DNA from: Methanomicrobiales archaeon HGW-Methanomicrobiales-1
GTDB lineage: Archaea > Halobacteriota > Methanomicrobia > Methanomicrobiales > Methanospirillaceae
Direction of reading: 5' to 3'
Assembly: GCA_002839675.1 (NCBI GenBank)
Contig: PGYM01000002.1
Coordinates: 228,111 to 292,110, forward strand
Length of the DNA stretch: 64,000 bases
Shown: in pieces, positions 1 to 64,000 of the stretch
Layout: each line of letters begins with the position of its first letter
Numbering within the stretch: the stretch's first letter is position 1
Notes under the pieces: model-generated
The model's database searches: none
The model's input: only the letters and a program-made list of their open reading frames with translations
Told to the model about the DNA's origin: nothing
Program-made: the position numbers and the translations under genes

Positions 1-8
1 GTAAAAAA

Positions 9-626
9 TTATTCTTCTGCTCTCTCGGTAAAAACGATCGAGCCCGAGATACGGGATATCTTGATCTTTATCTTCATACCCGGCTTGGAATTGGCTACAT
101 ACATGATGTAACGTCCCATCTTGACGACCCCGTCCCCACGCTTGGAGATCGACTGGATCTCAACATCCATGATCTGGCCTTCTTCAAGATTCTCGGAAAC
201 GGGTTCTGTGCGGGCTTTTCGCTTTCTTACCGGACGGTGACTTCCACAGGCATCGCAGCGGAGCAGCGTTACACGGTCATCCTTGACAAGACGGGTATCA
301 GGTTTACCGCATTCTGAACAGATTACGTAGTCTTCTACGTAACTCTTGATGATCATCTTGATGAGCGAGATCTCGAATTTCCCGTTAAAGATCGCCCGGT
401 TACCATCAACTTTCCCTGACGTTCCCAGTTCTCCTAAAAGAAACTTCATCAGGTGATCCGGATCACGGCGGACTTTGCTGACAATATCAGTGAAATTCTC
501 AAGAACTGTGGTCTTGCCCTCCACGTATGCTTTGGCCTCGGGAACTACAAAACGTTCCGAAGATTCTGATTTTTCGGTGATATTGGAATAGGCCTGTTTA
601 AGGAGATTTTCATATGAGTCCGTCAT
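9..626 (-). CDS. translation initiation factor aIF2 subunit beta with TRAM tail
   Basis: Beta subunit of archaeal initiation factor 2, which with alpha and gamma carries initiator Met-tRNA to the small ribosomal subunit. Residues 1-16 match the gamma-binding N-terminal helix, a core alpha/beta domain spans about 30-100, and a zinc ribbon uses C103/C106 and C124/C127. Residues about 148-203 ([18 protein letters not shown] onward) look like an added TRAM domain, an RNA-binding module beyond the usual ~140-residue archaeal protein. The frame stays open upstream to 764, but the ATG at 626 gives the conserved [13 protein letters not shown] start. No clear Shine-Dalgarno (SD) sequence precedes it. 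The gamma subunit lies far away at 54864. Confidence 0.93.
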
Positions 627-825
627 AGTTGTATAATATAAAGGCGCCCTGCATCCAAAAGACTTTCTCAGGAAAGATACATTCCCGACAACACCCTTAT
701 TTTTGTCCATGAATTGAAATGGGCGGGTCTGGGGCAATTTCAGGAAGAAGTCCCGGCCCCACATACGGGATTGTGTAATAGAATCATATTCACAAAAAGG
801 TAGTTTCTTGTTATTAAGGTTAAAA

Positions 826-1308
826 TTATACTTTTATTGAAGAAGATACGAGCGCGATTAATTCTTTGTTCGTTTTCACATTTTCTACATCATTCTGGTT
901 GATATTAGTCACGGCAACTGACACCATTCCCCGGGCTTCGATCCATTTTTTAAACGTTTCATCCGCTTGGCCAGGTCTGCCACCATGCGTGGAAAAAGCA
1001 ACCGCCGGTTTTCCCATGCAACCCTTAAGCCCGGCAATTGCAGCATGAATCGCAGGGGTTGGCTTGAACGCCCAGACCGGGGAACCGAAAACCACCAGAT
1101 CATACTCGGATACATCAACGGATGCCGGCTCAATTGTCGTCAGCTCTTCCCCGCGTGCCATCTTGCACCTGACCAGGAACCGTGTCAGCCGCGAATACGG
1201 TGCAACATCATTAATTTCCACAAGAAATGAGTCGAATGCTGAAGACAGGTGTTGGGCAATATGACGGGTATTTCCGGTCTCGCTGTGATATATAATGCAG
1301 ATTTTCAT
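826..1308 (-). CDS. flavodoxin family protein
   Basis: A 160-residue single-domain flavodoxin fold, likely a cytoplasmic FMN-binding electron carrier or FMN-dependent quinone/iron reductase. The N-terminal strand and phosphate loop are clear: [18 protein letters not shown], with SETGNT at residues 9-14 contacting the FMN phosphate. The central [16 protein letters not shown] segment resembles the isoalloxazine-binding 50s loop, and [11 protein letters not shown] resembles the 90s loop of flavodoxin-like reductases. It stands alone between aIF2-beta and ilvC on the same strand, so the redox partner cannot be told from context. Confidence 0.85.
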
Positions 1309-1360
1309 CTACTGATAGGTAAGCAGCCGGATGCAAAAAAGATATCAGAAAAAAAGAGGA

Positions 1361-2416
1361 TTATTTCTTGCGGGCAGGTGCTTTCACTGCCTTTTTCGCG
1401 GTTGGTTTAACAGGTTTCTTTCCCTCGTTCTGCTGGAACTGGGGCATCATTCCGCGGACTTCTTTGCCCACTTCTTCAATAAGATGGTCCTCATCTGCTG
1501 CGGTGAGCGCGTTAAAGACCGGCCGGTTTACCATGTTCTCAAGCATCCATTCCCGGGCAAACTTACCGCTCTGGATCTCTTCGAGGATCTCCTCCATCGC
1601 GATATAACTCTCTTCTCCAATAACACGAGGCCCTCTTGTGAGATCGCCATACTGCGCGGTGTTGCTGATGTACTTGCGCATGTTTGTCAGCCCGCCTTCA
1701 TAGATCAGGTCAACAATGAGTTTTGTCTCATGAAGTACTTCGAGATATGCCATCTCGGGTGCATAACCCGCGTCAACGAGAGTTTCAAATCCCGCTTTAA
1801 TTAAGGACGTCATACCGCCACAGAGAACGGCCTGTTCACCAAATAGATCGGTCTCGGTCTCTTCACGGAATGAAGTCTCTAATACCACTGCACGGGTTGC
1901 CCCGATTCCCTTTGCATAGGCAAGCGCGATCTTATGCGCATTTCCCGAATGATCCTGGTGGATTGCGATAAGAGCGGGGACACCTTTGCCTTCCTCGTAC
2001 TGGCGGCGCACCATAAAGCCGGGGCCCTTTGGCGCGACCATGATCACGTCAACATTAGAGGGGGGGACGATCTGGCCGAAGTGGATATTGAACCCATGGG
2101 AGAACATCAGGCATTTGTTCGCAGTCAAATATGGCAAAATCTCAGCACGGAAGACTGTGCCTTGGTGTTCATCCGGTAAGAGTATCTGGATAATGTCTGC
2201 TTTCTTGACGGCTTCTGCAACCGTCATCACTTTCATGCCATCCTTACTTGCAGCATCCCAGCTCTTGCCTTTGCGCAGGCCAATAACGACATCGAGTCCG
2301 CTGTCTTTTAAGTTCAGTGATTGTCCGCGCCCCTGGGAGCCATAGCCGATAACAGCAATGCGCTTGCCTTTCAGCACACCGATATCCGCATCCGCCTCGT
2401 AGTATTTTTCCATCAT
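1361..2416 (-). CDS. ilvC: ketol-acid reductoisomerase
   Basis: Class I KARI: isomerises and reduces acetolactate or acetohydroxybutyrate with NAD(P)H in valine, leucine and isoleucine synthesis. The Rossmann nucleotide loop GYGSQG is at residues 24-29, and the helical C-terminal domain carries the acidic Mg-binding motifs ([17 protein letters not shown]). The ATG at 2416 has a well-placed AAGGA six bases upstream, so the longer frame to 2443 is not used. The 351-residue product is longer than the usual ~330 because of a basic Lys/Ala/Pro tail (last 19 residues, [19 protein letters not shown]). No ilvB/ilvN neighbours are present. Confidence 0.96.
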
Positions 2417-2448
2417 GATAGTTCCTTTTGATATCAGCAACAAAGCAC

Positions 2449-2467
2449 ATAAATATTATATAAAAAA
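2449..2467. promoter_or_regulatory. shared AT-rich promoter element between ilvC and mptA
   Basis: The only AT-rich tract between divergent ilvC (start 2416, minus) and mptA (start 2503, plus) is ATAAATATTATATAAAAAA. It reads as a TATA-like box on both strands and lies about 35-50 bases from each start, which is compatible with archaeal TBP sites. Two overlapping boxes would make expression of the two genes mutually exclusive or co-regulated. Inference only. Confidence 0.5.
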
Positions 2468-2502
2468 ACTAAAGAAGACACTTGGAAGAGCGATAAGCAG
2501 CC

Positions 2503-3504
2503 ATGACCATTACCACACCCACAGACCAGAATCTGGACAGAACGTTCAACAGGGAACTGCCAGACGTGCAGGCTTCATCTCCTGATGTCCGGATTAACCT
2601 TACACGGGTCGGCGTGAAAAACGTAAAAAAACTTGTCGAAGTTCACCGAAATGACAAACGTCCGGTCATTTTTATATCCAATTTCGATGTCTATGTCGAT
2701 CTGCCCGGAAGCCTCAAGGGAGCAAACCTTTCACGGAATTTTGAAGTGATTGATGAAGTGCTCCAGCAGGCGATCGATGGCGACGTGAACATGATAGAGA
2801 AACTCTGCAGTGTTGTTGCAAGGAAACTTCTCGACCGGCATGAATATGCAGACAGGACCGAAGTATTCATGCGCAGCGAGTTCATGGTCAAGCGTGAGAC
2901 GCCGGTCAGCCACACGGTCTGCCATGAAGTCGTTAAAGTACACGCAAGTGCTGTTGCACGCCGCACCTTCAGGGACCCAATCGTCAGAAAGAGCATTGGT
3001 GCAGAAGTGACCGGTATGACCGCCTGTCCCTGTGCACAGAACATCATGAAGGAACGGGCAATGCGGGTACTGCAGGGACTTGACGTCGACCAACAAAGTA
3101 TCGACGCGTTCTTTGCAGAAGTTCCCATGGCAACCCACAACCAGCGCGGAAAAGGGTTTCTCAGTATAGAGACGGATGATGACCAGCATGTGGATCTTGA
3201 AAAGGTCATCGGTATTCTCAAAGCCTCGATGAGCAGTGGTATCTACGAACTCCTCAAAAGAGGAGACGAAGGCCATGTGGTGCTTGCCGCGCACAAAAAC
3301 CCACGGTTTGTTGAAGACTGCGTCAGGCAGATGGCCAAAAAAGTGCTTGCAGAATTTGAGTATCTTTCCGGCGATTCTGTTGTTACTATCAAGCAGACCA
3401 ATGAAGAAAGCATCCACCAGCATGATGCTTATGCCGAACGACAGGCAACCATCGCCGAGCTTGTCGATGAAATGAATGGTGAAAACCGAAGTAATGGTGA
3501 GTAA
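2503..3504 (+). CDS. mptA: GTP cyclohydrolase MptA (FolE2-type)
   Basis: GTP cyclohydrolase IV, the Fe(II)-dependent first enzyme of the pterin branch of tetrahydromethanopterin synthesis in methanogens, converting GTP to 7,8-dihydroneopterin 2',3'-cyclic phosphate. The 333-residue length matches the family. Diagnostic segments are the N-terminal LPDVQ block, HEVVKVHASAV with metal-ligand histidines, and GMTACPCAQN holding the conserved cysteines of the FolE2/COG1469 group. The gene diverges from ilvC and has only a weak purine-rich SD (GGAAGAG) about 12 bases before the ATG. It is followed by the long frh leader. Confidence 0.93.
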   Translation: MTITTPTDQNLDRTFNRELPDVQASSPDVRINLTRVGVKNVKKLVEVHRNDKRPVIFISNFDVYVDLPGSLKGANLSRNFEVIDEVLQQAIDGDVNMIEKLCSVVARKLLDRHEYADRTEVFMRSEFMVKRETPVSHTVCHEVVKVHASAVARRTFRDPIVRKSIGAEVTGMTACPCAQNIMKERAMRVLQGLDVDQQSIDAFFAEVPMATHNQRGKGFLSIETDDDQHVDLEKVIGILKASMSSGIYELLKRGDEGHVVLAAHKNPRFVEDCVRQMAKKVLAEFEYLSGDSVVTIKQTNEESIHQHDAYAERQATIAELVDEMNGENRSNGE

Positions 3505-3658
3505 AACAGCAATTCAATTACCATTATTTGTATGAATGGTTAATTATTGTTCCAAAAAAATCTTAATACACACTTTTTTTACAAAATAAATCGATTTTTG
3601 TTTTTATTTTCTTTGTTTTATCGGCACACGAACAGATAATAAAGGTTATTAGAGGGCT

Positions 3659-3772
3659 CGTGTAAAATAAGGTTGAACGTACTTTGTACGGTCACTTATC
3701 TCGAGATGAGAGATGTATACAGCAATTTTGTACTGCTATACGAACAACTCAACATAAAATGAGGCGATAATA
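3659..3772 (+). promoter_or_regulatory. frh operon promoter and structured leader
   Basis: A TATA-like TAAAATAA (3662-3669) lies about 105 bases before frhA. Downstream are three successive dyads: CGTAC-TTT-GTACG (3678-3690), the perfect palindrome ATCTCGAGAT (3698-3707), and GTATACAGCA paired with TGCTATAC (3715-3741, one bulged base). An SD, GAGGCG (3761-3766), precedes the TTG start at 3773. The DNA before it (3505-3658) is very AT-rich and has no gene. The dyads could be operators or RNA hairpins; the sequence alone does not decide. Confidence 0.45.
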
Positions 3773-5140
3773 TTGTCGAAAGTAGTAGAGATTTCCCCAA
3801 CCACAAGACATGAGGGACACTCAAAGTTGGTCTTGAAGGTTAACGACGCTGGCATCATCGAAACGGGTAACTGGTGCTCCATTACCCCGGTGAGAGGCGT
3901 TGAGAAACTTGCTGTCGGAAAGACACCAGAGCAAGTTCCCAAGATCGCATCACGTGTCTGCGGTATCTGTCCGGTTGCACACAACCTTGCAGGTACTGAA
4001 GCGATGGAAGCATCCATCAAGTGCGAGATCCCAAAGGACGCAAAGATGCTCCGTCACATCGTGCAGCTGGGCAACCGTGCCCACAGCATTGCACTGCATG
4101 ATATACTGATCCTGCCCGATTTCTATATACCGGGCACTGAGACCAAGATCAACCCGTTCACGGCAGAAGAGCCGGTACGCACCGTTGCAAAGCGGATCCA
4201 GAGAATCCGTGAGATCAGCCAGACTATCTGTCAGATCGCCGGTGGCGAAGCAATCCACCCGAGCAACACCCGTATCGGGGGTATGTACCGCAACTGCTCC
4301 GAACTGGCAAAGACCAAGATGTACGACTTGGCAAAGGAAGGACTTGTCCTTGCCCACGCTCAGTCAGAGTTCATGATCGCAGTCATCCGCAGCTACCACA
4401 AGAGAGACTTTGTGGATGTTGGCGGCATGAAGGTTCCGATGGTCAAGGAACTCGGTTACCACAACCAGGGCTACCTTGCAACCCACGCGTTCTATGGAAG
4501 CTCCAGCCAGGAAGAATGCCCCAGCTGGGACATCAACCGGTTCAAGGAAGTCCGTCCATGGGACTGGTATATGGGTGAGATGGAAATCTCGCTCGAAGAG
4601 CCAAAGTACCCCATTGGTGGAACCACCAAGCTCGGCACCAAGGTCAACCCCCAGATGGAAGCCTGCACCGGCATTCCGATGTACGACGGCCAGCCCGTTG
4701 AAGTCGGCCCCCGTGCCCGTCTCGCAGTCTACAAGGGCTACGACGAAAAAGGCACCCAGGGACAGAATGTTGCCCGTGAGATGGAATACCAGGACTGCTT
4801 CTACGAGATGATCGACTGCATTGACGAACTTAACCCGAGCGGTAAGGTCGTTGCAGACTACATCCCCGACGGTGACGGTTCACTCGGCTGGGCATCAAAT
4901 GAAGCCCCCCGTGGAACCGATGTCCACATTGCACGTGTTAAGGACTGGAAGGTCCAGTACTTCTCCATGCTGGTCCCGACCACCTGGAACTTTGCAACCT
5001 GCAGCGCTGCACTCAAGGGTGCACCCTGGCAGCTTGCCGAAGTTATCATGCGTGGGTATGACCCCTGTGTGTCATGTGCAACCCATATGATCGTGATCGA
5101 TGAGGACAACCGGTTAGTAGCCCAGAAACTCATCGAGTGA
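3773..5140 (+). CDS. frhA: coenzyme F420-reducing [NiFe] hydrogenase, alpha subunit
   Basis: Large catalytic subunit of the F420-reducing hydrogenase, which oxidises H2 at a NiFe(CN)2CO centre for F420 reduction in methanogenesis. The N-terminal nickel motif RVCGICPVAH is at residues 61-70 (C63, C66) and the C-terminal motif DPCVSCATH at 430-438. The 17 residues after His438 are the peptide expected to be removed by the maturation protease encoded next door. Translation starts at TTG 3773, supported by GAGGCG eight bases upstream. First gene of frhADGB. Confidence 0.97.
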   Translation: MSKVVEISPTTRHEGHSKLVLKVNDAGIIETGNWCSITPVRGVEKLAVGKTPEQVPKIASRVCGICPVAHNLAGTEAMEASIKCEIPKDAKMLRHIVQLGNRAHSIALHDILILPDFYIPGTETKINPFTAEEPVRTVAKRIQRIREISQTICQIAGGEAIHPSNTRIGGMYRNCSELAKTKMYDLAKEGLVLAHAQSEFMIAVIRSYHKRDFVDVGGMKVPMVKELGYHNQGYLATHAFYGSSSQEECPSWDINRFKEVRPWDWYMGEMEISLEEPKYPIGGTTKLGTKVNPQMEACTGIPMYDGQPVEVGPRARLAVYKGYDEKGTQGQNVAREMEYQDCFYEMIDCIDELNPSGKVVADYIPDGDGSLGWASNEAPRGTDVHIARVKDWKVQYFSMLVPTTWNFATCSAALKGAPWQLAEVIMRGYDPCVSCATHMIVIDEDNRLVAQKLIE

Positions 5141-5150
5141 GCGTACATAA

Positions 5151-5672
5151 ATGCTGTATCCAGAGATCGTGATTGTAGGGTGTGGAAACCCCCTGTTTGC
5201 CGATGACGGGTTCGGACCCGCTGTTGCAGAAGAAATGCAGAAGCTCTCACTTCCCGACAATGTGAAAGTAGAAGACGGGGGCCTTGGTGCCCCTCATTTT
5301 ATTTTTTCCCTGCTCGACCCGGAAGTGACGAAACGACTCATCATCGTTGATATTGCGGACTTTGGTGCGGAGCCTGGCTCAATTGCGAAGTTCCGTATGG
5401 AAGACCTGCCCCCGGGCAGTTACCGCGATGCACATTCCTGGGATCTCACTGAGCCGCTGGAGCGGATCAAAGACCAGATCGATATCACGGTTATCGGATG
5501 CCAGCAAAAATACGTCTCCGATCCCGAAATGGAAATCGGGATTTCCGATGAAGTTTCAAAAGCTATTCCCAAAACAGTACGAATCGTACTGGATATGATT
5601 GGTGATTATAATGGGATTACTAGACAGTGTCTTCAAGAAGAACATCAGTGCGGCACCTCAGAAACCCGCTGA
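5151..5672 (+). CDS. frhD: F420 hydrogenase maturation endopeptidase
   Basis: Nickel-dependent protease of the HycI/HyaD family that trims the C-terminus of FrhA after nickel insertion. The N-terminal GCGNPLFADDGFGPAVAEEM contains the conserved Gly-Asn and acidic metal ligands, and AHSWDL around residue 95 supplies the histidine. It lies 10 bases after frhA. The last 62 bases overlap the start of frhG in another frame, so FrhD carries a tail (about residues 150-173) that may be dispensable. The overlap suggests translational coupling. Confidence 0.93.
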   Translation: MLYPEIVIVGCGNPLFADDGFGPAVAEEMQKLSLPDNVKVEDGGLGAPHFIFSLLDPEVTKRLIIVDIADFGAEPGSIAKFRMEDLPPGSYRDAHSWDLTEPLERIKDQIDITVIGCQQKYVSDPEMEIGISDEVSKAIPKTVRIVLDMIGDYNGITRQCLQEEHQCGTSETR

Positions 5673-6474
5673 TGTAGCAAAACCAGTAGAAACAAAAAAG
5701 GAGGTTAAGCCTGTGGCAGACAAAATTACAGTGGGCTATACACACCTGAGTGGGTGTACCGGTTGTACTGTGGCATTAGCAGACAACTACGCCGGATTGT
5801 TAACGCTCCTCGACAAATACGTTGACCTTAAGTACATGCCAACACTTGCAGATGCAAGGCACATCCAGAAGGTTGATGTATCATTCGTTGAGGGTTCAGT
5901 CTGTATTAACGACAAACTCGCAGTGGAAGAGATCAAGGAAACCCGTGAAAAGTCAGCAGTGGTAGTGGCACTCGGTGGCTGCGCCTGTTACGGCAACATC
6001 ACCCGGTTCTGCCGCGGTGGCCAGCAGAACCAGCCGGCACAAGAGGCATACCTGCCAATCGGTGACCTGATCAAGGTCGATGTGTACATCCCCGGATGCG
6101 CACCATCACCCCAGCTGATCAGGAACGTAGCCGTTGCAGCATACCTGCTCTTAAAGGGATCCCCCGAACAGAAGGCTCTTGCAACTGCATACTTAAAGCC
6201 CCTCATGATGGCAGCAGACAAGGGAACCAGCGCATGCTTCTGCGACCTGATGACCAACGTCATCAACCAGGGCCTGTGCATGGGATGCGGCAGCTGTGCA
6301 GCAGCCTGCCCGGTTCGTGCAATTACTCACGAGTACGGCAAGCCCCAGGGTGAGCGCGACCTGTGCATCAAGTGCGGTGCGTGCTATAACCAGTGCCCAC
6401 GAAGCTGGTTCAGCTTCGATGTGGTATCTGCATATGAGTCGATCAACGAGACTATCATGGCGGCACTCCAGTAG
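5611..6474 (+). CDS. frhG: coenzyme F420-reducing hydrogenase, gamma subunit
   Basis: Small electron-transfer subunit linking the NiFe site in FrhA to FrhB. After a Lys/Pro-rich N-terminus (residues 10-35) come the proximal cluster ligands (HLSGCTGCTVAL, GGCACYGN, PGCAPS) and two ferredoxin-type [4Fe-4S] motifs near the C-terminus (CMGCGSCAAACP and CIKCGACYNQCP). The ATG at 5611 has GGTGAT upstream (5601-5606) and is preferred over an in-frame TTG at 5599. It starts inside frhD and is directly followed by frhB. Confidence 0.96.
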   Translation: MGLLDSVFKKNISAAPQKPADVAKPVETKKEVKPVADKITVGYTHLSGCTGCTVALADNYAGLLTLLDKYVDLKYMPTLADARHIQKVDVSFVEGSVCINDKLAVEEIKETREKSAVVVALGGCACYGNITRFCRGGQQNQPAQEAYLPIGDLIKVDVYIPGCAPSPQLIRNVAVAAYLLLKGSPEQKALATAYLKPLMMAADKGTSACFCDLMTNVINQGLCMGCGSCAAACPVRAITHEYGKPQGERDLCIKCGACYNQCPRSWFSFDVVSAYESINETIMAALQ

Positions 6475-6483
6475 GTGATTGAA

Positions 6484-7410
6484 ATGGGAGCAGAACTCGG
6501 TAATTACAAATCATGCGTCTCAGCACGAAGCACCGACAAGGAGATTCTCAAGCACGCACAGGATGGCGGTATCGTCAGCCAGCTGTTTGGATTCGCACTT
6601 GACGAGGGCATCATTGACGGCGCAATTGTTGCAGCCAACAAGGAATTCGCGGCAAAGTACCCGTCGAAAGTCATGGCTGACAACTCAAACTTCGACATGA
6701 TCGAGCCATGGAGACCAATTCCAGCCATTGTCAACACAAGGGCAGAATTGATCGCCGCAGCCGGTACCAAGTACAACGTCAGCCCGAACGTTTCGATGAT
6801 CAAGGAAGCAACACGTAGCTTCGGTCTCGACAAGGTCGGTATCGTTGGAACCCCCTGCCAGATGCAGGCAATCAGGAAACTCCAGCTGTACCCCGTTGGT
6901 GCCCGGGATGTCGGCGCCAGCATTGCACTTGCAGTCGGTATCTTCTGCATGGAGAACTTCCCCTACCAGTCCATCCTTCAGCTCGTGGAAGACCACGCAG
7001 CCATGAAGATGGAATCCGTCAAGAAGATGGAGATCGGAAAGGGCAAGTTCTGGGTATACGGCAAGCGCGGACAGGTAGTCCAGCTGCCACTCAAAGTGAC
7101 CCACAAGTACGAGCAGCCAGGATGCAAAGTATGTCTTGACTACGTTGCAAACCTCGGCGATATCTCAACCGGATCTGTTGGCAGCCCCGATGGATGGTCA
7201 ACTGTCATGGTCAGGTCCAAGATCGGAGACTCGGTCTGGGCAAAGGCAATGGCAGCAGGTTGCTTCGAAACCCAGCCAATCGAAAAGGTCAAGCCAGGTC
7301 TTGAACTCGTAAGCAAGCTCGCAAACGAGAAGATCTCAAAGAACAAAGCAACGCTCGAAGCGCGTGCAACGTTCGGTGTGGGCAAGGCTCTCCGGAACCC
7401 CTACATCTAA
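6484..7410 (+). CDS. frhB: coenzyme F420-reducing hydrogenase, beta subunit
   Basis: FAD- and [4Fe-4S]-containing subunit that passes electrons from the hydrogenase core to F420; related to the F420 modules of other methanogen enzymes. The N-terminal SARSTDKEILKHAQDGGIV block, the GTPCQMQAIRKL motif and PGCKVCLDYVANLGDIS (cluster and flavin region) are diagnostic. I chose the ATG at 6484 because AGGTGA (6473-6478) is well spaced before it; an in-frame GTG at 6475 lies inside that SD. Last gene of the frh operon, followed by a strong T-run. Confidence 0.96.
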   Translation: MGAELGNYKSCVSARSTDKEILKHAQDGGIVSQLFGFALDEGIIDGAIVAANKEFAAKYPSKVMADNSNFDMIEPWRPIPAIVNTRAELIAAAGTKYNVSPNVSMIKEATRSFGLDKVGIVGTPCQMQAIRKLQLYPVGARDVGASIALAVGIFCMENFPYQSILQLVEDHAAMKMESVKKMEIGKGKFWVYGKRGQVVQLPLKVTHKYEQPGCKVCLDYVANLGDISTGSVGSPDGWSTVMVRSKIGDSVWAKAMAAGCFETQPIEKVKPGLELVSKLANEKISKNKATLEARATFGVGKALRNPYI

Positions 7411-7433
7411 TTTTTTTTTATTTCTGCTTTTTT
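7411..7433 (+). terminator. T-rich terminator of the frh operon
   Basis: Nine T residues immediately after the frhB stop codon, then TTT and TTTTTT runs. T-tracts of this kind terminate archaeal RNA polymerase without needing a hairpin. Confidence 0.7.
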
Positions 7434-7701
7434 CCTATATCCTTTTATCCGGGTACTAAAAACTCCGGATGTGCATAAGCGCCGGATAAACACTTCGAAA
7501 GTCAGCACCACAATAATCGGGTGCTTCTCGCCCGGCTTCTTCGCTCTTTAAGGGGGATTGTAAAGCACATCGGGAATCGCATCCCGGGCAACATAACGGG
7601 GGTGCTAGCCATTCACGGGATTGTAACCCTCCCCCGAACACAAAAAACGTTTAACAGCTTACGGCGAAAGTTCATTATCCAGCACAACCGGAGGGAGATA
7701 T
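7434..7701. other. intergenic region with two hairpins, no gene seen
   Basis: No convincing coding region. Visible structures are AGCACC/GGTGCT (7504-7509 with 7520-7525), CGGGA/TCCCG (7571-7575 with 7582-7586), and a repeated GGGATTGTAA (7554-7563 and 7617-7626). The final GGAGGGAGAT is the SD of the next gene. The region could be a structured 5' leader or a small RNA; neither is established. Confidence 0.35.
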
Positions 7702-8670
7702 ATGAACATCAATACCATGCGTGCCACAATCCTGATCATACTTCTTGCATTCATGGTTACACCGGTTGCTGCATCGGTCTATTACACATCGAGTGCTCCC
7801 CAGATAATTACCAAGGGCGACACGTTTACCATAAGCGGTACCAGTGCAAAAAACGGCATGGTTACCATCTGGATCATCGGAAGAAATTACTTTGATACTT
7901 TCACGGCCACACCGGATCGGTTTGGGAATTTCTCGGCCACACTAAAACCCACGACCACGGAAAAGTTCTCCAGTGGCCAGTATGCCGTATTACTCCAGGA
8001 CCCGGGCGCGAGTGGCACCATGGAGATTGAGCCCGGGACGGATAGCAGCGGTAACCTCACTATCATGAATCGCGGAAAAATAATTGAAAGGATCGGTGCC
8101 CGCCAGGATCTCAAAGGAAACGTCCAGCCGGTAGTTGCCAAGCTTATGGACGCTGCAAAAATCCAGAACGTTGATGACACATTCCTGCCCGAATATTTTT
8201 TTGTTGAAGAACCGTCCGTGCAGTTCGATAACCTGATTTCCGTATCCACAATACATCTCCCTGACCAGATAACCGGGGAGCGGATCGCTATTACCGGAAC
8301 AACGAATATGGGCCCGGAAAATTCCCTCCGTGCCCAAGTCTACAACAGGAATACAAACGCGCTCATCACATCAAACACGCTTCCTGTTGTGGCAGGAAAC
8401 CATATCAACCGCTGGACCTACGAACTCAATGATCCCGGCCTGCCCCAGGGAGAATACTACATAACCGTAGGATGGACGAAATCAAATCAGGCAGGCACGG
8501 GGCTGGCAAAATTTACCGTAAAAGATCCGACACACACCACGCAAACACCACTCCCCTTCTCCGGTATTGAAAAAGAGATACCGCGGGATGATGTTTCTAC
8601 GCTCTTATTCCTCACCATCAGCGGGGTGCTCATTCTCATCCTGATTGTCTTTGCCGTTGGGAAAAAATGA
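7702..8670 (+). CDS. secreted, C-terminally anchored surface protein
   Basis: A 322-residue exported protein. Residues 1-25 form a signal peptide ending near VAA-SVYY. The body is beta-rich with no catalytic motif and contains a GDTFTISGTSAKNGMVTIWI segment typical of repeated domains in Methanomicrobiales surface proteins (from memory of that family; no search made). One transmembrane helix (about 297-318) and a short charged tail anchor it. A strong SD (GGAGGGAGAT) fixes the start. Probably a cell-envelope structural or adhesive protein; the role is unknown. Confidence 0.75.
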   Translation: MNINTMRATILIILLAFMVTPVAASVYYTSSAPQIITKGDTFTISGTSAKNGMVTIWIIGRNYFDTFTATPDRFGNFSATLKPTTTEKFSSGQYAVLLQDPGASGTMEIEPGTDSSGNLTIMNRGKIIERIGARQDLKGNVQPVVAKLMDAAKIQNVDDTFLPEYFFVEEPSVQFDNLISVSTIHLPDQITGERIAITGTTNMGPENSLRAQVYNRNTNALITSNTLPVVAGNHINRWTYELNDPGLPQGEYYITVGWTKSNQAGTGLAKFTVKDPTHTTQTPLPFSGIEKEIPRDDVSTLLFLTISGVLILILIVFAVGKK

Positions 8671-8692
8671 ACGGTGAATGGGACTTAGCCGC

Positions 8693-9181
8693 TCACTCTT
8701 TTTTCGTTACCGTTACCGGATCAATCGTTGCATCGATCATCAGGTCAAAGGAAACTGTATCCAGCCAACCGGCTTTCTCAAACATGCTCATGAAACAGAC
8801 CCCGACAACCTTGACCGGGCCATGCTGCTGAATGAGCGCCTGTACATCCTTTTTTGTAAGTGGCATATTCGGCATAGCAAGCCCGCCCATGATAACGATC
8901 ACCCGGGGACGGAGCAGGGCAGGACCCCCACTCACCTGCATGCCGACATCAGAAATTTCAACAATCTTCTTTGCTTTTGACTCATTGAGAAGCGGTACAA
9001 ATACCTGTTCAAGGCGCAGTCCCCGCGTGGCCATTGCCAGCAGTTCGACAAACGGCGAACAGGTGCCTGCGCAGCCGTAGTATACAATCTGGTCTCCTTC
9101 TGCCAGTTTCAGGGATTGCAGGTATTCCTTAAACGGGCGGAGGATACCGGGAACACTCTTGAAAATCTCCTTTGTAGCCAT
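8693..9181 (-). CDS. DUF2124 family protein
   Basis: A 162-residue protein resembling DUF2124, a family of unknown function mostly found in methanogens. Recognisable blocks are GILRPFKEYL near the N-terminus, YYGCAGTCSPFVELLA and VIVIMGGLAMPNMPLTKKDV, which together suggest a small Rossmann-like alpha/beta domain. I use the ATG at 9181; in-frame ATGs at 9196 and further upstream have no better SD. It faces the preceding surface-protein gene tail to tail. No function can be assigned. Confidence 0.75.
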   Translation of the reverse strand: MATKEIFKSVPGILRPFKEYLQSLKLAEGDQIVYYGCAGTCSPFVELLAMATRGLRLEQVFVPLLNESKAKKIVEISDVGMQVSGGPALLRPRVIVIMGGLAMPNMPLTKKDVQALIQQHGPVKVVGVCFMSMFEKAGWLDTVSFDLMIDATIDPVTVTKKE

Positions 9182-9319
9182 AGTAGTGATTTCCATGGAA
9201 AAGAAAATAAACATACGTGAAATGCCAGCAAACCGGCTGCGGCTGCAAGTGCAGTCCTGAACAGAGACAGGAGAAAATGGTAATCTCAGGGCCAGAAGTC
9301 TATCAGGGAGAACCCGATA

Positions 9320-10111
9320 TCATTTCATCGCCATCAATGCGGCGGCGTTCAGCTGGATCTCATGATTTTTGAGCGCATCGTCGACAGAACTACGGAACTG
9401 GTTGTTGAGTTTTGAAATAACCCCGTTTATGGAAAGGACAGCACTATTTTTCTTATTAATTACGACATCCTGTAACTCGGTTCGCGTAGCATCGATCTGG
9501 TCGGATAGTTTCTTTGCTTCTGTGATATCCACCCCTTGTCGGGTGAGTGTGAGGAGGAGATTCTCACGTTTCTCGGTGCTGGTATTAAAAGCTGCAATTC
9601 GGGCACTGCCTTTTTCCAGCCAGATCGCATCGGGCATCCGGACAAAAGAAGTTTCAGCAATTGCTTCAGTTGCATTGGTGCTTACCCTCAGCTCAGCGTC
9701 ATTCCCGTTGAAAGCAGCAATCTGGGTCTTGGTCTCATCGGAGAACCGTATCGACTGGGCTCGCATCTCTTCCCGGGCGGCAGTGATCTCATCGGAGGTA
9801 TACAACAGGGGAATCGAGGATGCTGCAGTGAGATAATCGTCCTGTATCCACCGCAGGTTGATACTCCCGGCACCATTGCTGATCCGATCGATATAGGCGA
9901 TAACCCCGTCCATGCGGGCCTGTTGCATAATACCCACATATGCGGTATGTGTTTTGAGAATCGAGATCAATTCCGGGTTGTCCTTGTCAAGGGGGCCGGT
10001 ACTGGATGGGATTTCAGTATATCTTCCATCAACTAAACCGGCAACCGGCGAAATAATCGCCAGGAGAAATACCAGCAATATTATCATTCCCGTATATCGC
10101 TGACCGTTCAT
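9320..10111 (-). CDS. secreted helical protein of unknown function
   Basis: I do not recognise this gene. The 263-residue product has a signal peptide (MNGQRYTGMIILLVFLLAII, residues 1-20, with likely cleavage after VAG). The remainder is rich in Ala, Glu, Ser, Thr and Asn and predicted mostly helical, with heptad-like stretches around TELQDVVINKKNSAVLSING. There is no membrane anchor after the signal and no cysteine in the mature part. A GTG nine bases upstream is an alternative start. It diverges from a methyltransferase gene; the intergenic region holds a perfect palindrome. Confidence 0.7.
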   Translation of the reverse strand: MNGQRYTGMIILLVFLLAIISPVAGLVDGRYTEIPSSTGPLDKDNPELISILKTHTAYVGIMQQARMDGVIAYIDRISNGAGSINLRWIQDDYLTAASSIPLLYTSDEITAAREEMRAQSIRFSDETKTQIAAFNGNDAELRVSTNATEAIAETSFVRMPDAIWLEKGSARIAAFNTSTEKRENLLLTLTRQGVDITEAKKLSDQIDATRTELQDVVINKKNSAVLSINGVISKLNNQFRSSVDDALKNHEIQLNAAALMAMK

Positions 10112-10194
10112 GAACCCCACAATCCCCAGCCCGCAAAATCCTTGTTGCAGGTAGTTACGTTAAGGTGCAATTCCGGGCAGATAATATTGCTAGG

Positions 10195-10228
10195 ATAACA
10201 AAAGTTATTCTTCTAACCTGCAGGTTAG
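10195..10228. promoter_or_regulatory. palindromic operator candidates upstream of the first methyltransferase
   Basis: CTAACCTGCAGGTTAG (10213-10228) is a perfect 16-bp palindrome. Just before it, ATAAC-AAAA-GTTAT (10195-10208) is a second, shorter dyad. Both sit between divergent promoters for the secreted protein (start 10111, minus) and the methyltransferase (start 10311, plus). The size and position suit a dimeric repressor site, but no regulator gene is adjacent. Confidence 0.5.
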
Positions 10229-10310
10229 CTCAATCCTGCCCTGACTTTCTGCGGGCGAAATGCTATACCACAGGGTAACGAAGATCTACAGTACAAGAGG
10301 AGAGCACGGC

Positions 10311-11081
10311 GTGAAGAGCGGATTTTTTTTTAAAAACGGGCAGGCTGCCATCATCAATGAAGATCTTTTCACCACCCGCTTGATTCCGCCGGAAAGTATC
10401 GATCTCATCGTCACTTCACCACCCTATAATGTGGATATCCAGTATAACAGCCATGATGACCAGATCACGTATGATGATTATCTCGCGTTCTCAAAGCGCT
10501 GGATGAAGCGCTGTTATGGCTGGCTGAAAGACGATGGCCGGTTCTGTCTCAATATCCCGCTTGACAAGAACAAGGGCGGCCAGCAGAGTGTGGGGGCCGA
10601 CCTGACAACGATCGCGAAGAAATGCGGGTTTGCGTACCATTCGACTATTATCTGGAACGAAGGAAACATCTCACGCCGGACGGCATGGGGTTCATGGCTG
10701 AGTGCATCGGCACCTTACGTGATCGCCCCCGTTGAACTGATCGTGGTCCTCTACAAAAAATCATGGAAAAAGACAAGCGGCTCGCGGGAATCTGACATCA
10801 GCCGCGAAGAGTTCATGGAGTGGACCAATGGGCTCTGGACATTCAATGGCGAGCGCAAAACGAAAATTGGTCACCCGGCCCCGTTCCCGGTAGAACTCCC
10901 CCTCCGGTGCATGAAATTATTCTCTTTTGTCAACGATACTGTGCTCGATCCGTTCATGGGCAGTGGATCCACCCTCGTAGCCGCATCCCGGTGTAACCGG
11001 CAGGGTGTAGGGATCGAGATCGATTCCCGCTATTGTGAGATTGCAGCAGAGCGGATAGAAAAAGAAGGGCGGCTGGATTAG
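10311..11081 (+). CDS. DNA methyltransferase, beta-class amino-MTase (N4-cytosine or N6-adenine)
   Basis: S-adenosylmethionine-dependent DNA methyltransferase of 256 residues. Catalytic motif IV (TSPPYN) comes near the N-terminus and the AdoMet-binding DPFMGSGST motif near the C-terminus; this permuted order defines the beta class. TSPPY is often seen in N4-cytosine enzymes, but N6-adenine is not excluded. The GTG at 10311 has a good SD (AGAGGAGAG, 10295-10303), so the longer frame from 10260 is rejected. No restriction endonuclease is adjacent, so it is solitary. A second one of the same design is at 38535. Confidence 0.9.
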   Translation: MKSGFFFKNGQAAIINEDLFTTRLIPPESIDLIVTSPPYNVDIQYNSHDDQITYDDYLAFSKRWMKRCYGWLKDDGRFCLNIPLDKNKGGQQSVGADLTTIAKKCGFAYHSTIIWNEGNISRRTAWGSWLSASAPYVIAPVELIVVLYKKSWKKTSGSRESDISREEFMEWTNGLWTFNGERKTKIGHPAPFPVELPLRCMKLFSFVNDTVLDPFMGSGSTLVAASRCNRQGVGIEIDSRYCEIAAERIEKEGRLD

Positions 11082-11249
11082 ATCGAACGTATCTGTACTA
11101 CTCGGTCCATCCTGAAAACCAATGGTGCATCCGCCCCCACCGGTTGCTGTTCTTTTATACCCTTATCCGGGTACGAACCACATATTGCAATTAGATCTAT
11201 TCCGGTGAGCGAATATTCATATCGTATGGCGCGATACCGTTGAACCGGG

Positions 11250-12170
11250 ATGACCATGACAGGGAATGCTGAGATATATATTGCCGGTGCACAGGATCGC
11301 AGGGACGGCGTTGAACGAGTGCTTAACGAATTCGATCTCTCGGATTTTTCCGGCGGATCCGTCGCTCTCAAGGCAAACTACAACAGCGCCGACCCCGCAC
11401 CCGCATCAACGCACATCGACACGCTGGATGCAACCTGCAAGGCAATTCTTGAGCAAAAGCCCGCCCGCCTCATCCTTGCCGAACGCAGCGGTATGGGAAA
11501 CACCCGTACGGTGCTGGAAGAGCGGGGAGTAGATGCACTTGCCCGCGAACAGGGCTTTTCTGCAATCGTGCTCGATGAACTCGACCGTAATGGATGGCAT
11601 GAGGTCCAGGCACCCGGCCTTCACTGGTCCCGGGGATTTTTCCTTGCAAACGTGTTTGCCCGGGCTGACCGGGTCGTGCAGACCTGCTGCCTCAAAACCC
11701 ACCGGTATGGCGGGCATTTCACCATGTCATTAAAAAATTCTGTTGGCCTCGTGGCAAAACGGGTTCCCGGGCTTGATTACGATTTTATGAACGAACTGCA
11801 CGGTTCCCCCCAACAGCGTATAATGATCGCCGAGATCAACAAATTCTACCGGACCGACTTGATCGTAATGGATGCTGTCGAAGGGTTCTCGACAGGGGGA
11901 CCGGACCGCGGGAAACTCATCAGACCCGGGGTCATGATCGCCGGAACGGACCGGGTTGCAATTGATGCCGTGGGCGTGGCCCTTCTTCGATCGTTCGGGA
12001 CTATCCCGGATGTGATGAACGGAAAGATCTTTGAACTGGAACAGATCGCCCGGGCAGCAGAACTGGGCGTAGGGATTGCATCCGCTGACCGGATAAACCT
12101 CATCCCGCTGGACACGGCTGGCGAAGCAGCAGCCCAGAAAATACAGTACCAGTTAGACGGGGACCGGTGA
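11250..12170 (+). CDS. DUF362 domain protein
   Basis: A 306-residue DUF362 protein, cytoplasmic by lack of signal or membrane segments. Family features are the early VALKANYNSADPAPASTH block, RADRVVQTCCLKTHRYGGHF in the middle (conserved Lys-Thr-His) and DAVEGFSTGGPDRGK, with a late GTDRVAIDAVGVALL segment. Some DUF362 proteins carry a ferredoxin domain, but this one does not. The biochemical role is not established. An ATG six bases further on (11256) is equally possible as start. Confidence 0.85.
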   Translation: MTMTGNAEIYIAGAQDRRDGVERVLNEFDLSDFSGGSVALKANYNSADPAPASTHIDTLDATCKAILEQKPARLILAERSGMGNTRTVLEERGVDALAREQGFSAIVLDELDRNGWHEVQAPGLHWSRGFFLANVFARADRVVQTCCLKTHRYGGHFTMSLKNSVGLVAKRVPGLDYDFMNELHGSPQQRIMIAEINKFYRTDLIVMDAVEGFSTGGPDRGKLIRPGVMIAGTDRVAIDAVGVALLRSFGTIPDVMNGKIFELEQIARAAELGVGIASADRINLIPLDTAGEAAAQKIQYQLDGDR

Positions 12171-12256
12171 TCTCTCGGCCGGGATTGATGAAAACAGAAT
12201 AAAAACCATTACACATAATTACCGGCCAGTTTCACGATACTCAATCATCCTTTCCT

Positions 12257-13057
12257 ATGACCGCAACGCTGACCGCATATATTGACATGGAATTTGCCGG
12301 CATCTACGGCACGCACCAGCGGATGCAGATCCCCATCGAGATCGGTGTAGTGCTGCATGATCCTGCCACCGATGCCCTCTCGTTTGCCGGAAAACCTTTC
12401 CAGGCCGATATCGAGGTGGAACTCTGGAAGAATATCTTAAACGATGTAGGAAAACGCGTGGATGCCCGGAGGAGAGTCTTCAACCTTGCCGAACCTGCCC
12501 GCACCCAGCAGTTTGACCACCGGTTCCACCTGAGTCCTGCAGGTGCCCGCAAGGCCCGGACAGCCATCGCAACGGTGAATACCGATCTCCGCCTGTTCAT
12601 GCAGGCGCTGAACAGCAGGAACATCGGCACACTGGTTTTTTTTGCCCGGCAACGCGAGATGGTAGCGTTCCGGCAGGCACGGGTGCGGACCGACGGATTT
12701 CTCACCCGTGATATCCAGCACGAAATCGCCCATGCGATGCAGCTGAAAGAACAAATCTCACTTGACCGCATGTCGCTGATCATCGGGTTTGGCATTTCCA
12801 GCACCACAATACGGTCCGCACATCTCTCTTACACGATTCCCAAGCAGTACCAGTATGTCATCAAACCGCACAAGGCAATCGGCGATGCGGCCCGCATGTT
12901 TCTCGTGGATATGGAGTTCGGACAGCACCAGAAGGAGACCCGGGCAGGTATCGTTGACCATATCCTGCAGTACGAGAAGGCACGGGAAGCCGCACGAATC
13001 CAGAAGGAGGGGGAGCAGTCCGATTTGCCAGAAGAGATGGAACCGGGCGACAACTGA
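12257..13057 (+). CDS. DEDDh exonuclease-like protein, function unknown
   Basis: I do not recognise the family, but two of the three exonuclease signatures of the RNase H-like DEDD superfamily are visible. YIDMEF (residues 9-14) supplies the Asp-x-Glu pair of motif I, and HKAIGDA (about residue 203) fits the H-x4-D of motif III in DEDDh enzymes. The middle motif is unclear: VFFARQREM may replace the usual Asn/Asp block. The C-terminal 35 residues are charged and helical. Cytoplasmic, single gene on the plus strand. It may be an RNA- or DNA-directed 3'-5' exonuclease or an inactive relative. Confidence 0.55.
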   Translation: MTATLTAYIDMEFAGIYGTHQRMQIPIEIGVVLHDPATDALSFAGKPFQADIEVELWKNILNDVGKRVDARRRVFNLAEPARTQQFDHRFHLSPAGARKARTAIATVNTDLRLFMQALNSRNIGTLVFFARQREMVAFRQARVRTDGFLTRDIQHEIAHAMQLKEQISLDRMSLIIGFGISSTTIRSAHLSYTIPKQYQYVIKPHKAIGDAARMFLVDMEFGQHQKETRAGIVDHILQYEKAREAARIQKEGEQSDLPEEMEPGDN

Positions 13058-13149
13058 CACGGCAGGAAGGAATTCCGGTTTTTTACCTGAAAAGCGCAGA
13101 AATTGCCCTATCCGACCAAAAACTATGTGAAGAAATATCTCTTTTTAGT

Positions 13150-13380
13150 ATGATCATGCACTACACCATCATCCTCGATGCTCAGGCAGACGGCGAGTAT
13201 ACCGCCCGGTGCGTTGAGTTATCGGAGGCTCTTGGCCAGGGCAGCACGCAGGGCGAAGCGCTTGCCAGTATTCGTGAATCCATCGAACTGGAACAGGCAG
13301 CCCGCTGCGAAGTCCTGCACAAGACCATGGGTGCAGTCAACTCCGAGATCATCAGGATCGAAGTAGCTGACACTGCGTAA
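13150..13380 (+). CDS. orphan HicB-like antitoxin domain protein
   Basis: A 76-residue protein with the HicB fold: an N-terminal YTIILDAQADGEYTARCVEL strand-turn-strand, the LGQGSTQGEALASIRESIEL helix, and a short tail. In HicAB systems this partially degraded RNase H-like domain binds and neutralises HicA. No HicA-like double-stranded RNA-binding toxin frame lies on either side, and there is no C-terminal DNA-binding domain. It is therefore probably a solitary HicB-type (UPF0150-like) protein and not a working toxin-antitoxin pair. An ATG at 13156 is an alternative start. Confidence 0.75.
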   Translation: MIMHYTIILDAQADGEYTARCVELSEALGQGSTQGEALASIRESIELEQAARCEVLHKTMGAVNSEIIRIEVADTA

Positions 13381-13668
13381 CCGTCCTCCCGGGTATTCCG
13401 GCAGGACACAAAAATCTCTCCTTTTTTTCCGGGTGACATGTTTTTATCCGTGCAATGATTCATTTCCTGAAATAATTTCAGAGGACGTTTTCCAGGGTCT
13501 CCCCGCATCAGGCACATGAAACATTAGCAAAGGTACAGGTTTTTTTCCGCCATAACATTGAGCCGGGTGCGCTACCGATACGGGAAAAACCATAGTTCAA
13601 TCCGGATGCACGGTTTTTTTTGTGGTGAATCCCCAATCAGGTACCAGTACATACAGCGGGAGCATTTC

Positions 13669-14847
13669 ATGGCATTCCATTTCGCAGACAGGATCAAACG
13701 GGCACCGGTATCATTTCTCTCTGAACTCTTTTCCGTATCGAACAACCCGTCCATCATCTCGTTTGCCGGGGGACTCCCATCATCAGCCCTGATAGACACT
13801 GAGGGAATTGCACAGGCAACACAACAGGTAATGGAAGAAGAAGCCCAGATCGCACTCCAGTACACTACTACTGACGGGTACCTGCCACTGCGGGAATATA
13901 TAGCAGACCGCTACCGGACCCGGCTGGGAATACCAGCAACCGCAGCAGATATCCAGATCGTCAACGGTTCGCAGCAGTGCCTTGACCTCTTTGCCAAGAT
14001 TTTTCTTAATATCGGAGACCATGTCGGTATGGAGCGGCCGGGGTATCTCGGCGCCATCGAAGCTTTTTCGCTCTATGAACCGGTCATCGATACCGTTCCG
14101 CTGGAAGACGATGGCCCGGATCTCGCATTGTTCGAACAGTTCGTTAAAACTACGAATGCGAAATTCTTTTACGGCATTCCCAACTCCCAGAACCCGTCCG
14201 GCAGGACATACTCACAGGAAAAACGCCGGGCAATGGCCGACATACTCCGGACGAGCGACACCGTCTTTTACGAAGATGACGCATTCGGTGAGCTCTTCTT
14301 TGATACAAAACCCCGGATGCCGGTAACAAAGTACCTGCCGGACCAGAGTGTCATCTCCGGCTCATTCTCCAAGATCATCGCACCGGGCATGCGGATAGGC
14401 TGGATCTATGCGCCGGAAGCCATTCTCACCCCGTTCAATGTCGTCAAGCAGGCAGCAGACCTGCATTCCAATTTCCTCTGCCAGAAGATCCTCCACCAGT
14501 ACCTGATCACGCACGATCTCGATGACCATATCCGGCACATTACCCGGGTGTATGGCAGGAAGTGCCGGCTGATGTGCGACCTGCTCGATGACCAGTTGCC
14601 CCAGCTCTCCCACACTACTCCGGAAGGGGGTATGTTCCTGATGGCAACTCTTCCGCCCGGCATCTCTTCCCGCAAGGTCTTTGACGAGGGAATCCGGCAA
14701 AAAGTCGCCGTGCTTCCCGGTATGCCCTTCTATGTGGACGGGGGCGGGGAGGACAATATACGACTGAACTTCTCGAACCCGGACGAAGAGATGATCAAAA
14801 CCGGCATCTCCCGGCTTGTTCAGGTAATTAAGGGGCTTGTCTCGTAA
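13669..14847 (+). CDS. PLP-dependent aminotransferase, class I/II
   Basis: Fold-type I pyridoxal-phosphate aminotransferase of 392 residues, of the group including 2-aminoadipate and multi-substrate aromatic/branched-chain aminotransferases (LysN, MocR-like catalytic domains). SFAGGLPSSALID near the N-terminus, the GSQQCLDLFAKI cofactor-binding helix, NSQNPSGRTYS (Asn-Pro-x-Gly) and SGSFSKIIAPGMRIGW with the Schiff-base lysine are visible, followed by RLNFSNP, the carboxylate-binding arginine. The ATG at 13669 follows CGGGAG; the upstream frame to 13558 is not conserved in character. The substrate cannot be read from the sequence, and the neighbours do not help. Confidence 0.9.
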   Translation: MAFHFADRIKRAPVSFLSELFSVSNNPSIISFAGGLPSSALIDTEGIAQATQQVMEEEAQIALQYTTTDGYLPLREYIADRYRTRLGIPATAADIQIVNGSQQCLDLFAKIFLNIGDHVGMERPGYLGAIEAFSLYEPVIDTVPLEDDGPDLALFEQFVKTTNAKFFYGIPNSQNPSGRTYSQEKRRAMADILRTSDTVFYEDDAFGELFFDTKPRMPVTKYLPDQSVISGSFSKIIAPGMRIGWIYAPEAILTPFNVVKQAADLHSNFLCQKILHQYLITHDLDDHIRHITRVYGRKCRLMCDLLDDQLPQLSHTTPEGGMFLMATLPPGISSRKVFDEGIRQKVAVLPGMPFYVDGGGEDNIRLNFSNPDEEMIKTGISRLVQVIKGLVS

Positions 14848-14939
14848 TTTTTAAAAAATTTTCCGCTATCCGTTTTTATGGAAAAACGTATGCTATAAAT
14901 AGCGCGCTCCCCTGAAATTAGAGTACAGGAAGAGATACA

Positions 14940-16511
14940 ATGAGAAGAAATTTCCTTATGATACTTATGATCCTGATACTGTGTGCGGTCTGTACCTTCC
15001 CGGTATCTGCGAGCATTGTTGTCGGTGATGTTACCCCCCCGGTAACTGAAGTGACAACAAAGGCAACACCAGAACCGACAGCTTTGCCGACATTTGTCAC
15101 CCAACCCACTACGGTACAAACTACGGTACCAACTAAGGTGCCCACCACGGAACCAACATCATTGCCGACATTTGTCACCCAGCCCACCACGGTACCCCCC
15201 ACGCTCTTACCAACGGTCACCATCACTATCCAACCCACCCAGGTTGGCGGGGGTAAAGGATGGATCGATACCTATTGCAATGTTGACGGCGCCACTGTAT
15301 ACTTCGATGGTGTCCCGCAGGGTAATATTGCCGGGGGCATTCTCTCGGTAGCGGTATCTCCGACAGGTTCTCCTGTCAGGACCATTTCCGTATCACTCTC
15401 CGGCTACACCACATGGTCCGGTCCGCTCTCCCGCATGCCGGAGAGTGGTGAGCATGTTGCAGTCTATTCAACCATCAACCCAATCCCAACCCAGACTACT
15501 GTGCCTCCGATCCAGAATGGCGCAATCTATGTCCAGTCAAGTCCTGCCGGTGCAGCGATCTACATGAACGGTAACTTCCAGGGATATGCACCGATAACGC
15601 TTCCCAACATGATTCCGTCCACCTATTCCATGAAAGCATCTCTCTCCGGTTATACATCGGATACCCAGCTGATTACCGTGTACTCCGGGCAGACGGCTAC
15701 CTATTACCCGAACCTCCAGCCATCTCCCCCTGCACCCCGGAACACCGGGACCGTGTCAGTAACCTCGAGTCCCAACCATGCATCGGTCTATGTCGATGGC
15801 ACGTACCAGGGCCAGACCCCGATAACGGTGACATTGTACCCGGGCAGTCATTCCTTCAGCCTGACCCTTCCCGGATACAGTGACTTCCCCGTAACTCTCT
15901 ACGTCAACGCCAACACCAACCAGAAACTGAACGCGGAGATGTCCCCGGCCATATATGGTACGGTTGCCATCACATCCATGCCCGGTGCAAGTGTTTTCAT
16001 GGACAGCAATGCCCAGGGACAAATCCCTCCGTCAGGCACACTCACCCTTTACAACATCCCCAGCGGAAACCACCTCTTCAAGGTCACTGCACCCGGGTAC
16101 AATGAATGGATGAACACCGTGTATATCCGGCCCAATGTCGTAAACCCGATCAGTGCGCCCCTGACGCCGATCAATCCGAACCCGACACCTGTACCTGCTA
16201 CCGGCGGGTTCAACATTGTTTCCACGCCAACCGGTGCTGAAGTCTACATCGACAACCTGTTCAAGGGATACACCCCGGCAACACTGGATGGCATTACCCC
16301 TGGAGACCACCAGGTCCTGCTCAAATACACGAACTATATTGATTACTCAACCGTAGCATCGGTAACCGCCGGTCAGACGACCCCGCTAGCCATCAGCATG
16401 CAGCCTGCTCCTTCACCCACACCGAAGTCCGCTCCCTCAATCCTGACGATGATCGCGGGTTGCACTGCAATTCTTGCGATTGGTATCGCAACAAGGAGGT
16501 TCCGTCCATGA
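14940..16511 (+). CDS. secreted PEGA-domain surface protein
   Basis: A 523-residue cell-surface protein. Signal peptide at 1-25, a Thr/Pro/Val-rich linker (about 40-100, likely glycosylated) built from duplicated TxLPTFVTQPTTV segments, then about five tandem PEGA-like beta-sandwich units. Each unit carries a GAxVYxDGxxQG-type turn and a PGxHxxxxxxPGY-type turn, for example around residues 115, 200, 278, 345 and 425. A C-terminal hydrophobic helix with basic tail (IATRRFRP) anchors it. Its stop overlaps the next ATG (ATGA), implying coupled translation with the membrane sensor downstream. Confidence 0.88.
   Translation: MRRNFLMILMILILCAVCTFPVSASIVVGDVTPPVTEVTTKATPEPTALPTFVTQPTTVQTTVPTKVPTTEPTSLPTFVTQPTTVPPTLLPTVTITIQPTQVGGGKGWIDTYCNVDGATVYFDGVPQGNIAGGILSVAVSPTGSPVRTISVSLSGYTTWSGPLSRMPESGEHVAVYSTINPIPTQTTVPPIQNGAIYVQSSPAGAAIYMNGNFQGYAPITLPNMIPSTYSMKASLSGYTSDTQLITVYSGQTATYYPNLQPSPPAPRNTGTVSVTSSPNHASVYVDGTYQGQTPITVTLYPGSHSFSLTLPGYSDFPVTLYVNANTNQKLNAEMSPAIYGTVAITSMPGASVFMDSNAQGQIPPSGTLTLYNIPSGNHLFKVTAPGYNEWMNTVYIRPNVVNPISAPLTPINPNPTPVPATGGFNIVSTPTGAEVYIDNLFKGYTPATLDGITPGDHQVLLKYTNYIDYSTVASVTAGQTTPLAISMQPAPSPTPKSAPSILTMIAGCTAILAIGIATRRFRP
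15084..15195 (+). repeat. 78-bp-spaced direct repeat inside the PEGA gene
   Basis: TTGCCGACATTTGTCACCCA occurs at 15084 and again at 15162, each followed by a near-identical CCCACYACGGTAC. The 78-base spacing equals 26 codons, so the duplication lengthens the Thr/Pro linker without breaking the frame. Such repeats can expand or contract by slippage or recombination. Confidence 0.85.
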
Positions 16512-17179
16512 ACAGCTCATTCGTGCAATCAAACAAGATCCTTATCGGTTCGATCCTTGTCATCCTTATCATAGGATCGTTCACCCTGCTCGCGTACAAT
16601 AACCAGAACACTGCCCTGCAGAACTCAGTCAAGCAGGGCATGGAATCCACGGTAAGCGTGATGGCAACCCAGATATCGCCCAAGGATCTTGCTGGAATCA
16701 AGCCCGGTGATGAGGGGTCGGAACAGTATAAGGCCATAGTGCAGAAACTGCGCACAATGCGCAGTATGGATGACGCGCTGCTCAATGCCTATATCCTCAA
16801 AGTCAATCCCGACCAGACCGTAACATTCCTGGTAGACGATCTCTATCTGCAGGATCCCCAGGGCTCGGCAAAGATAGGTGAAGTGTCGACAGCTCCGAAA
16901 ATGGATATCCTGCTCGCCCTCTCCGGCCCGACAACATCGAAACAGCCCTACACTACCAAGTACGGGTCGTTCATGACCGCCTATGCTCCCATCGATGACA
17001 ATATTCTGGATTCGACCGGAAACACCTATGCGGTGCTTGCAATCGATGTGCCCGCAACGGATTATAATGATTATACTTCCCGCGGGGGATGGATCCTTCT
17101 GACAGGGCTCGTCTCAATGATCCTTGCTATTGGCGCGATCTTCTTGTTCGGGCGCAGTACCACGAAGAAGGACGAGTGA
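16508..17179 (+). CDS. membrane protein with extracellular Cache-like sensor domain
   Basis: A 223-residue protein with a transmembrane helix at about 10-30, an extracytoplasmic domain of about 155 residues, a second helix at about 196-217 and a short basic cytoplasmic tail. The layout, and segments such as LKVNPDQTVTFLVDD and YGSFMTAYAPI, resemble the single-Cache sensor part of histidine kinases and chemoreceptors, but no HAMP, kinase or signalling domain follows. A strong SD (AGGAGGT, 16494-16500) and a 4-base ATGA overlap couple it to the PEGA gene. It may sense or brace that surface protein; function unknown. Confidence 0.7.
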   Translation: MNSSFVQSNKILIGSILVILIIGSFTLLAYNNQNTALQNSVKQGMESTVSVMATQISPKDLAGIKPGDEGSEQYKAIVQKLRTMRSMDDALLNAYILKVNPDQTVTFLVDDLYLQDPQGSAKIGEVSTAPKMDILLALSGPTTSKQPYTTKYGSFMTAYAPIDDNILDSTGNTYAVLAIDVPATDYNDYTSRGGWILLTGLVSMILAIGAIFLFGRSTTKKDE

Positions 17180-17247
17180 AGACTTGCAATAAAACGGGGC
17201 TGTTGTCCCGCAACTTCTTTTTTCTTATCATTCCAACTATTCTTACT

Positions 17248-17904
17248 ATGTCATCACCCGTGCGCACCGCACTTCTGGCATGTGTTCTCATAGCGGCATT
17301 TCTTCTCGCTGCGGGATGCACCCAGCAACCGGTATCACCAGTCAGTACCGAAACGACAACCAGGACCATTGCGGCAACTCCCGTAATAACAACGGTTACC
17401 GCCACGCCCGCCGTGACCGTACCTGCCACGCTCTCCACAGAGCCATGGAAACGGGTCCGGCTTTCGACAGACATGGGAGATATCGTTATCGCGCTCGACC
17501 CGACCATGCCCATCACCACGGGCAACTTCGAGACGCTCGTGAACAAAGGATACTACAACAATGTGATCTTCCACCGGGTCATGCCCGGTTTCATGATCCA
17601 GGGCGGCGACCCGACCGGTACCGGCCGCGGTGGCCCGGGTTATCTGATTGCTGATGAGTTCGGGACAAACAACCAGAACAACCGTGGGACCATTGCAATG
17701 GCAAACGCCGGCCCCAACACCGGCGGATCACAGTTCTTCATCAATCTGGTAAACAACAATTACCTTGATACCATACACCCGGTCTTTGGGAAAGTTGTGG
17801 AAGGTATGGACGTTGTCGACACGATCGCCAAAGTGCCGACATCCGGCGGACCGTTATACCACCCGCTCCAGAACGTGACGATCGTAAAAGCGGTCATGAT
17901 CTGA
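17248..17904 (+). CDS. secreted lipoprotein cyclophilin (peptidyl-prolyl isomerase)
   Basis: Cyclophilin-type peptidyl-prolyl cis-trans isomerase exported as a lipoprotein. Signal segment with lipobox LAAGC (Cys at about residue 27), a Thr-rich linker to about 65, then the cyclophilin domain with FHRVMPGFMIQGGDPTGTG (catalytic Arg, Phe, Gln), NTGGSQFFINLVNN and HPVFGKVVEGMDVV. It would assist folding of exported surface proteins. The ATG at 17248 gives the signal peptide directly. Next gene is a cytoplasmic paralogue; the two share a 47-base identical block. Confidence 0.93.
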   Translation: MSSPVRTALLACVLIAAFLLAAGCTQQPVSPVSTETTTRTIAATPVITTVTATPAVTVPATLSTEPWKRVRLSTDMGDIVIALDPTMPITTGNFETLVNKGYYNNVIFHRVMPGFMIQGGDPTGTGRGGPGYLIADEFGTNNQNNRGTIAMANAGPNTGGSQFFINLVNNNYLDTIHPVFGKVVEGMDVVDTIAKVPTSGGPLYHPLQNVTIVKAVMI

Positions 17905-17983
17905 TCTCTTTTTTTCCTGCCCGCACAGTGCGGACATTCGCAACACAGAAGAATCCCCGGATCCAATACTATTGCAGCATACC

Positions 17984-18451
17984 ATGACAGCACCAGCAGG
18001 AAATTCCGTGCGGCTCGAGACGAACATGGGTAACATAACCATTGCGCTCGATCCCGCTATGCCCGTTACTGCGGGCAATTTTGAAACGCTTGTGAAAAAA
18101 GGCTTCTATGATGGCATTATCTTCCACCGGGTTATCGACGGGTTCATGCTGCAGGCCGGTTGCCCGCAGGGGACCGGTATGGGCGGACCCGGTTACGCGA
18201 TCAAGGATGAGTTCGGGCCAGCCAACCGGAACAACCGCGGCACCATCTCCATGGCAAACGCCGGCCCCAACACCGGCGGATCACAGTTCTTCATCAACCT
18301 TGTCAACAACAACTTCCTTGACGACAAACACCCGGTCTTTGGGAAAGTGGTTGAGGGGATGGATGTTGTCGATAAGATCGGCAAGACCAAGACCCTTCGT
18401 GGCGATCGCCCGGCCAAGGATGTAACGATCGTCCGCGCCGTGATGGTCTGA
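17984..18451 (+). CDS. cytoplasmic cyclophilin (peptidyl-prolyl isomerase)
   Basis: A minimal 155-residue cyclophilin without signal peptide. The active-site segments FHRVIDGFMLQAGCPQGTG, NAGPNTGGSQFFINLVNN and HPVFGKVVEGMDVVDKIG match those of the lipoprotein paralogue 80 bases upstream. The ATG at 17984 is used; an in-frame TTG at 17972 has no better SD. The pair looks like a tandem duplication with one copy retargeted to the cell surface. It ends in T-rich DNA before the 25-bp repeat region. Confidence 0.93.
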   Translation: MTAPAGNSVRLETNMGNITIALDPAMPVTAGNFETLVKKGFYDGIIFHRVIDGFMLQAGCPQGTGMGGPGYAIKDEFGPANRNNRGTISMANAGPNTGGSQFFINLVNNNFLDDKHPVFGKVVEGMDVVDKIGKTKTLRGDRPAKDVTIVRAVMV

Positions 18452-18481
18452 ACTTTATCTTTTTTTGCCGTTACCGGGCGA

Positions 18482-19175
18482 AGGTTTGTTTCAAAATTTT
18501 GTACCGGTTCCAGATTTCGAAATCCTCCATTTTGGTCCGCTGACATTTGACCGGGTTCTTACTCAGCCGGATGGTGCAAACTCGTACAAAACCGATCTAT
18601 TGCTTAAGATTCTGGTGCGTAAACGATTCATGCAGCACCACGAGCTCCGTGATCTGGTGCACCTGCATTTTTTCTGATGAGCCGGCTTTTTCTGGTTTTT
18701 CCGGCCGGCAGATCTCTTTTTTGAATCAAGGTTCGATTAAAAAATAAAAATCAAAGTCTGGATGAATTTTTTTGATCAAAGTCCGGTTGATCCGGAAATG
18801 ATTTTCAATCGCGATCGCGTACCCGATTGAAAATTTTTGAGCGGAGTCTGGTTGATCCGGCTGAGTGGCCGGATGTACGGTTTGGGTGAGATGCCGGAGC
18901 GGGTTCACTTCTGATGTGCTGACCGGTTTTTCTCCATTTCGGTTGAAAGAATCAGAAACGGATCGCGTTTTTACATTTTCAAGCAGAGTCTGGTTGAGCT
19001 GCGAACGGATTCCAGGCAGGGGCTAGGGGGTTGATTGAAAATTTTTGAGCAGGGTCTGATTTATTTTTTTTAGGCAAGGTGTGGTTGAAAAATAAAATTC
19101 AAGGTCCGGTTAAAATTTTTAAATCAAGGTTTGATTTTTTTCAAGCAGGGTCTGCCATAAAAAACTCATACCAGG
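18482..19175. repeat. degenerate 25-bp tandem repeat array between convergent genes
   Basis: An AT-rich non-coding stretch with at least ten copies of a degenerate unit, GTCYGGTTGA followed by an A/T-rich tract ending TTTGANCARG or TCAAG. The GTCYGG anchor starts at 18731, 18756, 18781, 18846, 18988, 19054, 19079, 19104, 19129 and 19150. Steps are exactly 25 bases in two runs (18731-18781 and 19054-19129). GATTGAAAATTTTTGAGC occurs twice (18825, 19033). Weaker copies may begin near 18484. A 25-base period is not a multiple of three, which argues against coding. The block separates the convergent cyclophilin and GTPase genes. Confidence 0.7.
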
Positions 19176-19227
19176 GTGGTGCAGATGTTGGTGGCGATGT
19201 GGTGCAGTGCAGGAGAAAAGAGAGGGA

Positions 19228-19743
19228 TCAACTACGGTTAGGCCCATTCGGACGCGGTGCAAGTGTCCCGGCAAATTGCAGCAGGGCATCCATGGACTGT
19301 TGCTTGTCCTTTGCAGAAACCTTCCGTACTTCTGATGCCCCGAACTGACCGGTGAATGCATCCGGGTCTGCCCCTTCGCTGTCGCACTTGTTCAGGAATA
19401 CCACAAAGGGAACCTTTGCACTCTGCAGGGTAACTGAAAGATGGCGGGTGAACTCATCCAGCAGGCTTGTCACATCCACGAGCAGGATTGCCCCGTCCAT
19501 GCCTTTTGCAATAATCTCGCGGGCAAACTCAAACCGCTCCTGCCCGGGGGTCCCGTAGATATGGATATTGCACCCGTTATTCCGGAGACGGCCGAAGTCA
19601 AGCGCAACGGTTGTGGTACCTCCCGCACAGTTCGCCTCGACATGTTTCGATTCAGGATCCAGTGTTTTGATCAGGGTGGTTTTCCCTGCCCCGAATGCAC
19701 CAAAGATGACAATTTTCAGTTTGCTTTCATCAGCCATTGTCAT
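19228..19743 (-). CDS. Arf/MglA-like small GTPase (COG2229-type)
   Basis: A 171-residue Ras-superfamily GTPase. P-loop GAFGAGKTT near residue 15, switch region TTVALDFGR, the G3-type YGTPGQERF (Asp-x-x-Gly-Gln variant with Thr-Pro), and NKCD for guanine specificity. This pattern matches the prokaryotic COG2229 group, which often works with roadblock/LC7 proteins, but none is adjacent. It follows fusA on the same strand after 101 bases holding its own TATA-like tract (TTTTTTATATTTTTTC), in the place where tuf is found in many archaea. An ATG six bases further in (19737) is possible. Confidence 0.88.
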   Translation of the reverse strand: MTMADESKLKIVIFGAFGAGKTTLIKTLDPESKHVEANCAGGTTTVALDFGRLRNNGCNIHIYGTPGQERFEFAREIIAKGMDGAILLVDVTSLLDEFTRHLSVTLQSAKVPFVVFLNKCDSEGADPDAFTGQFGASEVRKVSAKDKQQSMDALLQFAGTLAPRPNGPNRS

Positions 19744-19844
19744 ACAGATTGGGTGGAAAACATGTTTACCATTTCGGTAGAAACAATGAGAAATTTACGC
19801 CTGAAAAAATATAAAAAAATGGGACTGGGGATGGGGTAAAAAGA

Positions 19845-22040
19845 TTATGCCGACAGGTAATCTGCCGGGGTTGGGAGCTGTTCTTTCAAGCCCTTGCGCT
19901 TGCGGATTGCAACCACAACTTCCTTGAGCATGCTGTTGGGCACGAGTTCGAATCCTGCAAACTCCGTATTCCACATAGCACGGCCTTCTGTTGCTGAACG
20001 GATATCGCCTGCAAACCCGAAGAGCTCGGCAACCGGTGCCTTACCTACAACGGTGATTGTGTCACCCTCGCTCTGCATGTCAAAGACCTGACCGCGCCGT
20101 CCCTGGATCTGGGAGGTTGCTGCCCCCATCTGGTCCATCGGGACGGTAATCTGGATCCTCTGGACTGGCTCAAGAAGTGAGTCACCAGCGATCAGCATAC
20201 CTGCTTTGATGGCACTGCGCACGGCCGGGATAACCTGTGCCGGGCCACGGTGAATTGCATCCTCGTGGAGCTTCACATCGACGAGCGTCATCTTGAGATT
20301 CTGGACCGGCTCATCTGCAAGCGGACCACCGGCGAGTGCCTCGTGGATACCTTCGATGATCAGTTCCATAGTCTCATTGAGGTACTGGACACCCTTGGTC
20401 CGGTCAATGAGCATGTTGGTGGCTTTGATATCCTTGATGCTCTTGGCATCATCCTTTTCCATGCCCGCATTCATGAGGATGTCACGGCGCTCAAGCATCG
20501 GCTGGTTCATCGAGACCTCGCCTTTCTTGATCAGGTTAACAATCTCATCAGGCAGAATTTCGAGGTCGAAATAGAACCGGTTATGACGGTTCGGGGACTT
20601 GCCTTCCACAGACTCAATCTTCTGGGTTACGGTTTCACGGTAAACCACGATTGGCTCGGAGGTGATGATCTCTACACCCTTGTCGCGCTTGATACGTCCG
20701 GTAATAATCTCAAGGTGCAGTTCGCCCATACCTGAGATCAGGTGCTCACCGGTCTCTTCGTTGATGGTGATGACCAGCGTCGGGTCTTCCTTTGCAACCT
20801 GCCGGAGCACTTCAACGAGCTTGGGCAGATCCTTCATGTTCTTTGCCTCGACGGCAACGGTCATGACCGGTTCAGAGTAGTGCTTGAGTGACTCGAAGGG
20901 GGTGATTTCCAGGAGCGAGGTAACGGTCGAGCCGACCATCGCATCTCTCAGGCCGGTAACTGCGGCGATATTTCCGCCGACAATCTCATCGACCTCAACG
21001 CGCTTCGGGCCCATGAAGATACCGACCTGCTGGAGCCGGTTCTCTTTCATCGCTGAACCCATGACATAGAGGCTGTCGCCTCGCTTGATGCGTCCCGAGA
21101 AGAGACGTCCGGTGGCGACTTCCCCGGCATGGGGATCGAATGAAATGTCGGTAACCATCAGGGAAACCGGACCGTTCGGGTCGCAGGTGATCATGGCCTT
21201 GCCTTCCTTTGACTCCTTGTCGCCATGCCAGATAACCGGGATACGACGCTTCTGTGCGTCGATCGGATTGGGGAGATGGTTTACTACCATATCGAGAAGA
21301 ACATCGGAGAGCGGGCTGTTCTTTGCCAGGTACTTCATGTCGCCTGCACGGCACTTGTCGAACACATCTTTGAATGAGACGCCACTCTTCTTCATGAACG
21401 GAATGGAGACTGCCCAGTTGTAGAGTGCTGACCCGAAGGCAACAGTACCCAGTCCTGCATCAAGTTTCCAGCCACTGTTATAGGCTTCCTCGTTCATACC
21501 CTTGATCAGCTTGTTGACCTTGTCGATCACTTTACCGAGCCGGATCTGCATCTCCATTTCGTCGACTTTAATCTCGTTAACGAGACGGTCAACTTTGTTG
21601 ATGAAGAGAACGGGACGGACTCCCTCCTTGAGGGCCTGCCGGAGCACGGTCTCGGTCTGGGGCATGGTGCCCTCGACTGCGTCCACGAGGACAACCGCTC
21701 CATCGACCGCACGCATCGCACGGGTGACGTCGCCACCGAAGTCAACGTGACCGGGCGTATCGATCATGTTGATCAGGTAATCCTGACCTTCGTACTCATG
21801 CACCATTGAGACGTTGGATGCGTCAATAGTGATACCACGGGCCTGCTCTTCTGGATCTGAGTCCATGAAGAGCTGCTTTCCTGCAAGCTCCTCAGAGATG
21901 ATGCCTGCACCTGAAAGCAGGTTGTCAGAAAGAGTCGTCTTGCCGTGGTCAATGTGTGCCACAATACCGATGTTCCGAATGTGCTTCGGTTCCTTCATGA
22001 GCTCAGTTACGCGCTCGACTGATTTTTTGCCGCGGACCAT
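19845..22040 (-). CDS. fusA: translation elongation factor aEF-2
   Basis: Archaeal elongation factor 2, the GTPase that drives ribosomal translocation; 731 residues, standard length. GTP-binding motifs [26 protein letters not shown] and NKVD are in the N-terminal domain. Domain IV near the C-terminus contains the [15 protein letters not shown] region with the histidine modified to diphthamide in archaea. It lies 24 bases after rps7 in the str operon. Start is the ATG at 22040, preceded by GAGGTAATTTTC. Confidence 0.98.
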
Positions 22041-22064
22041 GAAAATTACCTCAAAAAAAGATGT

Positions 22065-22655
22065 TTAACGGGCGGATTTTGCAATGCGCTCGCGTTCTTC
22101 CTTTTTCCCTACCGAGAAACACTTCATGTCGCCCTTTGAGGCGGCGATGAGTTCATCGGCGAGAACTGCACTTGCACTCTTCTTGCTCGTGCTGGATCCT
22201 TTCAGGGTTGCTTCTGCAAGGAAACCAATGGCGGTATCGACACGACGCATGGGGGCGGTGTCAACCGACTTCGGGACGTTGATACCACCGTATTTCAGAC
22301 GGACGGTCTCTTCCCGGGGACCGGCGTTGGCGATTGCCTCAACCAGAACATCGATGGGGTTGCGCTTGGTCTTCTTGTTGATGATCTCGAAAGCATCCCG
22401 CACGATCCGGATTGCCAGCTGCTTCTTTCCGGTATTATTCTCGGTCTGCATGAGGCGGTTGATAAGCCGCTCGACAATCATCATGTTGCTCTTGCCAAAT
22501 TCCTGGCGGGAGAACTTGCCGCAGGAGTGGGGGATGATCTGGGCGGTGAGAGTCACATAGCGTATAAGACTGGGATCGATAACCTTGACTTCGCCAACGT
22601 CCCACTTATTGAACAGCAGTTTCTGGCCAGCGGCCTTTGCTTCGGTTTCTGTCAT
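22065..22655 (-). CDS. rps7: 30S ribosomal protein S7
   Basis: Primary 16S rRNA-binding protein of the small-subunit head. The 196-residue archaeal form is extended at the N-terminus relative to bacteria. SRQEFGKSNMMIVERLINRL and APMRRVDTAIGFLAEATLKG are conserved. The ATG at 22655 sits after AGGTGATTGAG, an SD that includes the stop codon of rps12, so the two genes are coupled. Middle gene of rps12-rps7-fusA. Confidence 0.97.
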   Translation of the reverse strand: MTETEAKAAGQKLLFNKWDVGEVKVIDPSLIRYVTLTAQIIPHSCGKFSRQEFGKSNMMIVERLINRLMQTENNTGKKQLAIRIVRDAFEIINKKTKRNPIDVLVEAIANAGPREETVRLKYGGINVPKSVDTAPMRRVDTAIGFLAEATLKGSSTSKKSASAVLADELIAASKGDMKCFSVGKKEERERIAKSAR

Positions 22656-22660
22656 CTCAA

Positions 22661-23089
22661 TCACCTGCGCGGTTTCTCTTTCCTGCCAATTACCATTTCG
22701 TGGAGGCAGACATTATTCACCTTGGTAACCACGTACCGGACTCCAGGGATATCTCCCATGGAACGACCGAGACGACCGCCGATGCCTTCGATCTCGACTT
22801 CGTCGTGCTCATCGATGAAGTTGATTGCACCGTCGCCCACTGCAAACGCGGTGACCTGACGTCCGTTCTTGATCAACTGCACGCGCACGCACTTCCGGAT
22901 AGCTGAGTTGGGCTGTTTTGCCTCAACACCGACCTTCTCCAGCACGATACCTCTTGCCTGTGGAGCGCCCTCACACGGGTCTGACTTCACATCAAGATTG
23001 AGCTCACGGCGGGCGTAGTTCTTGTCTGCCCACCGGAACTTATTTGAGTCCCGAACCATCTTTCTGGCTGCAAATTTACCCTGTCCCAT
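22661..23089 (-). CDS. rps12: 30S ribosomal protein S12
   Basis: Decoding-site ribosomal protein of 142 residues. [36 protein letters not shown] and the C-terminal KEKPRR are typical of the archaeal/eukaryotic S12/S23 type. The ATG at 23089 is preceded by GAGGTTATTTA. First gene of the str operon; its promoter region holds a TATA box and a perfect palindrome near the expected transcription start. Confidence 0.97.
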
Positions 23090-23117
23090 TAAATAACCTC
23101 ATTTTAGTTGTTTTTGT

Positions 23118-23149
23118 GGTTATCGATAACCCACACTGAGATATATACA
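23118..23149 (-). promoter_or_regulatory. str operon promoter with palindrome at the predicted start site
   Basis: On the minus strand TGTATATATCTC (23149-23138) is a good TATA box. The expected transcription start, about 25 bases on, falls on GGTTATCGATAACC (23118-23131), a perfect 14-bp palindrome. It could be an operator covering the start site or form a hairpin at the 5' end of the rps12-rps7-fusA mRNA. The position is seen; the role is inferred. Confidence 0.55.
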
Positions 23150-23253
23150 ATCGCGGGGTTCCGATTTATAAATTGTGGCAATCCACCTGACTGTCCTATA
23201 CTATTATCCCTACCTCATAATAATATTATATCCTGTAAGGCCAATGATATGCG

Positions 23254-23655
23254 ATGAAAGTCGGGATCTATAAAGAGGTGCAGATCGATACCAGCCACCG
23301 TCTGCTCCATTACAAGGGCAAGTGTGCCAACCTCCACGGGCACCGGTGGAAGATTGAGGTATGGATGGAAGGCGAGCCGGACCCGGCAACGCAAATCCTG
23401 ATCGATTATAGTCTGATCAAGCAGGTCATTAACAAGTACGATCACCAGATCATCCTGAACCGCGAAGACCCGATGGTCCCCCGCATCGAGGAGTTCCACC
23501 CGGTTATCACGACCCCCGGGGAGCCAACCAGTGAACTGATGGCAGTCCTTATCCGCGATGATCTCTCTGCGGTCTGCCGGGAAAGGGGAATTAAGGCAGT
23601 CGTAACGAAGATCCGTGTCTGGGAATCCCCCACAGCCTGCGCCGAGCTTACCTGA
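23254..23655 (+). CDS. queD: 6-carboxy-5,6,7,8-tetrahydropterin synthase (QueD)
   Basis: PTPS-family enzyme converting dihydroneopterin triphosphate to 6-carboxytetrahydropterin, the first dedicated step to preQ0 and the archaeal tRNA nucleoside archaeosine. Zinc ligands SH (residues 14-15) and HGH in CANLHGHRWKIEVW, with the catalytic cysteine before them, and the acidic ILIDYSLIKQVINKYDHQ segment mark the family; 133 residues is normal. It is followed immediately by queE (stop and start adjoin) in a queD-queE-queC-Nudix operon. Confidence 0.92.
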   Translation: MKVGIYKEVQIDTSHRLLHYKGKCANLHGHRWKIEVWMEGEPDPATQILIDYSLIKQVINKYDHQIILNREDPMVPRIEEFHPVITTPGEPTSELMAVLIRDDLSAVCRERGIKAVVTKIRVWESPTACAELT

Positions 23656-24264
23656 ATGAATGTCACGGAAATTTTCAGGAGCCTCCAGGGCGAGGGTAAA
23701 AACCAGGGGAAATCCTGCCTCTTTATCCGGCTCGCAGGCTGCAACCTGAACTGTCACTGGTGCGATACGGAATACTCCCGGTCGGGTGGCAAGGAGATGA
23801 GTCTCGATGCAATCCTGGAACAGGTGTGGCGCATCAATCCCCCGTATGTCTGCATAACGGGTGGCGAACCGCTCATGCAGGCAGCTGAACTCGAACCATT
23901 GCTTGCATCCCTGCACAAGCGGGGCGCACATGTCGATATTGAGACAAACGGTACCTATGCATTTACCCGGTTGCAGCCATATGCCTCGATCTGCATGGAT
24001 GTGAAATGCCCGTCATCCGGAGAGCAGAGCGATCTGGCTCTGCTCGATACCATCCGCCCGCAGGACAGCGTGAAGTTTGTCCTCAAGGATGAAACCGATT
24101 GCCGGTATGCACAGCAGATTATAGAATCGCATAGAATTGCCGGTGAGATCTTCTTTTCTCCGGTTACTGGAAGCAATTACTCCAATATTGCACAATTTAT
24201 ACTGACCAACAACCTGCCCGTCAGGTTCCAGCTGCAACTGCACAAGATCATAGGTGTGAAATGA
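23656..24264 (+). CDS. queE: 7-carboxy-7-deazaguanine synthase (QueE)
   Basis: Radical-SAM enzyme that contracts 6-carboxytetrahydropterin to 7-carboxy-7-deazaguanine. [10 protein letters not shown] at the N-terminus, the [4Fe-4S] motif CNLNCHWC (residues about 29-36) and [10 protein letters not shown] are visible in a compact 202-residue protein, as usual for QueE. It sits between queD and queC; the last four bases (ATGA) overlap the queC start. Confidence 0.95.
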
Positions 24265-24926
24265 AAGCGGTATGTTTACTTTCCGGCGGCATGGACTCGT
24301 CCACGCTTGCGTACCTGGCAAAGAGCGAAGGATATGATATCTGCGCCCTGCACCTGAACTACGGACAGAGGACTGAATCAAAAGAACTGGCATGTGCACG
24401 GAAGATTGCCTCCCTGCTCAATGCAAAAGACTTCATCGCAGTGAATGTCGGCTATTTCTCACAATTCGGCGAGAGCAGCCTCACGGACAATAAAATCGCC
24501 GTCGAGGAGTTTGATGCGGCCCGGGCACATGTTCCCAATACGTATGTGCCGTTCCGGAATGCCAACCTGCTTTCCATTGCAACCAGTTTTGCCGAGGCGA
24601 AAGGTGCAGAGGCAATCTTCATCGGAGTCCAGTCGCTCGATTATAGCGGTTACCCGGACTGCCGCCCCCAGTTTATCGAAGCATTCCAGCGCGTGATCGA
24701 TCTGGGTACTAAAGATACAACTAAGATAATGCTGAAGACCCCCTTCATCCACATGACAAAGACAGACATCCTGAATGTCGGTATGAAACTCGGCGTTCCG
24801 TACGAGCACACATGGTCCTGTTACCGGAATGAGGGCAAAGCCTGCGGCACCTGCGGGTCGTGCCATTTCCGGAAAGAAGCCTTTGCTGCAATTGGAAGAC
24901 AGGACCCGATCCCTTACGAGGAATAA
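24261..24926 (+). CDS. queC: 7-cyano-7-deazaguanine synthase (QueC)
   Basis: ATP-dependent enzyme that converts 7-carboxy-7-deazaguanine to preQ0, which is then inserted into archaeal tRNA for archaeosine. The PP-loop [10 protein letters not shown] is at residues 6-15, with [12 protein letters not shown] following. Four cysteines near the C-terminus ([20 protein letters not shown]) bind zinc. It overlaps queE by four bases and abuts the Nudix gene. The tRNA-guanine transglycosylase is not in this window. Confidence 0.96.
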
Positions 24927-25424
24927 ATGGAGATCTTTCGCGGCAGGCGTCTCTGGATAGAGAGTCGTATGATCCGGCTCCCGAATGGGATTGAACGGGA
25001 AAAGGTCATTGTTCACCCCAGCAATGCCGTGGCTATTCTCCCCCTTGATGGTGACCGGTGCAAACTGGTAAAACAATACCGGTATGCCATCGACCAGTAC
25101 ATATTCGAAGCCCCGGCAGGAACCATGGAACCGGGCGAAGACCCGTTGCAGACCGCTCACCGGGAATTGATCGAAGAGACGGGTTTTGCAGCCAAGGAAA
25201 TGCAGGAAAAAGGGTTCATTTATACAACACCGGGATATACCGATGAGAAGATCTTCTTATTCGAAGCCCGGGACCTCTCCCTCTCGCAGGAGTACGGGAA
25301 AGACGAAGACGAAATAATTGAGGTGGTGGATGTTGCCATCCGCGACCTGCCGGCCATGATCCGTGATGGCACGATCATTGATGCAAAGACGATCTGCTTA
25401 ATCCACCGCTGTTTCGGGTGTTAA
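24927..25424 (+). CDS. Nudix hydrolase (ADP-ribose pyrophosphatase-like)
   Basis: A 165-residue Nudix enzyme. The Nudix box begins at GTMEPGEDPLQTAHRELIEE and continues with TGF (about residues 68-90), giving the metal-binding REx2EE pattern. The N-terminal strand pattern and the VHPSNAVAILPLDGDRCKLV segment resemble ADP-ribose/nucleoside-diphosphate-sugar pyrophosphatases. It starts right after the queC stop, so it is probably co-transcribed; a housekeeping role is likely but its substrate is not shown. Confidence 0.9.
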   Translation: MEIFRGRRLWIESRMIRLPNGIEREKVIVHPSNAVAILPLDGDRCKLVKQYRYAIDQYIFEAPAGTMEPGEDPLQTAHRELIEETGFAAKEMQEKGFIYTTPGYTDEKIFLFEARDLSLSQEYGKDEDEIIEVVDVAIRDLPAMIRDGTIIDAKTICLIHRCFGC

Positions 25425-25426
25425 TC

Positions 25427-26359
25427 GTGCGTTCTTTTCTTACCATTGGAGTAATCATTGTCCTGCTCATCGCATGTGCCGGATGTACAGGTACACCCGC
25501 TGCTGAAGCAAAACCTGCATACTCAGTAGATAACAATGGTATCCTTTCCGTTACCTGCGCCCCGGTTACGACAAGTGAAGAAGTGCTCGTCTCCAATGAG
25601 ACCTATACGAAGTCCCGGATTGTCCTGCATACGCAAAGCGGCGATGTGGTCACGTACCTTGCTGCACCCAAAAACCCGAAGGCGGTAATCGTGTATGCTC
25701 CCGGTGCGGGTGAGAAGATCACCGGCCACGAGGAACGGATGGTCCGGTACGCAGCAGCCGGCTATGCATTCATGTTTGCAGATACCCGCGGGAATGGTGC
25801 GGAAACCCCCGGCGTTCCTTTCAGCCAGCAGCTCGTCCAGCAGGACTTCAGCCGGTTTGAGAAGGGGGACTGGCCACAATATTACCTCACGGTCTGCGAT
25901 CTGGTCAGCGCGCAGAAGATTGTTTCCGACCGGTTCTCAGTCCCGGTCTATGCTATGGGATCGAGTAATGGCGGGCGATATGCAGCCGTCGCAGCAGGTG
26001 TTGATCCCCAATTCGCCGGGTACGTGGGAATATCCACATCCAACTGGGGATTACTCGACTCCGTGATACAACAGGGATATACGGGAGATCCCGTACGGTT
26101 CGCCACCTCGATCGAGCCCGGCACCTATTTCACAAAAATTGCCCCGCGCCCGGTCTGGATCTTCCATGCAGCAGGTGACCCGATCATCCCGTTTGCCAGC
26201 GGAAAACAGTTCTTTGACTCAGCACAGGAGCCTAAGACCTTCACCGAATTTTCCGGAGATCATGGGATCAACAGTGATGTCGATACGCAGATCATTATGC
26301 ACTGGGCGCAAATTTATGGCCCACGAGAGTCTATAAGTAATAGCTCTAGAGAGGTTTGA
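25427..26359 (+). CDS. lipoprotein alpha/beta hydrolase
   Basis: An exported alpha/beta-hydrolase of 310 residues. The N-terminal hydrophobic segment ends in a lipobox-like LIACAGC, so it is probably membrane-tethered on the outside. The GSSNGG nucleophile elbow, AAGDPIIP (acid) and SGDHGIN (His) form a plausible triad in the dienelactone-hydrolase/dipeptidyl-peptidase style. The GTG at 25427 follows CGGGTG; a GTG at 25418 is the alternative. Its 3' end contains the prf1 promoter. Likely an esterase or peptidase acting on surface or external material. Confidence 0.8.
   Translation: MRSFLTIGVIIVLLIACAGCTGTPAAEAKPAYSVDNNGILSVTCAPVTTSEEVLVSNETYTKSRIVLHTQSGDVVTYLAAPKNPKAVIVYAPGAGEKITGHEERMVRYAAAGYAFMFADTRGNGAETPGVPFSQQLVQQDFSRFEKGDWPQYYLTVCDLVSAQKIVSDRFSVPVYAMGSSNGGRYAAVAAGVDPQFAGYVGISTSNWGLLDSVIQQGYTGDPVRFATSIEPGTYFTKIAPRPVWIFHAAGDPIIPFASGKQFFDSAQEPKTFTEFSGDHGINSDVDTQIIMHWAQIYGPRESISNSSREV
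26329..26340 (+). promoter_or_regulatory. TATA box for prf1
   Basis: TCTATAAGTAA lies about 30 bases before the prf1 ATG (26368), inside the 3' end of the preceding hydrolase gene. The spacing predicts a short leader of about ten bases. Confidence 0.5.
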
Positions 26360-26367
26360 GACCGGCA

Positions 26368-27639
26368 ATGGCAGAAGAACGGGAGATGGACGACGCGCGA
26401 AAGCGTTACGAGTTCAAAAAGGCGCTCGAGAAGCTCGAGTTACAGCAGGGAGACGGGACGGAACTTATTACGATCTATATCCCCCCTGACAAGCAGATCT
26501 ACGATGTTACCAACCAGCTCAAGGACGAGTTTGGCCAGTGCGCCAACATCAAGAGCAAGCAGACCAAGACCAATGTCCAGAGCGCCATCTCCTCCATCCT
26601 CTCACGGCTCAAGTACTACAAGCGCCCGCCCCTGCATGGCCTTGCGGTCTTCTGTGGTACCGTCAAAACCTATGGCGATCGTACGGATCTCCAGTGCACG
26701 ATCGTAGAGCCTCCCGAACCACTCAACCTCTACATGTACCGCTGCAGCTCGAACTTTGAGCTCGAGCCGCTCAAGCAGATGCTCGAAGAAAAGTCTATCT
26801 ACGGGCTTCTCGTCCTTGACCGGCGGGAAGCGTACTGGGGCTTTTTACGCGGCAACCGGATCGAACCTGTTGGCGGTACAACGTCAACAGTTCCGGGAAA
26901 GACGCGCAAAGGCGGCCAGTCCGCTGCCCGGTTCGGGCGTCTCAGGGAGATTGCGATTGCCGAGTTCTATACAAGAATCGGGGAGCGATCCAGTGCCATA
27001 TTCCTTGCAGAGAAAGATTTCTTCGAGCGATTCAAAGGTCTGCTGATAGGGGGCCCCAGCCCGACAAAAGAGGAGTTTGAAGCCGGTAACTTCCTCCATC
27101 ACGAGATCCAGAAGCGGATCATCGGGATCTTTGATGTAGCATATACCAACGAAGACGGTCTCTCCGAACTGGTGGATGCGGCAAAGGATGCGCTCAAAGG
27201 CATGACCGTAGTCAAGGAAAAAGCGCTCATGGATAGGTACCTCAGAGAGCTCGTCAAGGATGCCAGCATTGCAGCTTATGGGGAAGATAGCATCCGGAAA
27301 AATCTTGAAATCGGGGCCGTCGATACCCTGCTTCTCTCGGCAAACCTCCGTAAATCCCGGCTCCGGATAAAATGCCAGAACTGCGATTTCACGGATGAAA
27401 AGACGGTTCACATCGATGCAGGAAAAACAGTCGGGGACATCCCTCTCGGTTCTTGCCCGAAATGTACGGCACCGCTTATCCTCGATGAGGAGATCGATAT
27501 CGTCGATGAACTAACCAAACTCGCTGAACAGAGCAGTGCCAAAGTCGAGCTTATTTCCGATGATTTTGAAGAAGGATCGATCCTCTTCACCGCTTTCGGC
27601 GGGATTGCCGCAATACTGCGCTACAGGACGGGATGCTGA
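26368..27639 (+). CDS. prf1: peptide chain release factor aRF1
   Basis: Archaeal class 1 release factor recognising all three stop codons; 423 residues. NIKS (in CANIKSKQTKTN, around residue 60) reads the stop codon, and GGQ (KGGQSAARFGRLRE, around 185) triggers peptidyl-tRNA hydrolysis. The C-terminal domain has a zinc-knuckle pattern (CQNCDF and CPKC). The ATG at 26368 is chosen for the conserved MAEERE start; GAGAGGT lies 11 bases upstream. It overlaps argS by one base. Confidence 0.97.
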   Translation: MAEEREMDDARKRYEFKKALEKLELQQGDGTELITIYIPPDKQIYDVTNQLKDEFGQCANIKSKQTKTNVQSAISSILSRLKYYKRPPLHGLAVFCGTVKTYGDRTDLQCTIVEPPEPLNLYMYRCSSNFELEPLKQMLEEKSIYGLLVLDRREAYWGFLRGNRIEPVGGTTSTVPGKTRKGGQSAARFGRLREIAIAEFYTRIGERSSAIFLAEKDFFERFKGLLIGGPSPTKEEFEAGNFLHHEIQKRIIGIFDVAYTNEDGLSELVDAAKDALKGMTVVKEKALMDRYLRELVKDASIAAYGEDSIRKNLEIGAVDTLLLSANLRKSRLRIKCQNCDFTDEKTVHIDAGKTVGDIPLGSCPKCTAPLILDEEIDIVDELTKLAEQSSAKVELISDDFEEGSILFTAFGGIAAILRYRTGC

Positions 27640-29303
27640 TGTTACTGGAAAAACGAATACTACTGGAGCGCGTACTCAGGGAGAGTACCGGCATGGAAGA
27701 TGTGCTGCTGGCCGAAGGCGGGGAGCATGCCGACCTTGCAACGACTATCGCATTCGCACTGGCAAAGCAGAAAAAACAGGCACCGGTCAAGATCGCACAG
27801 GATCTTGTCGCCGAGCTTGCGAAACATCCTGAACTCACAGGAATTCAGGTTGAAGCCAAAGGCCCGTATATCAATTTCATTTTCGGCAAGGAATATGTCA
27901 GCGAGACAATAAAAGCCGCAGTGAAACCGGGTTATGGTTCACTTGAGAAAAAAACAACCCGTGTTGTTCTCGAACACACGAGCGCCAACCCTAACGGTCC
28001 GCTCCATGTGGGACACATCCGGAACTCAATCATCGGTGACACCCTTGCCCGGGCATTCCGCAAGGCTGGCTACCGGCTCGAAGTCCAGTACTATGTCAAT
28101 GATATGGGCCGGCAGATCGCAATCGTCGTCTGGGGGTTCACTCATCTTGACAGCACTCAGCAGGAGGGCGAGAAAGAGGATGCCCATATTGCCCGCATCT
28201 ATATTGCAGCAAACCGCGAGATCGAGAAGGATCCGGAGATCACCCAGCAGGTCAATGAACTGATGCAGCTGGTGGAGAAAGGCGATACTCCCACGGTCAA
28301 GAAGTTCAGGAACGAGGTCTCGCGCTGCCTTGACGGGTTCAAGGTCACGATGAAAAACCTCAACGTGGCTCACGACCGGTTTGTCTGGGAGAGCGATTTC
28401 ATCCGGAACGGGTACACCGAGAAGATCATCAACCGGATCAGGAAACTTCCGCAGGCACGACAGGAAGAGACCCTTGCACTCGATCTCTCGGAGTTCGGGT
28501 TCGAGAACAAGTACGTGATCCGGCGCAGTGACGGTACCTCGGTCTATGCAGCCCGCGACCTTGCATTCCATGCATGGAAAGGAGCGAACTTTGACCGGAT
28601 GATCGATGTGCTTGGTGCTGATCACAAGCTGATTGGCGCCCAGCTCCAGTGCACCATGAAACTGCTCGGGGAGAAGGTACCGGAGATCGTCCACTTCGAG
28701 TTCGTATCCCTGCCAGATGGGTCGATGAGCACCCGGGCAGGCAAGTTCATCTCGGCCGATGACCTGATCACCGAGATCAACAAGCGGGCATTCGATGAAG
28801 TGACCGCACGGAGACCCGAACTCGATGAGCCGGCCCGGAGGGCAATTGCACAATCAGTCGGTCTTGCAGCAGTCCGGTATGATATCGTGAAGGTATCCCC
28901 CGAAAAGAGCACGGTCTTTGACTGGAAGGAAGCGCTGGACTTCGAGCGCCAGAGCGGGCCGTACATCCAGTACTCCCATGCCCGAGCCTGCAGTATCTTA
29001 GAGAAAGCAGGACCTTTTGAGGAATGCTACGATCTTGAGACACCGGCTGAGATTGCCCTTGCCAAACAGATTGCGAAGCTGCCCATGGTCATCGAACGGG
29101 TGATCGCAGAACTTCGTCCGCATATCCTTGCCACGTACTCCCGCGAACTTGCCGATACCTTCAACTCGTTCTACCACTTCGACCCGGTACTGAAGAGCGA
29201 GGGAAAAGTCCGCGATAGACGGCTTACCCTCGTGAAAGCAGCGCAGAACACCCTCAAAGAGTCGTTAGAGACACTTGGGATCGATGCCATCCGCACCATG
29301 TAA
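27639..29303 (+). CDS. argS: arginyl-tRNA synthetase
   Basis: Class I synthetase of 554 residues. N-terminal ArgRS-specific Add-1 domain, then the HIGH-type motif LHVGHIRNSI and the degenerate KMSKS segment SMSTRAGKF, with a C-terminal all-helical DALR anticodon-binding domain ending in LGIDAIRTM. It starts at the ATG overlapping the prf1 stop (TGATG). The taw1 gene begins 20 bases before its end. All four genes prf1-argS-taw1-sepS serve tRNA or translation. Confidence 0.97.
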   Translation: MLLEKRILLERVLRESTGMEDVLLAEGGEHADLATTIAFALAKQKKQAPVKIAQDLVAELAKHPELTGIQVEAKGPYINFIFGKEYVSETIKAAVKPGYGSLEKKTTRVVLEHTSANPNGPLHVGHIRNSIIGDTLARAFRKAGYRLEVQYYVNDMGRQIAIVVWGFTHLDSTQQEGEKEDAHIARIYIAANREIEKDPEITQQVNELMQLVEKGDTPTVKKFRNEVSRCLDGFKVTMKNLNVAHDRFVWESDFIRNGYTEKIINRIRKLPQARQEETLALDLSEFGFENKYVIRRSDGTSVYAARDLAFHAWKGANFDRMIDVLGADHKLIGAQLQCTMKLLGEKVPEIVHFEFVSLPDGSMSTRAGKFISADDLITEINKRAFDEVTARRPELDEPARRAIAQSVGLAAVRYDIVKVSPEKSTVFDWKEALDFERQSGPYIQYSHARACSILEKAGPFEECYDLETPAEIALAKQIAKLPMVIERVIAELRPHILATYSRELADTFNSFYHFDPVLKSEGKVRDRRLTLVKAAQNTLKESLETLGIDAIRTM

Positions 29304-30183
29304 TGCCCTGCGAAAGCAGGGATACCAGTTTTTTTCAAAGACTTCAGGCGCTGCTCTCAAGCCCTGCATGTGGTGCAAACGGGCACTTATGGGCGGTGAC
29401 ATGTGTTACAAGCACCAGTTCTATGGGATTGACAGCCACCGTTGCGTCCAGATGACCCCCACCCTGCGCTGCAACCAGCGCTGCCTATTCTGCTGGAGAT
29501 CCTACGAAGAAGAGATGCCCGAGGAAAAGGAGTGCTCTCCGGAAACAATTCTGGCCGGATTACACAAGTTCCAGAAAAAAGCTCTTGCCGGGTACAATTC
29601 CATCCTCGATAATACAGTCACTTCCGAAAAGTGGCAGGAAGCCCTGGATCCAAAACACGTCGCGATCTCGCTCTCCGGGGAACCGACACTCTACAGCCAG
29701 CTCCCGGCGCTGATCGATCTCTTCAACGATAAAGGCTATACAACATTTCTCGTGAGCAACGGAACAAATCCTGACATGCTCCGGAGGTGCCACCCGTACC
29801 AGATGTATGTCTCGCTCGATGCGCCGGATCGGGAGACCTACATCGCGGTATGCCGCCCGGAGGAGGATTACTGGGAGCAGGTAAATGAGAGCCTTGCCCT
29901 GCTGGGAACGCGGCGATCCGCAGTGCGGATTACCCTTGTCAAGGGTCTCAACGATTTCTCTCCGGAAAAATACGCCGCGATCCTGCAGGATTCGGGCGCG
30001 TCATTTGTGGAAGTGAAGGGATATATGTATCTGGGATACAGTAGAAACCGGTTGGCTAGAGAGAACATGCCGGCGCATGAGTATGTACGATCGTTTGCAG
30101 AAAAGATTGCAGCAGCGTGCGATTACCGGTTTAAAGATGAGAATATTTTGAGCAGAGTGGTCTGCCTGGAGCGTATAACATGA
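29284..30183 (+). CDS. taw1: tRNA 4-demethylwyosine synthase (Taw1)
   Basis: Radical-SAM enzyme building the tricyclic wyosine core at position 37 of tRNA-Phe from N1-methylguanosine and pyruvate. Motifs include [20 protein letters not shown], the cluster motif CNQRCLFCW and the [10 protein letters not shown] segment characteristic of TYW1/Taw1; extra N-terminal cysteines fit a second [4Fe-4S] cluster. The ATG at 29284 lies within argS (20-base overlap). The stop overlaps the sepS ATG. No flavodoxin domain is fused, as expected for archaea. Confidence 0.95.
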
Positions 30184-31832
30184 GATTCAATCCCGAAGAA
30201 TGGAAGCGAAAATCACGTGAGAATTTTGAAGGTGCATGGCATGAAGGGCCATCTGTAGTTACACCGCCGGGACATGCGGCAACATACCCATGCCTTACGT
30301 TCAAACGGGCCCAGGCGCACCCGATCTTTGCCACGATAAACCGGCTCCGCGAGACCTACCTTTCGCTGGGATTCGATGAAGCCGAAAACCCAGTCATCAT
30401 CGAGGAACAGGACATCTACCGGCAGTTCGGCCCCGAGGCAATGGCCGTGCTCGACCGGGTCTTCTATCTCGGGGGACTTCCCCGTCCGAACGTGGGGATC
30501 GCCCGGAAACAGCTCGATGAGATCAATGAGATCCTGATGAGCCATCGGAGCCCGCTCGCACACGGGGATACCGTGCCGGTCGAACAAGCTCACCTGCATG
30601 AACATTACAAATCCATGACAAAAGAAACCGAGGAGCACCTGCGCGAGACGCTCCACGCGTACAAGAAATCGGAGATCGACGGGGACGAACTGACCTTCGA
30701 GCTCTCCAAGGTGCTTGGGGTGGATGACGCGCTGGTTGTGCACATCCTCGACGTTGTTTTTCCGGAGTTCAGGGCACTCGTTCCGGAATCTTCGCGTTCA
30801 ACGCTCCGCAGCCACATGACGAGCGGCTGGTTCATGACTCTCGGAGCGATCTGGGAGAAAACAGCGCTTCCCATCCGTATGTTCTCAGTTGACCGGTGTT
30901 TCCGGCGCGAACAGGCTGAAGGGCCGACCCGTCTCATGACCTATCATTCGGCATCGTGTATCATTGCCGGAGAAAATGTCACCATTGAAGATGGTAAAGC
31001 CGTCAGCGAGGCACTCCTTTCCGCATTCGGGTACACTGATTTCCGGTTCCAGCCGGATGAGAAACGTTCCAAGTATTATATGCCGGATTCGCAGACCGAG
31101 GTCTATGCCCGCCACCCGGTACATGGCTGGGTTGAGGTGGCAACGTTTGGGATGTACTCCCCCTCAGCACTTGCCGAGTACGGTATCGGCGTACCGGTCA
31201 TGAACCTCGGGTTAGGTGTAGAGCGACTCGCGATGATTGCGTACAATTCAAATGACGTCCGTCAACTCTGTTTCCCCCAGTTCTTCCCCCGACCCATTAC
31301 TGACCGGGATATTGCCCGGGCGGTTCATGTACGGGAAGAACCGGCATCCCCGGAAGGAAAGCAGCTTGCAGCAGCAATTATCCGTGTCGCTACCGCAAAT
31401 GGCGCCGCTGCCGGACCATGCTCATTCGATGCATGGGAAGGGACTCTTGGCGGAGTAGCGATAAAAGTGGCAGTAGAAGAGCCGGAATCCAATGCAAAGC
31501 TCTGCGGTCCCGCCTGCGCCAATGAAATATTCGTCCATGAAGGATCGATTCTGGGTGTGCCGGATGTTGAGAAGTGGAAACAGGCGCGGACAGAGGGAGT
31601 CTCAACCGGCATCAGCTACCTGAGCGCAGTTGCAGCGCTCGCCGCTGCCCGCATCGAAGAAGCTGCCCGGTGCGGGAAGGCCACCACGGTGCAGGTGAAG
31701 ATGGCAAAACTCCCCAGTGACATTAACCTGAAGATCGAGGAGTTCGCAATGCGTGCAATAACAGATAATAACAAAAAAGTGGACGTAAGGGGCCCGGTAT
31801 TCCTTTCCGTCAGTTCAACAATCAAAGAATAA
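30180..31832 (+). CDS. sepS: O-phosphoseryl-tRNA(Cys) synthetase
   Basis: Class II synthetase that charges tRNA-Cys with O-phosphoserine, the first step of tRNA-dependent cysteine synthesis in methanogens; SepCysS then converts it to Cys-tRNA. The 550-residue length and N-terminal [19 protein letters not shown] fit the family. [15 protein letters not shown] and [20 protein letters not shown] form the class II core, and [10 protein letters not shown] is motif 3. ATGA overlap with taw1. A T-run follows. SepCysS and a CysRS are not in the window. Confidence 0.95.
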
Positions 31833-31843
31833 TTTTTTTTCTT
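31833..31843 (+). terminator. T-run after sepS
   Basis: Eight consecutive T residues begin directly after the sepS stop codon, a typical archaeal U-tract terminator for the prf1-argS-taw1-sepS run. Confidence 0.6.
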
Positions 31844-31934
31844 GCTCTGGACAAATCCTCTTGCTCTTTTGGATTCTCTCACTTTTTTTGCGTTCATAAG
31901 TATTGATTATCTATCACGCTTTCAAGTCAGGGGG

Positions 31935-32103
31935 AGGATGGGGGTCGCGTGGGTACATTTGCACGGCCTAAACTCAACCCGTGACCCTGAATCTGCCACT
32001 CATTCCCGGCAGGTTAACGGCGTTGAGATCATTCCACAGGATCACGAAAACCGCAGGAGGTACTGATGGCAATTATCAAGTGTACCCACGCGACCCCCTC
32101 CAT
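31935..32103. mobile_element. MITE-like inverted-repeat element
   Basis: A 169-bp segment bounded by inverted repeats. The left end (31935-31961) and the reverse complement of the right end (32077-32103) share GGGGGTCGCGTGGGTACA exactly and match at 22 of 27 positions overall. No transposase and no obvious target-site duplication are visible. The interior is moderately GC-rich and carries a strong SD (AGGAGG, 32055-32060) before a 15-codon frame starting at 32066 that runs through the right end. The design suits a MITE, a regulatory dyad or a structured RNA. Confidence 0.45.
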
Positions 32104-32176
32104 GCCCACTTGAATTCCGGACATATTTTATCCTGATTTACGTCGACGATTGGTGTTTTTTGTGCCGGGATCCACT

Positions 32177-32308
32177 GAGGGGGGTCACATGGGTACAGTT
32201 GGAATGCCGGGGTGACTCCCGAAACCCCGTGGGTCACGGTAGATGATGGAAACATTCCTGATCACCCCCTCCGGGAATCAATGCTCAAAATGGGGGTCTC
32301 GTACATAT
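32177..32308 (+). repeat. two further copies of the inverted-repeat end
   Basis: The core of the element at 31935-32103 recurs twice in direct orientation: GGGGGTCACATGGGTACA at 32180-32197 and a shortened GGGGGTCTCGTACA at 32292-32305. The stretch between them (32198-32291) holds no gene. The four related copies in 370 bases suggest a site family, not one isolated palindrome. Confidence 0.5.
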
Positions 32309-32358
32309 GTTAGAAATAGATAACATTAATATGAAATAGTGTTAGAAATAGATAACAC
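32307..32358. promoter_or_regulatory. paired dyad operators upstream of the DUF2178-HTH pair
   Basis: TGTTAGAAATAGATAACA occurs twice, at 32308-32325 and 32340-32357, 32 bp (about three helical turns) apart. Each is a dyad TGTTA-N8-TAACA. The flanking base pair differs, A..T in the first copy and G..C in the second, so symmetry is kept at both sites. A TATA-like TTAATATG lies between them. Most likely the autoregulatory binding site of the HTH protein encoded two genes on. Confidence 0.75.
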
Positions 32359-32373
32359 ACAGGACTGATAGAA

Positions 32374-32760
32374 ATGAAACCCAGAAATCTCTACCGCATA
32401 ATCATCGGAATACTAATGATCATCAGCGGTATCGCTTCCATGATCCTGACCGCGGGTGAAGCCATCATCGGGACTATCCTGCTTGTAGCAGGACTTGCCT
32501 TCCTTATCACGGGGATCACCCGGCACCGGCAATATGGGAATGAGCCGGAATCTGATGAGCGCTCAAAAAAGATCGGTGCATACGGGCTGTCCTATGCATG
32601 GCTCACCGGCCTGCTCTTTATGTTCTGCCTGTTCTGGCTGGATTATCTGGGACTATTAAGGCTGGGAACCCAGGTTGCACTTGCACTGTCCATTGTCGTG
32701 CTTGCACTCTCTGCCCGGCTCTATCAGATCTATCTGTTCCGGAAAGGGGATGTGGAATAG
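32374..32760 (+). CDS. DUF2178-like integral membrane protein
   Basis: A 128-residue protein with four predicted transmembrane helices (about 7-27, 29-47, 72-92 and 97-117) and a polar loop, QYGNEPESDERSKKIGAYGL, between the second and third. The DER-(S/T)-x-x-I-x-x-x-A/G pattern and size match DUF2178 proteins, which commonly precede small XRE regulators in bacteria and archaea. Function unknown; sensing membrane or envelope state is a guess. Its promoter carries two operator dyads, and the regulator gene follows after 22 bases. Confidence 0.75.
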   Translation: MKPRNLYRIIIGILMIISGIASMILTAGEAIIGTILLVAGLAFLITGITRHRQYGNEPESDERSKKIGAYGLSYAWLTGLLFMFCLFWLDYLGLLRLGTQVALALSIVVLALSARLYQIYLFRKGDVE

Positions 32761-32782
32761 GATATAATTGGAGTACACAATT

Positions 32783-33016
32783 GTGCAGACCAGAATCAAA
32801 GAATTCCGGACGCGTTTTTCCCTTACACAGGATGATCTCGCAAAAAAAGTAGGTGTGCGAAGGGAGACAATCGTCTTTTTGGAACAGGGAAAATATAATC
32901 CGTCCCTCAAACTCGCCCATGATGTAGCCCGGACCCTGCATACCACGATAGACGAACTCTTCATTTTTGAAGACGAGGTGCAGGGACAGGAAAGCGGGAT
33001 CGTTCTCGAAGACTAG
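32783..33016 (+). CDS. small XRE-family HTH transcriptional regulator
   Basis: A 77-residue single-domain Cro/CI-type regulator. The five-helix HTH spans [20 protein letters not shown] through [35 protein letters not shown] contains the recognition helix. This is the short YozG-like class usually paired with DUF2178 membrane proteins. I chose the GTG at 32783, eight or nine bases after TTGGAG; a TTG at 32768 would add five residues. It likely binds the twin dyads at 32307-32358 and represses its own operon. Confidence 0.88.
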
Positions 33017-33027
33017 CAACAGAGAAT

Positions 33028-35337
33028 TCACGAAGAGGCTGTTTCAGAGCTCATGGAATCCATGACGGGTTCAGAAATTACCGGTTCCCGGCAGAGGTCT
33101 CCAAGAATAAGCATGGTCGCATTCTTATCGAGGGGTTGGTTGTCATTGCCACATTTTGGGGAGTAAATGCAGGACGGGCAGCCATCTTCGCACCGGCAGT
33201 CCCGGACCAGTGCATGGGCGGTGGCAAACAGATCGGGCAGGATCTCGTAGGCTTTCTCAGCAAGTCCGATACCTCCTTCATAGCCATCATAAACAAATAT
33301 GACCGGCTCTCCGTTCTCACCATATGCGGCTGATGACAATCCGCCAATATCCCAGCGATCGCACATCACATGCAGAGGCATGAGGGCAATGATGGCATGC
33401 TCTGCACCATGCAGTCCGCCGGCAAAATCCAGGTTCCCTTTCAAAATGTTCTGCTCCGTATGGGGAGAAGGGATGAGCCAGAATGCTTTTGTCCTGAAGG
33501 TGAGCGGGGGGAGACAGAGGGGTTCAACACCCAGAATGGTATCGCCGCGTTTGATCTTGTAACCGGTATATTGTTCGGTCACTTCCACTACTCCAAAGGC
33601 ACATTTCACCCCATTCAATTCACAGGTTTCAAGGGTCTCGATGATCGCAAGATCCACCTCTTTTAAGGGCTGCGTGTAATAGTCCACATCGGCCTCGGCC
33701 ACCCGCACGGTATGGGTTTCCAGATCCATCTCCTTGACAAGATACATCTCGCCCTGGTGGAGAAGAATAGCCCCTTTGTGGGCTTCCCGGTATGCCTGAG
33801 CCCGGTCCATGGTCTCGAGCATCCTGCCATGGCACATAATCCGGAAGGTTTCTCCGGGAATCCCCCAAAGACTTACCAGGCTGGCTGCTCTGCCCCGCCC
33901 GGAATACACCCACCCGCGGGCTGTCTTCCTGACAAGATCGGTGGATGCAAGTTCCGGAAGCAATTGAGGGAATGCATCACCGAAAAATACCCGGTCTTCA
34001 TCTTCGCGGAGGGGAAGCTCAGCTGCAGCGCAGAGCAGGTGCCCGGATACGATATACGGATTGTCCGTATCAACGATTGCGTGTTCGTTCGAACGCGAAA
34101 AAAACTGTTCCGGGTGGTTCATGAAGTACTGGTCAAGGGGATTGGCCTGCGCAACAAGAAGAGCAAGAGATACATCACCTTTCCTCCCGACCCGGCCGGC
34201 CTGTTGCCACGTGGACATCATGGTACCCGGGTACCCGGAAATAATCACGGCATCGAGCGATCCGATATCGATACCAAGCTCAAGTGCATTTGTCGAGACA
34301 ACACCCTTCATCGTCCCATCCTTGAGACGGTTCTCGATAATCCGCCGGTCCTCGGGAAGATAACCTGCCCGGTACGCGCAGATTGCATCTGCGAGCTGAG
34401 CACTTGAACGTCGTGCATCCTCCCGCGCCCAGAGGGTAACGAGTTCCGCCATCTTCCGGGAACCAGTAAAACACAATGTCTGGAGATCGTTTTTCACGCA
34501 GGAAACCAGAAGGTCTTTTGTTTCCTGATGCGTGGAGCGTTCACCTACGCCATCGTAGAACGGGTTGTAGAGAACGAAATGTTTCCTCCCGTGAGGGGAT
34601 CCATTACCGTCGATTAACTCGAATGGATGACCGGTCAGCCGGGAGGAAAATTCCTCCGGGTTTGCCAGCGTTGCCGTGGACATGATGAACTGCGGGCGTG
34701 AACCATAGTGAAGGCAAAGTCGCGACAAACGCCGGATCAGCATCGCAATATGTGAACCGAATACTCCCCGGTACCGGTGTGCCTCATCGATGACAATATA
34801 CCGGAGATTGGCAAACAGCGGGCGCCATTTCATGTGCCAGGACAGGATCTGATGAATCTCATGGGGATTCGAGAGAATTATCCGCGAGTTATCCCGTATC
34901 GCCGCCCGTCGAGACTGCGGGGTGTCCCCGTCATAAATAGCGGGTTTTGCTGAAATGCCGGTATAGTCAGCCATCTGCTCAAGGGTTATAAGTTGGTCGT
35001 TTGACAGCGCTTTTGTCGGGTACAGGTATAGTGCACGAGCTTCCGGATTGGCTTCAAGCGCGGAAAAAACTGGAATATTGAACGCCAGGGTCTTACCGCT
35101 TGCTGTTGGCGTCGTGATTATCACATTTTTGCCGGCATTAACGTGGTTGATTGCATCACACTGGTGCGTGTACAGCCGGATGCCTTTCTGGTCGAGATAG
35201 GAAGTGATACTATCGGAAAGAGGTGAATCGAGTGTGCCATAACGGGGGAGGCAGGGTTCAATAATTTCGGTATGTACCACGCGGTGATGATAGACCGGGT
35301 TGGTAGCGAGAAGCCGGATTACATCCTCAACAGCCAT
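33028..35337 (-). CDS. MrfA/YprA-like SF2 DEAD-box helicase with DUF1998 domain
   Basis: A 769-residue superfamily 2 helicase. Walker A TTPTASGKT at residues 75-83, the DEAH motif in YIVIDEAHRYRG, MSTATL, and motif VI QQAGRVGRKGD. The C-terminal third is a DUF1998/MZB domain with a four-cysteine cluster (CRCEDGCPSCIYSPKCGND) that binds zinc. This architecture is that of MrfA (YprA), a 3'-5' helicase in mitomycin repair of Bacillus subtilis, and of Hrq1-related proteins. It overlaps the upstream exonuclease gene by 11 bases, the same pairing as MrfA-MrfB. Confidence 0.9.
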   Translation of the reverse strand: MAVEDVIRLLATNPVYHHRVVHTEIIEPCLPRYGTLDSPLSDSITSYLDQKGIRLYTHQCDAINHVNAGKNVIITTPTASGKTLAFNIPVFSALEANPEARALYLYPTKALSNDQLITLEQMADYTGISAKPAIYDGDTPQSRRAAIRDNSRIILSNPHEIHQILSWHMKWRPLFANLRYIVIDEAHRYRGVFGSHIAMLIRRLSRLCLHYGSRPQFIMSTATLANPEEFSSRLTGHPFELIDGNGSPHGRKHFVLYNPFYDGVGERSTHQETKDLLVSCVKNDLQTLCFTGSRKMAELVTLWAREDARRSSAQLADAICAYRAGYLPEDRRIIENRLKDGTMKGVVSTNALELGIDIGSLDAVIISGYPGTMMSTWQQAGRVGRKGDVSLALLVAQANPLDQYFMNHPEQFFSRSNEHAIVDTDNPYIVSGHLLCAAAELPLREDEDRVFFGDAFPQLLPELASTDLVRKTARGWVYSGRGRAASLVSLWGIPGETFRIMCHGRMLETMDRAQAYREAHKGAILLHQGEMYLVKEMDLETHTVRVAEADVDYYTQPLKEVDLAIIETLETCELNGVKCAFGVVEVTEQYTGYKIKRGDTILGVEPLCLPPLTFRTKAFWLIPSPHTEQNILKGNLDFAGGLHGAEHAIIALMPLHVMCDRWDIGGLSSAAYGENGEPVIFVYDGYEGGIGLAEKAYEILPDLFATAHALVRDCRCEDGCPSCIYSPKCGNDNQPLDKNATMLILGDLCREPVISEPVMDSMSSETASS

Positions 35338-36415
35338 AGGATTCCCCCATCAGATGGAAAAACAACAGGGCCAGCGAAATAATATCCTGCCTGTTGTGCT
35401 CAACGATCGGAACCAGAGGCCCGCAATTACCCGTCCGCAGGTACGTCTCATAAAATTCGGGCACCATCTGGCCGGGAATATCATCCTCGCGGTGAATGCC
35501 TAATATCTCCCGTTCCAGTGCGGTGAGGCGCATTGAGGGGAATTGACCCAGCCAGTGCCTGCGGCTGAAATGAAGGACATCAAAATGCGAAATACGGGTA
35601 CTGACAGGATTGTCCATCCCGTAGTACCCGAGCCGGTCATTGATATAGGGTAGATCGAATGCTTTGCCATTAAACGTAACAAGTGCTTTTCGCTCTCCGG
35701 ACAAGTGACGGATTGTTTCATAGAGTGCAGCCTGCTCCTCTTCGATATCACGGAGCAGGTACTGGTAAACATTCAGCGATCCGTTTTCCATCACCCCGAT
35801 GCCAAAGAGAATGATCGGCCGGGAGAACAGACCCATAGTCTCGATATCAAGAAAGACATAATCTTCAGGTTCGTGCAGACCTGCTGCTCCCAGCACCAGG
35901 GGATGCGACTTTGCATGCCGTTTACCAATGAGTTCCATGATATCACGCGAATCCCCGTGGCACATACAGTCAATGACCGGATGGACATGCGAACGGTACT
36001 TGGGATGCTCAGCGAGGTCGTACAATGTCTCATAACCCCGTTCCCGCAGTCGTTTTTCCGTTGCCCGTCCAATCCCCCGGACAAGGGAGAGATCATTAAG
36101 AATGGTATTCCGGTAGTGATCGAGATCGAATGCCGGGGGATGAAGGGAGTGCGGGCTCGTTAACGAGAAGCAGGTCCCACGGTCATTGGTGATCTCTTCC
36201 CCGGAAAAAACCCCATCAAAAGGCCGGTCATGGTAACTGGCGATCAGATGTTCAAGCTGCTGCCGTGCCTGATCATACTCTGATGAGAAAACAACACTGT
36301 TGGAAAAACTCGTCCCGAATATGTTTCCATCCCGGACAACTTCGTATTCCTTCAGCGTCTGCATGCGCTGGTGCCAGAGGGATCCTATCCGGGCTGATGC
36401 TTGTAGAGCAGCCAT
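35327..36415 (-). CDS. MrfB/YprB-like DEDDh exonuclease with helix-hairpin-helix
   Basis: A 362-residue nuclease. A helix-hairpin-helix (LVRGIGRATEKRLRERG, about 111-127) precedes an RNase H-like exonuclease domain: motif I FLDIET (Asp190, Glu192), motif II FNGKAFDLPY (Asp254), and motif III EHNRQDIISL, H-x3-D spacing. This is the order in YprB/MrfB-type proteins. It is transcribed first and overlaps the helicase gene, so the two probably act as a helicase-nuclease pair in excision of DNA crosslinks or bulky damage. The N-terminal 100 residues are not recognisable. Confidence 0.85.
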   Translation of the reverse strand: MAALQASARIGSLWHQRMQTLKEYEVVRDGNIFGTSFSNSVVFSSEYDQARQQLEHLIASYHDRPFDGVFSGEEITNDRGTCFSLTSPHSLHPPAFDLDHYRNTILNDLSLVRGIGRATEKRLRERGYETLYDLAEHPKYRSHVHPVIDCMCHGDSRDIMELIGKRHAKSHPLVLGAAGLHEPEDYVFLDIETMGLFSRPIILFGIGVMENGSLNVYQYLLRDIEEEQAALYETIRHLSGERKALVTFNGKAFDLPYINDRLGYYGMDNPVSTRISHFDVLHFSRRHWLGQFPSMRLTALEREILGIHREDDIPGQMVPEFYETYLRTGNCGPLVPIVEHNRQDIISLALLFFHLMGESYGC

Positions 36416-36593
36416 CGTCAGGATTACATCCAGAAATGAACGTATAAACTTCCGGCCGTGCAGGGTGAAAGTGAAAATATTTTCAATAGTTCAATGAGAC
36501 GTTTAATCTTTCCAGGGACACAATCCTTTTTGTACAGGGTGAAGCCGTGAAAAACCGGGCATTGAAACGAAAAAATGAAGGCGGTCGTGAGGC

Positions 36594-37364
36594 ATGAAAG
36601 GAATAAAGGGTTTTCTTATCGATCTTGACGGGGTTCTTTACGTGGGAGATAAACCCATTGCAGGAGCGAAGGATACCATCGAATATCTCATGCAGGAAAA
36701 TTACCCATTCCGGTTTGTCTCCAACACAACACAGAAATGCCGGAAAACCATTGCCAGCCGCTTATCCGCTATGGGATTTGATATCCCCGAGAAATACATT
36801 TTCACTCCGCCTCTTGCCGCTGTTGCGTATATGAAAAAAACCAGCAAACTGCATTGCTATCTTCTCACCACCGGGAATGTTGACCGGGATTTTGAGCAGG
36901 TTTGTGCACAAGACTCCGGTTCAAAGAAAGATTATGTGATTGTCGGCGATGCCGGGGATACGATTACGTATGACAACCTCAACACAGCCTTCCGCCACCT
37001 CATGGAGGGGGCGGAACTGATTGCACTGGAAAAAGACCGGTACTGGATGGCACACGATGGCCTCTCCCTTTCAGCCGGCCCCTTTGTGCAGGCACTTGAA
37101 TTTGCATCCGGGAAAACAGCAACCGTAATGGGGAAACCTTCGAAAGCGTTCTTTGACCTTGCCCTGCACGACATGGGATTACAAAACGGGCAGGTAGCAA
37201 TGATTGGCGATGATATTACCACCGATATCGGGGGAGCTCACCACGCCGGGATGAGAAGTATTCTGGTCAGGACGGGGAAATTCCGTGAAGATACAGTGAG
37301 AAACTCGACCGTAAAACCAACTTATACTATCGATTCTATCACTCATCTGAAAGATATCTTATGA
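36594..37364 (+). CDS. HAD-superfamily phosphatase, subclass IIA (NagD-like)
   Basis: A 256-residue HAD phosphatase. Motif I FLIDLDGVLYVGD (nucleophile Asp), motif II FVSNTT, and the late GKPSKAFFDLAL lysine with MIGDDITTDIGGAHHAGM (motif IV) are in order, with a C2-type cap between II and III. Members include NagD, LHPP and 4-nitrophenyl phosphatases, so the substrate is uncertain. SD AAGGCGGT lies before the ATG. The transglutaminase-like gene follows after 36 bases. Confidence 0.9.
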   Translation: MKGIKGFLIDLDGVLYVGDKPIAGAKDTIEYLMQENYPFRFVSNTTQKCRKTIASRLSAMGFDIPEKYIFTPPLAAVAYMKKTSKLHCYLLTTGNVDRDFEQVCAQDSGSKKDYVIVGDAGDTITYDNLNTAFRHLMEGAELIALEKDRYWMAHDGLSLSAGPFVQALEFASGKTATVMGKPSKAFFDLALHDMGLQNGQVAMIGDDITTDIGGAHHAGMRSILVRTGKFREDTVRNSTVKPTYTIDSITHLKDIL

Positions 37365-37400
37365 AAAGCACGAACAACACAACAATGCAGGGAAAGACCC

Positions 37401-38519
37401 ATGTCAGGTAAAACAACCATTTTTTTCATAGGTTTTTTATTTGTTGTAGCCGTGGTGATATCGGCAGCATATTTAGGGGGACTGCTTCTGCCCCATGCAT
37501 CAGTTGTTTCACCACATATCAGCCCATCATCCTCAGATTTATCGCCCATCATTTCAACGCATTCGTACCCATTTGAAAAGGAGATAATTACGATCACCGT
37601 ACCAGTCAGCGATGCGGTGTACCAGGGTGCCAAACTTACCAATAAGGAAGTCACCATTTATGGAAACATCTCCGAAGAGATCTGGATTGCAGACAGTTAC
37701 CGATCGATGGTAAACGATCCTGCACAGGAGGATCTTTACCGTGCCCTGACAGGTGAGTTCAAAAAGATCAAAGAAAGTAAAGGGCTTTCTGATGATGAAT
37801 ACCTCGAACTGATAACACTATATGTCCAGTCACTCCGATACGAGACACTCGCGGATAATCCGGCAAAATTTCCGGTTGAAACCGTTGTTGATGGATCCGG
37901 TGACTGCGATGACAAAAGCATGCTTCTCGCAGGACTTCTTTCCCATGAGAGTTACCGGGTTGCCCTGCTGTCGTTTGGGACTGAAACCCATATGGCACTG
38001 GGTGTCGCTGCCGATGAATTTCTCTATAAAAACACGACTTACACGTATATTGAAACAACAAATTTCTCATTTGTCGGCATTCCTGCAGATACACTCGGAG
38101 GAGGACGCTCACTGCAATCAAATCCTGTTATCATTCCCATTGGCAACGGCACGAAAATCTATACCAGCGGTGAGGAAAACCGCTCTATAAGTAATGCATA
38201 CAACCATTCTGAACAGAGAGTCAGAAACCTGGAACCACAGATAAAGAGTCTTGAAGCGGATCTTACCCTGCGGCAGGAAAAGATCACTCAACTGGAATTA
38301 CAGATGCAGAGCCTGAGGAGTTCAGGTAATATCCAGAATTACAATGCACAGGTTTCAGTACACAACGGGTTAGTATCTGATTATAATACACACCTGAGCA
38401 AATACAAGGCACTCTTCGCCCAATATGAAAATGCGGTTCATGTCCATAACTATATACTCGAACACAATTTCGACAGGCCTGGCGTCTATGCATATGTAAA
38501 ACAGAATTGGTCGGAATGA
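37401..38519 (+). CDS. membrane-anchored transglutaminase-like protein with coiled coil
   Basis: A 372-residue protein with an N-terminal membrane anchor (about 5-30) and an extracytoplasmic papain-like transglutaminase core. GDCDDKSMLLAGLL (about 167-180) carries the catalytic cysteine, ETHMALGV the histidine, and YTYIETTNFSFVG the acidic residue. The C-terminal third (about 265-340) is a heptad-rich coiled coil (LEPQIKSLEADLTLRQEKIT). It could be a thiol protease or cross-linking enzyme at the cell surface. The substrate is unknown. Confidence 0.78.
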   Translation: MSGKTTIFFIGFLFVVAVVISAAYLGGLLLPHASVVSPHISPSSSDLSPIISTHSYPFEKEIITITVPVSDAVYQGAKLTNKEVTIYGNISEEIWIADSYRSMVNDPAQEDLYRALTGEFKKIKESKGLSDDEYLELITLYVQSLRYETLADNPAKFPVETVVDGSGDCDDKSMLLAGLLSHESYRVALLSFGTETHMALGVAADEFLYKNTTYTYIETTNFSFVGIPADTLGGGRSLQSNPVIIPIGNGTKIYTSGEENRSISNAYNHSEQRVRNLEPQIKSLEADLTLRQEKITQLELQMQSLRSSGNIQNYNAQVSVHNGLVSDYNTHLSKYKALFAQYENAVHVHNYILEHNFDRPGVYAYVKQNWSE

Positions 38520-38534
38520 AGAACGGATATTACT

Positions 38535-39458
38535 TCATTTTTCCTGCCTAAGATCTTTTATTGTTATAAGGGAGGGTAGGGGATTCCTATCGGAAATTTC
38601 TGGAGCAATATCCACTTCGGTTACCCGTTTCAGTGCCATAGCGCAATACTGTTCTGATACATCTATACCGATAAAACGCCGGCCTTGTTTCCGTGCAACA
38701 AGACTTGTCGTGCCAGCACCATTGAACGGATCAAGGATAATGTCGTTTTTGTACGAGAACAATTTCATCAGCCTCCGGGGCAGTTCTTCAGGAAACATGG
38801 CCGGATGTTCGTAATCTTTCATTCGTGTTTCCGGAGGAAATGACCACTTTCCGAGTACCCATTCCTTGAATTCATCGGCAGTGATATCGATATCTTCACG
38901 GTTGCCGGATTTCTTATGCGTTTCCTTGTCAAAGACTTCAATGAATTCCCATGTGTATTTGATGTAGGGCATAGAGGGGGATTTCCAGCTTCCCCAAGCC
39001 GTATATTTTGCATTGTAGTTGTTCTTCTCCCAGAGAAACTCCGCTTTCCAGAGAAGCCCGAGCCGGGCCAGCTGGCGAGAGATGATATGATGAGTGGGGA
39101 CATAATCAGAAAAGAGCGGCTGGACATTTACGGCAATACGACCCCCCGGCTTGAGCACCCGCTCGCACTCTGTCCATACCTGCAGGAGCTTTTCGAAATA
39201 CTCGTTCCACTCATGGGTATCATCATGGGAATCCTGCGCATAGGTGTGCCCGAAGTTGTAAGGTGGTGAAGTGATGATGAGATCGACACTCCGGTCCGGG
39301 ATACGGGCAAGAATATCCTGTGCATCCCCGCAGAGGATACGGTTCACGAACGGGAGTATCTGCGGGGTTTCAGCGACAAAAAAAGACTTGTTGGCATGCT
39401 TTGATCCCTGCCTTACTTTTGCCTTGCCTTCCTTATCCTGAACTTTCTCCGATCTCAT
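38535..39458 (-). CDS. DNA methyltransferase, beta-class amino-MTase (second copy)
   Basis: A 307-residue relative of the methyltransferase at 10311 with the same order: catalytic TSPPYN near residue 64, then AdoMet motif DPFNGAGTTSLVA and the RRFIGIDVSEQYC segment near the C-terminus. The target base is N4-cytosine or N6-adenine. It has a basic N-terminal tail (about 1-35) that the first copy lacks. It converges on the transglutaminase-like gene, and no restriction enzyme, specificity subunit or Vsr gene is near. A solitary methylase for epigenetic or self-protection use is likely. Confidence 0.9.
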   Translation of the reverse strand: MRSEKVQDKEGKAKVRQGSKHANKSFFVAETPQILPFVNRILCGDAQDILARIPDRSVDLIITSPPYNFGHTYAQDSHDDTHEWNEYFEKLLQVWTECERVLKPGGRIAVNVQPLFSDYVPTHHIISRQLARLGLLWKAEFLWEKNNYNAKYTAWGSWKSPSMPYIKYTWEFIEVFDKETHKKSGNREDIDITADEFKEWVLGKWSFPPETRMKDYEHPAMFPEELPRRLMKLFSYKNDIILDPFNGAGTTSLVARKQGRRFIGIDVSEQYCAMALKRVTEVDIAPEISDRNPLPSLITIKDLRQEK

Positions 39459-39580
39459 GCACTGTTATCCTGTGTGTAATTTACCATCAGTGTGTTAAAA
39501 GATACCGAAATCCCCTGCCGGTTTATAGCAATGTGAAAAGCGTTTAATGCAGCGATAGACATAATCTCTACGATTATTTT

Positions 39581-40312
39581 ATGCTGCAGATCAAAAACTT
39601 GCATGTCAATGTCGGCGACAAAGAAGTTTTGCACGACATAAATCTCCAGATCAATGATGGGGAAACACATGTTCTGCTGGGCCCCAATGGATCCGGAAAG
39701 ACAACACTTCTCATGACCGTTATGGGGTTTTCTAACTATATGGTAACAAAAGGGACGATTACCTATAATGGAAAAGATGTAACGAACATGCACGCCCACG
39801 AACGGGCAAAAAGCGGAATAGGCATGCTCTTCCAGCGTCCCCCCACAATTTCAGGATTAAAACTGGGAAAGATGCTTACCGCCATTTCCCGGACCAAGAA
39901 AGAAAATATTCTGGAACTGGCACAATCAGTCCATATGGACAAATTCCTGGAACGGGACATCAATAAGGGTTTTTCCGGCGGGGAGATCAAACGCAGCGAG
40001 GTGCTGCAGCTGATGATCCAGAACCCGGATTTTGTCATGCTCGATGAACCGGAGAGTGGAGTCGATCTGGAGAATATTTCCCTTATTGGCACCAACATTG
40101 GCAAACTTCTCGAAAAAGACAAACACCTCGCCGACAGGAGAAAAAGCGGGCTTGTCATTACCCATACCGGATATATTCTCGACTACCTTGATGCCGATAA
40201 AGGTCATGTGATGTGCGACGGGCAGATACGGTGTCATGGTAATCCCCGTGAAATCATAAAGGAGATCAAACAGCGCGGATACAAGGAGTGCCTCGAATGC
40301 CGTCACGCATAA
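39581..40312 (+). CDS. sufC: Fe-S cluster assembly ATPase SufC
   Basis: ABC-type ATPase of the minimal archaeal SUF system that drives Fe-S cluster assembly on the SufB scaffold. Walker A GPNGSGKTTL (residues 34-43), signature FSGGEIKRSEVLQL, and Walker B PDFVMLDEPESGVD are present in 243 residues. A TATA-like GTTTATAG lies at 39520. The last 16 bases overlap sufB. Together they would supply the many [4Fe-4S] proteins seen in this window. Confidence 0.96.
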   Translation: MLQIKNLHVNVGDKEVLHDINLQINDGETHVLLGPNGSGKTTLLMTVMGFSNYMVTKGTITYNGKDVTNMHAHERAKSGIGMLFQRPPTISGLKLGKMLTAISRTKKENILELAQSVHMDKFLERDINKGFSGGEIKRSEVLQLMIQNPDFVMLDEPESGVDLENISLIGTNIGKLLEKDKHLADRRKSGLVITHTGYILDYLDADKGHVMCDGQIRCHGNPREIIKEIKQRGYKECLECRHA

Positions 40313-41412
40313 CTACCCCCGATCTTTCAAAAGACGACCAGGAGCGACTTGCCCAGTCGGGTATGGATCTCAGCATGACGAACCGGTGCGGCAGCTTCCT
40401 CCAGATGGATCAGGATGTTGTTCATGCGGAGTGCTCACAGGAAGGTATCGAAGTCCTTTCCTATGCCAAGGCATTTGAAAAATACCCGTGGATGAAGGAT
40501 TATAACTGGAAGTTAGTCACTCCTGATAAAGACGAAATCACAAAATACGTTGCCGCACAAAAAAAACCCCAGGGCTACGTAATTATTGCCCATAAGGGGT
40601 CGAGCAATATCCTTCCCATACAGGCATGCCTGTATCTCGGTAAAGAGCAGATCCAGCATGTCCATAATATCATCATCGCAGAAGAGGGCGCTGAACTCCA
40701 TATCATATCCGGCTGTACAAGCAGTGCTCATGTCGGTAAAGGCGGTGCACATTATGGCATCTCTGAATTCTATGTGAAAAAGGATGCAAAGATCAGCTTC
40801 ACGATGATCCACAACTGGAGCGAAAATATTGAAGTCTACCCCAGAAGCGCCACAGTTGTCGAGGAGAACGGGGTATTTCTTTCCAATTATGTCTGCATGC
40901 AACCGGTAAAAAAAGTGCAGATGTACCCGACCGCAACACTCAAAGGCGCGAACTCGGTTGCCCGTTTCAGCAGCATCGTAATTGCCACTCCGGGTTCACT
41001 GATGGATCTCGGATCCCGTGCGATTCTTGAAGGAGTCGGTGCAAGCGCTGAACTGATCACGCGTGCCATCACCAAGGGAGGAACGATCATTTCACGGGGT
41101 CACATCAACGGCAAGACTGCCGGTACCCGCGGGCACCTCGAATGCAAAGGCCTGATCTTAAAAGATGGTGTCATCTACGCAATTCCAGAGATCGAGGGAT
41201 CGGTCGTTGGCACCGAGCTTTCCCACGAAGCAGCAGTTGGAAAACTTGCAAAGGATGAGATCGAATACCTCATGTCCCGGGGACTTGACGAGGATGAAGC
41301 AACCGCGACCATTATTCGTGGATTCCTCGATGTGAAGATCAATGGTCTGCCGGAAGCACTCCAGAAACAGATTGATGCCTCCATTGATGTGGCGGAGAAG
41401 TCCGGATTCTAA
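40297..41412 (+). CDS. sufB: Fe-S cluster assembly scaffold SufB/SufD family
   Basis: Right-handed beta-helix scaffold partner of SufC; 371 residues, one gene instead of separate sufB and sufD as in many archaea. SSAHVGKGGAHYGISEFYV, MIHNWSENIEVYPRS and GTELSHEAAVGKLAKDEIEY, with the C-terminal MSRGLDEDEATATIIRGFLD, are diagnostic. The ATG at 40297 follows AGGAG (40284-40288) and lies inside the 3' end of sufC, so translation is coupled. Confidence 0.93.
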   Translation: MPSRITTPDLSKDDQERLAQSGMDLSMTNRCGSFLQMDQDVVHAECSQEGIEVLSYAKAFEKYPWMKDYNWKLVTPDKDEITKYVAAQKKPQGYVIIAHKGSSNILPIQACLYLGKEQIQHVHNIIIAEEGAELHIISGCTSSAHVGKGGAHYGISEFYVKKDAKISFTMIHNWSENIEVYPRSATVVEENGVFLSNYVCMQPVKKVQMYPTATLKGANSVARFSSIVIATPGSLMDLGSRAILEGVGASAELITRAITKGGTIISRGHINGKTAGTRGHLECKGLILKDGVIYAIPEIEGSVVGTELSHEAAVGKLAKDEIEYLMSRGLDEDEATATIIRGFLDVKINGLPEALQKQIDASIDVAEKSGF

Positions 41413-41424
41413 AATCTAGCACAT

Positions 41425-42075
41425 ATGTCTCCCTATCCACGAGCTGAAGAGCGGTGCAGGATGGTGGAACGCCAGATCGAAGCCCGGGGCATCCACAACC
41501 CCCGCGTACTTGCAGCTATGCGGGAAATTCCACGCCACTTTTTTATCCCTCCACCCTATGATCAATCTGCATACGAGGATAATCCACTCCCGATTGGGAA
41601 TGGGCAAACCATTTCACAGCCATATATCGTTGCGTTAATGACAGAACTGCTCCGCCCGGAACCTTCCGATAATGTCCTTGAGATTGGAGCGGGAAGCGGG
41701 TACCAGGCAGCGATTCTGTCCCGGCTTGTACACCGGTTAACCACCATGGAGCGGATATCAGCAGTAGCAATTCTTGCCCGGAATAATCTGAAATTATTAG
41801 GGATCGGGAATGTTGAGGTCATTGAAGGGGATGGAACGCAGGGATATCTGCAGAATGCCCCGTATAATGGAATCATAATTACCGCAGCAACGCCCGAAAT
41901 TCCCCGAATGCTGACGGACCAGCTCGCGGACAGAGGAAGGCTGGTAGCCCCGGTAGGTGGACGCGATATCCAGGAACTGGTGACACTTGAAAAACAGGGT
42001 AACAGACTGATTCCAGAATACCACGGGGGAGTCAGGTTTGTACCTCTCATAGGGAAGCATGGCTGGGAGAACTGA
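41425..42075 (+). CDS. pcm: protein-L-isoaspartate O-methyltransferase
   Basis: Class I AdoMet methyltransferase that repairs isoaspartyl damage in aged proteins. RHFFIPPPYDQSAYEDNPLP, the GQTISQPYIVALM block and AdoMet motif VLEIGAGSGYQAAIL are characteristic; 216 residues is the normal size. It is 12 bases downstream of sufB and overlaps the SD region of the next gene, so the run sufC-sufB-pcm-cyclase may be co-transcribed. Confidence 0.95.
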   Translation: MSPYPRAEERCRMVERQIEARGIHNPRVLAAMREIPRHFFIPPPYDQSAYEDNPLPIGNGQTISQPYIVALMTELLRPEPSDNVLEIGAGSGYQAAILSRLVHRLTTMERISAVAILARNNLKLLGIGNVEVIEGDGTQGYLQNAPYNGIIITAATPEIPRMLTDQLADRGRLVAPVGGRDIQELVTLEKQGNRLIPEYHGGVRFVPLIGKHGWEN

Positions 42076-42079
42076 AAAA

Positions 42080-42682
42080 ATGGAAATTTTTGATATAACG
42101 CGACCCCTTTCCGCTGAAACACTGGTGTACCCCGGGGACAGCGAACCGTCCTTCAAACAGCGGGATGAAGGGAAGTACCTGATCAGTGACCTGCACATGA
42201 GTACCCACACGGGTACCCACATCGATGCACCGGTTCACTACCTCAAATCCGGTGATACAATCGATACCATTCCCCTCATCAATCTGATTGGCAGCTGCCG
42301 GGTGGTGGATGTGAGCAGTGCGGGAAGTACCATTACTGCAGGACACTTAGACGGAAAACTGGACAATATTACCAGAATCCTGCTCAAAACGTCTTTTTCC
42401 GGGCACCATCAATTCGTGGAGGATTATCCTTCCCTGTCTTTTGATGCGGCACATCTCATTACGAATAAGGGGATTTGCTGTATCGGGATTGACTCCCCCT
42501 CCATCGAATCCTATCACTGCGATGGTTCGGTTCACCGGGAACTTCTTGGAAAAGGATGTATTATCATAGAACTTCTTGACCTGTCAACAGTACCTGAAGG
42601 GGATTACGATATGATCGCACTGCCCCTGCGCCTCAAGGGACTTGATGGATCCCCGGCACGCGTTGTGCTCATGAAAACTTAA
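42080..42682 (+). CDS. cyclase/arylformamidase family metal hydrolase
   Basis: A 200-residue member of the kynurenine-formamidase-like cyclase family (DUF/PF04199 type). THTGTHIDAPVHY supplies the HxGTHxDxP metal motif; FDITRPLSAETLVYPGD at the N-terminus and IGIDSPSIESYHCDG further on are typical. The ATG at 42080 has GGGAG (42065-42069) ten bases upstream; an ATG at 42059 lies inside pcm. Actual substrate unknown; tryptophan catabolism genes are not nearby. Confidence 0.88.
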   Translation: MEIFDITRPLSAETLVYPGDSEPSFKQRDEGKYLISDLHMSTHTGTHIDAPVHYLKSGDTIDTIPLINLIGSCRVVDVSSAGSTITAGHLDGKLDNITRILLKTSFSGHHQFVEDYPSLSFDAAHLITNKGICCIGIDSPSIESYHCDGSVHRELLGKGCIIIELLDLSTVPEGDYDMIALPLRLKGLDGSPARVVLMKT

Positions 42683-42696
42683 AAAAAGGGATTATT

Positions 42697-43308
42697 ATGG
42701 ATATTCTCATCGACTCGGTCAACAAACTTGAAACTATTCTTGAGCACAGCGGATGTGAAGAGGTTGGCGTACTTCTGGACGTGAATCCGGATGCGGTGAA
42801 CTGCCAGTTCGAAAGGGGTGCATGCATGACTGCATCGTTTGGGGGAAGGAGTGCGGAATTCGTGACCAGTGATCCAATCCGGGCCCAGACAAAAATTTCA
42901 TTTATGTTCGGAGCTCCCCTCGATACTCCGCCCGTAAGGAGTGCAGCATGTGCAATGATCAATGTGGCTACGGGTTTTTTCTGCCTCTCACGTGTTCTTC
43001 ACGCATGCCCGGGATCACGACATGCAGACTGTATGAAGGAACTCAGCGCGGTTATTCAGGGTAAAAAAATACTGTGTGTCGGGAGTATTCCGGCAATTGA
43101 AAATGCATTCCCTTCGTATATTGTCACCAATGACAAGGATGCAGATCTGGTTCTGGTCAATGCAGAAGGTATAACCGACCCGGGACTGGGAGACCTGATC
43201 GCAGAATGCAAAGATACAAAACGCATTATCTGTCTCGGGCCTTCAACCGCCGGGGTTGCCCGGCTCCAGCAGCTAGAACACTGGTGTCCATATGGAACGA
43301 GCGTGTAA
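42697..43308 (+). CDS. DUF364-like putative Rossmann-fold protein
   Basis: A 203-residue protein I cannot name with certainty. The C-terminal half (ILCVGSIPAIENAF, DADLVLVNAEGITDPGLGDL, RIICLGPSTAG) has the glycine-rich turns of DUF364/heavy-metal-chelation-type Rossmann domains. The N-terminal half has several cysteines but no standard cluster motif. It follows the cyclase gene after 14 bases and appears to end the run. Function unknown. Confidence 0.6.
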   Translation: MDILIDSVNKLETILEHSGCEEVGVLLDVNPDAVNCQFERGACMTASFGGRSAEFVTSDPIRAQTKISFMFGAPLDTPPVRSAACAMINVATGFFCLSRVLHACPGSRHADCMKELSAVIQGKKILCVGSIPAIENAFPSYIVTNDKDADLVLVNAEGITDPGLGDLIAECKDTKRIICLGPSTAGVARLQQLEHWCPYGTSV

Positions 43309-43392
43309 ATCCTTAACACAACTCCATTAGTCGTCCGTACTCGGGGCCATAGAAGGGTAAAACTCTTGTTACCAGCATCCCAATTATTTCTC

Positions 43393-44643
43393 ATGCTTTT
43401 TGGGTCATCGGGGATTCGAAGAAAATTTGACCAGACACTGGTCGATATCGCATTAAAAGCAGGATCTGTGCTTGCCACTGAGTCTTCAGACTGTATTGTC
43501 GGCATGGACACCCGCACAACAAGCCCCCTGCTCGCGCACCTGGTTGTATCCGGTATAATAGGGGGTGGCGGGACAGCGCATGTTACCGGCATTGTCCCGA
43601 CACCATCGGTTGCATTCAGTACCCGCAATGCAAAAGCCGGCAGTATGATCACCGCCTCGCATAACCCAGAAGAATATAATGGCCTGAAACTGTTCAATCC
43701 CGATGGCTCATCCTTTACCCTTGCACAGCAGGCAGATATGGAAAGGCGCCTGCAAACGCCACTATGGGCAGACTGGCAACACCAGGGAGACGTGAAGTCA
43801 TTTGATGCCATCACCCCCCATAAAAAAGCAATTCTTGATCTTATCAGTATCAAACAGGATCTGCCTGTTGTTGTTGATTGCGGGAACGGTGCGGGATGCA
43901 CACTTACACCATCACTTCTTGCGGATGCAGGTGCAAAAACCACCTGCATCAATTGCGATACCTCCGGGCATTTTGCCCGGCCCTCTGAACCGCTCAAAGA
44001 ACATCTCGGCTACCTGGGAGATATGGTTAAAAAAACCCAATCCGCCTGTGCAGTTGTTCATGACGGGGATGCAGACCGGATGATGGCATTCGATAACAAG
44101 GGGCGCTTTATCGATGGGGATCACCTCCTCATGCTCTTTGCCCAGTATCTCGATGCAAAAAAGGTCGTTACAACAAGTGATGCTTCAATGCTCATTGAGA
44201 GTATTGCAGACGTCCGGCGTACTCCGGTTGGGGACTCCTATGTATCTGAAGAACTCCGGAAATGGGGAGATTTCGGGGGTGAACCATCAGGCGCATGGAT
44301 CTTCCCGAAGATCTCTCTCTGTCCTGATGGCCCTTACGCAGCAGCACTCTTTTGCGAAATTGCATCCGAATGGGATGTCGCATCTTCGCTTGATAAGATG
44401 CCAGCTTACCCGATACTACGGGAGTCATTCGTGCACGAATCTGCACGAGAGATTGTATCTTCGCTCGGTGCTTCAAACCCGACAGATGGTATCCGGGTAG
44501 CTGATGAAGACGGCTGGTACCTGATCCGGGCAAGTGGAACCGAACCGAAGATCCGTATCACTGCTGAAGGAAAGTCACTGCAGAAAGCAAAGGAGATGCT
44601 TTCAATAGGACGTGACAGGCTGAAACAGGGGAAAACTGCTTAA
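43393..44643 (+). CDS. glmM: phosphoglucosamine/phosphohexose mutase (GlmM-like)
   Basis: Alpha-D-phosphohexomutase of 416 residues that would interconvert glucosamine-6-P and glucosamine-1-P. N-terminal FGSSGIRR, phosphoserine loop MITASHNPEEYNGLK, metal loop DGDADRMM, sugar loop GGEPSGAWIF and phosphate-binding RASGTEPKIRITAE appear in the standard order. The ATG at 43393 fits the conserved start; the frame extends back to 43366. It heads a run of UDP-amino-sugar genes. Phosphomannomutase activity cannot be excluded. Confidence 0.9.
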   Translation: MLFGSSGIRRKFDQTLVDIALKAGSVLATESSDCIVGMDTRTTSPLLAHLVVSGIIGGGGTAHVTGIVPTPSVAFSTRNAKAGSMITASHNPEEYNGLKLFNPDGSSFTLAQQADMERRLQTPLWADWQHQGDVKSFDAITPHKKAILDLISIKQDLPVVVDCGNGAGCTLTPSLLADAGAKTTCINCDTSGHFARPSEPLKEHLGYLGDMVKKTQSACAVVHDGDADRMMAFDNKGRFIDGDHLLMLFAQYLDAKKVVTTSDASMLIESIADVRRTPVGDSYVSEELRKWGDFGGEPSGAWIFPKISLCPDGPYAAALFCEIASEWDVASSLDKMPAYPILRESFVHESAREIVSSLGASNPTDGIRVADEDGWYLIRASGTEPKIRITAEGKSLQKAKEMLSIGRDRLKQGKTA

Positions 44644-44666
44644 ATGTTGTAAGAGGAGCTGTACGT

Positions 44667-45866
44667 ATGGAATGTGTTGTGCTCGCCGCAGGAGAGGGAA
44701 AACGGATGCGTCCCCTCACGGCGAAGCGCCCGAAAGTGATGCTCCCGCTCGCTAACCGCCCCATGATGGAGCACCTCGTCCTTGCAGCTCGTGACGCGGG
44801 TATAACCGATTTTGTTTTTGTTGTTGGCTATGGGGAAAGAGAGATCCGAAAGTATTTTGGCGATGGTTCTGCCTGGGGCATTCATATCGCGTATGCTGCC
44901 CAGCGACACCAGCACGGGACTGCTGATGCCGTCCGGTCAGCACGGGATCTTGTAACAGGACCGTTTCTTCTCTTAAACGGGGATATGATCCTTAAAACAG
45001 GCGATATTGCAAACTTGTGCAGCCAGCCAGCTCCCTGCATGGGTATCAGTACAACCGATCATCCCGGAGATTATGGGGTGATTCTCGAGGAAGGGGGTTA
45101 TGTCACTTCGCTCGAAGAGAAATCAAAACAGCCAAAATCCAACCTCATTAACGCCGGGGCATATCTTTTCTCTCAGGAGATCTTCGATCTCATCGATCAG
45201 GTACAGTTATCTTCAAGAGGTGAACTTGAACTCACCGATGCATTTACCGGGTTAATTGCGGAAAAAAAATTAAAAGCCTACTGCCTGTCCTACTGGATGG
45301 ACGTCGGGCACCCGTGGGATATGCTTGATGCCAATACTACCCTGATGGCAACTCTTGATTCCGGTAATGCCGGGGTTGTTGAAGAAGGAGTGTTCCTTCA
45401 GGGTTCTGTTGATATTGGAAAAGGGAGTGTCATAAAATCGGGAACTTATATTGAGGGACCCTGCATCATCGGGAAAAATTGCCGTATAGGTCCTCATGCA
45501 TATATTCGGGGGGCGACGAGCATCGGCGATGACTGCCATATCGGGCATTGCTCTGAGATAAAAAATTCTATCATCATGAGTGGGACCAAAATCCCCCACT
45601 TCAACTATATCGGGGATTCTGTGATTGGATCTAGCTGTAACTTTGGAGCAGGGACCAAACTCGCAAACCTCCGGCATGATCATGGGAATGTCAAAGTATG
45701 CGGAAAAGATACGCGAAGGAAAAAATTCGGGGCAGTTATTGGAGACGAGGTCCAGTTTGGCATCAACTGCTCCATCAACGTTGGTTCAATGATAGGGAGC
45801 GGAGCACATTTTGCGCCCAATTCATCGATTGAAGGATGCATCGGAGATAAAGCGATAATCCGTTAG
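44667..45866 (+). CDS. bifunctional sugar-1-phosphate nucleotidylyltransferase/acetyltransferase (GlmU-like 1)
   Basis: A 399-residue protein with an N-terminal nucleotidyltransferase domain (LAAGEGKRMRPLTAKRPKVM at residues 6-25) and a C-terminal left-handed beta-helix of hexapeptide repeats (IGKNCRIGPHAYI, IGDDCHIG), the archaeal GlmU arrangement. It would make UDP-GlcNAc or another NDP-sugar from the GlmM product. SD GAGGAG precedes the ATG. The second homologue starts eight bases after its stop. Confidence 0.92.
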   Translation: MECVVLAAGEGKRMRPLTAKRPKVMLPLANRPMMEHLVLAARDAGITDFVFVVGYGEREIRKYFGDGSAWGIHIAYAAQRHQHGTADAVRSARDLVTGPFLLLNGDMILKTGDIANLCSQPAPCMGISTTDHPGDYGVILEEGGYVTSLEEKSKQPKSNLINAGAYLFSQEIFDLIDQVQLSSRGELELTDAFTGLIAEKKLKAYCLSYWMDVGHPWDMLDANTTLMATLDSGNAGVVEEGVFLQGSVDIGKGSVIKSGTYIEGPCIIGKNCRIGPHAYIRGATSIGDDCHIGHCSEIKNSIIMSGTKIPHFNYIGDSVIGSSCNFGAGTKLANLRHDHGNVKVCGKDTRRKKFGAVIGDEVQFGINCSINVGSMIGSGAHFAPNSSIEGCIGDKAIIR

Positions 45867-45874
45867 GTGAAAAA

Positions 45875-47029
45875 ATGCAAGCCGTCATTTTAGCAGCAGG
45901 AGAGGGAAAACGGGTGCGCCCGCTCACGAGGAGCCGCCCTAAAGCGATGATTCCGGTGGCAAACCGGCCTATTATCGAATACGTAATCGAAGCACTATTG
46001 AAAAATGGCATACGCGACATTATCGTCGTCGTTGGGTACAGAAAAGAGCAGGTGACCCGTTTTTTGAACCAGCTCGATATACCCATAGATGTGGTTGTCC
46101 AGACCAAGCAGCTTGGCACTGCACACGCCCTTTTATGTGCGGAATCAAAAATTTCCGGGGATTTTCTTGTCCTGCCCGGAGATAATTACATAGATCCGCA
46201 ATCAATCGCAAAAATAAAAGATACTCCCAATGCGATGCTGGTAAAAGAACATCCCAATCCTTCGAATTTCGGAGTTGTTACGCTGGAAGACGGATGTGTA
46301 ACCCACATAATCGAGAAGCCGGAGCATGCCCCCAGTTTCATGGTGAGTACCGGAATTTATTCCCTCAAAAAGGATTTTTTCACCAAAATACACGGAAATG
46401 ATATAACAGACGTAATATCCCTGATGATCAATGAGGGGGAGAGGGTGCGGGCAATCCCTGCAGATGACTGGCAGGATGCAATCTTTGCATGGGATCTCCT
46501 CAAGATGAACCGGCGTCTTCTGAGCACATTGCCACCTGCACGAGAGGGCACTGCAAGCAGGCAGACCATTATACAAGGGGCAGTCAAGATCGGGAAGGGC
46601 ACATCAATAGGTCCCAACACTATCATCACCGGGCCGGTTTTTATTGGAAATGATTGCACCATAGGTCCGAACTGTTGTATACTGCCCAACACCAGCATTG
46701 GTTCCCGGGTCACCATCGAACCTTTTACCTCAATAGGCAACACCCTGATCATGGACGATTCCATGATAGGATCACATTCACTGATCATGGATACGGTTCT
46801 CGGAGAGCGGTGTACTCTTGCGGATCATACCTCTGCAAGTCCGGCGAGTGGTCTTCTGGAGATTGAAGGCTGCGTGACACGATCGGAATTCGGAGCAATC
46901 TTTGGAGATAGTGTAAAAGGCGGATCGTTTTCCCTCTATCATAACAGCATTATCGGAAACAATGTAACTATTGAGGAACAGGGCTGTCTTAAATCCCGGA
47001 ACATTCCGGACGGCTCACTGGTGATGTAA
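45875..47029 (+). CDS. bifunctional sugar-1-phosphate nucleotidylyltransferase/acetyltransferase (GlmU-like 2)
   Basis: Tandem paralogue of the preceding gene, 384 residues. LAAGEGKRVRPLTRSRPKAM opens the nucleotidyltransferase domain, followed by VVVGYRKEQV and FLVLPGDNYI, then hexapeptide repeats (IGKGTSIGPNTII, IGNDCTIGPNCCI). The catalytic C-terminal acetyl-acceptor region differs from the first copy, so the two may act on different sugar phosphates (for example glucose-1-P and glucosamine-1-P). SD TTAGGTGA before the ATG. glmS begins one base after its stop. Confidence 0.9.
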   Translation: MQAVILAAGEGKRVRPLTRSRPKAMIPVANRPIIEYVIEALLKNGIRDIIVVVGYRKEQVTRFLNQLDIPIDVVVQTKQLGTAHALLCAESKISGDFLVLPGDNYIDPQSIAKIKDTPNAMLVKEHPNPSNFGVVTLEDGCVTHIIEKPEHAPSFMVSTGIYSLKKDFFTKIHGNDITDVISLMINEGERVRAIPADDWQDAIFAWDLLKMNRRLLSTLPPAREGTASRQTIIQGAVKIGKGTSIGPNTIITGPVFIGNDCTIGPNCCILPNTSIGSRVTIEPFTSIGNTLIMDDSMIGSHSLIMDTVLGERCTLADHTSASPASGLLEIEGCVTRSEFGAIFGDSVKGGSFSLYHNSIIGNNVTIEEQGCLKSRNIPDGSLVM

Positions 47030-47030
47030 C

Positions 47031-48776
47031 GTGTGCGGTATTGTCGGGTATGTCGGCAGGAGAGAGGCTGCACCCCTGATCGTTGAAGGGCTGAAAAAAC
47101 TCGAATACCGGGGATACGATTCATTCGGTGTGGCAACCATCGGAAAGTCTATTGAACTGGATAAGCACAAGGGAAGAATATCCGAAAACACCCATTCGGC
47201 GTTACGTCTGAAAGGAAAGATTGGCATTGGCCACACCCGTTGGGCAACCCATGGTATTCCCAATGATATCAACGCCCATCCCCATCTGGACTGCTCCGGT
47301 ACTATTGCCCTTGTCCACAATGGAATTATTGAAAATTATGCAGAGTTAAAAAGGCAACTCAAAACACGGGGACATACATTTCGTTCAGAAACGGACACCG
47401 AAGTAATCGTTCACCTTATAGAAGAGGAATATGGAAAGAATAAAGACCTGCTCCTTGCAGTCCAGACAGTTGTCCCGAAACTTGAAGGATCCTATGCCCT
47501 GCTTGTTATCGCAAATAATGAAGAGCAGATGATCGTGGCCCGTAATGCAAGTCCACTGGTTATCGGAATAGGAGATGGGGAGAACTTTGCTGCGTCGGAT
47601 ATGACTCCCATACTCGAACACACCGAACGTGCCATGTTTCTTGAAGATGGGGATATTGCTACCATGAGCCAGGCGGAGGTAACGATATACAACCAAGGTA
47701 GGGTTGTAAAACGTCCTCTGGAACTCATAGACTGGTCACTTGAAGATGTTAAAAAAGGCGGGTTTGCCCATTATATGCTCAAAGAGATCTATGAGCAGCC
47801 CCAGGCATTCTACAACACCATCCGTGCAGTAAATGCCGAAACCCTTCTGGATTATATCCGTCATCCCGCATCCGTCACCGTTGTTGCCTGCGGCTCTTCA
47901 TATCATACCGGGCTTATCTTTAAGTATCTCCTTGAAGAGTCCTGCAGGATTCCAGTCCGGCTTGAATTTGCATCAGAATTCAAATATTATCCACCCCCCG
48001 TAGAAGGGCTGGTTATCGGGATCACCCAATCCGGTGAAACTGCCGATACCCTTACCGCACTCAAACAGGCAAAGACCCACAACTGCAGAACCCTTGCAAT
48101 CACCAATATTTTAGGAAGCAGTGTGAGCCGGATTGCGGATGCAACTATATTCATGCGGGCAGGACCCGAGATCAGTGTTGCTGCAACGAAATCATTTATC
48201 GGCCAGCTTGCCGTGCTGATGCAGATCGTCAACACTATCTCTCACCAAAAGTGCAATGACATGCTCCTGCATGCCCACCAGGCGATCGAAGAGACCCTGT
48301 TGATAGATCTTACTGAAGCGGTCTCTGTTTGTACCGGTGCAAAAGATATTTTTTATGTGGGTCGCGGCCCGTTTTACGCAGTGGCACTCGAAGGGGCCCT
48401 CAAGATGAAAGAGATCTCGTACATCCATGCCGAAGGATATGCAGCAGGGGAACTCAAACACGGTCCTTTTGCCCTTCTTTCACCCGACACCCCGGTTATT
48501 GCACTCTGCACACCCGGAGACACCTACGGGGTGATGATCTCCAACATCAAAGAGATGAAAGCGCGGGGGGCACCCGTGATAGCTGTGGGTAGCGAGGGAG
48601 ATAGTGAACTTCCCGACATCGTTGATATTTTCATTCCGATTCCCCGCACAGCCCCCTTTGTTCAGGTGCTCACCAGCCTTGTGGTCCTCCAGCTTCTCGC
48701 ATATTATACAGCAGTTGCACTGGGGCGGGATGTCGATAAACCCAGAAACCTGGCAAAGAGCGTGACGGTCGAATGA
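47031..48776 (+). CDS. glmS: glutamine--fructose-6-phosphate aminotransferase (isomerizing)
   Basis: Makes glucosamine-6-phosphate from fructose-6-P and glutamine, the entry to amino-sugar synthesis. Initiates at GTG, followed by Cys2-Gly (CGIVGYVGRREA), the N-terminal nucleophile of the Ntn amidotransferase domain; GHTRWATHG and HNGIIENYAEL belong to the same domain. Two SIS isomerase domains follow (CGSSYHTG, TQSGETADT, GRGPFYAVALEGALKMKE) and the C-terminal PRNLAKSVTVE is classic. 581 residues. The stop overlaps the next start. Confidence 0.97.
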   Translation: MCGIVGYVGRREAAPLIVEGLKKLEYRGYDSFGVATIGKSIELDKHKGRISENTHSALRLKGKIGIGHTRWATHGIPNDINAHPHLDCSGTIALVHNGIIENYAELKRQLKTRGHTFRSETDTEVIVHLIEEEYGKNKDLLLAVQTVVPKLEGSYALLVIANNEEQMIVARNASPLVIGIGDGENFAASDMTPILEHTERAMFLEDGDIATMSQAEVTIYNQGRVVKRPLELIDWSLEDVKKGGFAHYMLKEIYEQPQAFYNTIRAVNAETLLDYIRHPASVTVVACGSSYHTGLIFKYLLEESCRIPVRLEFASEFKYYPPPVEGLVIGITQSGETADTLTALKQAKTHNCRTLAITNILGSSVSRIADATIFMRAGPEISVAATKSFIGQLAVLMQIVNTISHQKCNDMLLHAHQAIEETLLIDLTEAVSVCTGAKDIFYVGRGPFYAVALEGALKMKEISYIHAEGYAAGELKHGPFALLSPDTPVIALCTPGDTYGVMISNIKEMKARGAPVIAVGSEGDSELPDIVDIFIPIPRTAPFVQVLTSLVVLQLLAYYTAVALGRDVDKPRNLAKSVTVE

Positions 48777-49375
48777 TTGAGTATGGCATTAATTGTCTAG
48801 GTCCCGATGCACAGATATTCGAACCGGTGACCCTTGGATTTCCCTCACGGGAAAAAATGCAAAAAACCGGTTTTACCGGCACTAAAATTGGGAAAAATGC
48901 GGTGATTCGATCAGGGACCATTATCTATTGCGATGTAATCGCAGGGGATTTTTTCCAGACAGGTCATAACGTAGTGATTCGCGAAGAGACACGGATCGGC
49001 GATCGGGTTTCCATCGGTACAGCAACGGTGATAGATGGTCACACCACCATTGGAGATGATGTTAGCCTTCAAAGCCGGGTATACATACCAACCAATACCC
49101 GGATAGGGAATCATGTTTTTATCGGGCCGAATGCAATCTTCACAAACGACCGGTATCCCCCGAGCCGGATTGGCGGACTGACCGGCCCAGAGGTCATGGA
49201 TGGTGCGGCCATTGGGGCAAATGCCACCTTATTGCCGGGAGTGTGTATTGGAGAGGGCGCATTTGTTGCTGCCGGCGCTATCGTGACCCGGAATGTCCCC
49301 GCTTACATGATGGCAATTGGTGCACCGGCAAAGATCAGGGAATTACCTAAATTGATGAACTCTGACACAAAGTAA
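48773..49375 (+). CDS. left-handed beta-helix sugar N-acyltransferase (WbpD/WlbB-like)
   Basis: A 200-residue hexapeptide-repeat transferase. Repeats run from about residue 38 to 180 (IGKNAVIRSGTII, IGDRVSIGTATVI, IGNHVFIGPNAIF), with a loop at FTNDRYPPSR typical of UDP-3-amino-sugar N-acetyltransferases for surface glycans. ATGA overlap with glmS implies coupling. Placed between glmS and a glycosyltransferase, it likely acetylates an amino sugar of the N-glycan. Confidence 0.88.
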   Translation: MIEYGINCLGPDAQIFEPVTLGFPSREKMQKTGFTGTKIGKNAVIRSGTIIYCDVIAGDFFQTGHNVVIREETRIGDRVSIGTATVIDGHTTIGDDVSLQSRVYIPTNTRIGNHVFIGPNAIFTNDRYPPSRIGGLTGPEVMDGAAIGANATLLPGVCIGEGAFVAAGAIVTRNVPAYMMAIGAPAKIRELPKLMNSDTK

Positions 49376-49424
49376 TTTGTACAACCAGCAAATCACTTTC
49401 TGAATTAGAACTACCGGACACCTC

Positions 49425-50558
49425 ATGAAAATTCTTCTCGTATCAACACAGGACTATATCCATCATCCCATACCTTCACGGCACCATTACATATTCGAAG
49501 AACTGGCCCGCCGTCACGAGGTACATGTTGCCCACTTCCATGTCAGCCGGGGGGATACACGCCCCACCCGCCTCATCGTCGAAGAAGCTACACAATTCCC
49601 CCTTACCAGTCCGCTATTACATTATACACTCAATGCACCGTATCATTTCCATATATTCAATAAAATTATCCGGGAACAGGGCATAGATGTCGTCGTCGCT
49701 GCCCATGTCCTCGCCGGCACAGCAGTCATTCATGCAGCAAAAAAATACCAGGTGCCGGTCGTATTTGATCTCAAGGACTGGTTCCCGGATTCCGCTGCTG
49801 CATATTTCAAGAACAGCATTATCCAGGAAACGGTCAGAAAAAGTGTCTGGGCAATTACGAAAAGGAACCTTTCCAATAGCGACAAAATCACTACGGTCTC
49901 GCCTTCACTTGTCGAAAAACTCAAAAAACACGGGTTTTCGGCGGATCTGATAACAAACGGTGTGGATACCGATATATTCAAGCCGATGAATGGTGCAGAA
50001 AAACGAAAGGAACTCGGTTTTACCGCAGATGATTTTATCATTGGCTTCTGCGGAAGCATTGAACGCTGGTATGCTATTGATGAGATGATCAGGGCTCTTC
50101 CAGAGTTGATCCGATACCATCCATCCACAAAAATGCTGGTGGTTGGAGGTTCCCTGTTCACCGATTACAAAGCAGAACTTCAGGAACTCGCTGCGGGATT
50201 GAATGTCTCAGATCGTGTTGTTTTTACCGGGACCAAACCCTACCGCGAGCTCCCGGAATATATCGCCTGCATGGATGTCTGCACTATCCCCCTCTCGCCA
50301 CCCCAATGGGGAGATATTGCACTCCCCAACAAATTCTTTGAATATTCAGCCTGCGGAAAACCAATCCTGATGCGACCAATCCCTGATGTAACCCGCATAG
50401 GAGGACCCAATTTGTGTGTCTACCGGACGCAGGAAGATTACATAGCAGAGATTAAAGCCATCATGGATAACCCGGTGAATTTTTCGATTGATCTGAAAAA
50501 TTATAGCTGGAAAGAAAAAGCACGCCAGTTTGAGACCCTTTTACAGTCGATTGCCTGA
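49425..50558 (+). CDS. GT4-family glycosyltransferase
   Basis: GT-B retaining glycosyltransferase of 377 residues. The C-terminal half has the donor-binding pattern: GFCGSIERWYAIDEMIRA, VGGSLFTDYKAEL, VFTGTKPYRELPEY and LPNKFFEYSACGKPIL (the E-x7-E-like signature). The N-terminal acceptor domain is variable. No membrane segment. It lies just before aglB, so it probably extends the lipid-linked glycan that AglB transfers. Confidence 0.93.
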   Translation: MKILLVSTQDYIHHPIPSRHHYIFEELARRHEVHVAHFHVSRGDTRPTRLIVEEATQFPLTSPLLHYTLNAPYHFHIFNKIIREQGIDVVVAAHVLAGTAVIHAAKKYQVPVVFDLKDWFPDSAAAYFKNSIIQETVRKSVWAITKRNLSNSDKITTVSPSLVEKLKKHGFSADLITNGVDTDIFKPMNGAEKRKELGFTADDFIIGFCGSIERWYAIDEMIRALPELIRYHPSTKMLVVGGSLFTDYKAELQELAAGLNVSDRVVFTGTKPYRELPEYIACMDVCTIPLSPPQWGDIALPNKFFEYSACGKPILMRPIPDVTRIGGPNLCVYRTQEDYIAEIKAIMDNPVNFSIDLKNYSWKEKARQFETLLQSIA

Positions 50559-50623
50559 TGCATTTATCCATATTTATTAATGATCGCAACTTAAAAACTA
50601 CTTACTTAAGAAAGGTTGACCTT

Positions 50624-53209
50624 ATGGTATTTTTTGATCTGAAAAACCGCCGGACATATCTGATCTTCGGCCTTGTTGCCCTGTTCTCGCTCTTTGCCCT
50701 CTGGCTTCGTCTCATCCCGATGTTCATGATGGGGAATACGGATATCCTGACAATGGTCGGAAGTGATGATCCACTCTATAACCTGCGCCAGGTTGAACAG
50801 ATGCTTTCCAATAATCTTGCCTATGCCTGGTTTGATCCCATGACCCAGTATCCCTCAGGTTCAATGGTTTACTGGGGCCCCCTCTTTCCCATGATCATAG
50901 CCATCGGCTGTATGATTGCAGGTGCGACAACACGGCCGGAGATCATTGGAGTGGGTCTTGTGATTCCCGCCATAATGGCAGCAGCAATTGTCGTAATCAT
51001 GTACGGGGTAGGAAAGACCTGCGGCGACTGGAAGACGGGACTCATGGCATCCGGATTTACCGCAATAGTTACCGGGCAGTTCTTCTACCGATCCTTATAC
51101 GGGTATATGGATCACCATATCGCAGAAGTCCTCTTTTCCACCCTCTTCTGCCTGTTCTATATGTATACCCTCCATTCAGAGAAAGAGACAATAATAGATC
51201 TGAAAAATATTCACACCTACAAAAAAACAGTCATATTCTCCGCTTTGGCGGGCATTGCGTACCTGCTTGGCCTCTTTGTGATGCCAACAATGATCCTTTT
51301 TGCGATGATTGCGGGATTATTTACGGTAGTTCAGTTCATTATTGATGTTCACAAAAAAAGGACAAGTGAGTATCTTGTCATCATCAATTTAGTAATATTT
51401 GCTATTGCTTCACTGGGGCTTTTTTTATTTGGTTTCAAAGACCCCGGTGTGAATCTTTCCACATATTCAATCGGGCATATCTACGCATATCTTGGCCTGA
51501 TCGTTGGTACAGGTGTGCTCTATCTTATTGCCCGGTACTTCAAAGGAAGAGAATGGTATTACTTCCCTGCAACGCTTCTTGGATGCGGGATCTTTTTTGC
51601 CCTGGCCCTGTTTGTCGTCAGTCCCGCCCTCTTTAACCTGCTGATCGCATCTTTCTTCGCATTCTTCGGGCAGGCCCCGGTCACCAATACGGTCCAGGAA
51701 GCACGGGGTTGGGCACTTGAGAGTGCATGGATGACCTATAATTACGGCCTTATCCTGATGGTCGGCGGGATCCTGGTCATGGCGTATAACAACCTGCGGG
51801 ACGAGCATCCCGAACAGGTATTCGCACTGGTCTGGTCGCTTATCATGCTCTTTTCTACCTGGCAGCATGTCAGGTACGAATATTACCTTGCTGTAAATGT
51901 CGCTCTCCTCTCGGCGGTCTGTGTAAGTTTTGTGTGGGCAAAAGGGAGGGGCGATATCAACCAGATTGTATCCGGTTTCTCCAAAGACACAGATAATCAA
52001 GAACCAGTGGATGATACCACTCCACGAAGTAAAAAAACAAAAAAACCCACGAAAAAAAGTGCAGCGCATTCCCAATCCAATTACCTCATGATGGGATTGA
52101 TAGTGATCATCGCCGGTTTGGGAATATTATTTGCCTATACTTCAGTGTCATACAGTTATTCAAATGCTGTAAACAACCCTATCAACATGAATCCGGATTG
52201 GCGCGAATCCCTTGACTGGATGGGGAACAACACACCGGATACCGGAGTGAATTATTATACTATTTTTGATCCAAAGACCTTCAAATACCCTGAAGGATCC
52301 TATGGCGTCATGTCCTGGTGGGACTATGGGCATATGATTACCTATATCTCTAAACGAATCCCTAACTCCAACCCATTCCAGGCGGGAGTGACAGGAGATA
52401 CGGGAGCTGCTGCATACTTCATATCCACATCAGAGGACACGTCCAATGGCATCCTTGATCACCTTGGCACCCGGTACGTCATCACCGATATCGAGATGGA
52501 CACCGGAAAGTTCTGGGCAATGACAACATGGTATAACAGCACGCTTGCCAACACCCCTTACCAGATGACGCTGCTTACACCCGGGCAGAACAATCCCAAC
52601 AGTTATGAACCCGTCCTGTTGAACTCGGAGTCCTATTACCATACAACGATATCCCGGCTCCATAACTTTGACGGCTCCCTGACCCCCGCTTCGAAGTTAT
52701 ACTATGTCGAATATGCAGATCCGGAAATCACCCAGATGTCATTGCCGGTAATGACGGATGCTAAAGCAACGAACGCCACAGAAGCAAAACGCCTTGTTGA
52801 TGAGTATAACCGCAAAGCACCTGCCGGATATCACGCAGTCGCACTGAGTCCTGTAATAACCCTCCCGATAGATACCGTTCCGGCACTGCGTCACTACCGT
52901 CTCGTGCATGAATCCCCCAGCAATGTCTTCAATACAAAGACACCGGATGTAAAGTACGTGAAAGTCTTTGAATACGTCAAAGGAGCCCATATCAAGGGAG
53001 ACGGAATTATCGAAGTCCCGGTAATTTCCAATACGGGCAGGGAATTCACCTACCGGCAGGAGAGTATCAACGGTGAATTCATTGTACCATACGCCACGAC
53101 AGGAAATCCGTACGATGTAAAGACTGCTGGAAAATACACCGTTATCAGCAGCGGAAAGCAATATGAAGTCCCGGAATCTGCAGTCATGCAGGGAACGGTT
53201 ATCCAGTAA
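50624..53209 (+). CDS. aglB: oligosaccharyltransferase AglB (STT3 family)
   Basis: Membrane enzyme that transfers the lipid-linked glycan to asparagine in N-x-S/T sequons of exported proteins. About 861 residues: 12-13 transmembrane helices to about residue 500, an early acidic motif GSDDPLYNLRQVEQM, and the catalytic WWDYG motif (MSWWDYGHMITY) at the start of the soluble C-terminal domain. A Lys/Thr-rich stretch (SKKTKKPTKKSA) precedes the last helix. I prefer the ATG at 50624 after AAAGGTTGA; an in-frame ATG at 50558 overlaps the preceding stop. Substrates could be the surface proteins of this window. Confidence 0.94.
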   Translation: MVFFDLKNRRTYLIFGLVALFSLFALWLRLIPMFMMGNTDILTMVGSDDPLYNLRQVEQMLSNNLAYAWFDPMTQYPSGSMVYWGPLFPMIIAIGCMIAGATTRPEIIGVGLVIPAIMAAAIVVIMYGVGKTCGDWKTGLMASGFTAIVTGQFFYRSLYGYMDHHIAEVLFSTLFCLFYMYTLHSEKETIIDLKNIHTYKKTVIFSALAGIAYLLGLFVMPTMILFAMIAGLFTVVQFIIDVHKKRTSEYLVIINLVIFAIASLGLFLFGFKDPGVNLSTYSIGHIYAYLGLIVGTGVLYLIARYFKGREWYYFPATLLGCGIFFALALFVVSPALFNLLIASFFAFFGQAPVTNTVQEARGWALESAWMTYNYGLILMVGGILVMAYNNLRDEHPEQVFALVWSLIMLFSTWQHVRYEYYLAVNVALLSAVCVSFVWAKGRGDINQIVSGFSKDTDNQEPVDDTTPRSKKTKKPTKKSAAHSQSNYLMMGLIVIIAGLGILFAYTSVSYSYSNAVNNPINMNPDWRESLDWMGNNTPDTGVNYYTIFDPKTFKYPEGSYGVMSWWDYGHMITYISKRIPNSNPFQAGVTGDTGAAAYFISTSEDTSNGILDHLGTRYVITDIEMDTGKFWAMTTWYNSTLANTPYQMTLLTPGQNNPNSYEPVLLNSESYYHTTISRLHNFDGSLTPASKLYYVEYADPEITQMSLPVMTDAKATNATEAKRLVDEYNRKAPAGYHAVALSPVITLPIDTVPALRHYRLVHESPSNVFNTKTPDVKYVKVFEYVKGAHIKGDGIIEVPVISNTGREFTYRQESINGEFIVPYATTGNPYDVKTAGKYTVISSGKQYEVPESAVMQGTVIQ

Positions 53210-53219
53210 TTCCCGTCAA

Positions 53220-53228
53220 TTTTTTTTT
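53220..53228 (+). terminator. T-run after aglB
   Basis: Nine consecutive T residues follow the aglB stop by about ten bases and precede the separately promoted deacetylase gene. Typical archaeal termination signal. Confidence 0.6.
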
Positions 53229-53283
53229 CGTTTAAAAGCCAATCATTTTCAAAGATTGGAAATAATAGTACCGATCAGCAATT

Positions 53284-54261
53284 ATGGTCAGGTGTTCCGC
53301 AATTACCGGGGATATTTTCGCCCGGCATGAGATCGAAACCCATGATGAGAGCAGTGCCCGCCTGGATGCAGCGTGTTCAGGATTACCAGAGGGCATACCG
53401 ACCATTAAACCGGGCATTGCAGCCGAAGAAGATATTCTTCGCGTCCATACCCGTTCACATGTCAATATGATACGCGAATTTTCTTCGCACGGGGGACAGC
53501 ATTTCATTGACCAGAGCACCTATGTCAACGGGGAGTCATTCGAGGTCGCTTCCTTTGCAACCGGTGCTACGATCGAAGCGGTGCACCGTTCAATCGATGG
53601 CGAACATTGTTTTGCCCTTGTCCGCCCTCCAGGGCATCACGCAGAGCCGGACAGGGCGATGGGATTCTGTATTTTTAATAATGCGGCGATTGCAGCATCT
53701 GTTGCTCTTGACCGGGTTGATCGCATCGCTATTATTGACTGGGATCTTCATCACGGAAACGGGACACAAAAGATCTTTTACCAAGACGATCGGGTGCTCT
53801 ATTGCTCCATCCACCAGGGGAATATTTTTCCCCATACCGGCTGGGTAGATGAGATCGGTTCAGGGAACGGAAAAGGGTATACCATCAATGCACCCCTGCG
53901 ATCAGGATCAACTATTGCAGATTACCGGTGCGTCTTTGAGCGGGTATTCATCCCCGCACTTGAACGGTTCAGGCCGGATGCAGTAATCATCTCTGCGGGC
54001 CAGGATGCGCTCTCAGATGACCCGAAAAGCGGTATGCTGTTATGTCCTGGGGATTTTGGCACATTGACCCAAATGGTGCGGGATGCAACAGAACATCCTC
54101 TCGCATTAGTCCTTGAAGGGGGATATGGCCCTTCACATGGCGATGCCATCGCAGCCATATTCTCTGCCCTCAACGGATCATCCAATCCTTCAGAATCAAA
54201 GGGAGAACCGCACAGAACGACACTGGAGATTGTTGCTGCACTCAATAACCTGACAACCTGA
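53284..54261 (+). CDS. histone deacetylase-family (acetylpolyamine amidohydrolase-like) enzyme
   Basis: A 325-residue zinc hydrolase of the arginase-deacetylase fold. RPPGHHAEPDRAMGFCIFNN carries the His-His charge relay, and IIDWDLHHGNGTQKIFYQD the zinc ligands Asp and His; a third Asp is in ISAGQDALSDDP, with LEGGY near the C-terminus. Members remove acetyl groups from polyamines, acetoin-related targets or lysines. Substrate not shown; archaeal chromatin proteins are one possibility. The DUF2098 gene follows with its own TATA box. Confidence 0.9.
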   Translation: MVRCSAITGDIFARHEIETHDESSARLDAACSGLPEGIPTIKPGIAAEEDILRVHTRSHVNMIREFSSHGGQHFIDQSTYVNGESFEVASFATGATIEAVHRSIDGEHCFALVRPPGHHAEPDRAMGFCIFNNAAIAASVALDRVDRIAIIDWDLHHGNGTQKIFYQDDRVLYCSIHQGNIFPHTGWVDEIGSGNGKGYTINAPLRSGSTIADYRCVFERVFIPALERFRPDAVIISAGQDALSDDPKSGMLLCPGDFGTLTQMVRDATEHPLALVLEGGYGPSHGDAIAAIFSALNGSSNPSESKGEPHRTTLEIVAALNNLTT

Positions 54262-54312
54262 TCCGGGTGCGGGCACGAAAAAATTTATAGATTCAGAGAT
54301 TCATTTCCATCT

Positions 54313-54609
54313 ATGTTATCCGAAGAGGTTGTCCAGGGTATGAGAGTGCGGTACCCGAGAACAGGGACAGCCGGCACTATCCTTCGCATCGAACGCATCC
54401 GGGGGGAGGTATTTGCCGAGTTGGACAGTACAAATCTCCTGTACCGTATTGACCAGCTGATCCCGGCATCCAGTTCAGATAAAAAAACTACCGTGACCAT
54501 AAGTGAAGATGCAAAAAAAATCATTGAACGGGAACAGGCATTTGCTGCGGGAAATGGGATGACAGAAGCGTTAAAAAATATCGATCAGAGTTGTGAGGGC
54601 GGGGGTTAA
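54313..54609 (+). CDS. DUF2098 family protein
   Basis: A 98-residue small protein matching DUF2098, which is largely confined to methanogens. VVQGMRVRYPRTGTAGTILRI and AELDSTNLLYRIDQLIP are the conserved segments; the first 55 residues look like a small beta-barrel. TTTATAG at about 54289 serves as TATA box and predicts a nearly leaderless mRNA. Function unknown. The next 254 bases hold no gene that I can see. Confidence 0.85.
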   Translation: MLSEEVVQGMRVRYPRTGTAGTILRIERIRGEVFAELDSTNLLYRIDQLIPASSSDKKTTVTISEDAKKIIEREQAFAAGNGMTEALKNIDQSCEGGG

Positions 54610-54863
54610 GCCGCTCATCCAATCGTTGACATTTTCTTATTCAATCTCTTTTTTGTGGACCACAGGTATTGCGGTTTTCCTGAAAAATTCCTGATCTGCG
54701 GGATTGTATTTATGTATCAGGCGCTCTATATGATGATCAGCTATGCGTCTATACTTTGTGCGATCTGTCTTCACTTCGGTATCTCACGCGGCGCATAATT
54801 GAATATTCGTAGTAAGGCCGTCAGGTTGACGATCTTTTATAGAGTAAGGAGGTTCGATTTCAT

Positions 54864-56099
54864 TTGCACGATGTGACAGTTCCCAGTGTCAATATAGGAG
54901 TTGTGGGTCATGTCGACCATGGTAAGACCACACTCGTCAATGCGCTTACCGGTACATGGACAGACCGACACAGCGAGGAGGTGAAGCGGGGTATCTCAAT
55001 CCGGCTCGGATATGCTGACGCGACTTTTTACCGGTGCGATAAGTGTGAAGGAACAGAAGCCTTCTCAACACGCGCCGAATGCCCGACCTGTAGTGGAACC
55101 GGTACACCATTCCGCTCCATATCATTTGTTGATGCTCCCGGGCACGAAACACTCATGGCCACGATGCTGTCCGGCTCGGCCCTTATGGACGGGGCGATGC
55201 TTGTTATCGCTGCCAGCGAGAAATGCCCGCAGCCCCAGACAAAAGAGCATCTGATGGCACTGGAGCTTGTCGGCATCAAAAATATCGTCATTGTCCAGAC
55301 CAAAATCGATGTGGTAAGCCAGAAAGAAGCGATCGACAACTACCACGAGATCAAGGCATTTGTCAAGGGCACCATTGCAGAAAATGCGCCCATTGTTCCC
55401 GTCTCATCCCAGAAGGGGATCAACATGGGAGCACTCGTGCAGGCTCTTGACAGCACAATTCCTGAACCGGTGCGGGATCCGGATGCGGAACCATTGATGC
55501 TGATCGCCCGTTCATTTGACATCAATAAACCCGGCTGTAACTGGAAGGATGTGAAAGGCGGTGTTGTCGGTGGGTCTCTTATCCGGGGCATCCTCCGCGC
55601 AGATGAGAAGATCGAGATCCGCCCGGGCAGACAGGTGCAGGTCGAGAACAAGATCAAGTGGATTCCTATCACGACAACGATCACCTCCATCAATGCAGGT
55701 TCCAAGCACGTGGAAGCGGCCACTCCCGGAGGGCTCCTCGGGGTGGGCACGAAGCTCGATCCAGCCCTGACCAAGAGCGATGCGCTTGCCGGCCAGGTGC
55801 TTGGACACGAGGGCAAGCTTCCCCCGGTCTGGGAGAAGATCCGGTGCAGTGTAACCCTGATGGAGCGGGTTGTTGGCGCTACAAGCGAGCTTATCATCGA
55901 GCCGCTCAAGCACAGCGAACCGTTGATGCTCTCAGTCGGTACCGCAGTCACCGTGGGTGTTGTGAGCAATACCAAGAAAGATCATGTTGAGATTGCGCTG
56001 AAGCGACCCGTATGTGCAGAGATCGGTTCAAGGATCGCTATCAGCCGGCAGGTGGGAGCACGCTGGCGGTTAATCGGGATGGGTGTGCTGGGCGAGTGA
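54864..56099 (+). CDS. translation initiation factor aIF2 subunit gamma
   Basis: GTPase subunit of aIF2 that binds Met-tRNAi. [19 protein letters not shown], the Arg-rich switch [20 protein letters not shown], a zinc knuckle ([10 protein letters not shown] and CPTCSGTG), [12 protein letters not shown] and TKID; EF-Tu-like domains II and III follow; 411 residues. TTG 54864 is the likely start, with AAGGAGGT (54846-54853) upstream; a GTG at 54873 is less well placed. First gene of the information-processing cluster; overlaps the PIN gene by one base. Confidence 0.97.
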
Positions 56100-56479
56100 T
56101 GGTCCTCCTGGACGCCAATGCACTGATGATGCCGGCGCAGTTCCAGGTTGATCTCTTCGATGAGCTTCGGATGCTCGTCGGGGCATTTGACCCGGTGGTT
56201 CTCCCCGGAATAATAAAGGAACTCAACGGGTTGTCCCGGGCAAAAGGCCGGGATGGTGCCGCTGCACGCTGCGGCCTTACGCTGGCTGAAAAATGCACCA
56301 TTGCACAGATCACAGATCTGAAGGCAAACACGGTTGATGAACAGGTAATCGAATATGCAGCCCAAAACAAATGTCTGGTAGTCACCAATGACCGGCGCGT
56401 GAGAGATGCGCTGTTTGCACAGGGTATCGGTGTAATTTCATTAAGAAATCAGAAAAAACTGGAGATTTTACGGAGGTAA
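56099..56479 (+). CDS. PIN-domain protein (FCF1/UTP24-like nuclease)
   Basis: A 126-residue PIN domain: VLLDANALMM with the first catalytic Asp, an internal acidic ELNGL, and TNDRRVRDALF with the late Asp. Archaeal members next to aIF2-gamma are the FCF1-like (COG1412) group, thought to cleave rRNA precursors. It starts in the TGATG overlap with aIF2-gamma and is followed after four bases by rpo7. No VapB-like antitoxin is present, so a ribosomal rather than toxin role is likely. Confidence 0.88.
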   Translation: MVLLDANALMMPAQFQVDLFDELRMLVGAFDPVVLPGIIKELNGLSRAKGRDGAAARCGLTLAEKCTIAQITDLKANTVDEQVIEYAAQNKCLVVTNDRRVRDALFAQGIGVISLRNQKKLEILRR

Positions 56480-56483
56480 AAAA

Positions 56484-57122
56484 ATGTATCACAAATTGAT
56501 GCTTGAGGATAAGGTGCGGGTGCCCCCCCCAAGACTGGGCGAGAAACTCGAAAAAGTGATTCTTGAAGTCCTGCAGGAGCAGCTCGAAGGCAGCATCGAC
56601 AAGGAGATCGGGATCTTCATCTGCGTAACAAAAGTAAAGGACGTAGGAGAAGGAGAACTCGTTCCCGGTGACGGTGGTGTATACTACGATGTGAAGTTTG
56701 AGGCAATGGTCCTCAGGCTCGGGTTACAGGAAGTCATCGAAGGACTGGTTGTCGAAACCACGAGCTTCGGTGCATTCGTGAGCCTCGGTCCCATCGATGC
56801 AATGCTCCATGTCAGCCAGATTTCAGACGAGTATATCAACTACGATGAAAAGAACGCCCGACTCATATGCCAGGAATCCAAGAGATTTATTGGCGTAGGC
56901 GATGTGGTCCGCGTTCGCGTAGTTACTCTCTCGTTAAACGAACGAGAACCGCGTGACAGCAAGATCGGTCTGACCATGCGCCAGGCGGGCCTTGGCACCG
57001 CACTCTGGCTCGAAGAAGACATGAACAAGGAGAAAGAGAAGGCCAACAACCCGGATGGTGCAGTAAAAGAAACGCCGCTGAAATCAAAGGGCAAGAGGAA
57101 GGAGCATGCCTCCGGCGAATAA
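56484..57122 (+). CDS. rpo7: DNA-directed RNA polymerase subunit Rpo7 (E')
   Basis: Stalk subunit of archaeal RNA polymerase, which with Rpo4 binds nascent RNA and aids initiation and termination. N-terminal MYHKLMLEDKVRVPPPRLGE, then an S1 RNA-binding domain (VEGLVVETTSFGAFVSLGPI region, about 80-165). The C-terminus has an extra charged tail (about 183-212, Lys/Glu-rich). An SD (GGAGGT) lies before the ATG, in the end of the PIN gene. It overlaps spt4 by 17 bases. Confidence 0.96.
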   Translation: MYHKLMLEDKVRVPPPRLGEKLEKVILEVLQEQLEGSIDKEIGIFICVTKVKDVGEGELVPGDGGVYYDVKFEAMVLRLGLQEVIEGLVVETTSFGAFVSLGPIDAMLHVSQISDEYINYDEKNARLICQESKRFIGVGDVVRVRVVTLSLNEREPRDSKIGLTMRQAGLGTALWLEEDMNKEKEKANNPDGAVKETPLKSKGKRKEHASGE

Positions 57123-57312
57123 GAAGAAACAAGGGAAGGTCTGCCGTGACTGTCACCGCGTTGTTGAAGGCGAGAACTGTGTCATCTGCGGCACCACCAA
57201 CTTAAGCGAGGACTGGTCCGGTTACCTCGTTATCATTGATCCGGAAAATTCCGAAGTGGCAAAAAGGATGAATATTAAACTCCCTGGCCGCTACGCACTG
57301 AAGGTCCGTTGA
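57106..57312 (+). CDS. spt4: transcription elongation factor Spt4
   Basis: A 68-residue zinc-finger protein that pairs with Spt5/NusG to keep RNA polymerase processive. Cysteine pairs VCRDC and CVICG bind zinc, and LSEDWSGYLVIIDPENSEVA is diagnostic. Formerly called RNA polymerase subunit E''. It starts within rpo7 and its stop overlaps the next ATG. Spt5 is not in the window. Confidence 0.95.
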   Translation: MPPANKKKQGKVCRDCHRVVEGENCVICGTTNLSEDWSGYLVIIDPENSEVAKRMNIKLPGRYALKVR

Positions 57313-57803
57313 TGCTCACCCTTCCCGAAGAGCACCGTAAGCTCTTCAAGGAACCATTCGGGGAATTACACCAGAATATCAAGGAGATTATCCCTTTAAT
57401 CTCCAATGCTACCGTGTACGCGGTGGGTGATGTCGTCACCCACAACCTCCAGCGGAACGGGATCACTCCCGCCATTGCGGTGATTGATGGGCAGACTATG
57501 AGATCCCCCTGCAGCCGGATGCCTTCACTTCAGGGGGAGTGCATTAACGTGAAAAATCCCGCCGGGACCATCACTGACGAGTTGATCCAGGCACTCACGT
57601 ACGCGGTCAACCATCCGCCGGTGACCATCAATGTAGATGGGGAAGAAGACCTCGCAGTTATCCCCCTCATTCTCGCAGCTCCCTTAGGAGCAATCGTGCT
57701 CTATGGCCAGCCGCACAAGGGAGTTGTTATGCGCACGGTAAACCGTGAAGCACAAGAGACTGCACAGCAATTCCTTGACCATTTTATACGCTCTGATGCA
57801 TAA
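57312..57803 (+). CDS. GTP-dependent dephospho-CoA kinase (DUF359)
   Basis: Archaeal dephospho-CoA kinase, the last step of coenzyme A synthesis using GTP, of the DUF359 family and unrelated to bacterial CoaE. VYAVGDVVTHNLQRNGITPA, IAVIDGQTMR, NPAGTIT and VDGEEDLAVIPLI are the conserved blocks, with acidic residues at the nucleotide site. 163 residues. The ATG overlaps the spt4 stop (TGATG). Its presence inside a transcription-translation operon is usual in archaea. Confidence 0.92.
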   Translation: MLTLPEEHRKLFKEPFGELHQNIKEIIPLISNATVYAVGDVVTHNLQRNGITPAIAVIDGQTMRSPCSRMPSLQGECINVKNPAGTITDELIQALTYAVNHPPVTINVDGEEDLAVIPLILAAPLGAIVLYGQPHKGVVMRTVNREAQETAQQFLDHFIRSDA

Positions 57804-57927
57804 TTTCTGATTTCAACCGCAACACGGGCTCTTTTCGTTTCCTGTTATCGTTTTTACCGAGGGATAATATTTCCCCGTATTGGGTCATAGTTTAAATAAA
57901 CAGGTTTCCAATAATTACAGGATATCG

Positions 57928-58221
57928 ATGGACTTTGAGATCACCAGCGATAAAAGAAATGAGCTTTTATCCAGAAGAGAGGTTCAGTTTACCCTCAAAT
58001 ACGATGGAGCGACCCCCTCCCGCATGCAGATCATCGGCAAACTCTGTGCACTGCTCAACATAAAGGAGCACCAGGTTACTCTTGATACGCTGCACAGCAG
58101 CTTCGGTAAAACTGAAATCAGCGGTTCAGCCCGCATCTATGAGACCGAAGAGGTCAGGAACAAGACAGAACGCCCGCACCTTGCAGCGCGCGGCATGCCA
58201 AAGCCCAAGGAAGAGGCATAA
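57928..58221 (+). CDS. rps24e: 30S ribosomal protein S24e
   Basis: A 97-residue archaeal/eukaryotic-type small-subunit protein: [20 protein letters not shown], then [15 protein letters not shown] and [21 protein letters not shown]-like AGTTTAAATAAAC (57889-57901) lies 30 bases before the ATG, so this gene can be transcribed separately from the upstream cluster. The frame extends back to 57880, but the conserved start is the ATG at 57928. rps27ae follows after two bases. Confidence 0.95.
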
Positions 58222-58223
58222 CC

Positions 58224-58409
58224 ATGGCAGCGCCAAAGAAAGGAGCAAAAGCCAAGGGGCCCCAGAGGGGTGCGCACTTCAAGGTTGAAGGCGACAAGAT
58301 CACCACCGCAAAGAAATACTGCCCGCGCTGCGGACCCGGTATCATGATGGCGGACCACAAGGATCGCCTTACCTGCGGCAAGTGCGGATATACCGAATTC
58401 AGAAAATAA
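58224..58409 (+). CDS. rps27ae: 30S ribosomal protein S27ae
   Basis: A 61-residue zinc-ribbon ribosomal protein. Cysteine pairs YCPRCGPG and [11 protein letters not shown] bind zinc, with a basic N-terminus ([13 protein letters not shown]). No ubiquitin fusion, unlike the eukaryotic homologue. It sits between rps24e and the kae1-bud32 gene, its usual archaeal place. Confidence 0.96.
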
Positions 58410-58415
58410 GGACCA

Positions 58416-59999
58416 ATGCCTGTTTTTGGGCAGATACTTGGGATTGAGGGAACAGCCTGGAACCTCAGTGCCGCTCTTTTTGATCGCGATCTTATCGCAC
58501 TGGTTTCACGACCTTACAGCCCGGCAACGGGGGGTATTCACCCCCGGGAAGCGGCCCAGCACCATGCCTCGGAGATGAAGGAGCTGATCGGTTCGGTGCT
58601 CACGGAGCCCGATAAGATCACCGGCATTGCTTTTTCCCAAGGCCCGGGGCTCGGTCCCTGCCTGCGGACCGTGGCAACAGCAGCCCGGTCCCTTGCCCTT
58701 GCTCTCGACGTTCCCCTCATTGGGGTCAATCACTGCGTTGCCCACGTGGAGATCGGGTGTTTTGCTACCGGCTGCCGCGATCCCATCGTATTGTACGCAA
58801 GCGGGGCAAATACCCAGGTAATCGGTTACCTGAACGGCAGGTACCGCATCTTTGGCGAGACACTCGATATCGGCGTAGGTAATGCGCTGGATAAATTCGC
58901 CCGGTCAAAAAATCTCCCACACCCCGGAGGCCCCATCATAGAAGCGCAGGGTAAACAGGGGCAGTATATCGAACTCCCGTATACCGTCAAGGGAATGGAT
59001 CTCGCATTTTCAGGATTAGTCTCTGCGGCAAAGGACAGCAAGGCATCCCTGCCGGATGTCTGCTACAGCCTGCAGGAGACGGCGTTTGCGATGTGCGTGG
59101 AAGTGACCGAGCGGGCGATGTCGCTTGCCGGGAAGAACGAAGTGCTGCTTGTTGGCGGCGTCGGGGCGAACAGGCGCCTTCAGGAAATGTTGCGGATCAT
59201 GTGCGAGGAACGCGGTGCGCAGTTCTTTGTCCCCGAGCAGAAATATCTTGGCGACAATGGGGCGATGATCGCTTATACCGGGAAACTGATGCTGGAGAGC
59301 GGTAGCACCACTCCTGTTGAATCCTCACAGGTTAACCCATCCTTCCGCTCAGATGAGGTTGAAGTGACCTGGAAGCATGAAACCCCTGTTACCCATGCCC
59401 CGGTCCAGCCCGGTGGCATCACCAGTAAACGGGGGGCTGAGGCCATTGTCACCTTCCACGATGGACTTGCAGAGAAAATGAGGGTCTCGAAACGGTACCG
59501 GGTTGCACAGCTCGATAAGCGGCTGATCGCGGAAAGAACACGGGCTGAGGCCCGCCTTATCCATGCAGCCAGAAAGGGTGGCGTACCCACCCCCATCATG
59601 AGCGACATTACCACAGATACCATCGTCATGGAAGAAATTCAGGGAACCCTGCTCACCCACGCATTGCACGAATCAACCGTCAGGGAAGCCGGCAGGATGG
59701 TCGGAAAACTCCATAAGGCGGGTATCATGCATGGCGATCTCACGACCAGCAACCTGATCCTGCGGGAGAGTGACGGGAAATGCGTACTGATCGACTTCGG
59801 GCTTGCCCAGGCAACAACCGAGATCGAGCAGCGGGGCGTAGACATCCACGTGCTGTTCCAGACCCTGGAGAGTACAGCACCCGGAGAGGCAGATGTACTC
59901 AAAGCAGCCTTTGTCGCCGGGTATGCAGAGACCTTCGAGGGGGCTGCCGATGTGATCCATCGCGAACACGAGATCGAACTGAGGGGAAGATACCTGTGA
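58416..59999 (+). CDS. Kae1-Bud32 fusion: tRNA threonylcarbamoyladenosine synthase and its kinase
   Basis: Two KEOPS subunits fused in one 527-residue chain. Residues 1-325 are Kae1, which attaches threonylcarbamoyl to A37 of ANN-decoding tRNAs: metal ligands HCVAH (106-110), GPGLGPCLRT, and GGVGANRRLQ. Residues about 335-527 are the Bud32 atypical kinase/ATPase: catalytic HGDLTTSN and IDFGLAQ. Fusion of the two is known from other methanogens. The stop overlaps the next GTG start. Confidence 0.96.
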   Translation: MPVFGQILGIEGTAWNLSAALFDRDLIALVSRPYSPATGGIHPREAAQHHASEMKELIGSVLTEPDKITGIAFSQGPGLGPCLRTVATAARSLALALDVPLIGVNHCVAHVEIGCFATGCRDPIVLYASGANTQVIGYLNGRYRIFGETLDIGVGNALDKFARSKNLPHPGGPIIEAQGKQGQYIELPYTVKGMDLAFSGLVSAAKDSKASLPDVCYSLQETAFAMCVEVTERAMSLAGKNEVLLVGGVGANRRLQEMLRIMCEERGAQFFVPEQKYLGDNGAMIAYTGKLMLESGSTTPVESSQVNPSFRSDEVEVTWKHETPVTHAPVQPGGITSKRGAEAIVTFHDGLAEKMRVSKRYRVAQLDKRLIAERTRAEARLIHAARKGGVPTPIMSDITTDTIVMEEIQGTLLTHALHESTVREAGRMVGKLHKAGIMHGDLTTSNLILRESDGKCVLIDFGLAQATTEIEQRGVDIHVLFQTLESTAPGEADVLKAAFVAGYAETFEGAADVIHREHEIELRGRYL

Positions 60000-60574
60000 A
60001 ACAGAAACTGACCATCGTTACCAGCAATGCGAACAAAGCCGTGGAGGTTGCTGCTTTTTTCAGCGGCACACTGGAAGTAAGCCACGTTGCGCTGGAAATC
60101 CCGGAGCACCGTTCCGATGATGTGGGCGAGATTGCACGAGGCAAAGCACAGTATGCCTACGACCAGCTCCGGACCCCTCTCATTGTTGACGATACCGGTT
60201 TTTCCATCGATGCCCTGAGCGGATTTCCCGGCCCATATGCTGCGTACGTCCTGCACACAATCGGCAATACCGGCATCCTGAAACTCATGGATGCCGTGAA
60301 AAACCGGCAGGCCCACTTCACCACCGCAATCGCGTATGCGGATGAATCCGGTATACGGGTATTCACCGGCTCAATACATGGCAGCATCACGACATCCCCG
60401 CGGGGGGAGAACGGATTCGGCTATGATCCGATTGTCGATATCAACGGGAGGACTCTTGCAGAGATATCCCTTGAAGAAAAAAGTGTGATGTCCCACCGGG
60501 CCAAAGCCCTTGTCGCATTTCGGGACTGGTTTTTGGAAAAATACCCGTCCGGCCCTCTTGACACAAACGGTTAA
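59996..60574 (+). CDS. XTP/dITP pyrophosphatase (Ham1/RdgB)
   Basis: Nucleotide-pool cleansing enzyme that hydrolyses dITP and XTP to monophosphates. [13 protein letters not shown] at the N-terminus, [28 protein letters not shown] and the late MSHRAKAL are in the family order; 192 residues. It begins at a GTG in a GTGA overlap with kae1-bud32, which the in-frame extension upstream does not disturb. The pairing of Kae1-Bud32 with Ham1 is common in archaea. Confidence 0.94.
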
Positions 60575-60620
60575 GAAGTCGTACAGCTTTGTTATAAGGG
60601 CAGAACAGGAGTGTATTTCT

Positions 60621-60767
60621 ATGGCAAAATTCCCTGAAGCCGAAGCCCGGTTACTCAACGTGAAGATATGTATGCATTGCAACGCCCGCAATGCGATCCG
60701 CGCAACCAGCTGCCGCAAATGCGGTTACCAGAACCTGCGCCCCAAGAACAAAGAGCGAAAAGCGTAA
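60621..60767 (+). CDS. rpl40e: 50S ribosomal protein L40e
   Basis: A 48-residue zinc-finger ribosomal protein: CMHCNARN and [10 protein letters not shown] supply the four cysteines, flanked by basic residues. A GTTATAAGG TATA-like box lies about 30 bases before the ATG, so it may have its own nearly leaderless transcript. The frame extends upstream to 60510, but only this part matches L40e. A T-rich terminator follows. Confidence 0.95.
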
Positions 60768-60782
60768 TTGAAATATTCAATA

Positions 60783-60802
60783 TTTTTTTCTCTCTTTTTT
60801 TG
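60783..60802 (+). terminator. T-rich terminator after L40e
   Basis: Seven T residues, CTCTC, then seven more T residues, starting about 15 bases after the L40e stop. It closes the information-processing cluster and faces a convergent gene ending at 60893. Confidence 0.6.
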
Positions 60803-60892
60803 GTTTTCAACCGAAAACACCTTAAAAACGGTATTAAAGTCACTATGACTTTTATGCACGTTTGACCCATGCCCTGAAAATTCAGGTCTGTA

Positions 60893-61543
60893 TTATGCGC
60901 TGTAATACGTGACCCGCTTTCCTTTCTTTGCGTATTCTCCCGCAAAAGTCTCGATATTGCGCTTGTAACCAATCCGGTCAACAAAACCCAGCTCACGCAG
61001 TTTCTCGCGCACCCGCATGACATCGGCTTCATCCGCCCAGTCCTTTGTATAGACATAGATTACCTTGCGGTTGTCCCGGGAGTCCGGGTTGGGTTTTGCC
61101 GTGCTCACTTTTGCCGAGATCCCCAGTTCGAGCGCCACGGTTGCATTGCGCACTTTGATCCAGGCTGCATCCGACTGATCCGGTTCCTGGAAGATCAGCC
61201 ACTTGCCCGCATTCTCGTCTTCGATCGCTTCGGGCGCACTGCCCGGTGCATCCTGGACAATCCAGTACATCTGCGTGGTCTTTGTGGGAAGCACCCCTTC
61301 ACCGTCACGGAGCTGCAGGTAGATGGTATCAAGGCCGGAAAAACGGGAGAGCATTGCCTCAGCCAGCTGCGGGTATTCTTCCGTGAATTTCTGGAAAATA
61401 GCCTCAAGCTCCGGTTTGAAGTCAATACCACCTTCAACAAGCGCATAGAGATATTTTTCCTGTGCCTGGAGGCTCCTGTTCAGGAGGTGCTCGAAGATGC
61501 CGTATGCCACGTCAGCCAGCGCTTCGGGATCGACTTCCGCCAT
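60893..61543 (-). CDS. DUF1917-like (putative phosphothreonine lyase domain) protein
   Basis: A 216-residue protein resembling DUF1917. GKWLIFQEPDQSDAAWIKVR, ISAKVSTAKPNP, VIYVYTKDWADEADVMRVRE and a final YKRNIETFAGEYAKKGKR segment are the recognisable blocks, fitting a small alpha/beta domain behind a helical N-terminus. The ATG at 61543 has AAGGT just upstream; the frame runs back to 61687 without support. Cytoplasmic. Function is unknown; the lyase name comes from distant similarity only. Confidence 0.7.
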   Translation of the reverse strand: MAEVDPEALADVAYGIFEHLLNRSLQAQEKYLYALVEGGIDFKPELEAIFQKFTEEYPQLAEAMLSRFSGLDTIYLQLRDGEGVLPTKTTQMYWIVQDAPGSAPEAIEDENAGKWLIFQEPDQSDAAWIKVRNATVALELGISAKVSTAKPNPDSRDNRKVIYVYTKDWADEADVMRVREKLRELGFVDRIGYKRNIETFAGEYAKKGKRVTYYSA

Positions 61544-61774
61544 GCGTACCTTTCCGATGTTACAAAATATAAGCTTGGTTATTGTTGCTGGTCCGGAGCG
61601 CGGGTTTGGTCGGGCAACTTCAGGTGCCATAATTTCTGGCAATGGTTTAGCAATGTTTTCGCAGCGCCGTTCCCAGGATTTATACAAGCCTGATCAGAGA
61701 AAACCGTTAAGATCCCAGTCGGATTCTGCACATTCGAATACTTTAAGAGCGCCCTCATCGAAAATGTACTAATT

Positions 61775-62662
61775 ATGGAATGGAAACGTGACTGGGGTCT
61801 TACCTCACGGGTCTGGCTGACAGGCCTGCTATTATTATTGCTCTATATTGTGTTCATGGGAATTCTCATGTTCGTATTCCCAAGTGCCAGCATCTGGTTA
61901 TTTGTCATACTGGCAGTGGGTATGGGATCAGTCCAATACTTCTTCTCTGATAAGCTGGTGCTTTGGTCAACCGGGGCACGCATCATTGAAGAGGATGAAT
62001 ATCCTGAACTCCACCGGACCGTGGAAAAACTCTGCAAAGAAGCAGATCTCCCCAAGCCAAGGATTGCCATCATGCAGAGCCCGGTGCCAAACGCCTTTGC
62101 CACCGGCAGGAGCCCGAAGCATGCAGTCGTTGCCTGCACAGATTCGATCATGCGCCTGCTCAACAAGGATGAATTGGAAGCAGTACTTGCCCACGAACTT
62201 GCGCATGTAAAGAACCGCGATATCCTGACCATGACCTTAGCCAGTTTTATTGCGATGATCGCTTCGATGATCATGCAGAGCTTCTTCTTTTCCGCATTGT
62301 TCGGCGGGCGTGATCGCGAAGGGGGCAGTTGGATCATCGTCATGATCGTTTCAGTTGTTGTGTATGCGATCAGTACGCTGCTCATTCTCGCTCTTTCAAG
62401 ATACCGCGAGTTCGCAGCAGATCGCGGCAGCGCGCTCATCACGAAAAATCCACGGGCATTAATCTCAGCGCTCAACAAGATCAGTGGCAGGATGGATGCG
62501 GTACCGCCGGAATACAAGGCAAAAGTCGAGGCGGCAAATGCATTCTTTATCATCCCTGCCCTTTCAGGCAAATCCTTCATGGAACTCTTATCCACGCACC
62601 CGCCACTTGAGAAGCGGATCGCCAATCTCGAGAAAGTCGAAACCGAGATGCGGGGCTATTAA
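61775..62662 (+). CDS. htpX: HtpX-like membrane zinc metalloprotease
   Basis: M48-family membrane protease for quality control of damaged membrane proteins. Two N-terminal helices (about 14-34 and 38-56), the zinc motif HELAH at 140-144, two further helices (about 153-175 and 186-206), then SRYREFAADRGSALIT with the third zinc ligand Glu. The C-terminal STHPPLEKRIANLEKVE is characteristic. 295 residues. A TATA-like AATACTTTAAGA about 35-45 bases upstream suggests a nearly leaderless transcript. Confidence 0.95.
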   Translation: MEWKRDWGLTSRVWLTGLLLLLLYIVFMGILMFVFPSASIWLFVILAVGMGSVQYFFSDKLVLWSTGARIIEEDEYPELHRTVEKLCKEADLPKPRIAIMQSPVPNAFATGRSPKHAVVACTDSIMRLLNKDELEAVLAHELAHVKNRDILTMTLASFIAMIASMIMQSFFFSALFGGRDREGGSWIIVMIVSVVVYAISTLLILALSRYREFAADRGSALITKNPRALISALNKISGRMDAVPPEYKAKVEAANAFFIIPALSGKSFMELLSTHPPLEKRIANLEKVETEMRGY

Positions 62663-62852
62663 CCCCTCTTTTTTTCTGCTATTGCGAGCATCCGGAACTA
62701 TCATTTCACCATCCTGAAACCGAGGATTGAATCGATCCTCCGGCACTCGAAACCATATCGCAGGGAATGGTATCCTGCCTTTATCGGTTCCCACGGATCA
62801 CCCCGCACATTTTTGCGAAAACTGATATAATGTCACAGACGATGCTGATGCA

Positions 62853-63881
62853 ATGAACCTGCAATGGCGGCTGGCCGTTGTGCTCGTGCTGGTCCTGTGC
62901 TTTGCACACCCGGTACTTGCTCATGTGCCGGTCAGTGCTGAGGGAAATTACGAGCTCAACACTGCGCTTCCCGTAGAAAATCCCACCAAGTCGTACGTGC
63001 TCTACGGCCACCTGCACGAAACAGGGGACGTGGCCTGGTACCAGCTCCGGATGAACCCGGGCGACCGCCTCGTCCTTTCGCTGATGACCCCGGGATACAA
63101 TGCATCCGTTCCGGATCTGATCGTCATGAGCCCGGGCACAGACCCATCATCTGAAGGGCTCCGGGAACTCCCCAAAACATTCAGCGTCCCCCAAGGGTAT
63201 GATGCAACGATCATACGCGGAATAACGCCACGGAATGCAGCGTACGAGCCATTCAGCCCGTCAGCGGTTTTTGAGGTTGCATCCTACACACAAGAGATCA
63301 CAACCCCGGGCATCTATTACGTTGCCGTTGTCAGCCCGTCGGTCGAAACCCGGTACAGCCTTGGCGTAGGCTATGTTGAAGAGTTCACGCCGCTGGAATG
63401 GGTGTTTGTCCCGTCCGGTGTGATCTCCACCCATCTCTGGGAGGGGCAATCGATCCTCGCGATTCTGACCCCGTTTCTTGCGGTCGTGGTTCTCGGGTTC
63501 ATCATGATCGCCCGGCGCGGGAAGCGGAAGGGGTTGCTCCTCACGTACCCTTCCTGGATGGCAACGATCGCCGGCTTATGTTATCTCGGAGGTGCCGCGA
63601 TCACACTGGTCCAGATGGTGCGGGCGCTGGCGGTGACCGGGCCTTCCTCTTCGCTTGCTCTGACATTGGTCTTTGCGATAATTCCCCTGTTACTGGGTGT
63701 CTGGGCGCTCCGTATTGGGCGACTGTCATCTCCATGGGCAATGCAGGTGCGGGCTACGCTGCTACTGATTGGCCTGTTGGGACTGGTCTTCTGGGCGGGC
63801 CTGATTGTTGGACCGGTGCTCGCTATTGGCGCGGCGGTACTGCCCGAACACTTGCCATACATCCAGCCTGCCAGGAAATAA
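62853..63881 (+). CDS. multi-pass membrane protein with extracellular beta domain, unknown
   Basis: I do not recognise this gene. The 342-residue product has a signal peptide (1-23), an extracellular domain of about 175 residues with YQLRMNPGDRLVLSLMTPGY (a CBM/PPC-like beta-sandwich turn pattern), then five or so transmembrane helices (about 203-223, 235-255, 262-285, 300-320) and a short tail. No catalytic motif. It is a single gene between htpX and a truncated gene. Possibly a surface sensor or transporter accessory; not shown. Confidence 0.7.
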   Translation: MNLQWRLAVVLVLVLCFAHPVLAHVPVSAEGNYELNTALPVENPTKSYVLYGHLHETGDVAWYQLRMNPGDRLVLSLMTPGYNASVPDLIVMSPGTDPSSEGLRELPKTFSVPQGYDATIIRGITPRNAAYEPFSPSAVFEVASYTQEITTPGIYYVAVVSPSVETRYSLGVGYVEEFTPLEWVFVPSGVISTHLWEGQSILAILTPFLAVVVLGFIMIARRGKRKGLLLTYPSWMATIAGLCYLGGAAITLVQMVRALAVTGPSSSLALTLVFAIIPLLLGVWALRIGRLSSPWAMQVRATLLLIGLLGLVFWAGLIVGPVLAIGAAVLPEHLPYIQPARK

Positions 63882-63960
63882 TCCCCATTTTTCAGTCATT
63901 TATCGCACAAATTGTATGCGGACATATTACCGGTGAAAAATGTCACTGTGCAGGTACTAA

Positions 63961-64000
63961 ATGGCAGAAGAAATTGAGATCAAGACACTCCACAAGCAGA
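63961..64000 (+). CDS. truncated gene at window edge, unidentified
   Basis: An ATG at 63961 opens a frame reading MAEEIEIKTLHKQ before the window ends. GCAGGTAC (63949-63956) gives an AGGT SD about seven bases upstream. Thirteen residues are not enough to identify the protein. Confidence 0.45.
   Translation, partial: MAEEIEIKTLHKQ

Follow-up and report, generated by a model that had tools for sequence, protein, structure and literature searches.

Genes and repeat array in the window

The window analyzed here is a 64-kb stretch (G000:C2:228111-292110) of the Methanomicrobiales archaeon HGW-Methanomicrobiales-1 genome, which comprises 2.47 Mb in five contigs. Two convergent genes enclose the array under study. 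The left neighbor encodes a cyclophilin-type peptidyl-prolyl isomerase (17972..18451, + strand; PF00160, 1.3e-48), and the right neighbor encodes a small GTPase (19228..19743, − strand). Another cyclophilin-type isomerase gene with an N-terminal extension (17089-17904) is adjacent to the first, and the pair looks like a tandem duplication. The gene at 14940-16511 encodes a protein of 523 aa that has four PEGA domains and, at its C terminus, a hydrophobic stretch. A PEGA protein also flanks the array at 278 kb in G081. The G006 orthologue of the small GTPase (L133, G006:C4:14399-14779) also adjoins an array. It contains an in-frame TGA and matches residues 1-127 only; it is possibly a pseudogene or an assembly error.

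A unit profile was built from copies at several loci and used to scan the window. Ten 25-bp units were found at 18718-19161, starting at 18718, 18743, 18768, 18833, 18975, 19041, 19066, 19091, 19116, and 19137. The start-to-start steps were 25, 25, 65, 142, 66, 25, 25, 25, and 21 bp. The rest of the window had a single further site of at least 13 bits. Nine units between 18701 and 19160 scored at least 17 bits; in 500 dinucleotide shuffles, such units averaged 0.006 and never exceeded 1. Because the profile was trained partly on the window units, the self-match of the array at lag 25 is a cleaner test, being independent of any profile. It was 0.38, compared with 0.264 ± 0.021 (maximum 0.32) for the shuffles. 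These results confirmed the tandem array with exact 25-bp steps in two runs that the first-pass annotation had described. The extent given there, 18482-19175, was too wide, as the profile scan found no unit in 18482-18717, which is ordinary intergenic DNA. Even at a score of 30, Tandem Repeats Finder did not report the array, whose copies diverge too strongly for it.

The whole composite array (18718..19161, + strand) has a layout that we named type B. The profile scan defined it, and the same layout was matched at eight further aligned loci in three species. Its order is three units, a 40-bp spacer, one unit, a 117-bp spacer, one unit, a 41-bp spacer, and five units. The first run (18718..18792, +) contains three dyad units of 27.7, 23.6, and 28.8 bits. 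In the following 40-bp spacer lies a broken palindrome, TTTTCAATCGCGATC...GATTGAAAA (18802..18833), which is nearly perfect at other loci (TTTTCAATCGCGATCATGATCGCGATTGAAAA). Next come a lone unit of 25.9 bits (18833..18857, +) and the 117-bp spacer (18858..18974, +), which is conserved in the alignment of nine loci. The motif scan of the loci found TTCACTTCTGA in this spacer (18904..18914, +), a variant of the oriented spacer motif TTYACGWCGGA. Another lone unit of 27.6 bits (18975..18999, +) is followed by the 41-bp spacer (19000..19040, +), which ends in GATTGAAA and was defined from the same alignment. The second run (19041..19161, +) contains five units of 27.8, 29.2, 25.9, 27.8, and 22.5 bits, with a last step of 21 bp. 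The stretches between the runs had been taken for decayed copies. As the 40-, 117-, and 41-bp spacers align across loci, they are conserved parts of the element, common to other loci.

Unit and composite element structure

The unit is a 25-bp dyad, WTTTTMAATCAARGTCTGRTTGAAA, with its center at index 13. Among 541 units, dyad symmetry was 0.90 at this index versus 0.34-0.60 at all other centers. The commonest centers were AAAGTCT and AAGGTTT. Although the units diverge widely in sequence, their 25-bp phase is kept: 340 steps were exactly 25 bp, 72 were 65 bp, and only six were 24 or 26 bp.

Two composite layouts were observed. Type A elements (G018, G081, and G082) have steps of 65-25-25-91-25-25-25-65, with one to three elements per locus; tandem type A elements give a 281-bp higher-order period. 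In two complete genomes, almost every locus had the layout 65-25-25-91(or 81)-25-25-25-65, which recurred in a third genome. Type B elements, seen at the window locus and elsewhere in G000, G006, and G004, have runs of 25-bp steps flanking a 65-142-65/66 core. Within the 65-bp steps, the 40-bp spacer carries a palindrome, either TTTTCAATCGCGATC(N)TGATCGCGATTGAAAA or a broken version of it. The exact form of the palindrome was found only in Methanoregula-type genomes. The long step corresponds to a 66- or 117-bp spacer, often with TTYACGWCGGA in the array orientation. Beyond the arrays, the scanned loci had one same-strand match to this motif and no opposite-strand match. The 66-bp spacer of type A elements (e.g., L101) begins with a second conserved block, AAAAGTTAACYACNTGTGCAT.

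The dyad arms showed no covariation, which makes RNA hairpins unlikely and fits protein half-sites. The first-pass annotation had listed a protein-binding site and a small-RNA locus among its options. The dyad-symmetric unit, the nearly indel-free phase, and the arms without covariation all supported the former. It is highly improbable that the arrays are structured- or small-RNA loci. Their palindromes are able to fold, and one other copy had a z of -2.7, but the window copy folded only weakly and no better than shuffles (z -0.6 and -1.6). No Rfam match above the gathering threshold was found in 17000-21000, the dyads showed no compensatory changes, and the orientation of the arrays relative to genes was mixed.

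Distribution among genomes

The anchor sequence of the array recurs in clusters across the host genome. The 461-bp window block matched other loci at 73-86% identity, and several of these matches were at contig ends. Host contigs tend to end in or beside array copies (the starts of C2, C3, C4, and C5 and the end of C4), indicating that the arrays probably caused assembly breaks.

When an exact stretch of the element was used to scan the whole collection, all 19 matches were in Methanoregula or Methanomicrobiales genomes. The array-bearing relatives found by search belong to the host's own genus. A 75-position model of three units was then applied to 232 genomes of the order. Of the 39 genomes in the genus, 27 had arrays, including one with just a single weak match. 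Outside the genus, the order yielded a single weak match, which fell within the family. On an orc1 tree, every one of the 24 species in a Methanoregula clade carried arrays. G005 and G070, outside this clade, held a few, and 11 congeners had none. Together with the one further congener that has a trace, these eleven indicated that the element is not universally needed. The three complete genomes had 8-12 array loci each. The window block is one of about a dozen array copies per chromosome and belongs to a putative cis-acting DNA family.

The array was not matched in viral contigs by exact searches, nor by blastn in phages and plasmids, including 72,556 plasmid records. A virus or plasmid origin found no support in these searches. 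The same collections were used to look for a relationship to MITEs or insertion sequences and gave no match. No described Methanoregula repeat of this kind was found in the literature searched, which covers a minority of subscription papers.

Conservation and probable exchange between loci

Many array loci are common to different species at orthologous positions. The G018 locus at 803 kb has counterparts in G081, G000, and G006, and that at 1145 kb has counterparts in G081, G082, and G000. When orthologous loci of G018 and G081 were compared, the arrays aligned strongly, whereas the remaining intergenic DNA mostly failed to align. The mean identity of orthologous elements between these two genomes was 0.78, compared with 0.73 for non-orthologous elements and 0.73-0.75 for within-genome paralogues. 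This pattern indicated vertical inheritance of an old family that was not homogenised as a whole.

The suggestion that the block is a decaying satellite did not hold. Such a satellite would have lost its phase and lacked orthologous conservation; neither was seen, and the geometry is kept across about 25 species as well as at orthologous loci. Whether the array might be missing from close relatives, or its phase not conserved there, was examined, and the array survived this check. A satellite under concerted evolution was also rejected, since within-genome paralogues are no closer than non-orthologous copies of other species, although type B cassettes did move.

Type B cassettes at the various loci share 71-87% identity with the window copy. 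The window locus is type B, and the G006 array beside the same GTPase gene has another layout. A type B cassette probably replaced an older element at the window locus via inter-locus exchange. A second kind of exchange was observed between the sister species G018 and G082. Around a pair of arrays that lie about 66 kb apart in opposite orientation, the inner flanking genes are swapped (L082/L083 at 967/1033 kb in G018 versus L108/L109 at 918/985 kb in G082), as would be expected for an inversion between the two arrays.

These exchanges bear on the view that the array is an inert, non-coding mobile or selfish repeat, which spread in the clade ancestor and owes its regularity to recombination between copies. 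The family is multi-copy and clade-limited, its cassettes move between loci, as the differing layouts at the window locus and its G006 orthologue show, and the G018/G082 inversion ends at two arrays. We nevertheless regard this view as rather unlikely. As paralogues are no closer to each other than non-orthologues of different genomes, homogenisation does not explain the common geometry. Indels are rare and all 24 clade species have kept the arrays, both signs of selection. No relative was found in the phage, plasmid, and viral collections.

Intergenic setting and position relative to the origin

All examined loci were intergenic. By simple ORF calling, 48 settings could be classified, and 26 were tandem, 13 convergent, and 9 divergent. 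The location between converging genes, pointed out from the window alone, is correct for this locus and fails as a general rule. The proposed transcription barrier between convergent genes was dismissed, because arrays were found in every gene orientation. The flanking genes had no common function; they encode a tRNA synthetase, transporters, a V-ATPase subunit, asparagine synthase, an HsdR-like protein, and cyclophilin, among others.

A pleiotropic regulator of transcription or a silencer might bind the arrays, or they might insulate neighboring transcription units from each other. Their intergenic location and dyad symmetry are operator-like. Arrays also lie between convergent genes and not just at promoters, however, and the genes beside them are unrelated. 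Eight to twenty sites with a conserved core and clustering at the origin would be unusual for operators. We consider a regulator or insulator role unlikely, with a small chance of being correct.

The main orc1 gene, orc1-1, was used as the reference for the origin. An ORB (TTCCAATGGAAAC...GGGG) adjoins orc1-1 in G018 and G081, outside the arrays, and supports orc1-1 as the origin. The genomes tested for clustering are related and have common loci, so the following P values are optimistic and overstate independence: 6 of the 10 strong loci of G018 were within 210 kb of orc1-1 (p 0.0007), as were 5 of the 8 loci of G082 (p 0.0025), whereas clustering was weak in G081 (4 of 12 loci, p 0.09; mean-distance p 0.045), and over nine genomes 24 loci were within 130 kb of orc1-1 versus 10.5 expected (Poisson P 2e-4), an expectation that roughly assumes 12 uniformly placed loci per genome. 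In G064, the arrays were few and weak, the best matches were far from orc1-1, and no clustering was observed. Orientation was also biased: 18 of the 24 loci within 130 kb pointed towards orc1-1, and polarity was reversed for most distal arrays. Arrays were also located near a second orc1/cdc6 gene, in G018 (~1 kb; the weak L078, at about 435 kb), G000 (a weak match, ~6.5 kb, at the start of C3), and G081 (~25 kb).

Origin clustering and the arrays near the second orc1 raise the question of replication elements, such as accessory origins, fork-pause sites, or starts of recombination-dependent replication. No canonical ORB was present inside the arrays, the one at orc1-1 has no array nearby, and the loci are at many distances from the origin. 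A replication role is therefore improbable.

Comparison with known systems

The arrays were compared with several known types of site. Like ORBs, they are dyad repeats tied to the origin region. ORB or origin identity was rejected, as the unit consensus contains no ORB and no array lies at the ORB beside orc1-1. Like plasmid iterons and partition-site arrays, which bind one protein, they are direct repeats of fixed pitch; unlike these, they occupy about a dozen chromosomal loci and had no match among the plasmid records. They also resemble CRISPR in being regular direct repeats in an archaeon. A CRISPR was rejected because the units are contiguous, with no unique spacers between them, and have diverged from one another.

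Canonical parS is a 16-bp palindrome. As in bacterial ParABS, several palindromic sites are concentrated around the origin here, weakly in G081 and not visibly in G064. The unit differs from parS in sequence and length, parS sites do not form phased tandem arrays, and no ParB partner came up in a gene search that covered one ATPase family. The unit consensus does not match canonical parS, so the arrays are not assigned to it.

SegB sites of the SegAB system, found in Sulfolobales and other archaea, are 13 bp long, with the consensus TCTAGA-S-TCTAGA and a near-invariant core AGA-S-TCT (PMC12284271). They are palindromes scattered on the chromosome, single or few per place, and 83.7% of them are inside genes (PMC12284271). 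The arrays here are likewise palindromes dispersed over an archaeal chromosome, and some unit centers read AGAGTCT. The differences are that the arrays consist of phased 25-bp units and are all intergenic. We do not assign the arrays to the SegB sites, because the core likeness is loose (exact AGASTCT in 4% of the 541 units) and no segAB pair was found with the one ATPase family searched.

With this ATPase family, strong ParA-type matches were obtained in G011, G018, G081, and G082, with no evident small partner gene downstream. These ParA/Soj-like genes (L192, L193, L194, and L195) are solitary. G011 has no arrays, and no ParA-type ATPase of that strength was found in array-bearing G000, nor in G016. 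These results indicated that the ATPase does not track the arrays. On the best reading, the arrays would work like parS or SegB sites yet belong to neither, as a multi-site, dimer-binding DNA element.

Proposed role of the arrays

In general terms, the array is probably a functional DNA-protein array. Each 25-bp unit is predicted to be the binding site of a dimeric DNA-binding protein, and adjacent dimers would be spaced at a constant 25-bp pitch. Through the 40-bp palindromic spacers and the 66- or 117-bp spacer with its oriented motif, the element would acquire polarity and a defined core. A large, oriented nucleoprotein complex may then assemble on each element. Such complexes, at conserved intergenic places around the origin and mostly facing it when near, would organise or segregate the chromosome.

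The conserved intergenic placement, the concentration near the origin, and the orientation towards it make chromosome organisation or segregation the most likely job of the arrays. That this is their main purpose, with a centromere-like or SMC-anchoring role, has in our estimation not quite an even chance. More tentatively, the arrays may constitute a clade-specific, previously undescribed euryarchaeal centromere-like system, with a dozen oriented, phased dyad arrays around the origin, a putative assembly protein, and inversions between arrays.

To our knowledge, euryarchaeal methanogens have no established cis element that directs chromosome segregation or the loading of SMC. The nature of archaeal centromeres and their clustering are listed as open questions (PMC5120986). 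The array family offers a defined DNA bait for finding its binder, with the phase, the spacer motif, and the array-less sister species as built-in controls. Even if the element is not a centromere, a nearly indel-free 25-bp phase kept in 24 species calls for an undescribed DNA-binding system.

Follow-up and report, generated by a model that had tools for sequence, protein, structure and literature searches.

The array described here lies downstream of sepS in a genome of the genus Methanoregula (G000), within a window of 64,000 nucleotides, which is the whole stretch of DNA that was analysed. It consists of three sites with the 18-bp core GGGGGTC-RYRY-GGGTACA, at 31940(+), 32081(-) and 32180(+). 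The features of the region are as follows.

30180-31832, plus strand: sepS, encoding O-phosphoseryl-tRNA synthetase (SepRS_C), the left neighbour
31843-31859, plus strand: left-end-like sequence TGCTCTGGACAAATCCT, 1 mismatch to the terminal repeat of the IS5-type MITEs of the genus
31843-32270, plus strand: probable extent of an inserted MITE-like element carrying the array, right end uncertain
31940-31957, plus strand: core 1 (C1), GGGGGTCGCGTGGGTACA, exact match, member of the conserved triple
32014-32026, no strand: M1, weak palindromic motif TTAACGGCGTTGA near the C1/C2 midpoint, placed by eye
32081-32098, minus strand: core 2 (C2), exact inverted GGGGGTCGCGTGGGTACA, C1-C2 distance 141
32137-32149, no strand: M2, palindromic motif TTTACGTCGACGA (family consensus TTTTACGWCGTAAAA) at a fixed position in the C2-C3 spacer
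32180-32197, plus strand: core 3 (C3), GGGGGTCACATGGGTACA, 2 mismatches to GGGGGTCGCGTGGGTACA, C2-C3 distance 99
32308-32325 and 32340-32357, plus strand: TGTTAGAAATAGATAACA in duplicate, operator-like repeats belonging to the gene pair that follows, outside the array
32374-33016, plus strand: gene pair encoding a 128-aa probable membrane protein and an 82-aa HTH_3 protein, the right neighbour

A first-pass annotation of this DNA had reported an 18-bp core inverted at both ends of a 169-bp segment, followed by two variants, which made four related sites. The inverted pair was confirmed as exact (C1 and C2), and spans 159 bp from outer edge to outer edge. One of the two variants is C3; the other, at about 32290-32305, is only a 13-nt partial match that was not found at up to 3 mismatches, nor at up to 4 with the middle positions free, so that three sites are present. 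As reported, the segment carries no transposase gene. The window contained 3 core matches at up to 3 mismatches, whereas 100 shuffles of the window averaged 0.07 and never exceeded 1, and the longest exact inverted repeat in 31900-32330 was 18 nt, compared to at most 14 nt in 100 dinucleotide shuffles. The inverted arms around C1 and C2 reach 31 nt and are 84% identical (31931-31961 and 32077-32107). M1 is recognisable in only part of the array family, and an automatic search picked another position for it in the window. The extent given for the inserted element rests on similarity to a non-orthologous copy (L053), which starts 106 bp before C1 and stops 64 bp after C3.

The surroundings of sepS were compared across the genus. 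A sepS match was present in 36 of 39 genomes, and 30 loci were read, that of the own genome included. Three cores lie downstream of sepS at three of these loci (G000, G006 and G008), a single core remnant at one (G022), and none at the other 26. At 11 of the 26 core-less loci the operator-like repeats of the gene pair, with small changes, directly follow sepS, and the remaining core-less loci have a different downstream neighbour; G006 and G008 have the array and lack the gene pair. The core-less relatives and the two arrays without the pair indicated that the array was inserted beside sepS independently of the gene pair. The duplicated 18-bp TGTTAGAAATAGATAACA is likely to be the operator of the pair's HTH protein, and the array was ruled out in that role because relatives keep the pair's own repeats without the array. 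A single-core attachment site was likewise not supported, because array-less sepS loci show no core where one would be expected; a few G-rich matches with 3-4 mismatches at these loci were taken as chance. Mobility, as raised by the first-pass annotation, withstood both comparisons that could have removed it: 26 of the 29 relatives' sepS loci lack the array, and a search of the core in the own genome and in relatives found further copies. As far as genome comparison can tell, these data show that arrays have been gained at new loci.

The own genome contains six arrays with this core type (type 1), the window array among them. Among the 232 genomes of the order that were searched, 12 contain an exact C2-C3 core pair; all 12 belong to the genus Methanoregula, in records labelled Methanoregula sp. 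or Methanomicrobiales archaeon. Outside the genus the search covered the exact type-1 pair only, and other core types may occur in near genera that have close relatives of the protein described below. In total, 61 unique C2-C3 pairs were collected, and a third core was present in 51. Few array loci are common to different species. The arrays lie in convergent, tandem and divergent intergenic regions, with genes called from open reading frames and a home-made codon score that missed some genes. Among 43 triples with both neighbours called, orthologs included, tandem contexts were lopsided, with 22 in which the genes point from C3 to C1 and 4 in the opposite orientation. Only two viral contigs (L169 and L170) carry an exact core, one in each; a viral origin of the core was considered and set aside.

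Conservation of the cores was assessed at seven diverged orthologous pairs of dispersed arrays, the window being a member of two; five other pairs (four close species pairs and one further within-group comparison) were left out of the sum. Identity was 114/126 (0.90) for C1, 121/126 (0.96) for C2 and 119/126 (0.94) for C3, where the C2 and C3 values are partly selected because the pattern searches required exact C2 and C3 halves, and C1, which the patterns did not require, was called at 11 or more of 14 fixed positions, a mild selection. Over the same pairs the spacers were identical at 750/1301 positions (0.58) and the flanks at 1130/2100. This alignment comparison shows the cores to be constrained at orthologous loci. 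The four middle core positions vary mostly by transitions.

The geometry of the arrays is narrow. The C2-C3 distance was 96-100 in 59 of the 61 unique pairs, most of which came from a pattern open to 84-114, and 121 and 123 in the other two; it was exactly 99 in 38 of the 61, the window included. The C1-C2 distances of the 51 triples fell into the classes 103-107, 141-143, 150-154 and 164-165, the first of which is out of step with an 11-bp series. An M2-like motif was seen between C2 and C3 in all three array types discussed here. Its best match had at most 4 mismatches in 19 of 40 C2-C3 spacers, compared to 1 of 80 shuffled spacers, and in 33 of 40 non-redundant arrays it sits 3.5-4.5 bp off the C2/C3 midpoint; some C1-C2 spacers contain a weaker copy. 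Counted from C3, A/T-rich steps are repeated at about 31, 42, 53 and 63 bp, a pattern that may reflect helical phasing. At one locus (L055, 6178-6223) a tandem copy of C3 stands 28 bp beyond C3.

The array locus with the widest distribution is found upstream of a gene for a 167-aa protein. In the own genome this gene is located on contig C1 (G000, 423809-424306), with a type-1 array just upstream of its start. The protein family is multicopy; at E 1e-15 it was detected in 36 of 39 genomes of the genus, and at E 1e-6 in 191 of the 231 genomes of the order. The members scanned had no significant Pfam, NCBIfam or PHROG model, none of the HTH models matched the family, and the PDB gave no significant match to the protein; the sequence hints to DUF1508/YegP are weak (E 0.027; 2k8e, E 1.4). 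The HxH motif, which is the HUH signature, was absent from every family member examined.

In some genomes the DNA upstream of orthologs had the same layout with a different, internally consistent core (22 of 30 loci parsed). A blind search was then scored for any minus/plus/minus triple of 18-mers (out of 54) upstream of 70 family loci taken from the matches listed, 68 of which had enough upstream DNA. Scores of 43-54 were obtained for 29 of the 68 regions, compared to a maximum of 36 in 68 shuffles; these represent 28 distinct genes, since L192 and L231 are the same gene. The cores are nearly identical within each array and differ between paralogs, with spellings that include GGGGGTCRYRYGGGTACA, GGGGGTCAGTGAGGGACA, GGGGGTCTGTGGTGAAAA, GGGGGTCGGGCGGTGTAC, GGGGGTCGGGCAGGGGCA and GGGGGTCAGTGGGGATAA, among others. 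All 29 high scorers are at least 57% identical to the query protein, and their nearest core stands 64-185 bp from the start. Eight genes of at least 57% identity scored below 43 (L190, L197, L198, L200, L202, L206, L227 and L233), and genes under 52% identity had no clear upstream array, with a top score of 40 (L207). In the tree, which leaves out L192 and L206 and whose array labels include five rows scoring 38-43 (L190, L198, L200, L201 and L203), 30 of 30 array genes fell in one clade of 36 (100/100) and none in its sister clade of 31.

Array-bearing proteins also differ in charge from the more distant family members. Set A1 of the family covers 60 of the proteins listed. Mean net charge was +6.2 for array-bearing proteins (0 to +10, n=25) and -5.5 for proteins under 52% identity (-10 to +4, n=32), with 12 further proteins (-2 to +10) in neither group. 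We read the basic shift in the array clade as support for DNA binding gained there. For a member of the array clade AlphaFold2 gave a confident model (pLDDT 93.5) with a mixed alpha/beta fold, and for an acidic paralog a model with nearly the same order of elements (pLDDT 92.4). Foldseek found no match at E <=0.001 in the PDB or BFVD. TATA-binding protein gave the leading structural rows for two family members, with Z 7.8 (rmsd 2.7, 83 aligned) and Z 8.0 (rmsd 2.8, 82 aligned). Its rows, at Z 6-8 with about half of the residues aligned, are at the level of a common arrangement, it was absent from the profile search of PDB sequences, and the match is equally good for the acidic array-less paralog and hence unspecific as to DNA binding.

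Recognition of the core by the protein would predict that each core type is dispersed in the genomes that have its paralog. Matching of core types to paralogs covered the 68 upstream regions read. The type 2 core, from the own array of L211 in G000, had 14 matches in G000 and 7 in G006, own-gene arrays counted, one 2-mismatch match in G018, and none in the other 9 of the 12 genomes searched; two type 2 copies, one exact and one with 2 mismatches, stand upstream of the G006 paralog L200. The type 3 core (L216/L220) had 28 matches in G018 and 25 in G021, about ten arrays in each, and among the other 37 genomes of the genus 11 had one or two inexact matches, which is near the level of the backward control. 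A generic outward pair, GACCCCC-N70-100-GGGGGTC, matches the own genome at 11 places, of which six are type 1, four are type 2 and one is neither, and its backward control matches at none. One array of the own genome (L273, contig C1, about 748475) is a mosaic of a type-2 core and divergent cores.

Exact type-1 pairs were found in 12 of 26 genomes of the genus with an array-clade protein and in 0 of 13 without (Fisher p=0.003, a test that ignores phylogeny, with presence set by our cut of at least 50% best identity). Protein distance and core distance were correlated (Mantel r 0.52, 0/5000 permutations, n=25), a correlation that could come from shared ancestry of the gene and its linked upstream DNA. 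One genome, G016 (94% complete), has two type-1-like cores (L092) and no detectable protein of the family. In G012 (L185, C145) the family gene is interrupted by a stop codon, C2 of the gene's own array is degraded, and a search at up to 3 mismatches detected no further array; together these fit decay after loss of the protein. In G018, ten type 3 arrays (L262-L271) lie within 0.93 of 3.17 Mb (contig C1, 1.07-2.00 Mb; simulated p 8e-5, one inexact single match outside the arc being left out of the count), and this arc includes the cognate gene.

The dispersed arrays are not simple copies of the array at the gene. In the own genome their spacing is 141-143/99-100, compared to 153/99 at the 167-aa gene, and spacings of dispersed and own-gene arrays differ in most cases. 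Because of this difference, the dispersed arrays probably descend from one another and not directly from the array of the gene.

These observations are best explained, in our view, by a 167-aa protein that is paired with its arrays and binds them, and the most likely cognate of the window array is the 167-aa protein encoded elsewhere in the same genome. The protein would bind the cores, with the constant GGGGGTC half recognised family-wide and the other half setting specificity; the three alternating sites, about 100-165 bp apart, would let protein units bridge or loop the DNA; and bridging at the protein's own gene would amount to autoregulation, which the gene-proximal array suggests. We consider this combination of binding, specificity, bridging and autoregulation probable, with room for appreciable doubt. 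Among the three options offered by the first-pass annotation (a mobile element, a cluster of regulator sites or a structured RNA), the cluster of regulator sites is the best supported, since the cores are conserved, are paired with a gene family and co-vary with it. More tentatively, the dispersed arrays may be anchoring or silencing sites of the same protein, spread by copying and partly within IS5-type MITEs, a step that we put a little below an even chance.

The main competitor shares the pairing of protein and array, and treats the 167-aa protein as a transcription factor with the dispersed arrays as operators of target genes. The own-gene arrays lie upstream of the start, with the nearest core 64-185 bp away in the 29 high-scoring cases, and in raw counts the array is upstream of the C1-side gene in 28 of the 43 triples, as an ordinary regulon would predict. 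However, 11 of the 43 triples (orthologs again included) have convergent neighbours, and in two relatives (orthologs L075 and L091) the counterpart of the window array is flanked by sepS and a helicase gene whose ends converge on it. The scarcity of array loci shared between species also argues against a regulon, as does the lack of a functional theme among the neighbours examined, namely sepS, helicase, methyltransferase, ribosome biogenesis, GAPDH-like and PAS proteins. Anchoring or silencing by bridging is therefore favoured with modest confidence, and an ordinary regulon appears rather unlikely. If the dispersed arrays were nevertheless ordinary operators, the claim of novelty would shrink.

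A further explanation is that the array is an old non-autonomous IS5-type MITE whose cores are internal sites for a transposase or host factor, unrelated to the 167-aa protein. The window copy is an insertion, and its left-end match (1 mismatch) stands 97 bp before C1; the match recurs with 2 mismatches in the orthologs L075 and L091 and the paralog L053, and the reversed control never came under 6 mismatches in 51 arrays. In G018 and G021, 12 loci, some of them orthologous, share a 335-bp element with the left end TGCTCTGKAGAAATCAT and, in 11 of the 12, a right end like AGGTTTTCTMCAGAGCA. This subfamily looks like a true MITE with IS5-type ends: apparent 8-bp A/T-rich duplications were seen by eye at some copies, and a copy of about 1 kb in G006 combines the same ends with pieces of a transposase (DDE_Tnp_1, E 1.1e-12; IS5 family, E 1.1e-21, below the model's curated cut-off). 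Terminal inverted repeats shared with an autonomous element are seen in the G018/G021 subfamily; the window has the left end only, most arrays have neither end, and no target site duplication was recognised at the window. Against this explanation, the left end was found at up to 2 mismatches in just 9 of the 51 triples and the right end in 4; the 51 include five of the 12 MITE loci. Among the matches listed, several copies that are not orthologous align over exactly the stretch bounded by C1 and C3, both cores included, as do L107 and L116 of one genome, at 84%. Left-end matches are numerous across the genus, with as many as 139 in one genome, and far outnumber the arrays, and core type tracks the gene family. 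We therefore regard a MITE unrelated to the protein as improbable.

The cores were also rejected as MITE ends, since IS5-type ends, where present, lie outside them. The first-pass suggestion of a non-autonomous mobile element consequently holds in part: copies elsewhere, core-less sites and the 335-bp MITE agree with it, but the cores are internal and most arrays have no ends. Because the ends occur in few arrays and some copies run from C1 to C3 only, MITEs explain part of the spread of the arrays and not all of it. The end-sequence family of TGCTCTGTAGAAATCAT is very abundant in Methanoregula, reaching 139 end matches in a genome, and includes short elements, about 220-240 bp long, as well as an IS5-like copy (L171-L180, in G006, G017 and G018).

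That the inverted cores are stems of a transcribed RNA is extremely unlikely: C1/C2 and C2/C3 do form long inverted repeats, and RNAalifold drew a C2/C3 stem on both strands, but at core position 10, the most variable, C1/C2 mismatched in 23/51 and C2/C3 in 25/51, close to independence from base frequencies, which indicates that pairing is not kept, the C2-C3 spacer alone (one strand) had no consensus structure, its shuffles being without spread in energy, and Rfam gave no match near the gathering score at the window and only one tRNA and one sR3 match at ten other array loci.

The array system was compared with known systems. Autoregulated looping repressors use several spaced operators, and the three spaced sites at the gene of the presumed binder, with their narrow spacing classes, resemble these; in contrast to such repressors, the protein matched no HTH model, and copies of the whole array are scattered, often off promoters. 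The arrays resemble IS5-family MITEs in that the 335-bp element carries them in two genomes and the window has a left end, and differ in that most lack ends and that the cores are constrained after insertion. The closest likeness is to the RAYT/REP systems of bacteria, in which, according to the cited passages, a gene with its own repeats has cognate dispersed repeats that co-evolve with it and cluster locally in some genomes (PMC2817692; see also PMC3116915 and PMC3733652 for REP, BIME and REPIN elements). A search of open-licence papers found nothing relevant beyond these.

Several features of RAYT/REP, as those passages describe them, have a counterpart here. Gene-adjacent repeats that co-evolve with the gene correspond to the own-gene arrays and the Mantel correlation, and clustering near the gene corresponds to type 3 in G018; repeats likewise alternate in orientation at regular spacing, and their presence tracks the cognate gene, with G016 as the exception. 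There are also differences. RAYT is an IS200/IS605-type tyrosine transposase with a HUH motif, whereas the 167-aa protein lacks HxH and is unrelated; the REP unit is a palindrome of 20-40 bp, whereas the GGGGGTC-RYRY-GGGTACA core is not palindromic; and REPs usually number more than 100, compared to about 6-10 arrays per type where counted. Unlike RAYT/REP, the present system has three cores about 100-165 bp apart, and an order-wide protein family with many acidic paralogs that lack a recognisable array. Judged from sequence, novelty would rest on the protein and the array both failing the defining tests of this nearest known system.

A broader view, which we offer as a speculation of about the same standing as the anchoring role of the dispersed arrays, is that the basic family arose from acidic array-less ancestors and gave rise to parallel, insulated protein-address systems that organise the chromosome or spread in a REP-like manner. 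Each paralog would then have evolved its own three-site address at its gene together with scattered chromosomal copies, so that several such systems share one cell, and any REP-like spread would involve a protein that is not a nuclease. The data further suggest a role for transposon ends in moving protein-binding arrays to new sites in an archaeon.

If the proposed pairing is correct, methanogenic archaea would have in the 167-aa family a class of DNA-addressing proteins that is undescribed, in that it has no name in Pfam, NCBIfam or PHROGs and yet occurs in most genomes of the order. Several paralogs with different addresses in one genome would then constitute a natural experiment on the divergence of DNA specificity, and the protein-site pairs of a single genome would provide a ready set for tests of orthogonality.
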